Shown here: positions 1 through 32,783 of the stretch, piece by piece
Position numbering within the stretch: position 1 is the stretch's first letter
How the letters are laid out: the number at the start of each line of letters is the position of its first letter
Source: an uncultured Chlorobiaceae bacterium
GTDB lineage: Bacteria > Bacteroidota > Chlorobiia > Chlorobiales > Chlorobiaceae
NCBI GenBank assembly: GCA_903840935.1
Contig: CAIMHT010000056.1
Coordinates: 1-32,783, forward strand
Length of the DNA stretch: 32,783 nucleotides
Direction: 5' to 3'
Made by a program: the position numbers and the translations under genes
Notes under the pieces: model-generated
Database searches by the model: none
What the model was told of the DNA's origin: nothing
The model's input: the letters and a program-made list of their open reading frames with translations, nothing else

Positions 1-1287
1 AGTGAGAGCTCGGTCTTTCCTCTTTTCAGTGATATTTTTATTGAGATTGGCGATGATCAGTCGATTGAGAATGATCTCTCCACTTTCAGCTCTCATCTTG
101 GCGCCATCAAAACCATTCTTGATGTTGCAGGGAGCCGGGACCTGGTGCTGATTGATGAACTTTGTGCCGGTACTGATGTTGAGGAGGGGGGAGCCATAGC
201 CCGTGCGGTGATGGAGGAGCTGCTCAATCGGGGTACAAAAACTATTGTGACCACCCATCTTGGTGACCTCAAGGCTTACGCCCATGAGCGGGAAGGGGTG
301 GTGAACGGCGCGATGGAGTTTAACCGGGCGGGGCTGGTGCCGACCTTCCGCTTTGTCAAGGGGTTGCCGGGCAACAGCTTTGCCTTTGCGATGATGAAGC
401 GGATGGGCTTTCCTGGGGCGATGGTTGAACGGGCATCGGGGTTCATGCAGGATGAGCGAATCGGGCTTGACCGGATGCTTGATGATTTGAGCCGCCTTTT
501 TGAGGAAAACCGTTTGCTGAAGCAGCAGCTTGAGGCCCAGCGGGCAGATGTTGCGGCGCGGGAGCTTGTTTTGCGCACTGAGGAGTCGCGCCTTGAGCGG
601 AAGCGCAGGGAGCTGAAGATTGGCGTTTCAAGGGAGCTGCAGAAAGAGGTGGAACATGCCCGAAAAGAGATTCGCGAGATTGTTCAGGAGGTCAAGAGTG
701 CACCGGTTGACATAACCACAGTGCAGGATGCGCGAAAAAAACTTGGAATGAAAAAGCTGGAGGCTGAAAAGAGTGAGGCCGCCCTGCGTGCTGAAGCTGA
801 GAGTACGGTGCCGATTGACCGTACCATCCGTGCGGGTGATTTGGTTCGAATTCTCGACAGCACGGCTTCCGGTCAGATCGAGAGTGTCAATCAGGAGAGT
901 GTGGTGGTGCTGTGCGGTAATTTTAGATTGACCACATCGCTGAAAAACCTTGAAAAGACATCGAAAACACAGGTGAAAAAAAATCTCAAAGAGCCCGCCC
1001 CTCGCCAGCAAAAGAGTTCGTGGTCGGCAACAACCTCGGCTGTGGAGTCAACAACGGTTGATTTGCGGGGGCTCACCGGCGATGAGGCGATTATGAAAAT
1101 TGACCATTTTCTTGATACGATGCTTCTTAACCGTATGCATTCGGCGATAATTCTGCATGGCAAGGGTACCGGGTCTCTGCGGCAGCGGACGGCGGAGTTC
1201 TTGCTGCAGCACAAGGCGGTCAAGAGTTTTCGTCTTGGTGAGTGGGGCGAGGGTGGTGCAGGAGTGACGGTGGTGGAGCTGGGTTAA
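1..1287 (+). CDS. mutS2: MutS2 family ATPase/endonuclease, 5'-truncated by window edge
   Basis: The reading frame is open from base 1, so only the C-terminal 428 residues are present and no start codon is visible. The fragment begins in the MutS-type ATPase core: the signature around DQSIENDLSTFSSHL lies near residues 20-34, and a Walker B stretch LVLIDELCAGTD follows at about residues 44-55. A long charged coiled-coil (about residues 150-270) follows, then a KOW-like segment, and the final ~75 residues form a Smr domain with the motif VDLRGLTGDEA and HGKGTG. MutS2 differs from MutS in having the Smr nuclease domain and lacking mismatch-recognition domains; it acts on branched DNA or on collided ribosomes, depending on the species studied. 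It is followed by a 130-base gap before pgsA. The identification is firm; the cellular role in this organism is inference. Confidence 0.93.
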   Translation, partial: SESSVFPLFSDIFIEIGDDQSIENDLSTFSSHLGAIKTILDVAGSRDLVLIDELCAGTDVEEGGAIARAVMEELLNRGTKTIVTTHLGDLKAYAHEREGVVNGAMEFNRAGLVPTFRFVKGLPGNSFAFAMMKRMGFPGAMVERASGFMQDERIGLDRMLDDLSRLFEENRLLKQQLEAQRADVAARELVLRTEESRLERKRRELKIGVSRELQKEVEHARKEIREIVQEVKSAPVDITTVQDARKKLGMKKLEAEKSEAALRAEAESTVPIDRTIRAGDLVRILDSTASGQIESVNQESVVVLCGNFRLTTSLKNLEKTSKTQVKKNLKEPAPRQQKSSWSATTSAVESTTVDLRGLTGDEAIMKIDHFLDTMLLNRMHSAIILHGKGTGSLRQRTAEFLLQHKAVKSFRLGEWGEGGAGVTVVELG

Positions 1288-1318
1288 AACCTTTATTATT
1301 TCTGACTGGGCAGAGGCA

Positions 1319-1347
1319 TTGAAAAACAGTCTTCAATAGCGTATCTT
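1319..1347 (+). promoter_or_regulatory. candidate sigma70-type promoter for pgsA-pgpA
   Basis: TTGAAA (1319-1324) and TATCTT (1342-1347) are separated by exactly 17 bases in the gap between mutS2 and pgsA. This is a match by eye only. The weak hairpin at 1355-1377 would lie in the leader of this transcript. Confidence 0.35.
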
Positions 1348-1354
1348 ACTATTC

Positions 1355-1377
1355 AGGGAGGCTGTTATTGCCTTCCT
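1355..1377 (+). terminator. weak hairpin downstream of mutS2
   Basis: AGGGAGGC (1355-1362) can pair with GCCTTCCT (1370-1377), with one G-T wobble, across a 7-base loop. A T-rich stretch follows. It could end mutS2 transcripts or act as a leader structure of pgsA; the stem is short. Confidence 0.3.
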
Positions 1378-1417
1378 TTGAGGCTTTTAACTTCAAAACA
1401 TTATAATTCCGCAGGGT

Positions 1418-2038
1418 TTGAAAGAAGAGTACCAGACATATTTGACCATACCCAACCAGTTGACCGCGTTGAGGATTCTTCTCGTTCCGGTTTTTGTTCT
1501 ACTGCTGCTGCAGGGTGATCCCTGGCTCAAGCTGTTTGGCGTCATTGTTTTTGTGGTGGCTTCCCTTACCGATATTTATGACGGCTACCATGCAAGGAAA
1601 TATGGCGTTGAGACTCGTCTTGGCGCTTTTCTCGATCCGCTTGCCGATAAATTGCTCATTACGGCGGCCCTTTTTCTCTACTACTGGATGGGTTATCTTG
1701 TTCTCTGGATGGTGGTGCTGGTTGTTGTTCGCGATGTTGTTGTGACGGCACTGAGGGTCTATGCTGAATATAAAAACAGGCCGGTAGTGACCAGCGTGGA
1801 GGCAAAGTACAAAACCGTGGTACAGAATGTTTTTGTCTATGTGGTTATGGTGCTGATGTTGATGAAGGAGGCTGTTTTTTTTGGCAAGGGTATTGCGGTG
1901 ATGATCAACAGTTTTCTTGTTTCCGATAATCTTTACTATATCATGCTGCTGGTAACGGCTTTTACCGTCTATACCGGCATCTCTTATCTGGTGAGTAACT
2001 GGAACATCTATTTTCAGAAGCCTCTTCAGGGGCAGTAA
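1418..2038 (+). CDS. pgsA: CDP-diacylglycerol--glycerol-3-phosphate 3-phosphatidyltransferase
   Basis: This integral membrane enzyme makes phosphatidylglycerol phosphate from CDP-diacylglycerol and glycerol-3-phosphate. The CDP-alcohol phosphotransferase signature D-G-x2-A-R-x8-G-x3-D-x3-D is complete, starting at DGYHAR near residue 54 and ending at DPLAD. Several hydrophobic segments follow, as expected. The longest frame begins with TTG at 1418 and gives 206 residues. An in-frame TTG at 1442, giving a protein that starts TIPNQLTALR, is an equally good start: family members usually begin just before this IPNxLT motif, and AAGAAGAG lies about 12 bases upstream of it. The stop codon is 4 bases before pgpA, which performs the next reaction, so the two are surely co-transcribed. 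Confidence 0.93.
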   Translation: MKEEYQTYLTIPNQLTALRILLVPVFVLLLLQGDPWLKLFGVIVFVVASLTDIYDGYHARKYGVETRLGAFLDPLADKLLITAALFLYYWMGYLVLWMVVLVVVRDVVVTALRVYAEYKNRPVVTSVEAKYKTVVQNVFVYVVMVLMLMKEAVFFGKGIAVMINSFLVSDNLYYIMLLVTAFTVYTGISYLVSNWNIYFQKPLQGQ

Positions 2039-2042
2039 CAAC

Positions 2043-2519
2043 ATGAAGCTTTTCGCGGCAAAAACCCTCTCCACCTGTTTCGGAATCGGCTTTTTCCCGG
2101 CAGCTCCCGGCACGGTGACGAGTATGGTGGCCGCTCTCGTCTATTTTTTTTTCCCGGTGCTGCACAATCCATTCCTTTTGCTCTTCCTTGTTCTGCTTGG
2201 CACTGGCGTCGGGATCTGGGCTGGGGGGGTGATGGAGGAGCACTATGGCAATGACCCTTCAATTGTAACGATTGATGAGCTTGCCGGTCAGTGGCTGGCG
2301 CTTGTTGCTCTCCCCGAGGGGATTTGGCCTGTGGTGCTCTCTCTCGTTTTTTTTCGCTTTTTTGATATCGCAAAACCCGGGCCAATTGATACCCTCCAGC
2401 GGTTGCCGGGAGGTTGGGGGATCATGCTTGATGACCTGCTGGCCGGTTTGTTTACCAATCTTTTCGTGCGGGCTCTGCTCTTTCTCCTTACTCTTTTTCA
2501 CCTCTGCCCCTCTTTGTAA
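2043..2519 (+). CDS. pgpA: phosphatidylglycerophosphatase A
   Basis: This enzyme dephosphorylates phosphatidylglycerol phosphate to phosphatidylglycerol at the inner membrane, directly after PgsA. The 158-residue length and pattern fit the PgpA family: an N-terminal G-x-G-x-x-P-x-A-P-G-T stretch (GIGFFPAAPGT), a TIDELAGQW motif near residue 78, the FRFFDIAKPGPI motif near residue 103, and an acidic GIMLDDLLAG segment near residue 128. Hydrophobic helices separate these motifs. It starts 4 bases after the pgsA stop codon. Its 3' end converges on dxs: if the dxs frameshift is corrected, the two coding regions overlap by 22 bases (2498-2519), so there is no space for an independent terminator between them. 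Confidence 0.93.
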   Translation: MKLFAAKTLSTCFGIGFFPAAPGTVTSMVAALVYFFFPVLHNPFLLLFLVLLGTGVGIWAGGVMEEHYGNDPSIVTIDELAGQWLALVALPEGIWPVVLSLVFFRFFDIAKPGPIDTLQRLPGGWGIMLDDLLAGLFTNLFVRALLFLLTLFHLCPSL

Positions 2520-2646
2520 AATCGCCTTATTTTTTCAGTCATGGTCGGGGTGTCGAAGCCGATTTCACGGTAGAGGTCGTCAATATGACCATGCGTGACG
2601 AATGCATCGGGGAGGGCGATTTTTAGTACCAAGCGGTTAAGCCCTT
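2498..2646 (-). pseudogene. dxs: out-of-frame C-terminal end of dxs
   Basis: Reading the minus strand from about 2642 in the -1 frame gives LNRLVLKIALPDAFVTHGH followed by a DDLYREIGFDTPTMTEKIRRF-type tail, ending at TGA (2498-2500). This is the canonical last ~47 residues of Dxs, including the LPDxFxxHG motif of domain III. The heptamer at the junction reads A-AAG-GGC in the minus-strand zero frame (plus-strand 2641-2647), and a -1 slip there joins the two parts exactly. A single G lost from a run of four would create the same picture. Confidence 0.88.
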
Positions 2647-4428
2647 TGGATTGAGGTGGTCGATAACGGCGCTGCCAAGCCCGCCGATTATACTGTTTTC
2701 CTCAATAACGACAAAATGGGTTGAGCGGGATGCCAGTTCCTCAATCACTGCGGTGTCGAGCGGTTTCAGGAAGCGCATGTTAACCACTGTGGCCAGGATC
2801 TCCTCTTTTTCGAGTAAGGCAGCAACTTCAAGCGCTTTTTGCGTCATGGTTCCCATGCAGAACAGTGCAAGACCGTTGCCCTCCCTCGCAATCACAGCCT
2901 TGCCGACTGGCAGGGAGGTGAAGTTTTTGCGGAGGCTCATGCCTGTTCCGTTTCCTCTCGGATAACGGATGGCAACCGGGCCGTGCAGCTCGTAGAGGGC
3001 GGTATAGAGCATGTCGCGCAGCTCCTGCTCATCTGCCGGGGCCATGATGACAAGGCCCGGCACGGCGTGAAGCCAGGAGAGATCGAATGCTCCGTGATGG
3101 GTTGGTCCATCTTCGCCGACAAGCCCGGCTCGGTCGATGGCAAAGACAACATGCAGATTCTGGAGCGCCACATCATGAATCAACTGGTCGTATGCTCGCT
3201 GCAGAAAGGTTGAATAAACAGCAAAGACCGGCTTGAACCCCTGGGAGGCAAGCCCGGCGGCAAAGGTGACGGCATGAGGCTCGGCGATACCGACATCAAA
3301 AAAACGGTTCGGCAGGGCGTTCTGGAAGAGATCGAGCGATGTGCCGCTTGGCATGGCAGCGGTAATGGCAATGATGTTTATGTCTTTCAGGGCAAGCTCC
3401 ACCAGAGCCTCTCCAAAGACCTCCTGATATTTTGGGGGAAGCGAGGTCTCGGCTGTTTTCAGCAATTTGCCTGTCGTCGTATCGAAACCACCGTTGTGTG
3501 CGTGCCATTTGCTCTGGTTCTCCTCTGCCGGTTTGAACCCCTTCCCTTTTGTGGTGATAACATGCAGCAGCTTTGGGTTTGGAAGTGCCTGCATCTCTTT
3601 GAGCGCCTTGACGAGCTGCTCTATGTTGTGGCCATCAATAGGGCCAAAATATCTCAAGCCCAGGGCTTCAAAAAATGCTCCTGGTGTCAATGCTGCCTTT
3701 ACTCCATCCTCAATTTTCCGGACGGCCTTTTTTGCCTTCTCTCCAAGCCCGTTGTTGAGAAGCGAAAGAGATTTCCAGACCAATTTGCGGGCCCTGTTGT
3801 AGCTTTTGTTGAGGGTCAGGTTGACAAGATGGTGCCGGAGTGCGCCGGTATTGGACGAAATGGCCATCTGGTTGTCGTTGAGTATGACAAGCACGTCGCT
3901 TTTCAGATCGCCGAGGTGGTTCATCGCTTCGAAGGCCATGCCACCGGTCATGCTGCCATCTCCTATGACCGCGATCACCTTTTCATTGCCACCCGCAAGA
4001 TCACTTGCCACGGCAATGCCCGTAGCGGCGGAAATTGAGGTGGAGGCGTGACCGACTCCGAAAGCGTCATGCGCACTTTCTGCTCTTTTGGGAAAACCAG
4101 CCAGCCCGCCGAACTTACGATTGCTTTGCATCCGTTCCCTTCTTCCGGTCAGGATTTTATGAACGTAGGCCTGGTGGCCGACATCCCAGATGATTTTGTC
4201 GTGTGGGGCGTTGTAGACATGGTGCAGCGCAACGGTCAGCTCTACAACACCAAGGCTTGAGGCAAAATGGCCGCCATTGAGGGAGACGAGGTTGATAACC
4301 TCTTTACGACACTCATCAGCCACGCCCTGAAGCTCAGCAATGGTAAGCTTTTTCAGATCTTCAGGTGAGCGAATTGCCGAGAGAACGTTTATCGGCTGAG
4401 AAATTGAAACCGGGAGAGAAGCAGGCAT
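2623..4428 (-). CDS. dxs: 1-deoxy-D-xylulose-5-phosphate synthase, C-terminus displaced by frameshift
   Basis: Dxs condenses pyruvate and glyceraldehyde-3-phosphate with thiamine diphosphate (TPP), the first step of the MEP isoprenoid route feeding carotenoids, quinones and the (bacterio)chlorophyll tail. The frame gives 601 residues. Seen: the HxxYxHKxLTGR region near 85-96, the TPP-binding GDGSMTGG at 156-163 with NDNQ at 184-187, the catalytic-glutamate region DVGIAEPH at 378-385, and GEDGPTHHG at 438-446. The family signatures stop at G596; six unrelated residues and a stop follow. The missing C-terminus (LPDAFVTHGHIDDLYREIG and onward) is present in the -1 frame down to 2498, which would restore 643 residues, the usual length. 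ATG at 4428 fits the family N-terminus, although no clear Shine-Dalgarno sequence precedes it. It lies 98 bases downstream of the YjbQ gene. Confidence 0.92.
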   Translation of the reverse strand: MPASLPVSISQPINVLSAIRSPEDLKKLTIAELQGVADECRKEVINLVSLNGGHFASSLGVVELTVALHHVYNAPHDKIIWDVGHQAYVHKILTGRRERMQSNRKFGGLAGFPKRAESAHDAFGVGHASTSISAATGIAVASDLAGGNEKVIAVIGDGSMTGGMAFEAMNHLGDLKSDVLVILNDNQMAISSNTGALRHHLVNLTLNKSYNRARKLVWKSLSLLNNGLGEKAKKAVRKIEDGVKAALTPGAFFEALGLRYFGPIDGHNIEQLVKALKEMQALPNPKLLHVITTKGKGFKPAEENQSKWHAHNGGFDTTTGKLLKTAETSLPPKYQEVFGEALVELALKDINIIAITAAMPSGTSLDLFQNALPNRFFDVGIAEPHAVTFAAGLASQGFKPVFAVYSTFLQRAYDQLIHDVALQNLHVVFAIDRAGLVGEDGPTHHGAFDLSWLHAVPGLVIMAPADEQELRDMLYTALYELHGPVAIRYPRGNGTGMSLRKNFTSLPVGKAVIAREGNGLALFCMGTMTQKALEVAALLEKEEILATVVNMRFLKPLDTAVIEELASRSTHFVVIEENSIIGGLGSAVIDHLNPKGLTAWY

Positions 4429-4526
4429 GAGATTTCACAGATACTGGTTTATTTCATACTCAGTAACTGTAACCATTTCGGGCGGCTCCCGGTTCCATGT
4501 CGGGCAATTTGGTGGCTTGCGCAGTG

Positions 4527-4952
4527 TTACATGCCTGAAATCTGAAGGAGGACGCTTCTCTCTTCGCGAGGCCCGTCAACTTCAACGAAAAAAATTGATT
4601 GCCACTCTCCGAGGAGTATTTTTCCTTCTGCGAAGGGAATGGTTTCGGAGCTGTTCATGAAGAGGCCGAGGAGATGGGAGTGGGCATTGTGGCGGCCATC
4701 AATGGGATCGAGATTGTGGAGGTAGTTGCCATCTTTTGGCACAAGACGCTTGAGATATGTCTCCATATCTTCAAGAAGTCGCTCCTCTTTTTCGTTGATG
4801 TTAATAAAGGCGGTCGTGTGGCGGCTTATGACAGTTATCTGCCCCCTCTCAAGTCCTGAGGAGAGCAGGGCTGCGCTTACTTCAGCGGTAATGTCGATGA
4901 TTTCAATGGGCTTTGTGGTTCGCCTCCTGACGGTATAGGTGATGATCTGCAT
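4527..4952 (-). CDS. YjbQ/UPF0047 family protein
   Basis: This 141-residue protein matches the YjbQ (UPF0047) family along its length. Seen: SRHTTAFININEKEERLLED near residues 44-63, the NAHSHLLGLFMNSSETIPF stretch near 89-107 and the GEWQSIFFVEVDGPREER block near 116-133. Those His and Glu residues form the conserved pocket of the family. Members have weak thiamine phosphate synthase activity, and the family is often annotated as a secondary thiamine-phosphate synthase; the true substrate is unsettled. Placement next to dxs, a TPP-dependent enzyme, is suggestive but not proof of a thiamine link. It lies between the GH13 gene (48-base gap upstream) and dxs (98-base gap downstream) on the same strand. 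Confidence 0.88.
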   Translation of the reverse strand: MQIITYTVRRRTTKPIEIIDITAEVSAALLSSGLERGQITVISRHTTAFININEKEERLLEDMETYLKRLVPKDGNYLHNLDPIDGRHNAHSHLLGLFMNSSETIPFAEGKILLGEWQSIFFVEVDGPREERSVLLQISGM

Positions 4953-5000
4953 AAAATGAATGGAGTCAATAGTGTACTTGAACAGGATAGAACCCTGGGT

Positions 5001-6470
5001 TTATTCTTGTTTGTAGGCTGGTACTTTTGTCGTGCAGGTTATGACTATTGCTTCGTGCGCACAGAGGGTTATTTTCATTACCTTTTCAGCATAGTGAATA
5101 CTCGTTTTGTTTTTGTTTTGTGTACTGAGTATGGTGAGCTTCTTCATTGCGCCGTGTTCAAGGGATGGGTGACTGAATTCGAGAGGAATGCCGGTTCCGC
5201 TGAAATTAACCAGAACGTAGGCGCTCTCTTTCGCGGTAAAGCGATGGAAACCAAGACAATGCGAGTTATTGGGTGCGTTGAGGTTGAGCCATTCGATCCG
5301 CCCCTCCTGAAACACCTCTCTCTCTTGAAGCAAAAAGAGTTTTTTATAGAATTCAGCCAGCTTTCCGTCGTTGACTTCCGTTGTTTGCCGGAGCAGTTGC
5401 ACCGGAACTTGCTTTTTGAAACCATCCATCTGATCCTGATGGATAAGGTGCATCCCTGGAGAGGTGAGCAGCACCAAAGCTGCGGCCTTATTGTTCAGTC
5501 CGATTTTTTCAGCAGCCCTTTGTTCGTCATGGTTTTCAAGAAAGCGGCAGAGATGTTTCTGGTAGTCCCAATTGCCAAGCAGGTGTCCCGTCAGTTTTTC
5601 AGTGTTGATCGAGGCCTCGGTGATGTAGTCATAAAATGGTTTGTCGTAGGTAAAGTCAAATCCCTGTTGTTGCAACTCCCACTCCTTGCTCCAGTATGAT
5701 TCGGCCAGAAAAAGAAAGTCGGGGTAACGGAGCTTTACGGCCGTGATTGCCTTATCCCAGAACTCCTCTTCCATGAAGCCACCAAGGCCGCTCCATGTTG
5801 TATTGAAAACACTTTTCAGCACCAGCATGGCCATATCGCATCGGACGGCATCGCAGAGTGAGCTTACCTTGAAAAGATTCTCGGTCATCATCTTGTGCGT
5901 CTCTTTCCTGGCATAGTTGAGCTGCAGGGTGTCTGTCCATGGGGCAAAGTAGGGATCTTTGCCGTAGGCCAGGTATTGTTCTTTTCTGTACTGAAAGCCA
6001 GCCTGGGGATCCAGGCACCACTCCTCATTGCATATTGGAATAAAATACTCCGGGTGCTCGGGCAAAAAAGCATTGTCAAGGGCAAGATGGTTTGGCACAA
6101 AGTCGAGCATCAGTTTAATGCCGCTTGCATGGAGTTTTTCACGGAAGGTCAACAATTCGGTCTCTCCTCCCAGCGCTTCATTGACGGTATAGGAGGGGAG
6201 GGAATAGGGTGATGAGGCAATATCCTCTGGTGTTACGGTTGGGATATGTTTCAAAAAGGATGCCCTCAGCCCCTGATGTGCCGTAGCAATTGCCTTGCTG
6301 TACTGGCTTGGTTTCCAAACACCCATCAACCATACCATGTCAAAGCCACAGCTTGAAAAAAAGGCAAACTCCTCATCGGGTATGTTGCCGAGGGTTACAG
6401 AGCGGTTATGTTCTATGCTCAGTTTATGCAGCCAGATTCTTGTATTGATTTCGTAAACAAGAGGAAACAT
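5001..6470 (-). CDS. alpha-amylase family (GH13) protein
   Basis: This 489-residue protein shows the four conserved GH13 regions of the catalytic (beta/alpha)8 barrel: DFVPNH (region I, near 122-127), AVRCDMAML with the nucleophile Asp (region II), FLAESYW with the acid/base Glu (region III) and FLENHDE (region IV). All three catalytic carboxylates are therefore present. No signal peptide is visible, so it most likely acts in the cytoplasm, on glycogen-type or maltooligosaccharide substrates; the exact specificity (hydrolase or transglycosylase) cannot be read from sequence alone. A short C-terminal beta domain fills the last ~90 residues. The ATG start at 6470 gives MFPLVYEINTRIWL, the normal opening of the barrel. 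It appears to be the first gene of a minus-strand group leading to the YjbQ gene and dxs. Confidence 0.87.
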   Translation of the reverse strand: MFPLVYEINTRIWLHKLSIEHNRSVTLGNIPDEEFAFFSSCGFDMVWLMGVWKPSQYSKAIATAHQGLRASFLKHIPTVTPEDIASSPYSLPSYTVNEALGGETELLTFREKLHASGIKLMLDFVPNHLALDNAFLPEHPEYFIPICNEEWCLDPQAGFQYRKEQYLAYGKDPYFAPWTDTLQLNYARKETHKMMTENLFKVSSLCDAVRCDMAMLVLKSVFNTTWSGLGGFMEEEFWDKAITAVKLRYPDFLFLAESYWSKEWELQQQGFDFTYDKPFYDYITEASINTEKLTGHLLGNWDYQKHLCRFLENHDEQRAAEKIGLNNKAAALVLLTSPGMHLIHQDQMDGFKKQVPVQLLRQTTEVNDGKLAEFYKKLFLLQEREVFQEGRIEWLNLNAPNNSHCLGFHRFTAKESAYVLVNFSGTGIPLEFSHPSLEHGAMKKLTILSTQNKNKTSIHYAEKVMKITLCAHEAIVITCTTKVPAYKQE

Positions 6471-6504
6471 GGTATTGCATTCGTTTAGGTGGGCAATGGT
6501 TAGT

Positions 6505-6532
6505 ATTAAAATATAGCAACTCTGAAAGCCAA
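6505..6532 (-). promoter_or_regulatory. candidate promoter of the GH13-YjbQ-dxs group
   Basis: On the minus strand TTGGCT (6532-6527) and TTTAAT (6510-6505) are separated by 16 bases, 35 bases upstream of the GH13 start codon. The match is moderate and made by eye. Confidence 0.3.
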
Positions 6533-6683
6533 AAGTGAGATACTTGTGGTTAAAAGATCAGAAAAAAGTGGTGCGGCACCTGGCGATTCTCTTTTTGAGT
6601 GCATACTTCGTGGTTTGTTGCGAAATATCCGTGGGGAAAGATGCCGTCGTGGCTTGTTGTTACGGTGCGGTAAAAGGATTTGT

Positions 6684-6712
6684 TTGACTCTGATTTGTAA
6701 AAAGGGTAAAGA
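6684..6712 (+). promoter_or_regulatory. candidate sigma70-type promoter of uvrD
   Basis: TTGACT (6684-6689) and TAAAGA (6707-6712) are separated by 17 bases and lie about 80 bases upstream of the uvrD start. Both boxes are close to consensus. Confidence 0.45.
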
Positions 6713-6793
6713 TGTACGAAATTCAACTGGAGATTTTGGCGTTCTGCGAAAGCAATAGGTGGCGCTCTAACTGTTAACAGGTATCAGGAAGTA

Positions 6794-9001
6794 TTGACGG
6801 ATTTTTTAAACGATCTCAATGAAGTGCAGCGCAATGCCGTGATCTCTACCACCGGACCAGTGATGGTACTGGCGGGTGCGGGTTCCGGCAAGACAAGGGT
6901 GATTACCTACCGTATTGCATATCTTATCAGAAACGCGGGGGTACCTCCCCATAATATTCTTGCGCTTACCTTTACCAACAAGGCCGCTGGCGAGATGCGT
7001 CACCGTGTTGATACCCTGCTGCATCAAGGCAGTTCACGTGGGTTGTGGATCGGCACTTTTCACTCTATTTTTGCCCGTCTTCTCCGCAACTCCATTGACC
7101 TGATCGGTTACGACAAGAACTTTTCAATTTTTGACAGTGAGGACAGCAAAAGCCTGATTCGTCAGTCGATGGCCGAACTGAACATTTCTGCCGAGTCGGT
7201 GCCGGTAAATACGGTTCAGGGGCTCATCAGCCGGGCAAAAAACAGCTTTATTTTGCCCTCGGAGTTTCATCGCAATGCCAGTGACTATAACCAGCAGAAG
7301 GCCTCACAGATTTACGAGTTGTACGCCAGAAAGCTGAAAGAGAACAATGCCCTTGATTTTGATGACCTGCTCATCAAACCGCTTGAACTATTCAATGCGC
7401 ACCCAGAAGTACTCCAGGAGTTGCAGGAGACGTTTCGCTATATCATGATTGACGAGTATCAGGATACCAACCGGGCTCAATATCTTGTCGCAAAAATGCT
7501 TGGAGCCAGGCACCGTAATATTTTTGTTGTGGGTGATGACGCCCAGTCGATCTATTCCTGGCGCGGCGCTGATATCTCCAATATCCTGAACTTTCAGGAC
7601 GATTATCATGATGCACTCACCTTCAAGCTTGTTGAAAACTACCGCAGTACCGGAAATATTCTCAAGGCAGCTAACAACGTGATTAGTTGCAATCTCCGTC
7701 AGATTAAAAAAGAGCTGATTTCGCACCGCAATGAAGGGGAGCCGTTGACGTTGATTGAGGCATACAATGAGCGGAATGAGGCCGAAAGGGTGGGGGAGCA
7801 GATACGCAACCTGCGCCTGAAACAGGGCTTTGAGTTCAAAAGCTTTGCTGTTTTTTACCGCACCAACGCCCAGTCGAGGGTGCTTGAGGATGTCATGCGT
7901 CAGCACAAGATTCCCTACAAGATTTTCGGCAGTGTCTCTTTTTACAAACGCAAGGAGATCAAGGATGCGGTTGCCTATCTTCGATTCATTCTTAATGACC
8001 GCGATGGTGAATCGCTCTTGCGTATTATCAATTTTCCTCCCCGGAAAATCGGTGATGTCAGTATTGCCAAGCTCAAGGAGTTTGCCGAAGAACGGGAAAT
8101 AAGCATCTATGAAGCGATCCGGCGGGCTGATGAGGGCGCTTTTCAGGCGAGGCTTGTCAATGCTCTCGGCTCTTTTAGTGCGGTTATTGAGGCACTCAGA
8201 AAGACGGCTCTCAACGGGACGGTCTACGATGTGCTGACAGAGCTTTTCGCCCTGACCTCTATTCCGTTGCTCTTGCAGGCGGAAAATACCACTGAATCGC
8301 TTGCGCGTCATGAAAACCTTCAGGAGCTGCTCTCGATGGCAAGGGATTTTTCTGACCATAATCCTGATGCAGGTTCCCTGGGTGATTTTCTGGAGAATAT
8401 CTCCCTTGCATCTGACTATGATGAGACGCAGGAGTCCGATAATTTTGTCTCTCTGATGACGGTTCACGCGGCCAAAGGACTTGAGTTTCCGGTGGTTTTT
8501 ATTACCGGCCTTGAAGAGAGGCTTTTTCCTCTGCACTGCTATGAGCCCGAAGAGCTTGAGGAAGAACGCCGGCTTTTTTATGTGGCGATGACGAGGGCGC
8601 AGGAGAAGATCTTTCTTTCATGGGCGCAGAGCCGCTACCAGTATGGTCAGCAGCATCACTGCCTCCGGTCGATGTTTGTGGGTGAAATCGACTCTTCGAT
8701 TGTGCAGACAGAGAGCGGAAATTTTCTTTCCGATCGTCTGGCAAAGGAAAAAGCCGCGTCACTACCGTCGAGAGGTTATCAGCCGAAAACCTCATCGATA
8801 TCTTCTGCCGCAGCGGCTGCGGGAACGTCGAAGCCTTCTCTGTTTCGTGAAGGGACTATGGTGCATCATGCGGTTTTCGGCTCTGGAGTTGTGCTTGATG
8901 TTCAGGGTAGCGGGGCCAGGCAGAAAGTGAGGATAACGTTTCGCAATGCAGGAGAAAAGACTCTGATGGTGCAGTATGCCAATCTTAAAATACAAAAGTA
9001 A
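6794..9001 (+). CDS. uvrD: UvrD/PcrA-family superfamily 1 DNA helicase
   Basis: This 735-residue ATP-dependent 3'-5' helicase belongs to the UvrD/PcrA group, which unwinds DNA in excision repair and mismatch repair and strips recombinase filaments. Motifs in order: Q motif (NEVQRNAV, 9-16), Walker A AGAGSGKT (27-34), TFTNKAA (motif Ia), DEYQDTN near 220 (motif II), GDDAQSIYSWRGA (motif III), ENYRST (motif IV), VHAAKGLEF near 557 (motif V) and VAMTRAQEK near 597 (motif VI). The last ~50 residues, beginning GTMVHHAVFGSGVV, form the small C-terminal Tudor-like domain that contacts RNA polymerase in PcrA. The start is TTG at 6794, supported by an AGGAAG ribosome-binding site 2-4 bases upstream and by the start of family similarity. 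Whether it is best called uvrD or pcrA is a naming matter. Confidence 0.95.
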   Translation: MTDFLNDLNEVQRNAVISTTGPVMVLAGAGSGKTRVITYRIAYLIRNAGVPPHNILALTFTNKAAGEMRHRVDTLLHQGSSRGLWIGTFHSIFARLLRNSIDLIGYDKNFSIFDSEDSKSLIRQSMAELNISAESVPVNTVQGLISRAKNSFILPSEFHRNASDYNQQKASQIYELYARKLKENNALDFDDLLIKPLELFNAHPEVLQELQETFRYIMIDEYQDTNRAQYLVAKMLGARHRNIFVVGDDAQSIYSWRGADISNILNFQDDYHDALTFKLVENYRSTGNILKAANNVISCNLRQIKKELISHRNEGEPLTLIEAYNERNEAERVGEQIRNLRLKQGFEFKSFAVFYRTNAQSRVLEDVMRQHKIPYKIFGSVSFYKRKEIKDAVAYLRFILNDRDGESLLRIINFPPRKIGDVSIAKLKEFAEEREISIYEAIRRADEGAFQARLVNALGSFSAVIEALRKTALNGTVYDVLTELFALTSIPLLLQAENTTESLARHENLQELLSMARDFSDHNPDAGSLGDFLENISLASDYDETQESDNFVSLMTVHAAKGLEFPVVFITGLEERLFPLHCYEPEELEEERRLFYVAMTRAQEKIFLSWAQSRYQYGQQHHCLRSMFVGEIDSSIVQTESGNFLSDRLAKEKAASLPSRGYQPKTSSISSAAAAAGTSKPSLFREGTMVHHAVFGSGVVLDVQGSGARQKVRITFRNAGEKTLMVQYANLKIQK

Positions 9002-9033
9002 CCCGTGCCAAAGAGAGGGTGCGTCACGCATAA

Positions 9034-10077
9034 ATGTTCAGCAGAATGAAGATCCTTTTCGGTGTTCAGGGTACGGGGAATGGTCATATCAGCCGCAGTC
9101 GTGAGCTTGTCCGAAAGCTCAGGGAGGATGGTCACGATGTTGATGTGATTATCAGTGGCAGAAAAGAGGATGAGTTGAGAGAGGTCGAGATATTTGAGCC
9201 ATACCGGGTGATGAAGGGGTTGACGCTGGTTACCCGAAAGGGAAAGATGAACTATTTTGAAACGATGCTTCAGCTTGATCTTGTTCGCTTGATGGCGGAT
9301 GTTGTTACGCTTGATACAAAAGAGACTAAGCTGATTATTACCGATTTTGATCCGATCACCTCAATGGTTGCACGAACAAGAAATATTCCCTCCCTCGGTT
9401 TTGGTCATCAGTATGCCTTCAAATACGATATACCTGTGGGCCGGGGAAGCTTTTTTGAAAAACAGATACTGCTGAATTTTGCCCCTGCCCGATACAACGC
9501 CGGGCTTCACTGGAGTAGTTTCAATCAGCCAATTTTTCCTCCCGTTATTCCGGAAGTGCTTTATGCGCAGAGTGCTGTTGCGGTGAAGAGGAACAAAATT
9601 CTTGTCTATCTCCCCTTTGAAGAGGTGGAAGATATTGTGCTCTTTTTTGCTCCGTTTTGTGAGTACGATTTTTTTATTTATGGGAAAGTACCGCAGAGTC
9701 GTGATGAGGAGCATCTGCATTTCAGGGAATATTCCAGGACAGGTTTTCTTGATGATTTGATGGAGTGCAATGGCGTTGTCTGCAATGCGGGATTCGAGCT
9801 TCCCGGTGAGGCGCTCCATCTCGGAAAGAAGCTGTTGCTCCGCCCTCTTGATGGTCAGATTGAGCAGCAATCCAATGCCCTTGGTATGGTGGAACTCGCC
9901 TATGGCATGGCGATGGAGAGCCTTGATGGCTCTATTCTTGCCGAGTGGCTGGAGCAGCCATGCAGGGAACCTTTGCATTATGCCAGAACGGTCGATTATA
10001 TTTCTGAATGGATCGGCAGTGGCCAGTGGGATGAGCTTTCGAAATACACGGACGCCGCATGGGTGGAAAAGTCTTGA
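9034..10077 (+). CDS. MJ1255/VC2487-type glycosyltransferase (GT28-like fold)
   Basis: This 347-residue protein opens with KILFGVQGTGNGHISRSREL, a glycine-rich loop resembling the donor/acceptor loop of MurG-type (GT-B) glycosyltransferases. A second half contains VVCNAGFELPGEALHLGKKLL near 245-265, the typical nucleotide-sugar-binding region (compare the GGxxTxxE loop of the superfamily), then LRPLDGQIEQQSNA. It resembles the MJ1255/VC2487 family (TIGR00661), whose substrate is unknown to me. ATG at 9034 follows AGAGAGGG at a rather long spacing; ATG at 9046 would remove four residues and begin at MKILFG, a more usual family start. It sits 32 bases after uvrD, and its stop is 11 bases before the nitroreductase start, so the plus-strand genes probably share transcripts. 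The glycosyltransferase assignment is good; the product is unknown. Confidence 0.8.
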   Translation: MFSRMKILFGVQGTGNGHISRSRELVRKLREDGHDVDVIISGRKEDELREVEIFEPYRVMKGLTLVTRKGKMNYFETMLQLDLVRLMADVVTLDTKETKLIITDFDPITSMVARTRNIPSLGFGHQYAFKYDIPVGRGSFFEKQILLNFAPARYNAGLHWSSFNQPIFPPVIPEVLYAQSAVAVKRNKILVYLPFEEVEDIVLFFAPFCEYDFFIYGKVPQSRDEEHLHFREYSRTGFLDDLMECNGVVCNAGFELPGEALHLGKKLLLRPLDGQIEQQSNALGMVELAYGMAMESLDGSILAEWLEQPCREPLHYARTVDYISEWIGSGQWDELSKYTDAAWVEKS

Positions 10078-10088
10078 CAGGAGTGCCT

Positions 10089-10667
10089 ATGTTGTTCAGG
10101 GAGCTTGTAACAAAATGCCGGAGTTACCGGAGATTTGATGGCAATGTTCCGGTTCCGGAAGATGTTGTGAGGGAACTTGTTGAGCTTGCCTGCTATGTTC
10201 CGTCGGCCAGAAATCTTCAGCCACTGCGATATATTGCGGTTTGTGAGCCCTCTCTGGTTGCGGCTCTTTATCCCTGTATTTCATGGGAGGGATATCTTGC
10301 CGACTGGTCAGGCCCGGCTGAAGGCGAGCGTCCCCAGGCCTGTATTGTGATGCTTGGAGACCTTTTGTCAGGCAGTGATTTTGCTTGCGATAGTGGTATT
10401 GCCGCCCAGACGATTCTTCTTGGCGCGACAGCTTCGGGGCTCGGTGGCTGCATTCTTGGTTCGCTTGATGTTGAAAAAACAAGGGAATTACTGAAAGTTC
10501 CTGAGAGGTTTTCAATACTTATGGCCATTGCTTTGGGGAAAACCGCAGAGACGGTTGTGATTGACCAGATGGGTGATCATGATTCTGTTCGCTACTTCCG
10601 GGATGCGAACGGCATTCACCATGTGCCGAAAAGGGTGGTTGACGATGTTCTTTTGAACTTTCTTTAA
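10089..10667 (+). CDS. nitroreductase family flavoprotein
   Basis: This is an FMN-binding, NAD(P)H-dependent oxidoreductase of the nitroreductase fold. Seen: the N-terminal SYRRFDGN segment (FMN phosphate-contacting Arg-Ser-x-Arg type motif), VPSARNLQPLRYI near residue 37 and GLGGCILGSLD near residue 115, all typical of the family. The frame is open from an upstream ATG at 10059, but AGGAG (10079-10083) lies 5 bases before ATG at 10089, which gives MLFRELVTKCRSYRRF and 192 residues; this is the better start and avoids overlap with the preceding glycosyltransferase. Physiological substrates of this family cannot be predicted from sequence. It is followed 25 bases later by aat. Confidence 0.87.
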   Translation: MLFRELVTKCRSYRRFDGNVPVPEDVVRELVELACYVPSARNLQPLRYIAVCEPSLVAALYPCISWEGYLADWSGPAEGERPQACIVMLGDLLSGSDFACDSGIAAQTILLGATASGLGGCILGSLDVEKTRELLKVPERFSILMAIALGKTAETVVIDQMGDHDSVRYFRDANGIHHVPKRVVDDVLLNFL

Positions 10668-10692
10668 CCGGTATCGGGTTGCTTTCCGACAG

Positions 10693-11277
10693 ATGATTCG
10701 TATTGATGAACTTCTCAGAGCTTACCGTCAGGGTTTTTTTCCGATGTCAGACCCGCAGGACGAAAAGGTATTCTGGTGCCAGCCCTATAAAAGGGCGGTT
10801 TTCAATCTTGATAGCTACCGTGCGTCTCGCGATGTTCTTCGCCTGACCAGAAAAAATGAGTTCATTGTGACGTTTGACAAGGAGTTTGCAGGTGTGATCA
10901 AGGGGTGCGCAGCACCGCGAAAAAATGATCATGAAACCTGGATTTCCGATGAAATTATGGAGGCCTATATCAAGCTGCACAGCCTTGGTATTGCCCACAG
11001 CATTGAAAGCTGGTATGAGGATGAGCTTGCCGGAGGCTTGTATGGCATAGCGATTGGAGGAGCATTTTTTGGAGAGTCGATGTTTTTCCGTCGCTCTTAT
11101 GCCTCTCAAATAGCTTTCAACAAACTTGTGCTTCATCTTAAAGAGAGAGGTTACCTGCTGCTTGATGCCCAGATCATGAATCCTCATTTGCGGAAGCTGG
11201 GCGCTGTTGAAATTGAGCATGAGGAGTATATGCGGCAACTAAGCCACGCACTGCAGAAAAAGATTATTTTTCTCTAA
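10693..11277 (+). CDS. aat: leucyl/phenylalanyl-tRNA--protein transferase
   Basis: Aat transfers Leu or Phe from aminoacyl-tRNA to proteins with N-terminal Arg or Lys, marking them for ClpS/ClpAP degradation (N-end rule). The 194-residue protein has the GFFPMSD motif near residue 15, ETWISDEIMEAYIKLH near 95, SWYEDELAGGLYGIAIGGAFFGESMFF near 114-140 and LLDAQIMNPHLRKLGA near 155, which cover the substrate pocket and the acyl-transfer domain. It is shorter than the E. coli enzyme (about 234 residues) because it begins directly at the DELLRAYRQGFFP core, a form common outside proteobacteria. It lies 25 bases after the nitroreductase gene and 94 bases before the ArsA-like gene. Confidence 0.95.
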   Translation: MIRIDELLRAYRQGFFPMSDPQDEKVFWCQPYKRAVFNLDSYRASRDVLRLTRKNEFIVTFDKEFAGVIKGCAAPRKNDHETWISDEIMEAYIKLHSLGIAHSIESWYEDELAGGLYGIAIGGAFFGESMFFRRSYASQIAFNKLVLHLKERGYLLLDAQIMNPHLRKLGAVEIEHEEYMRQLSHALQKKIIFL

Positions 11278-11315
11278 GCAGTCGAAAAATGGTACTTTGT
11301 GCAACGATATTTTTG

Positions 11316-11330
11316 CCCTCCTGAAGAGGG
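11316..11330 (+). terminator. weak hairpin after aat
   Basis: CCCTC (11316-11320) pairs with GAGGG (11326-11330) across a 5-base loop, followed within 10 bases by CCTTTTT. It may end aat transcripts; the stem is short. Its position also argues against using the upstream in-frame start at 11297 for the next gene. Confidence 0.3.
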
Positions 11331-11371
11331 AACGCCTTTTTGGATTATTTACCTTTAACAGGGGAGTTTTT

Positions 11372-12673
11372 ATGTTGTCGAGGGAGTTAACGGAAAACCA
11401 GTCACAGACCAGAGTTATCATTTATTCGGGAAAAGGTGGGACAGGAAAAACTACCATTTCATCGTCAACAGCAGTCGCCCTGGCGAGGCAGAACAAGAAG
11501 GTGCTGATCATGTCCTCTGATCCGGCCCATTCGCTCTCGGATGTTTTTAACATGCGCATAAGCCGCAATGATCCCCAGAAGATTGAGGAGAACCTTTACG
11601 GCCTTGAGGTTGATACGGTTTACGAGCTTAAAAAGAACATGTCAGGCTTTCAGAAATTTGTCTCTTCCTCCTATAAAAACAAGGGGATTGACAGTGGCAT
11701 GGCGACAGAACTGACGACCCAGCCTGGCCTTGATGAAATTTTTGCCTTGAGCCGCCTGCTTGATGAGGCGCAGTCAGGGAAGTGGGATGCCGTTGTGCTC
11801 GATACCTCCCCGACAGGCAACACTCTCCGTCTGCTGGCTTACCCCGAGATTATTATCGGAGGAAACATGGGCAAGCAGTTTTTCAAGCTCTATAAAAGTA
11901 TGTCATCGCTGGCACGACCGTTGAGCGGAAAATCGATTCCGGATGATGACTTTTTTAATGAGGTCAATGTACTTCTCAAGCAGATGGAGGATATAAACAA
12001 GTTCATTCTCAGTCCCGAGGTTACCTTCCGGCTGGTGCTGAACCCTGAAAAGCTCTCCATCCTTGAAACAAAACGCGCCTATACTTTTGTCCACCTTTAC
12101 GGAATCAATGTTGATGGTATTGTAATCAACAAGATCCTGCCTACCTCAAAAACGGTAGGGGAGTATTTTGAGTTCTGGGCAGACCTGCACAGCAAATATC
12201 TGATGGAGATCGACAGTTCCTTTTATCCTACGCCGGTTTTTCGTTGTCAGTTGCAGAGAACGGAGCCGATCGGGACAGATGCCCTGTATGATATCAGTAA
12301 ACTGGTCTTCGGTGAGCAACTCCCGGACAAGATTTTTTATTCCGGAAAGAATTTCTGGATTGAAAGCAAAAAAAATGCGGGAACGGATGACCACCGAGAG
12401 GTACTCTGTATTAAAATACCCTTTCTCAAAGATGCCGAAGAGGTTCTTGTTACCCGTATGGGGACAGACATTGTTGTGACCATAGACAGGGCACAGCGTA
12501 TCATTACTCTTCCCAGAGCGCTTTACAGTCTCGAAATGGAGGCGTATATCAGGGAGGATAATCTTCTTCGTGTTGTGTTCCGGGAAATTGTGGTTGAAAA
12601 GGAGGAGATGGAGTTGAGCGTGAACAGAAATATGCTCGATAAACTTCGCTCAATGAGGCGATTAAAGATATAA
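11372..12673 (+). CDS. ArsA-family ATPase with C-terminal Hsp20-like domain
   Basis: This 433-residue P-loop ATPase belongs to the ArsA/Get3 family. Seen: deviant Walker A GKGGTGKTT at 20-28, switch region SSDPAHSLSDVF near 50-61, and DTSPTGNTLRLLAYPE near 145-160. From about residue 344 the sequence LCIKIPFLKDAEEVLVTR through LLRVVF matches the small Hsp20-like beta-sandwich found at the C-terminus of some bacterial ArsA proteins. The cysteines that bind arsenite in true ArsA are not apparent and no arsB or arsR is nearby, so arsenic export is unlikely; a membrane-protein targeting or chaperone-like role is possible but unproven. AGGGGAG (11360-11366) lies 5 bases before ATG at 11372, which is preferred over an ATG at 11297 that would add 25 residues through a hairpin. 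Confidence 0.87.
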   Translation: MLSRELTENQSQTRVIIYSGKGGTGKTTISSSTAVALARQNKKVLIMSSDPAHSLSDVFNMRISRNDPQKIEENLYGLEVDTVYELKKNMSGFQKFVSSSYKNKGIDSGMATELTTQPGLDEIFALSRLLDEAQSGKWDAVVLDTSPTGNTLRLLAYPEIIIGGNMGKQFFKLYKSMSSLARPLSGKSIPDDDFFNEVNVLLKQMEDINKFILSPEVTFRLVLNPEKLSILETKRAYTFVHLYGINVDGIVINKILPTSKTVGEYFEFWADLHSKYLMEIDSSFYPTPVFRCQLQRTEPIGTDALYDISKLVFGEQLPDKIFYSGKNFWIESKKNAGTDDHREVLCIKIPFLKDAEEVLVTRMGTDIVVTIDRAQRIITLPRALYSLEMEAYIREDNLLRVVFREIVVEKEEMELSVNRNMLDKLRSMRRLKI

Positions 12674-12812
12674 TCGCGCGGTTTAATGGTTGCGGAAAGA
12701 AAAAATCCGGACAAAGAGTTTACGTTTTGAAGGGAATCTTGTATCTTCAATGTTTAAAATGTCGAGTTAACGGGAATTTACCCCAATCTTTGTTAAAGAA
12801 TCAGCTTATATC

Positions 12813-13679
12813 ATGTCCGAGAAAGCGCACTATGGTCTGTTGAAAGGGAAGAAGGGAATCGTTTTCGGCCCGCTTGACGAAAGCAGTATTGGCTGGCAGA
12901 TTGCCCTTCATGCCTACAGGGAGGGCGCAGAGATCGCCATCTCAAATGTTGCGGCAGCGTTGCGTTTCGGCAATATCGAAGAGCTCTCGACATTATGCGG
13001 TAATGCTCCGATGATTGTTTGTGATGCGTCGAAAAATGAGGATGTCGATACCTGTTTTAAAGAGCTTAAGGAAAAAGTCGGTCCGGTCGACTTTATCGTG
13101 CATTCCATCGGAATGTCACAGAATATTCGCAAGCAGTTGCCCTACGAAGATCTCAACTACGAGTGGTTTATAAAAACACTTGATGTTTCGGCCTTGTCGC
13201 TGCATCGGCTTGTTTCCTATGCCTTGAAGAACGAGGCGATCAATGAGGGCGGAAGCATTCTCTCTCTCTCCTATATCGCTTCACAGAGAAATTACTGGAC
13301 CTATTCTGATATGGGAGATGCCAAGTCATTGCTTGAATCCATTGTTCGCAGTTATGGGCCGAGACTTGCAAGGAAGGCGATTCGTATCAACACGATATCA
13401 CAAAGCCCAACCTATACCAAGGCAGGAAGCGGGATTCCGGGTTTTGAGAAAATGTTCGAATACAGTGATCTCATGTCTCCTCTTGGCAATGCCTCTGCTG
13501 AGGAGTGTGCCGAATATTCCATGACCATCCTCAGCGATCTTTCCCGCAAGGTGACCATGCAGAACCTGTTCCATGATGGCGGTTACAGTTCAATGGGAGC
13601 TACCATTCCCATGATCAAGCTTGCTCATGAGGTTCTTAACGATCAGGAACTTGCTGGTCGGGTAGGTCTTTACGAGTAA
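12813..13679 (+). CDS. fabI: enoyl-[acyl-carrier-protein] reductase (NADH)
   Basis: FabI reduces trans-2-enoyl-ACP in the last step of each fatty acid elongation round. This 288-residue short-chain dehydrogenase has the FabI-type dinucleotide loop GPLDESSIGWQIA at 19-31, in place of the usual TGxxxGxG, the HSIGMS segment near 108-113, and the catalytic pair Tyr164-x6-Lys171 within YWTYSDMGDAK, the spacing characteristic of FabI rather than FabG. FHDGGYSSMG near the C-terminus matches the family. ATG at 12813 has no clear Shine-Dalgarno sequence upstream. It is preceded by a 139-base gap after the ArsA-like gene and followed by a strong hairpin at 13788-13823. Confidence 0.92.
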   Translation: MSEKAHYGLLKGKKGIVFGPLDESSIGWQIALHAYREGAEIAISNVAAALRFGNIEELSTLCGNAPMIVCDASKNEDVDTCFKELKEKVGPVDFIVHSIGMSQNIRKQLPYEDLNYEWFIKTLDVSALSLHRLVSYALKNEAINEGGSILSLSYIASQRNYWTYSDMGDAKSLLESIVRSYGPRLARKAIRINTISQSPTYTKAGSGIPGFEKMFEYSDLMSPLGNASAEECAEYSMTILSDLSRKVTMQNLFHDGGYSSMGATIPMIKLAHEVLNDQELAGRVGLYE

Positions 13680-13787
13680 GGTTGCTTTTTTCAGGTGAGT
13701 TATCGGGGGAATAAGCCTCAGCATATTTCCCGTTTTTTTTGACCGGAAACCATCCGGATTCCCTCTCTTTGATGATCGGGCCACTCT

Positions 13788-13823
13788 GTTTTTCTGTGCA
13801 TCTTCCCGGGTGCACAGAAAAAC
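13788..13823 (+). terminator. perfect 13-bp hairpin between fabI and idh
   Basis: GTTTTTCTGTGCA (13788-13800) is the exact reverse complement of TGCACAGAAAAAC (13811-13823), with a 10-base loop. The A-rich and T-rich arm ends make it a terminator usable in either direction; here it most likely ends the fabI transcript about 110 bases after the stop codon. Confidence 0.7.
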
Positions 13824-13856
13824 AAGGCCAATATTAATTTTTGCGTTTTTTATTGT

Positions 13857-13872
13857 TGAACTGCGTTGTTCA
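13857..13872. promoter_or_regulatory. short inverted repeat upstream of idh
   Basis: TGAAC (13857-13861) and GTTCA (13868-13872) are separated by 6 bases, about 75 bases before the idh start. It could be an operator half-site pair; a chance occurrence is not excluded. Confidence 0.2.
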
Positions 13873-13928
13873 TAACCTCGCTTCGGTTGTGTTGTGTTTT
13901 TTTTCCAAATAATTCCCAAAATAGTTAA

Positions 13929-16169
<2,241 letters not shown>

Positions 16170-16188
16170 TTTATTCAGCAGCAGCAAT

Positions 16189-16224
16189 ACACCAGAAGCC
16201 CGGATTTTTACGGGTTTCTGGTGT
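16189..16224. terminator. hairpin terminator between idh and the convergent L,D-transpeptidase gene
   Basis: ACACCAGAAGCCCG (16189-16202) pairs with CGGGTTTCTGGTGT (16211-16224) with a single G-T wobble and an 8-base loop. It lies 20 bases after the idh stop and 37 bases from the stop of the converging gene, so it may serve both. There is no perfect T-tract immediately after it. Confidence 0.7.
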
Positions 16225-16260
16225 GTTGGGGCTGATTTTCTCCCTGCTCCTCCTTTTTTC

Positions 16261-16881
16261 TCAAGGCTGTTTACTCCAGGCATAGAGCAGCCCCTTGCGG
16301 CTCAGTTTTTGCACGACATCATCGATATAACGGGGTGATACCACAAAGCAACCGTTGCTTCTGCCGATTCTCGGGCCGTTAAAGGTCACAAGGTTCAGGA
16401 GTATGTAACCAAGAGAGACATAATCGGCCGAATGAAGTACAATATCGCGGCTGAAGGCATTGCCGTTCACCGAAGGTTCCAGCCCCTCAAGTCGAACGGC
16501 CGTTCCGTGGTCACCAATGTAGGCGTCAAGAACCAGATAGAACCCTAAGCTGCTCATCCCGGACTCCGGCGTATTGGAAAAGCGGGTTGCATAGAGCTCA
16601 CCAGAATTTTTTCCGTGCGCCACCCGGTAAAAAGATTCATCTCCGCTGAGAAGATCAATTACCGCCATCCTTTTCAGGTATGAGGGTTTCGAGAAATCCA
16701 CCACAGCAAGGTAGCGATACCGCGCTGCCGGATGCGCTGTTCGATAGCTTTCAAAAGCCGCAAACGCAGCTTTGTAAGCCTCGGCGGAAATTTTTTCCGG
16801 CAGCCATAGTAGTCCAGCTCCGACAATGAGCAGCAGTGCCACCATACCGCAATAGATAGCTTTTTTTTGTTGATTGCTCAT
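16261..16881 (-). CDS. murein L,D-transpeptidase-like protein (YkuD_2 type)
   Basis: This 206-residue protein has a single N-terminal hydrophobic helix (about residues 8-27) with basic residues before it, giving an uncleaved anchor or signal peptide and a periplasmic domain. The domain shows VAHGKNSGELYATRFSNTPE near 88-107, SSLGFYLVLDAYIGDHG, IVLHSADYVS near 148-157, and GRSNGCFVVSPRY near 172-184. This is the order of the YkuD_2 (catalytic L,D-transpeptidase-like) family, with the His and the nucleophilic Cys retained. The active-site loop reads SNGCFVV rather than the more common S-x-G-C-P-A/x form. L,D-transpeptidases cross-link peptidoglycan stem peptides or attach lipoproteins; this subfamily is largely uncharacterised. 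The gene converges on idh. Confidence 0.8.
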   Translation of the reverse strand: MSNQQKKAIYCGMVALLLIVGAGLLWLPEKISAEAYKAAFAAFESYRTAHPAARYRYLAVVDFSKPSYLKRMAVIDLLSGDESFYRVAHGKNSGELYATRFSNTPESGMSSLGFYLVLDAYIGDHGTAVRLEGLEPSVNGNAFSRDIVLHSADYVSLGYILLNLVTFNGPRIGRSNGCFVVSPRYIDDVVQKLSRKGLLYAWSKQP

Positions 16882-17204
16882 TTTTTCATTTCCGGTTTTG
16901 CAGTTTGCTTGTGTTTTGCATTACTGCTTTATCAAAAATAAGATTTTTCAATGTATTGCGCGCCCTCTTATGCTGTCTCCGTAGTATTGTGTTTAAAACC
17001 CCTGTGCAGAAGAGCCCTGCATGGCCGGGCAAATAAGATTGTTCAATGTGATGCGTAATGCGTAAATTCCCCGCACAGTCAGTGAATCGTTATTGACTCT
17101 TTCAGTGCGACTTGAATGCATTATTGTGTAGTGCACAAAAATCCGCTAACGATGGTTGATGGTTCGCTTCAGTTTTAAGTAATAGAACAGGTTAAGGATA
17201 AGGT
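16882..17204. other. divergent intergenic region upstream of the YmdB-like gene
   Basis: This 323-base gap between two divergent genes contains a duplicated 25-base motif (16937-16961 and 17031-17055). A TTGACT at 17093-17098 could be a -35 box, but no convincing -10 box follows at the right distance. AAGGATAAGG just before 17205 is the ribosome-binding site of the next gene. No small gene or RNA was recognised. Confidence 0.55.
16937..17055. repeat. pair of 25-base direct repeats, 94 bases apart
   Basis: The first copy is at 16937-16961 and the second at 17031-17055. They share AAATAAGATT followed by TTCAATGT and end in TGCG; 22 of 25 positions agree. They lie upstream of the YmdB-like gene and of the divergent transpeptidase gene and could be regulator sites or a duplicated promoter segment. 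Confidence 0.6.
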
Positions 17205-18038
17205 ATGGCACAGAAAACCCTGAACGTCATGTTCATCGGTGATGTTGTAGGCACTCCGGGTCTCCAGATGGTGGGCCGGATGCTGAAAAGTTTTATCAGC
17301 AAGTATCATGTTGATTTTGTTGTCTGTAACGGTGAGAACGCCCATCATGGCAAGGGGATGAGCCTTGAAGCGCTCAATCAGCTTCTTGAGGCGGGCGTCA
17401 ATGTGGTGACCGGGGGTAATCATACCTGGAGCAATTTCAACTTTTTTGATACCCTGAAAACGCACCCGCAGGTTTTGCGTCCGCTGAACTATCCGAAAGG
17501 AACCTACGGCAAGGGCTATGCAATCTACAAGCTGCCGAATGGCTTGGGCGATATTGCTGTGGTGAACTTGCAGGGTCGAACCTTCATGTACTCCATTGAC
17601 TGCCCCTTCAGGACGGCAGACTGGGTGATCAAGCAGATCAAGGAGCAGAGCAAGGATAAGGTACGCCATATTTTTGTTGATATCCACGCAGAGGCGACCG
17701 CTGAAAAGATTGCACTTGGCTGGTATCTTGACGGCAAGGTTTCGGCTGTGATTGGGACCCACACTCACGTGCCGACTGCGGATGAACGGATTCTGCCTAA
17801 AGGGACTGGCTACTGCACCGATGCCGGCATGACCGGGCCTCACAACTCCGTCATTGGTATGCAGATCAAATCGGCAACCGACCGGATGCTTTACCAGACA
17901 CCGCACAAGTATGAGTGCGCCGAGGATGATGTCCATTTTTCAGGAGTGCTTCTCTCGCTTGACGTTTCAAGCGGAAAAACCACAGGTATTCAGCGGATTT
18001 TTTTCCCGGAGTTTGACCGTGGTGTGGTGCAGGGATAA
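17205..18038 (+). CDS. YmdB/TIGR00282 family metallophosphoesterase
   Basis: This 277-residue enzyme keeps the dinuclear-metal ligands of the YmdB family in order: FIGDVVGTPG near 10-19, CNGENAHHGKGMS near 44-56, GGNHTW near 70-75, DIHAEATAEK near 163-172 and GTHTHVPTADERI near 186-198. In Bacillus YmdB is a cyclic-nucleotide phosphodiesterase affecting biofilm and motility decisions, and Deinococcus has a structural homologue; the substrate in this lineage is not known. The ATG start is preceded by AAGGATAAGG. It converges on fbp, separated by a perfect hairpin. Confidence 0.88.
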   Translation: MAQKTLNVMFIGDVVGTPGLQMVGRMLKSFISKYHVDFVVCNGENAHHGKGMSLEALNQLLEAGVNVVTGGNHTWSNFNFFDTLKTHPQVLRPLNYPKGTYGKGYAIYKLPNGLGDIAVVNLQGRTFMYSIDCPFRTADWVIKQIKEQSKDKVRHIFVDIHAEATAEKIALGWYLDGKVSAVIGTHTHVPTADERILPKGTGYCTDAGMTGPHNSVIGMQIKSATDRMLYQTPHKYECAEDDVHFSGVLLSLDVSSGKTTGIQRIFFPEFDRGVVQG

Positions 18039-18054
18039 TGGATCGTTCATATCC

Positions 18055-18098
18055 CCACATCTGTAAGGGCTTGCTGCGGCAAGCCCTTACAGATGTGG
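18055..18098. terminator. perfect 20-bp hairpin, bidirectional terminator
   Basis: Arms at 18055-18074 and 18079-18098 are exact reverse complements around a TGCG loop. It sits in the 82-base gap between the stop codons of two convergent genes. An A/T-rich stretch follows on the plus side (AAATTAAAAAATC). Confidence 0.85.
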
Positions 18099-18120
18099 TC
18101 GGAAATTAAAAAATCTTTTC

Positions 18121-19122
18121 TTACCGTAAACCCTGTTCAAATTCCTCTGCAACAATCACGTCGTCGACGCTTCCTATATAGAGCGGGGTGCGCTGATGGA
18201 GTGAGAGTGGCTGAATATCGAGAATGCGATCCCTGCCGTTTGTGGCTCGTCCACCAGCCTGTTCACAGATAAAGGCAAGGGGGTTGGCTTCGTACATGAG
18301 CCTGAGCTTTCCGTTAAGGTGTTTTGTTGTTGGTGGATAGACGAAGACTCCGCCTGTCAGCAGGTTGCGGTGGAAATCGGCGACCAGCGAGCCGATGTAA
18401 CGGGTGCTGTAGGGACGGTTTGTTGCCGGGTCTTCTTCCTTGATATAGTCAAGATATTTTTTTGTCCCGTCGTTGAACTGTGCGTAAGAGCCCTCGTTGA
18501 TCGAGTAATATTTACCGCTTTTTGGTGTGATGATGTTTTCGTGAGAGAGAAGAAACTCTCCGATGGTCGGGTCGTAGGTAAAGCCGTGCACGCCGTGGCC
18601 TGTTGTGTAAACCATAACGACCGATGAGCCATAGATGACATAACCGGCAGCAACCTGCTCGTATCCGTGTTGCAGGCAGTCGCTGATACTTGCCTTGCAG
18701 GGATCGTCTCCCTTGAGTTTGTAAATGGAGAAGATGGTGCCTACGCTCACATTGACATCAATGTTTGATGAACCATCCAGCGGATCAAAGAGGAGAGCAT
18801 AGTTACCACTCTCATTTTTTGGCGGGATAATCACTCCCTCGTTCTCTTCGGAACCCATAATGGCAAAACGTCCGTGCTGGCCGATAGCGTTAATGATTTT
18901 TTCGTTGGCGAAAAGATCAAGTTTTTTGACCTCTTCACCCTGGACATTGGTGCTGCCTGCAAAACCGAGAATGTCGACCAGTCCTGCGCGGACAACCTCC
19001 CTTCTTACCAGCTTTGCGGCAAAAGCTACATCGTTGAGAAGGTCGGTAAGTTCGCCGTGAGCTTCAGGGAAAAATTTCTGTTGTTCGAGGATGTGGCGTT
19101 CAATGGTAATCAAATTGCTCAT
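18121..19122 (-). CDS. fbp: fructose-1,6-bisphosphatase class I
   Basis: FBPase hydrolyses fructose-1,6-bisphosphate to fructose-6-phosphate in gluconeogenesis, here needed to build sugars from carbon fixed by the reductive TCA cycle (inference from host). The 333-residue protein has [14 protein letters not shown] near 60-73, the metal-binding GSEENE at 90-95 and the family signature [14 protein letters not shown] at 111-124, which bind the catalytic divalent cations. [20 protein letters not shown] and the C-terminal [19 protein letters not shown] complete the substrate site. ATG at 19122 is preceded on the minus strand by AGGAAGAGAG about 5 bases upstream, a good ribosome-binding site. It is divergent from recJ across a 195-base gap. 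Confidence 0.96.
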
Positions 19123-19317
19123 GCTCTCTCTTCCTGATGGTTAATGTTCATTTATTGACCGATAGACAATGCGTATCTTTCGTATGCTAATGTAGAGATA
19201 TTCAGAGCCTCTTTCAAGTGCTGAGGGGTAGTAGATCTCTGGCAGAATGTTTTTTTTCAGGAAATGATGAACTCTTCCCTAAATTGAGCTTCTTTTTATC
19301 CGTTATTATTTTTTTTC

Positions 19318-21027
19318 ATGAAACGATACCGCTGGAATTTTCGCTATCCCGATGAACAGGCGGTACTTGTTCTTTCAGAGGCAATCAATGTCAGCATGCC
19401 TGTGGCAAGGGCACTGTTTAACCGCGGTGTTCAGACATTCAAGGAGGCAAAGCACTATTTTCGATCATCCATTCTTGATCTTCCTTCTCCATTTCTTATG
19501 CAGGATATGGAGCGTGCGGTTGAGCGCATGTTGCGGGCTATCCGGGAGCACGAAAAAATAATGCTCTATGGCGATTATGATGTTGATGGCACAACCGGAA
19601 CTGCGCTCCTCCTGCTTTTTTTGAAAGAGCAGGGGGCGGAGGTATCCTACTATATCAATGACCGCTTTACGGAGGGCTATGGCCTGTCTACAGAGGGCAT
19701 TGACTCCGTTGTTGAACGTAATGTTACGCTTCTTGTGACGGTGGATTGTGGCATAAATGCAAATGACGCGATACAGCGATGCCGAGGCCACGGAATTGAT
19801 GTCATTATTTGCGATCATCATGAACCCGATAAGCTGCCTCCGGCCTACGCAATTTTGAATCCAAAGGTTCCAGGCTCTACCTATCCATTCAGGGATTTAT
19901 GCGGGTGCGGTGTGGCGTTCAAGTTCATTCAGGCCATCGCTGAGCGTATGCATGCCGATTCGGAGAGCTGGCAGAAATATCTTGATTTTGTTGCCATTGC
20001 CACAGCGGCTGATATGGTCTCTCTGGAACAGGAAAACCGGACGCTGGTTCGCGAAGGGCTGCAACGGATGCGCACAAAGCCCAGAACCAATTTACTGGCG
20101 ATGTTTGCGCTCATGAAGGTTTCTCCGGCAGAACTTGGTATGTTTCATATTGCATTCGGTATTGCGCCACGTATCAATGCCGCAGGAAGAATGCACTCCG
20201 CTCATCTCGCTGTCGAGTGGCTTCTTTCCGATTCGACGGCTGAGTGCCGGCGCCATGCCGATGAGCTTGACGGTATGAACGCACGGCGCAGAGAGGTTGA
20301 TGCTGATATTATGGTTCAGGCTGAAAGGCTGCACGCAAGTCATGTTGCCTCCTGGAGCTCTTCGATTGTGCTCTATGACGAATCATGGCATATTGGTGTG
20401 CTTGGTATTGTGGCTTCAAAAATGATTGAAAAACATTATCTGCCGACGGTCATTCTCGGTGGTATGAACGGGCTTATCAAGGGATCGGTACGAAGCGTTG
20501 AAGGGCTCAATATCTTTGAGGCCCTGCAGGAGTGCGGTGACTATCTCGAACAGTTCGGGGGGCATCACCAGGCTGCAGGAGTTACCCTTCGGCCCGAAAA
20601 CTTTGCTCCATTCCGCAAAAAGTTCAATGAGGTCTGTTCCGTTCGTCTCTCAATCGGAAAACGGCAAAAAGAGCTTGTTGTTGATTCACGACTTGCCCTT
20701 GAGGAGATCACGGCAAACTTTATCAATGTGGTCGAACAGTTTGCGCCATACGGTCATGGGAACCGTGAGCCGCTCTTCATGTCGGAAGAGCTTGAGCTTT
20801 ATGGTCAGCCAAAACTGCTCAAACAGCGGCATGTCAAGTTTTCCCTCAGAGACAAGAATGGGCGCACCTTTGAAGTTATCGGCTTTGACCGTCTCGATAT
20901 CTACACCGCGCTCACAACTCAATTCCGTCCGATTTTTTCGATGGTCTATTCGGTCGAGAAAAGGATGTGGAACAATCGCGAGCAGTGGCAGATCAAACTG
21001 AAAGATCTTCAACTCACCAACCGGTAA
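19318..21027 (+). CDS. recJ: single-stranded-DNA-specific exonuclease RecJ
   Basis: RecJ degrades single-stranded DNA 5' to 3' in recombination and repair. The 569-residue protein has the DHH-family motifs: YGDYDVDGTTGTALL near 81-95, TVDCGINAND near 141-150, ICDHHEPD near 164-171, and a later DHHA1 part with GRMHSAHLAVEWL near 292-304 and the terminal GGHHQAAGVTL near 414-424. A C-terminal OB-like domain (LRDKNGRTFEVIGFD) follows. All expected metal-binding Asp/His residues are visible. The ATG start is preceded by a T-run without any Shine-Dalgarno sequence. Only 17 bases separate its stop from that of the converging UPF0104 gene, and no terminator is apparent there. Confidence 0.95.
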   Translation: MKRYRWNFRYPDEQAVLVLSEAINVSMPVARALFNRGVQTFKEAKHYFRSSILDLPSPFLMQDMERAVERMLRAIREHEKIMLYGDYDVDGTTGTALLLLFLKEQGAEVSYYINDRFTEGYGLSTEGIDSVVERNVTLLVTVDCGINANDAIQRCRGHGIDVIICDHHEPDKLPPAYAILNPKVPGSTYPFRDLCGCGVAFKFIQAIAERMHADSESWQKYLDFVAIATAADMVSLEQENRTLVREGLQRMRTKPRTNLLAMFALMKVSPAELGMFHIAFGIAPRINAAGRMHSAHLAVEWLLSDSTAECRRHADELDGMNARRREVDADIMVQAERLHASHVASWSSSIVLYDESWHIGVLGIVASKMIEKHYLPTVILGGMNGLIKGSVRSVEGLNIFEALQECGDYLEQFGGHHQAAGVTLRPENFAPFRKKFNEVCSVRLSIGKRQKELVVDSRLALEEITANFINVVEQFAPYGHGNREPLFMSEELELYGQPKLLKQRHVKFSLRDKNGRTFEVIGFDRLDIYTALTTQFRPIFSMVYSVEKRMWNNREQWQIKLKDLQLTNR

Positions 21028-21044
21028 CATTTTGTGTAAAATTG

Positions 21045-21944
21045 CTATGGCTGGCCTTTCTGAATGTCAGGCACGTTTTTTTCATGGATGATTCTGGTGA
21101 AAATTCCTGCGAGTGATGAGATGGCCGAAATAACGAAAAATATGAGCGACAGTGCAACACCGGCGTTTGTTCCAAGCTTTACAAATCCAAGCAAATAAAA
21201 AAATGTTATTTCACGGGCTCCAGCTCCTCCTATCGTGACCGGAATAATGGTGGCTATCGTCGATAGCAGAAATATCGCCAGATAGTCAATAACGTTGGCA
21301 TTCTGGGACATGGCTTTCAGGATAAAAAATACTGATATCAACTGGGTAATCTGAATCAGCAGCGATTCAACTGAGGTGATGGTAAAGAGCTCGATAAACT
21401 GTTTATAGAAGAGCTTGTTCAGAAGCAACGCCAGTGGGTAGATTGCGACGAGCACGACCCAAGAATAAGGCACCAACTGGGGAAGGTGCAAGGCAAAACT
21501 GCTTGGTAGCAGGAGGATGAGTGAGAGAAAGATCAGTGCGATGATTCCTGATAAACGGTCCCAAAACACTGCATGAAAGACATTGATCATTTTTATGCCG
21601 TGGTTTTTCTGCAATACATAGATTTTGTAGCCGTCACCGCCGACACCTCCCGGAATAAAAAGATTATAGAACATCCCGAGATAGTAAAGCTTAAGGCTGT
21701 ATATCGTTGAGAGCTCAATGCCGATAGCCTTGAAAAAGCGGTTCAGGCGCATCGCATTGATGAGCTTGGAAATATTGAAAAAAAGGAGGGAAAGCAAAAG
21801 GTACCAGGGGTTGGCATTGCGGATGATGTCCATAAGTTTGGCAACATCGGTCTTTCTCAGGACAAGATAAAGTGCCGTGCTGGTGACCAGAATCTGCAGT
21901 AACGTTTTCAGCAGCTTTTTTGGGTTGATTTTACTGTTTGCCAA
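21045..21944 (-). CDS. UPF0104/LPG synthase transmembrane-region family protein
   Basis: This is an integral membrane protein with about eight hydrophobic segments. It shows the family landmarks YYLGMFYNLFIPGGVGGDGYK and, near the C-terminus, PVTIGGAGAREITFFYLLG. Such proteins (flippase-like, related to the membrane part of lysylphosphatidylglycerol synthase) often accompany glycosyltransferases and are proposed to move or modify lipid-linked sugars. The frame is open from a TTG at 22013, but that start lies 83 bases inside the GT2 gene and adds a hydrophilic tail unlike the family. TTG at 21944, giving MANSKINPKKLLKTLLQ and 299 residues with a 14-base overlap, is preferred. It is the last gene of a four-gene minus-strand cassette. 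Confidence 0.82.
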   Translation of the reverse strand: MANSKINPKKLLKTLLQILVTSTALYLVLRKTDVAKLMDIIRNANPWYLLLSLLFFNISKLINAMRLNRFFKAIGIELSTIYSLKLYYLGMFYNLFIPGGVGGDGYKIYVLQKNHGIKMINVFHAVFWDRLSGIIALIFLSLILLLPSSFALHLPQLVPYSWVVLVAIYPLALLLNKLFYKQFIELFTITSVESLLIQITQLISVFFILKAMSQNANVIDYLAIFLLSTIATIIPVTIGGAGAREITFFYLLGFVKLGTNAGVALSLIFFVISAISSLAGIFTRIIHEKNVPDIQKGQP

Positions 21945-22878
21945 CGATCTTTTTGATGATATAGGGTTTTTTGTTCTGTGACTCGTAGTAGGTGCGCATG
22001 ATAAATTCCGCAATAAAGCCGGTCGTAATGAGCTGAATGCCGATAAAGGTCATGATGATCCCCAGAGAGAGCAGGGGACGACCGCCGATCTCTTCACCGA
22101 GAATTTTCAGGGCCAGAAGGTACATGTTCATTGCCACGCCTGTAAAGAGGGAAAGAAAGCCAAGCGTACCGAAAAGATGCATTGGCTTCTGGCTGTATTT
22201 CTGGAAGAAGAGCATGAAGAGCAGATCGCTCAATACTTTGAAGGTGCGCCCTATACCGTATTTTGATTTTCCGAACTTTCTTGGGTGATGCCGCACATCA
22301 ACCTCTTGCATGCTTGCACCATAGAGTTGGACGAGTACGGGTATGAAGCGGTGCAGTTCACCATACAGACCAAGATTTTTGGCAATATCCTGTTTGAACA
22401 CCTTCAGTGTACAGCCATAGTCCCGGATGTGCACCTTCGTCAGATTTCTGATAAGGGCATTGGCTATCTTGCTGGGAATTATCCTCAAAAATAACCCATC
22501 CTGCCGTTTTGCCCGCCGGCCTGCGACAACATCAAGATCATGGTCATGAAGGTACTGCATCATCATTGGGATATCCAAAGGATCGTTCTCCAGATCTCCG
22601 TCCATAGTGGCTATCAGTTCACCACGCGCATGATCGATACCGGCAGCTATCGCGGTTGTCTGCCCATAATTCTTGTTGAGTATGACGAGTTGTGCATTGG
22701 CTGGAGCGTGTGCCCGGATTTCATCCACGGTGTTATCGGTAGAACCATCGTCAACCAGAATGATCTCATGCTCAACATCAGCAAGCGAGAGGGCGAGAGC
22801 AGCAAACAGGGGTTTTATATTCTCAACTTCATTCATAACCGGTATGACCACCGAAAGCTTCAATGTGTCAGGATTCAT
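21931..22878 (-). CDS. GT2 family glycosyltransferase, ArnC/dolichyl-phosphate-mannose-synthase type
   Basis: The first ~230 residues form a GT-A catalytic domain: SVVIPVMNEVENI near 9-21, the nucleotide-binding VDDGSTDNT near 42-50, NYGQTTAIAAGI near 70-81 and the metal-binding MDGDLENDP near 92-100. HHPRKFGKSKYG near 195-206 is the conserved activation/acceptor loop. Two transmembrane helices (about 235-258 and 270-295) close the protein. Relatives such as ArnC, DPM1 and GtrB transfer a sugar from a nucleotide donor to undecaprenyl or dolichyl phosphate on the cytoplasmic face. The donor sugar is unknown. It overlaps the upstream GT39 gene by 4 bases, which points to translational coupling, and presumably supplies that enzyme's lipid-linked donor. 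Confidence 0.9.
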   Translation of the reverse strand: MNPDTLKLSVVIPVMNEVENIKPLFAALALSLADVEHEIILVDDGSTDNTVDEIRAHAPANAQLVILNKNYGQTTAIAAGIDHARGELIATMDGDLENDPLDIPMMMQYLHDHDLDVVAGRRAKRQDGLFLRIIPSKIANALIRNLTKVHIRDYGCTLKVFKQDIAKNLGLYGELHRFIPVLVQLYGASMQEVDVRHHPRKFGKSKYGIGRTFKVLSDLLFMLFFQKYSQKPMHLFGTLGFLSLFTGVAMNMYLLALKILGEEIGGRPLLSLGIIMTFIGIQLITTGFIAEFIMRTYYESQNKKPYIIKKIVGKQ

Positions 22879-24425
22879 TGCCTCAGTTTTGCCAGTACAA
22901 TACCGTTTTTGTGATAGAGTAGGGCTGGATTATCAAGCAGCTCAAGTCCTTTGACAGTTGTCAAAACAATCTCGCCTGGTCTGGGTGTACGCTTTTCAAC
23001 AAAAGATTCCGAATATAGTAAAAAAGAGGGCTTCCAGGTTTTCCACATCACTATTTTATAGCCCTTATCTTTTGCAATAAGAGCAGCCTCTTTTACCGGC
23101 TCCTGCATCAGTTTTCCGGCAATAGGCATAAGGTAGATATTGACAAGAAGCGCAAAGATAAAGCCGGTAGCGATCAGTTTCCATTCGGCAGACAAACGAG
23201 GCAGAAATTGTATGAAAAAGACTCCAATTATGGCGGCACCGATGATCAGCAGATAGTTCTGATCTGTAAGCCCTGCGACACCCTCAAGGAGTGCTCTGAT
23301 ATAGCTGTCATCTATCTTTTGCAACGCCACCTGCAGGAGCAGCGGGAGGCTTGCAAAAGTGGCAAGTTGAAGCAGCGGCCAGAGAGTAAAAAGCCGGGGA
23401 TGGAGGCTTAAAGGCAGTGCCCGGGCCATAAGGATAAAGAGCGGCGTATAGCCGTAGATCATGTAGTGTGGCAGTTTTGTACCTGAAAAAGAGAAAAAGA
23501 GAAAGACAAAGCCGAACCAGATCAGAAGAAAGCGGTTAACACTGTCGGAAAGCAGGTTTTTGAGATTGAAAAGAACGGTGAAAATGAGGCCGGTAAATGG
23601 TGTGAGGCCAAGAATGATGACAGGAATATAATAGAAGAGGGAGCCCGAGTGCCCCTCGAAAGAGGAGTTAAACCGGTTGATGTTATGTGTGAAAAAAAAT
23701 CCCTCAACAAAGGCCATTCCCTGATCACGGAATTCAAACAGGTACCATGGCAGGGCAATGGCCAAAAAGAGCATGACTCCTGTCGGGTTGAAGAGCATCC
23801 TGAACCATGTTTTCAATGATTTCTCCTGCAGTGAGAAGAGAAAGGTCACGGCAACGGGAATAATGACGGCAATCGGACCTTTCGTGAGCATACCGAACCC
23901 GGCGCAAGCAAAAGCAAGATAGAGCAACGGTTTTGAACCTGTTTTGTAATGGAGGAGCAGGCTGAACATGGTGATGGCAAGAAAGCAGTTCAGCACTCCA
24001 TCAGCAATGGCCGCCCTTGCAATAACCAGCACTTGCAGCGACAGCACCATCATTGCAGCCGCAAAAAATGCCTTGTGGTTGCCAATCTCCCTGCGCATAA
24101 ATAGAAAAATCGATGTTGCCCAAACGGTTCCTGCAAGGGCGGAAGGAAGGCGAAAGGCAAACTCATTGATTCCGAAAAGCTTGACAGAGGCAAGTTGCAG
24201 CCAGTAAATCAAGATTGGCTTGTCAAAACGGGGCGTGCCGTTCAGCTTGGTTGTCAGATAATTAGTACTGACCATCATCTCCCTCGTTGCCTCACTGAAT
24301 GCTCCTTCATCGACATCAAAAAGAGGTGCAGATCCAAGGTAAAGGAAAAAGCTGGCAAAGATGAGGATTGCCAGTGCTGCCAAAAACCAGCCAGTCTCAG
24401 ATTTTATTGTGTTCAGAGGCCTCAA
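22875..24425 (-). CDS. ArnT-like GT39 family glycosyltransferase
   Basis: This 516-residue polytopic membrane protein has about twelve hydrophobic segments and a small C-terminal domain. The first periplasmic loop contains APLFDVDEGAFSEATREMM near 32-50, the Asp-Glu motif of ArnT/PMT enzymes, followed by FDKPILIYWLQL. Family members move a sugar from a polyprenyl-phosphate carrier to an acceptor such as lipid A or protein at the periplasmic face. The acceptor here is not known; lipid A or another envelope glycolipid is inferred from the adjacent PAP2 and GT2 genes. The start is TTG at 24425, inside the end of the PAP2 gene (29-base overlap), with no clear Shine-Dalgarno sequence. Confidence 0.88.
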   Translation of the reverse strand: MRPLNTIKSETGWFLAALAILIFASFFLYLGSAPLFDVDEGAFSEATREMMVSTNYLTTKLNGTPRFDKPILIYWLQLASVKLFGINEFAFRLPSALAGTVWATSIFLFMRREIGNHKAFFAAAMMVLSLQVLVIARAAIADGVLNCFLAITMFSLLLHYKTGSKPLLYLAFACAGFGMLTKGPIAVIIPVAVTFLFSLQEKSLKTWFRMLFNPTGVMLFLAIALPWYLFEFRDQGMAFVEGFFFTHNINRFNSSFEGHSGSLFYYIPVIILGLTPFTGLIFTVLFNLKNLLSDSVNRFLLIWFGFVFLFFSFSGTKLPHYMIYGYTPLFILMARALPLSLHPRLFTLWPLLQLATFASLPLLLQVALQKIDDSYIRALLEGVAGLTDQNYLLIIGAAIIGVFFIQFLPRLSAEWKLIATGFIFALLVNIYLMPIAGKLMQEPVKEAALIAKDKGYKIVMWKTWKPSFLLYSESFVEKRTPRPGEIVLTTVKGLELLDNPALLYHKNGIVLAKLRQ

Positions 24426-25023
24426 ATTTCGATTTGAAATAAAGTTTATAAAGCAGCAGAGTGGAAACTATTCCCAGAAAAGAGCCGGCAATGACATCGC
24501 TGATATAGTGCTCGGCAAGCACAATACGACTGAATGCGATCAGCAGACCCCAAAAAAGAGAGACCAATCGCCATCGCGGGTAAAGGATGGCAAGGAGGAT
24601 GGCAACACTCATTGCTGTTGCCGAATGGCCGGAGGGAAAAGAGGTCCATGCGTTTTCCCAATGGAAAAAGTCAAAACCGTAGAGATGTTCATGAAAATAG
24701 AGTTTTGGTCTTGCCCTGCCAGCGACATATTTGACAAGATCGGCAGTTATTCCCGAAATCGCGACGGTAGAGAAGAGGAAGAGGCCCAAGGAGGCCCAAT
24801 AGGAGTTCCAGTTGCGAAAAAAGGCAAAGAGCAGCAACCCTCCGGCCAGGTAGCCGAGTGAGTCGCCAAAGAGCGTTATCTTGCTGAAAACCTTGTGAAA
24901 TAAAGTTGTATCAATGGTATGGAACCACAACGCAGTTTGTATGTCTGCAAAAAGATAGCTGAGGAGACAGAGTAACGCAACGGTCGTCGTGACGATACTC
25001 CATTGAAGGGTTTTGTTCATCAT
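24397..25023 (-). CDS. PAP2-family membrane phosphatase
   Basis: This 208-residue membrane protein carries the three-part PAP2 (type 2 phosphatidic acid phosphatase) signature: KYVAGRARPKL near 118-128, PSGHSATAMS near 149-158 and SRIVLAEHYISDVIAG near 184-199, so the catalytic His pair and Arg/Lys phosphate clamp are intact. Six hydrophobic segments surround them. Substrates in the family include undecaprenyl diphosphate, lipid A phosphates and phosphatidylglycerol phosphate. As the first gene of a cassette with polyprenyl-sugar glycosyltransferases, it might recycle the carrier or remove a phosphate from lipid A; this is inference. Two adjacent ATG codons (25023 and 25020) are possible starts. 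Confidence 0.88.
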   Translation of the reverse strand: MMNKTLQWSIVTTTVALLCLLSYLFADIQTALWFHTIDTTLFHKVFSKITLFGDSLGYLAGGLLLFAFFRNWNSYWASLGLFLFSTVAISGITADLVKYVAGRARPKLYFHEHLYGFDFFHWENAWTSFPSGHSATAMSVAILLAILYPRWRLVSLFWGLLIAFSRIVLAEHYISDVIAGSFLGIVSTLLLYKLYFKSKFEASEHNKI

Positions 25024-25240
25024 GGTACTACTTATTGTAGATCAGTCTGTAATTGTACATTTGCTCATAGCTCCTGCGTCCGTGGTTGAGAGGAGTTTTG
25101 ATAAAACTTTCATAGCTTCAGCAATCACTCATTGTGTTATATCGACCACTTATTCGTCGAAAAAATACATTAAATTTCATCCTCTTTGTAACTTCCTGTT
25201 TGTTTCAAATGCAAAGTCCTGAGCAATCAAAAAAAAGATA

Positions 25241-26104
25241 ATGACTTCATCCCATACGGTAGCTATTCTTCTGCTTTCCTGTGCTGACCGCCCCGGTCTC
25301 GTTTCTCGTATATCGCATTTTATTTATGAGCGGGGCGGCAATATTCTGGATCTTGACGAGCATGTTGATCCCGTAGAAAAAACTTTTTTTATAAGGGTTT
25401 CATGGAGCACCGAGAACTTCTCGATTCCTGTTGCTGAACTGGTTGAAGCTTTTGCTCCCTTGGCAAAAGAGTTCAACGCCTCATGGAAAATCCGTTTTAC
25501 CGGTCGCAAAACTCGCGTAGCAATTTTTGTCTCCCGTTACGACCATTGTCTTCAGGAAATTCTCTGGCGTAACAGTATCGGGGAGTTCAGCATCGATATT
25601 GCGCTGATTGTGGCAAACCATCCTGATCTTGGTCCGCTTGCCGCGCATCATGGCATTCCGTTCCATCTTTTTCCTGTCACTCGTGAAAACAAGTGGGAGA
25701 TTGAGTTGCAGGAGATCGACTTGCTTGAGAAACATTCGATTGATACCGTTGTCCTTGCCCGATATATGCAGGTGCTTTCCCCGCAGTTCGTTGACCGCTA
25801 TCCAGGCCAGATCATCAACATTCATCACTCATTTCTGCCAGCCTTTGTCGGCAGCAGTCCCTACCGGCAGGCTTACGAACGAGGGGTCAAAATAATCGGC
25901 GCTACAAGCCACTACGTTACTGAAGAGCTCGACCAGGGGCCGATTATTGAGCAGGATATCGTGCGGGTGAGCCACAAAGATACGCTTGACGATCTTGTCC
26001 GCAAAGGGCGCGACCTTGAGCGGCTTGTGCTTGCCCACGCCCTTCGCCTTCACTCCGAACATCGTATTCTGGTGAACGGTAAAAAAACAGTCGTTTTCGA
26101 ATGA
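25241..26104 (+). CDS. purU: formyltetrahydrofolate deformylase
   Basis: PurU hydrolyses 10-formyl-tetrahydrofolate to formate and THF, balancing the one-carbon pool and supplying formate for PurT-type purine synthesis. The 287-residue protein has an N-terminal ACT domain (about 8-85, with SCADRPGLVSRISHFIYERGGNI cores split over 14-36) and a formyltransferase-fold catalytic domain from about 90. INIHHSFLPAFVG near 190-202 supplies the Asn and His, and SHYVTEELDQGPIIEQD near 224-240 supplies the catalytic Asp. All three catalytic residues of the family are present. ATG at 25241 has only an A-rich upstream stretch with AAAGA. The CDF transporter gene starts 43 bases later on the same strand. 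Confidence 0.95.
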   Translation: MTSSHTVAILLLSCADRPGLVSRISHFIYERGGNILDLDEHVDPVEKTFFIRVSWSTENFSIPVAELVEAFAPLAKEFNASWKIRFTGRKTRVAIFVSRYDHCLQEILWRNSIGEFSIDIALIVANHPDLGPLAAHHGIPFHLFPVTRENKWEIELQEIDLLEKHSIDTVVLARYMQVLSPQFVDRYPGQIINIHHSFLPAFVGSSPYRQAYERGVKIIGATSHYVTEELDQGPIIEQDIVRVSHKDTLDDLVRKGRDLERLVLAHALRLHSEHRILVNGKKTVVFE

Positions 26105-26147
26105 ATGGCTGCTGAGAGGTCAAGTCAAAAAGAAAAATAAATTTGTT

Positions 26148-27077
26148 ATGAGCAAGACAGAGTCAGGAGAATGTGGGCATACCCATGATGCCACCCATCA
26201 TCACCACCACCATCACCATGCATCCGGAAACATCAAGGTTGCCTTTTTTCTCAATCTCGGCTTTACCCTTGTCGAGGGTGTCGGTGGAATATTAACCGGC
26301 AGTACAGCAATCCTCGCCGATGCCGTTCACGATCTCGGCGATTGCTTTGCCCTTGCCCAGGCATGGTACTTTGAGAGCATATCCGGCGAAAAGAGCAGTG
26401 CGCGTTACTCTTATGGCTATAAGCGTTTCTCCCTTCTCGGGGCGTTGATCAGCACAGTGGTGCTGCTTACCAGCTCACTCTTTGTGCTTGTCCACGCCAT
26501 ACCCCGCATTCTCGAACCGCATAAACCTGATGCAGGAGGGATGATTCTTCTGGCTATTGTCGGTGTTCTGGTCAACGGCATTGCCATGGCAAAACTCTCC
26601 AAAGAGAGCGGCATGAACGCCAAAGTTGTTGCTCTGCACCTGCTCGAAGATGTGCTTGGATGGGTTGCGGTGCTGGTTGTTGCCGTTGTGCTCTACTTCT
26701 GGGATATCCCGGTGCTCGACCCGCTTCTCGCTATCATCATCACGCTCTACATCCTCTCCGGTGTCGTCAAAAATCTGAAGGCAATGCTGCCAGTCTTTTT
26801 GCAGGCAGTGCCTGATGAGCTTGATATCGCTCTTATTACAAGGGAGATTGAGGCCATGGATCGTATTCATGCCGTTCACCATGCCCACCTCTGGTCACTC
26901 GATGGCGTTCATACTGTTTTTACCGCCCACCTCGAAGTCGATATCCTTCTCGATGCCGAAGCCTACATGCTGCTCAAGGAGCAGATCAGAGCACTGGTTG
27001 AGCGATACGGACTCTATCACTCAACCGTCGAAATCGAATATCCCGGCGAAGCGTGTCGGAACGTTCTTTCGGCATAG
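26148..27077 (+). CDS. cation diffusion facilitator (zinc/cobalt-type efflux transporter)
   Basis: This 309-residue inner-membrane metal/proton antiporter has six hydrophobic segments. The metal site residues are visible as HxxxD-type motifs in TM2 (ADAVHDLGDCFAL near 57-69) and TM5 (HLLEDVLGW near 163-171). The N-terminus is very rich in histidine, with eight consecutive His at 17-24 plus HTH before it, a likely metal sensor or buffer. A cytoplasmic C-terminal domain with HAVHHAHLWSLDG near 243-255 follows. CzcD/ZitB-like members export Zn2+, Co2+ or Cd2+; the exact metal is not predictable. It may be co-transcribed with purU, although they share no obvious function. Confidence 0.92.
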   Translation: MSKTESGECGHTHDATHHHHHHHHASGNIKVAFFLNLGFTLVEGVGGILTGSTAILADAVHDLGDCFALAQAWYFESISGEKSSARYSYGYKRFSLLGALISTVVLLTSSLFVLVHAIPRILEPHKPDAGGMILLAIVGVLVNGIAMAKLSKESGMNAKVVALHLLEDVLGWVAVLVVAVVLYFWDIPVLDPLLAIIITLYILSGVVKNLKAMLPVFLQAVPDELDIALITREIEAMDRIHAVHHAHLWSLDGVHTVFTAHLEVDILLDAEAYMLLKEQIRALVERYGLYHSTVEIEYPGEACRNVLSA

Positions 27078-27172
27078 CGGTTATCGTTTCCCGTTAGGCA
27101 GGTAGCGCCCCGTCTTTGTTCCCCTGTCTGCGGGTCAACGGTTTTCTGTCACAGATAGTCGCAGATTGCCTC

Positions 27173-27355
27173 TCAAGGCTTGATATAAGCGTTCAGGCCG
27201 ATGATGATAGGCTTGCCATTCACCTCTGCAGTGGTGACAGCATTGCCGCGCGTGCTTGCAACAACAAGGGTCTTCCCTGATGCCGAAGGGGTAGGGGCTT
27301 CAAGGTCGATTTCGATACAAAGCTTGTTGTTCTTGATCTCTACAGTCATTGCCAT
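27173..27355 (-). CDS. small conserved-looking protein of unknown function (60 aa)
   Basis: This 60-residue frame starts with ATG at 27355 and is preceded on the minus strand by GGGAG eight bases upstream, a good ribosome-binding site. The protein is compact and regular: charged N-terminus EIKNNKLCIEIDLEAPTPS, then SGKTLVVASTRGN, then EVNGKPIIIGLNAYIKP. It has no signal peptide or membrane segment and looks like a small all-beta domain. I recall similar short sequences annotated as hypothetical proteins but cannot name a family with certainty. It lies between the CDF gene and blc, opposite in strand to both, with its own likely transcript. A function is not proposed. Confidence 0.7.
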   Translation of the reverse strand: MAMTVEIKNNKLCIEIDLEAPTPSASGKTLVVASTRGNAVTTAEVNGKPIIIGLNAYIKP

Positions 27356-27457
27356 GGTTTGGGCTCCCGTTTTTGTTTGTGTTCGGTAAAAAGGGGAGTA
27401 TACGGAATTATCGCATTTGTTGGCCTGCGAATGTTAATCGGGATGCCCGCTTTTAGT

Positions 27458-27482
27458 TCAAGAGTATCCAAATTATTCTTGA
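27458..27482. promoter_or_regulatory. inverted repeat overlapping the blc -35 box
   Basis: TCAAGA (27458-27463) and its exact reverse complement TCTTGA (27477-27482) are separated by 13 bases. The right arm overlaps the -35 hexamer of the blc promoter candidate, a position typical of a repressor or activator site. Confidence 0.35.
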
Positions 27483-27508
27483 TATTGCGGTGCATAGAGT
27501 GCTATAAA
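27479..27508 (+). promoter_or_regulatory. candidate sigma70-type promoter of blc
   Basis: TTGATA (27479-27484) and TATAAA (27503-27508) are separated by 18 bases and end 26 bases before the blc start codon. Both boxes match consensus at four or five of six positions. Confidence 0.5.
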
Positions 27509-27534
27509 TTAAAATCACTATTAACCAGAGTCTT

Positions 27535-28059
27535 ATGAAAAAACTCTTATTACTTTTTGCTCTCCTGCTTGCAGGATGTACCGGTGTTCCGCAGGGAATT
27601 ACGGTTGTTGATGATTTCTCTCTTAATCGTTATCTCGGCACCTGGCATGAAATTGTCCGTCTCGATAACCGCTTTGAAAAAACGCTTGATCCGGTATCGG
27701 CCACCTATTCGCTGGCCCCGGATGGCAGCGTCAAGGTGGTGAACAAGGGTTATGACCGGAAAGAACAAAAATGGAAAACCATTCAGGGGCGCGGCGTTTT
27801 TGTCGATGATAAAAAAACGACCGAGGGTGCCCTAAAGGTCTCTTTCTTTGGCCCTTTTTATGCGAGTTACAATGTGATTGATCTCGACAAGGCGGGATAT
27901 CGCTGGGCTATGGTCTGCGGTCGCGACAAATCCTATTTCTGGATTTTGTCGAAAGATTCTGTGATGGCACCGGGGCAGCTCAGTGCGCTTGTGGTCAAAG
28001 CAGCAACGCTTGGTTTTGATACCTCAAAGCTGCGCTATCTGGGCAAGAAAAAGCCGTAA
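27535..28059 (+). CDS. blc: outer-membrane lipocalin lipoprotein
   Basis: This 174-residue protein begins with a lipoprotein signal peptide: MKK, a leucine-rich core and the lipobox LLAGC with the lipidated Cys at position 15. The residue after Cys is Thr, compatible with export to the outer membrane. The mature part carries the lipocalin signature YLGTWHEIVRLDNRFEK near 33-49 and the later YRWAMVCGRDKSYFWILSKD near 122-141, as in bacterial Blc. Blc binds lysophospholipids or fatty acids and is thought to help store or carry lipids under envelope stress. It has its own promoter candidate with an overlapping inverted repeat and is followed by hairpins at 28063-28128. Confidence 0.92.
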   Translation: MKKLLLLFALLLAGCTGVPQGITVVDDFSLNRYLGTWHEIVRLDNRFEKTLDPVSATYSLAPDGSVKVVNKGYDRKEQKWKTIQGRGVFVDDKKTTEGALKVSFFGPFYASYNVIDLDKAGYRWAMVCGRDKSYFWILSKDSVMAPGQLSALVVKAATLGFDTSKLRYLGKKKP

Positions 28060-28062
28060 AAC

Positions 28063-28128
28063 TCCAGCCCGTATCTGCAAGAGAAGGGCTGGAAGTGTAC
28101 TGAAACGTGAATACAGTACCTCCAGCCC
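28063..28128. terminator. overlapping alternative hairpins between blc and the repeat-protein gene
   Basis: GGGCTGGA at 28086-28093 can pair with TCCAGCCC on its left (28063-28070) or with TCCAGCCC on its right (28121-28128). The right-hand pairing is extended by GTACTG (28097-28102) with CAGTAC (28114-28119). The element lies between two convergent stop codons and probably terminates transcription from both sides. Confidence 0.65.
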
Positions 28129-28154
28129 GGAACTCTCTCTGACAGGACGTTTTT

Positions 28155-31100
28155 TTATGTGGTAATCTCCACTGTCCAGATCCTGTCACCAATGCGCAAC
28201 ACAACTTTCACCGGAAGCGACTCCGCAGTGGCACCACTCACCGTGAAAACCCTGGCTGCGGGATCATACTGCAGCCAGTTTGGTAGCGGAGCGCCACCGT
28301 CAAGGGTGATTGCCTCGGGAACTCCTGTTTCAGCGATCACCTTTTGTACCTCTTCAGGAAGCGGAATGGTGAACGTCGTTCCAAGAGTAAGTACGGCCTG
28401 GGGAATAGTGACAACAATCAGTCCTGTGCTCTGGTCTGAGGGCGGCGCTACATACTCTACATTAAGCCCGAGAGCTGATGTGATGATCGGTGATTGTAAC
28501 CCCAATATTACAGGTGGCGGCAGTGGTACAAGCGGAAGCTCTGGCGGCAATGTTTCAGCAGTCAAGATACTTGCAGTGGCTGTTGCCTGGTCGATAATGG
28601 TGTAGTTATTTCTGTCGATACCTCCGTAGGTTGTGGTCAATGTAACCACTTTTGTGGTGCCGATATTTGGATCGCTGAATTTCCCGGTTGCCGACAGATA
28701 GAGATCGTCAGGGCTAATCCAGCCGTTGAAGACGACACCGGAGGTGTTGACCATAGCCTTGGTGTTTCCGTCGTAGTTCTTGTCGTATGCCGTTAGACCG
28801 CTTATGGTGAGGGGCTTTGCGGTGATATTGGCCATAGTTGTTGTCTGATTCGCGATGCGGTAGTTACTACGGTCACTGCCGCTCAGATTCAGGGTGCTCA
28901 CTGTTACGGTTTTGCCGGTACCCACGTTTTTGGTGTCAAATTCTGCCAAGGTACTGCCAGTAGCCAGATCAACTGCGTCGCTACCAATCACGCCAGTCAG
29001 GTAGCCATAGTTGCTGATTGTCGCAGTTTTGTTGCCGTCGTAGACCTTGTTGCTTGCGGTCAGGCCAGTGAGCGAGAGAGTCTTCGCGGTGATATCAGCC
29101 GTAGTGGTCTGGTTCGCAATGCTGTAGTTACCACTGTTACCGCCGGTCAGATTCAGATTGCTTACCGTTACGGTTTTGCCGGTTCCTACGTTTTTGTTGT
29201 CAAATGCTGCCGAGGCACTGCCCGTATCCAGACCAACGGTGTCGCTGCCAATCACGCCGCTCAGGGTGCCATAACTGCTGATTGTCGCAGTTTTGTTGCC
29301 GTCGTAGACCTTGTTGTCTGCGGTCAGGCCAATGAGCGTGAGCGCAAGAGCTCTTGCCGTGATATTTGCCGTAGTGGTCTGGTTTGCAATGCTGTAGTTA
29401 CTGCTGTCGCTGCCGTTCAGATTCAGACTGATCACCCTTACGGTTTTATCGGTGCCTACGTTTTGATTGTCAAATGCTGCCGAGGCACTGCCAGTATCCA
29501 GATCAACGGCTTCTGTGCCGATCACGCCAGTCAGGGTGCCATAACTGCTGATAGTCGCATCGGTGTTACCGTCGTAGACCTTGTTGTCTGCTGTCAGGCC
29601 AGTGAGTGAAAGAGGCTTCACGGTGATATCAGCATAAGTTTCAGTCTGGTCGGTAATGTCGTAGTTATCCTTGTCTGCACCTCCGTAACTGCTTGTCAGT
29701 GTGACGGTTTTGCTATTACCTATATTTTTGTTATCGAATTCACCGGTTACCGATGTCAAACTCAGCTTGTCACCGCTCACTATATTGTTGATGGTTGCAT
29801 CTTCAGTGTCTATCGTTGCTGTCTTGTTACCGTCATAGATCTTGTTTTCTGCGGTGATGCCTGAAACGGTGAGAGCTTTCTTATCTATCGTCAGTGTTCC
29901 GGCGGTTGAATAAGAGAGGGCGTAGCCAAGCAGACTTGTCAGCCCTGATGGAGTCAGGGTGTGCTCCCCTGCCGTGTAGTGACCAGATGTCGATTTTGGA
30001 TCAGCAACAGCTATGGCTACACTCCCTGAAAATGCCTGTGCAAAGGTATCACCATTTTGGAAGGCGCTTGTATTGGTGGCAAGTGTTCCCGGATCTTCGC
30101 CATAAAAGATGGACTTTGAAATGGCTTTAACGGTTATGGTTGGTTTTTCGCGGTAGATGGCATTTTTGCCTGCCGACAGCGGTGTAGTGTAATTCGTTGT
30201 TGATTCATCGCTGTTGTATCGGAAATGGCTTGTTTCTGAGCCCGATCCGATTAGAGCTGTCAAGCCGTTACTTTCTGAGACACTTCCGGTGAAGAAGGCT
30301 GCAATTCCACCCAGCCCTGTCGTTATCATCGGAGATCCATCAATGATGATGTTGCCACCGGTTGCTATACCTGCAACCTCACATTGGCCCGCGTTGAAAA
30401 TGATTGCTGATGGTGTGGCATTCGTCGTAGTAACAGGGCCGGAGATGGTTAAGTTGCCAGTCCGTGTGGCCACATTGATCGGGCCTGTTGCGGTAATTCC
30501 GGAAACAGTAAGTTCATTTCCGTCAACAAGCGAAACAGCGCTGGCATTCTCCACCAGAACAGTTGAAAAGTTATTGGAGGTATTCGTGAACGTCACATTA
30601 CCGGAACCAGATGCGAATGTCAGTGTGCCTGCGGTGGCTGTTACGGCTCCAGAAGCGGTGATATCCCTGTTCGCGGTAGTGAGTGTTGTTGGCGCACCGA
30701 AAGTGGTCGAGCCGCTATAGGTTTGCGTCCCAACGGTTTTCACTGAATTACCGTTGATAAAAAGTGTCGTTGCCACATTACTGGTGAATGAATCCAGTAC
30801 TCCTGTATTCCCTAAAGCCCCTCCAAGGGTAATGTTGCCGGAGCCATTGATATTTAATGCATAAGCGCCATCGATAGTGCCGGACAGGGTGAGCATTCCG
30901 CTCTCTGAGTTGATCCGGGTTGCGCCGGAGAGAGTGACAGTACCTCCATAACTGTTGTTGCCGCTGACGTTGCGGAGTGCGCCACCTGAATCGAAACCAT
31001 TGCCGGATAGTGTAAGAGCTTCTGCGCCGATGGCAATATCTCCGAAAAGTTCGAGTGTCGCGCCCGAATTCACTGTGGTACCTTTAATATTTGTGCCCAA

Positions 31101-32783
31101 TGCTGTCGAGCTGCCTGCTCTCAGCGTTCCTCCGCTGATTGTTGTCACACCAGTATAGGTGTTCTCACCGGATAATATCAGCGTACCTGCATTTAATTTT
31201 GTCAATACCCCTGTCCCGCCAAGAATAGCCGAGATTGTTGTGGTTCCGGTTGTGTTGTTGACCGTATAGCTGGTGCCGGTTAACACGCCAGTGCTGCCTG
31301 TTATACTGCCGTTGGTGAGCTTGATAGCACCTACCGTATCATTATTGGTTCCAATATTTAAGATTCCCCCATCAACGGTCACGCTGCCGGTGTTGGACAA
31401 AGTATTTGTTAAATGCCCAAGTATCAGTGTGCCATCGTTGATGGTGGTTCCGCCAGTGTAGGTGTTAGTCCTGCCAAGCGTCAGCGTACCAGTGCCGGTT
31501 TTGGTCAGCGTACTGCTTCCTGTAGCAATCGGGTCTGCGACCGTAATGTTACCTGTTCCCCCAAATGTTATGTTATTCGTTCCGCTGATCGAATTACCCG
31601 ATGCCACATTAAGTGTGAGTAAGCCGTTGTCGGCAATAATACTACTGTCACTGTCCAGTGTGATCAACCCTTTGTATCGAGCTGCTGTTGCAGAACTGTT
31701 GGTCAAGGCTCCAGCACCGCCTGCGCCCGTTCCGTTGAGCGTCAAAGGCTCAGCCGTACCCAGTGAGAATCCGTTCAGGTCGAGAGTTGCACCGGAGGCG
31801 ACGATTGTTCCTGCATCCGTGGTACCCAATGGTGTGTTCGTTGCACCGCCTGCCGCACCGAGCATCAGTGTTCCGTCGTTGATCATTGTGAGTCCCGTAT
31901 AGCTGTTTGCGCCCAAAAGCATCCATGTCCCGGTGCCATTTTTAGTCACGGTACCGGAAGTGGTGCCAATAATGCTTGCAAGGCTGCTTGCGAGAGCTGT
32001 CCCATCAAGAGTCAACCCAAACGTTGCTCCGGTGATGATGCCGGTGTTTGACAGTACGATGTCGCCGTTGTTTGCAATAATGCTACTGTCACTGCCCAGT
32101 GTAATCAACCCTTTGAAGGTAACTGCTGTTGCAGAACTGTTGGTCAAGGCTCCAGCACCGCCTGCGCCCGTTCCGTTGAGCGTCAAAGACTCAGCCGTAC
32201 CCAGTGAGAATCCGTTCAGGTCGAGAGTTGCACCGGAAGCGACGGTTGTTCCTTCACCCGTGGTACCCAATGGCGTTTTGGTTGCGCTGCCTGCCGCACC
32301 AAGCATCAGTGTTCCGTCGTTGATCATTGTGAGTCCCGTATAGCTGTTTGCGCCCGAAAGCATCCATGTCCCGGTGCCATTTTTAGTCACGGTACCGGAA
32401 GTGGTGCCAATAATGCTTGCAAGGCTGCTTGCGGGAGCAGTTCCATCAAGAGTCAACCCAAACGTTGCTCCGGTGATGATGCCGGTGTTTGACAGTACGA
32501 TGTCGCCGTTGTTTGCAATAATGCTACTGTCACTGCCCAGTGTGATCAACCCTTTCCAAGTAGCTGCTGTTGCAGAACTGTTGGTCAAGGCTCCAGCACC
32601 GCCTGCGCCTGTTCCGTTGAGCGTCAAAGGCTCAGCCGTACCCAGTGAGAATCCGTTCAGGTCGAGAGTTGCACCGGAGGCGACGGTTGTTTTCGCACCT
32701 GTGGTCCCCAGTGGTGTGTTCGTTGTATCGCCTGCTGCACCAAGCATCAGTGTTCCGTCATTGATTACTGTCGCGCCGGTATA
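28155..32783 (-). CDS. giant secreted repeat protein (autotransporter/filamentous-haemagglutinin-like), N-terminus beyond window
   Basis: The frame is open to the right edge, so about 1542 C-terminal residues are seen and the true start is outside. N to C: (1) about 870 residues of passenger-type beta-strand repeats (plus 30150-32783) with recurring GTGTWML/TLTLxGxNxYTGxTxINDGTLxLG motifs, typical of PATR (autotransporter-associated) repeats forming a beta helix; (2) an MBG-like domain (about 29885-30150, with SIFYGEDPGTL); (3) five YDG-type repeats (about 28570-29885), each with the YDGN motif and a GxxxxNY ending; (4) a proline-rich linker, PPELPLVPLPPPV; (5) a ~100-residue terminal module ending RIGDRIWTVEITT. 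No C-terminal beta-barrel is visible, so secretion by a separate partner (type Vb) or another route is likely. The probable role is adhesion or surface structure; the family is broad and function is inferred from architecture only. Confidence 0.82.
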   Translation of the reverse strand, partial: YTGATVINDGTLMLGAAGDTTNTPLGTTGAKTTVASGATLDLNGFSLGTAEPLTLNGTGAGGAGALTNSSATAATWKGLITLGSDSSIIANNGDIVLSNTGIITGATFGLTLDGTAPASSLASIIGTTSGTVTKNGTGTWMLSGANSYTGLTMINDGTLMLGAAGSATKTPLGTTGEGTTVASGATLDLNGFSLGTAESLTLNGTGAGGAGALTNSSATAVTFKGLITLGSDSSIIANNGDIVLSNTGIITGATFGLTLDGTALASSLASIIGTTSGTVTKNGTGTWMLLGANSYTGLTMINDGTLMLGAAGGATNTPLGTTDAGTIVASGATLDLNGFSLGTAEPLTLNGTGAGGAGALTNSSATAARYKGLITLDSDSSIIADNGLLTLNVASGNSISGTNNITFGGTGNITVADPIATGSSTLTKTGTGTLTLGRTNTYTGGTTINDGTLILGHLTNTLSNTGSVTVDGGILNIGTNNDTVGAIKLTNGSITGSTGVLTGTSYTVNNTTGTTTISAILGGTGVLTKLNAGTLILSGENTYTGVTTISGGTLRAGSSTALGTNIKGTTVNSGATLELFGDIAIGAEALTLSGNGFDSGGALRNVSGNNSYGGTVTLSGATRINSESGMLTLSGTIDGAYALNINGSGNITLGGALGNTGVLDSFTSNVATTLFINGNSVKTVGTQTYSGSTTFGAPTTLTTANRDITASGAVTATAGTLTFASGSGNVTFTNTSNNFSTVLVENASAVSLVDGNELTVSGITATGPINVATRTGNLTISGPVTTTNATPSAIIFNAGQCEVAGIATGGNIIIDGSPMITTGLGGIAAFFTGSVSESNGLTALIGSGSETSHFRYNSDESTTNYTTPLSAGKNAIYREKPTITVKAISKSIFYGEDPGTLATNTSAFQNGDTFAQAFSGSVAIAVADPKSTSGHYTAGEHTLTPSGLTSLLGYALSYSTAGTLTIDKKALTVSGITAENKIYDGNKTATIDTEDATINNIVSGDKLSLTSVTGEFDNKNIGNSKTVTLTSSYGGADKDNYDITDQTETYADITVKPLSLTGLTADNKVYDGNTDATISSYGTLTGVIGTEAVDLDTGSASAAFDNQNVGTDKTVRVISLNLNGSDSSNYSIANQTTTANITARALALTLIGLTADNKVYDGNKTATISSYGTLSGVIGSDTVGLDTGSASAAFDNKNVGTGKTVTVSNLNLTGGNSGNYSIANQTTTADITAKTLSLTGLTASNKVYDGNKTATISNYGYLTGVIGSDAVDLATGSTLAEFDTKNVGTGKTVTVSTLNLSGSDRSNYRIANQTTTMANITAKPLTISGLTAYDKNYDGNTKAMVNTSGVVFNGWISPDDLYLSATGKFSDPNIGTTKVVTLTTTYGGIDRNNYTIIDQATATASILTAETLPPELPLVPLPPPVILGLQSPIITSALGLNVEYVAPPSDQSTGLIVVTIPQAVLTLGTTFTIPLPEEVQKVIAETGVPEAITLDGGAPLPNWLQYDPAARVFTVSGATAESLPVKVVLRIGDRIWTVEITT
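28570..29885 (-). repeat. five tandem YDG-type domain repeats, 261-270 bp each
   Basis: The plus-strand complement of the YDGN codons recurs at about 28768, 29035, 29299, 29569 and 29830, giving spacings of 267, 264, 270 and 261 bases (87-90 codons). The three central copies are nearly alike (NKVYDGN, then GVIG, then NYSIANQTTT); the outer two are more diverged and share a GGxDxxNY variant. Confidence 0.85.
31624..32783 (-). repeat. 441-bp near-identical tandem repeat, 2.6 copies to window edge
   Basis: Copies run 31624-32064, 32065-32505 and 32506-32783 (cut by the window edge). The period of exactly 441 bases (147 codons) was checked at three anchor points (31663, 32104 and 32545). Differences between copies are scattered single bases. 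Each unit encodes one PATR-type segment beginning near LTLNGTGAGGAGALTNSSAT. Confidence 0.9.

What the first reader, a model, noticed from the sequence alone, without database searches (positions are those of the whole stretch)
28155..32783. Very large secreted protein combining PATR, MBG and YDG repeat types and running off the window
At least 1542 residues are present without a start. The architecture (beta-helix passenger repeats, then an MBG-like unit, five YDG units, a Pro-rich linker and an end module) suggests a long stalk-like surface or secreted adhesin. Green sulfur bacteria in phototrophic consortia are known to encode giant surface proteins implicated in cell-cell contact; whether this belongs to that class is inference.
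Basis: partly seen in the sequence, partly recalled or inferred. Interest (0 to 1): 0.55.

Follow-up and report, generated by a model that had tools for sequence, protein, structure and literature searches.

The report
Truncated Chlorobium two-partner secreted surface protein
This is the back half of a long repeat-rich surface protein that a green sulfur bacterium most likely exports through a dedicated outer-membrane pore; its front end is missing because the assembly breaks inside a repeat, and the one unusual part is a small conserved module that closes the protein.

Summary
A 1542-residue open frame runs on the minus strand from the stop at 28155 to the contig end, with PATR, one MBG unit, five YDG units, a Pro-rich linker and an end module. 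The window is a whole contig that stops in a 441-bp tandem array. The missing start was not found in the 85.7%-complete assembly.

A relative (MAG Kiruna2_bin-2272, uncultured Chlorobiaceae) holds the intact gene in the same setting: 80% identical over the last 681 residues, same lipocalin gene downstream. There it has 2302 aa, begins with ESPR and a TPS domain, and follows a TpsB gene. So this is a TpsA exoprotein of type Vb secretion, akin to EtpA and HMW1.

A genus survey shows that TpsA proteins with this module end in it, within 4 residues of the C-terminus (13 of 13). It is free of cysteine and resembles the dystroglycan/cadherin fold. T9SS marker SprA_N was absent from the family. Whether the module tethers the protein to the cell is untested. 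The consortium link is unsupported.

The parts
28155..32783 (-). 3' part of a tpsA gene: 1542 codons plus stop, open at the contig edge
   Evidence: intact orthologue L042:8819-15727
31623..32765 (-). 441-bp (147-aa) in-frame tandem array, 2.6 copies, in which the contig ends
   Evidence: copies 1 and 2 are 92% identical in protein, dN/dS 0.31; no further copy found elsewhere in the assembly
30174..32783 (-). PATR/TIGR02601 repeat region, presumed right-handed beta-helix stalk (residues about 1-870; outer limits inferred)
   Evidence: model of residues 509-861 is all-beta but of low confidence (pLDDT 62) and its best structure matches are not significant
29889..30137 (-). MBG_2 domain
   Evidence: PF18676, 6.1e-8
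28560..29888 (-). five YDG domains (outer limits approximate)
   Evidence: PF18657, 5 stretches; YDGN motifs
28500..28556 (-). Pro-rich linker
   Evidence: read from the translation
28158..28430 (-). C-terminal module (called CTM here), dystroglycan/He_PIG-like, residues 1452-1542
   Evidence: alignment A1; He_PIG below cut-off; PDB profile match to dystroglycan; model and fold search
27535..28059 (+). convergent lipocalin gene; shared neighbour that marks the locus as orthologous
   Evidence: PF08212, 2.6e-34; window 27535-31163 matches L042 16342-12722 at 85% DNA identity

Best explanation
It is the C-terminal two thirds or so of a TpsA exoprotein of a two-partner (type Vb) secretion system of a Chlorobium-genus green sulfur bacterium. 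Inferred working: Sec export with an ESPR-type signal peptide; recognition of the N-terminal TPS domain by the POTRA domains of a TpsB pore encoded just upstream; passage of the unfolded chain to the surface, where the PATR region folds into a beta-helical stalk that carries MBG and YDG beta domains; the protein closes with a cysteine-free dystroglycan/cadherin-like module. The most likely role is a surface fibre for adhesion or cell-cell contact. The contig stops because its 147-aa tandem repeats broke the short-read assembly. Shown: domain content, orthology, TpsB partner and N-terminus in the relative. Inferred: the N-terminus and TpsB in this organism, secretion, surface location, adhesion.
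For: G043 (record CAIRXW010000047.1) has the orthologue, 80% identical over 681 of 681 residues, with collinear DNA through the lipocalin. Its protein has ESPR 5.6e-8, TPS 4.7e-35, 7 PATR and 5 YDG; the upstream gene has POTRA_2 1.2e-11 and ShlB 9.1e-28. Nearest solved relatives of its sequence: EtpA 5.6e-90, HMW1 secretion domain 4.1e-42, HxuA 4e-34 for TpsA; CdiB 2.5e-18 for TpsB. In the genus, of 13 complete TpsA frames ending in the same module, 9 have TpsB upstream and none has it downstream. In a second genus, 4 of 4 loci examined show TpsB upstream, ESPR-type start, TPS domain and the module, two of them in single-contig genomes. Contig breaks are typical for such genes: 24 of 48 P0003-like TpsA frames run off a contig end, against 4 of 38 C19-like frames.
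Against: The N-terminus and a TpsB of its own were not found in this assembly; the only TPS domain and the only ShlB-type partner found there belong to a different, complete pair on C19, and the other POTRA_2 hit, on C100, lies in a BamA-like protein by its sequence. A split or decayed gene in this organism cannot be excluded. No expression or adhesion data exist here.
Confidence: 0.9

Rival explanations
1. A classical autotransporter (type Va): the PATR passenger is carried by its own C-terminal beta-barrel.
For: PATR and TIGR02601 are common in autotransporter passengers (recalled from family names); a weak PDB match to IcsA, 4.6e-5, over the PATR part of the relative.
Against: No autotransporter barrel in the Pfam or NCBIfam scans; the protein ends in a module of about 90 residues; the relative has a TPS domain and a TpsB neighbour.
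Confidence: 0.02
2. A type I secreted RTX/Bap-like giant adhesin of the kind linked to phototrophic consortia.
For: Such giants exist in green sulfur bacteria (passages of PMC4053972 and PMC7762298); He_PIG-like domains occur in other very large ORFs of the genus (weak hits).
Against: No RTX domain; the orthologue has a TPS N-terminus and TpsB, and no ABC transporter or HlyD gene was looked for or needed.
Confidence: 0.02
3. The end module is a type IX secretion sorting domain (also a C-terminal Ig-like fold in this phylum).
For: Position at the extreme C-terminus and Ig-like fold; T9SS is common in the phylum.
Against: SprA_N was found in 116 of 148 phylum genomes, none of them from the window's family (31 of the sampled genomes by my count); no sorting-domain family among the matches of 23 members.
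Confidence: 0.02
4. The gene is a remnant: a C-terminal fragment left by decay, not a live gene cut by assembly.
For: Some TPS frames of the genus stop early without a module (the 'other' class, for example G189:C40, G023:C6, G190).
Against: No stop in 1542 codons; dN/dS below 1 throughout; the contig ends in a repeat shared with no other contig, as expected of an assembly break.
Confidence: 0.06

Closest known systems
EtpA / HMW1 / HxuA type TpsA exoproteins (type Vb secretion)
   Same: In the orthologue: ESPR, N-terminal TPS domain, long repetitive beta-rich body, upstream TpsB with POTRA_2 and ShlB domains.
   Different: MBG and YDG domains instead of EtpA-type repeats; a dystroglycan-like terminal module without cysteine, where HMW1 and HxuA carry a disulfide loop (passage of PMC5422565). 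No HMW1C-type glycosyltransferase was searched for.
FHA (FhaB/FhaC) of Bordetella
   Same: TPS route, filamentous beta-helix, adhesion role known for FHA.
   Different: No FhaB prodomain was recognised; sequence match of the N-terminus is to EtpA, HMW1 and HxuA, FHA not listed at E 0.01.
Second TPS class of the same genus (C19 pair of this genome)
   Same: TpsA plus TpsB; C-terminus also He_PIG-like (12 of 12 members; profile match to A1 94.9% over 48 columns).
   Different: No ESPR, TpsB lies downstream (28 of 28 with that tail), DUF5650 repeats in the C19 protein, full-length He_PIG.
Giant consortium proteins Cag_0614 / Cag_0616
   Same: Very large repetitive proteins of green sulfur bacteria.
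   Different: Described as RTX/hemagglutinin-like in PMC4053972 (passages); no sequence comparison done here.

Membership tests
TpsA exoprotein, type Vb | N-terminal TPS secretion domain (PF05860) | tested here: inconclusive
   Missing in the window by truncation; present in the 80% identical orthologue, 4.7e-35.
TpsA exoprotein, type Vb | Cognate TpsB gene (POTRA_2 plus ShlB barrel) next to it | tested here: inconclusive
   Beyond the contig end here; directly upstream in the orthologue. In this assembly only the C19 partner was found.
TpsA exoprotein, type Vb | Long repetitive beta-rich body without its own barrel | tested here: met
   PATR, MBG and YDG units, no barrel family.
ESPR-bearing type V proteins | ESPR (PF13018) at the N-terminus | tested here: inconclusive
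   Orthologue 5.6e-8; own genome no match, as its N-terminus is missing.
HMW1-type anchored TpsA | Cysteine pair near the C-terminus that forms the anchoring loop | tested here: not met
   The only cysteine is residue 801; none in the last 150 residues of 20 of 20 module-bearing frames.
He_PIG (PF05345) domain | Score over the curated cut-off | tested here: not met
   Window module 16.5 bits against 24; 13 of 23 members match at E up to 1, best 8.4e-6. Kinship is likely, formal membership is not met for the window.
T9SS sorting domain | T9SS present and sorting-domain profile match | tested here: not met
   SprA_N not found in the window's genome or family; no sorting-domain family.
CdiA toxins | VENN-type motif and C-terminal toxin with immunity gene | tested here: not met
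   C-terminus is the beta module; the next gene is a convergent lipocalin. Motif definition from PMC5422565.
RTX/T1SS consortium giants | RTX repeats and T1SS cluster | tested here: inconclusive
   No RTX family; no direct comparison with Cag_0614 or Cag_0616.

The most novel reading that the evidence does not exclude
Chlorobiaceae TpsA proteins close with a dystroglycan/cadherin-like module that folds in the periplasm and blocks the TpsB pore, so that the fibre stays tethered by its C-terminus: a cysteine-free alternative to the HMW1 disulfide plug. Two TPS classes with opposite gene order would both use such a terminal fold.
Probability: 0.22. Interest if true: 0.55.

Novelty: new member of a known kind. 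Interest (0 to 1): 0.3.

Why it matters
It moves an orphan fragment into a defined pathway and separates it from the consortium giants. ESPR-TPS pairs occur in two genera of Chlorobiaceae (12 of 148 sampled phylum genomes, all 12 in that family), whereas a reference title seen in PMC5422565 calls ESPR phylogenetically restricted and PMC4104836 calls the FhaC-type TpsB group almost exclusively proteobacterial (passages). If the terminal module is a tether, how TPS fibres stay on cells without a disulfide becomes a simple deletion experiment. Such genes also break assemblies often, so their number and length in short-read MAGs are underestimated.

Tried and rejected
Rejected: autotransporter, T1SS giant, T9SS cargo, CdiA-like toxin, decayed remnant (see rivals and membership test).

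Led nowhere or weak: search for the lost N-terminus in the assembly with the DNA, the protein, PF05860 and the orthologue found only C56 itself and the C19 paralogue. Structure of residues 509-861: low confidence (pLDDT 62.4, pTM 0.59); Foldseek gave no match at E 0.001, though many of its weak rows are beta-helix proteins. The genome-contig scan gave only five loci, one in Chlorobiaceae, the others YDG proteins of Thermoguttaceae, Verrucomicrobiota, Paludibacteraceae and Gammaproteobacteria. Literature searches for YDG/MBG domains returned other meanings of the words; 'green sulfur bacteria' with 'filamentous hemagglutinin' gave 0 papers; 'extended signal peptide' with 'Chlorobi' gave 2, of which the passages seen do not report ESPR in Chlorobi. 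These searches cover an open-licence library only.

Results against my reading of the end module: it evolves faster than the YDG part between the two orthologues (dN/dS 0.72 against 0.28), which fits an exposed tip as well as a plug; its fold match is middling (best Z 7.9 over 83 residues, in the range the tool calls possibly only a common arrangement) and the dystroglycan Foldseek E-value is 5.5e-4 with TM 0.46; not all TpsA of the genus end so: 3 complete frames end in a hydrophobic segment, 12 others in unrelated or early-stopped tails.

Rows dropped before counts: of 96 TPS hits, 7 short or edge hits were not fetched (G025:C279, G012:C201, G082:C142, G009:C72, G019:C81, G018:C17:7248, G042:C35), 1 was missed by my phmmer step (G036:C46) and 2 long genes were cut by the 20-kb limit (G013:C1, G006:C43:109497); 86 remain. 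ESPR is a motif of my own, written from the sequences seen, not the Pfam model. The TPS classes rest on which of two query domains scores higher.

Full report
What is there. The frame is on the minus strand, 32783 down to the stop at 28155, open at the edge, 1542 residues. Pfam, NCBIfam and a scan of the MBG segment alone confirm four PATR stretches, one MBG_2 and five YDG domains. A Pro-rich linker and a module of about 90 residues end the protein. The three middle YDG units are 69-72% identical to each other, the outer two 39-49% to the rest.

Why it is cut. The window is the whole contig C56 of a 2.017-Mb, 100-contig genome that is 85.7% complete. The contig ends in a 441-bp array, 2.6 copies, 93% matches; the unit was found nowhere else in the assembly. 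The N-terminus was not found either: PF05860 and the orthologue's whole TpsA hit only a separate, complete TpsA on C19. That pair is a second, different system of this genome.

The intact orthologue. Among 81 genomes, 22 matched the C-terminal 681 residues; G043 stood out with 80% identity over the full length. It is CAIRXW010000047.1, MAG of an uncultured Chlorobiaceae bacterium, isolate Kiruna2_bin-2272. Window 27535-31163 aligns with it at 85% DNA identity through the downstream lipocalin. The gene there encodes 2302 residues with ESPR, TPS domain, 7 PATR and 5 YDG, 51 bp after a 567-aa TpsB gene with POTRA_2 and ShlB domains. In the solved structures its nearest relatives are EtpA, the HMW1 secretion domain and HxuA; the TpsB is nearest to CdiB. 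The repeat array is larger in the window than in G043, so the full length of the window's protein cannot be given; about 2300 residues or more is a guess from the orthologue.

The family. Of 61 genomes of the genus 44 have a TPS domain. I classed 86 of the 96 hits. Two kinds stand apart. One has no ESPR motif, TpsB directly downstream and a He_PIG tail: 28 of 28 frames with that tail. The other, the window's kind, has TpsB upstream where one was seen and mostly an ESPR motif. Thirteen complete TPS frames end in the window's module: 10 carry the ESPR motif, one lacks its N-terminus at a contig edge, 2 lack the motif; 9 have TpsB upstream, 4 show none within the stretch fetched, none has it downstream. 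Their lengths run from 974 to 4184 residues while both ends stay alike, which fits a stalk of variable length between fixed ends. In the second genus of the family, 4 of 4 loci have the same layout, two of them in single-contig genomes. Of P0003-like frames 24 of 48 run off a contig, of C19-like frames 4 of 38: the break seen in the window is usual for this gene type.

The end module. In 23 aligned members eight columns are invariant, among them two Trp. In 13 of 13 complete TPS frames it ends 0-4 residues before the C-terminus. Pfam sees He_PIG below its cut-off, a profile search of solved structures gives dystroglycan at 5.8e-4, and the model (pLDDT 75, pTM 0.67, two sequences only) again gives dystroglycan first (Foldseek 5.5e-4; Z 7.9 over 83 residues). 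The Z is middling, but sequence and structure agree. The tails of the other TPS class match it by profile (94.9%, 48 columns) and score He_PIG in 12 of 12. Strong hits to the module (over 70 bits) in the phylum sample lie in 11 genomes, all of the window's family. None of 20 module-bearing frames has a cysteine in its last 150 residues, so an HMW1-type disulfide plug is excluded. The type IX marker SprA_N is in 116 of 148 phylum genomes but in none from this family.

How it works. Established for TPS systems in general, from passages of PMC5422565 and PMC8151025: Sec export, slow-down by ESPR, TpsB recognition, folding at the surface; HMW1 and HxuA keep the C-terminus in the periplasm. Inferred here: the same route, a beta-helical stalk, a role in adhesion. 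Open: whether the end module is a plug at the cell or a tip at the far end. Its faster change between the two orthologues (dN/dS 0.72) fits a tip at least as well.

What it is not. Passages on the consortium giants describe RTX-like, type I proteins. The orthologue's host is known only as a MAG, and nothing here ties it to consortia. Verdict: a real, truncated member of a known kind, with a conserved terminal module that deserves one deletion experiment.

Noticed in passing
L007:2332-8869 (G000 contig C19): A second, complete TPS pair in the same genome: TpsA of 1591 aa with DUF5650 repeats and a He_PIG tail, TpsB of 582 aa downstream; no ESPR. An orthologous pair with nearly the same tail lies in G043 contig C45.
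   Followed up: partly
L058, L059, L146 (G027:C62, G017:C211, G191:C84): TpsA proteins that end in a conserved hydrophobic segment (GTLGYLTVYLFAMYNKK-like) instead of the beta module; possibly another way of holding the C-terminus.
   Followed up: no
L043, L044, L124 (G006:C43): Three very large tpsA genes in a row: 3855, 4184 and at least 8729 codons by the open frame given; the last reaches towards the contig end.
   Followed up: no
L049, L050 (G013:C1): A TpsA frame of about 5030 aa with ESPR, upstream TpsB and the end module; left out of the counts because it spans two fetched stretches.
   Followed up: partly
window 21045-25023: Minus-strand cluster: LPG_synthase_TM protein, family 2 glycosyltransferase, PMT_2 protein and PAP2 phosphatase; looks like lipid or surface glycan modification.
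   Followed up: no
window 28060-28155: Short GC-rich inverted repeats between the convergent lipocalin and tpsA genes; one terminator-like site was called at 28070-28051 on the minus strand, against 0.3 expected in shuffles.
   Followed up: no
L110, L115, L116, L111: TPS frames that stop early without an end module (G189, G190, G023); possible frameshifts, assembly errors or decay.
   Followed up: no
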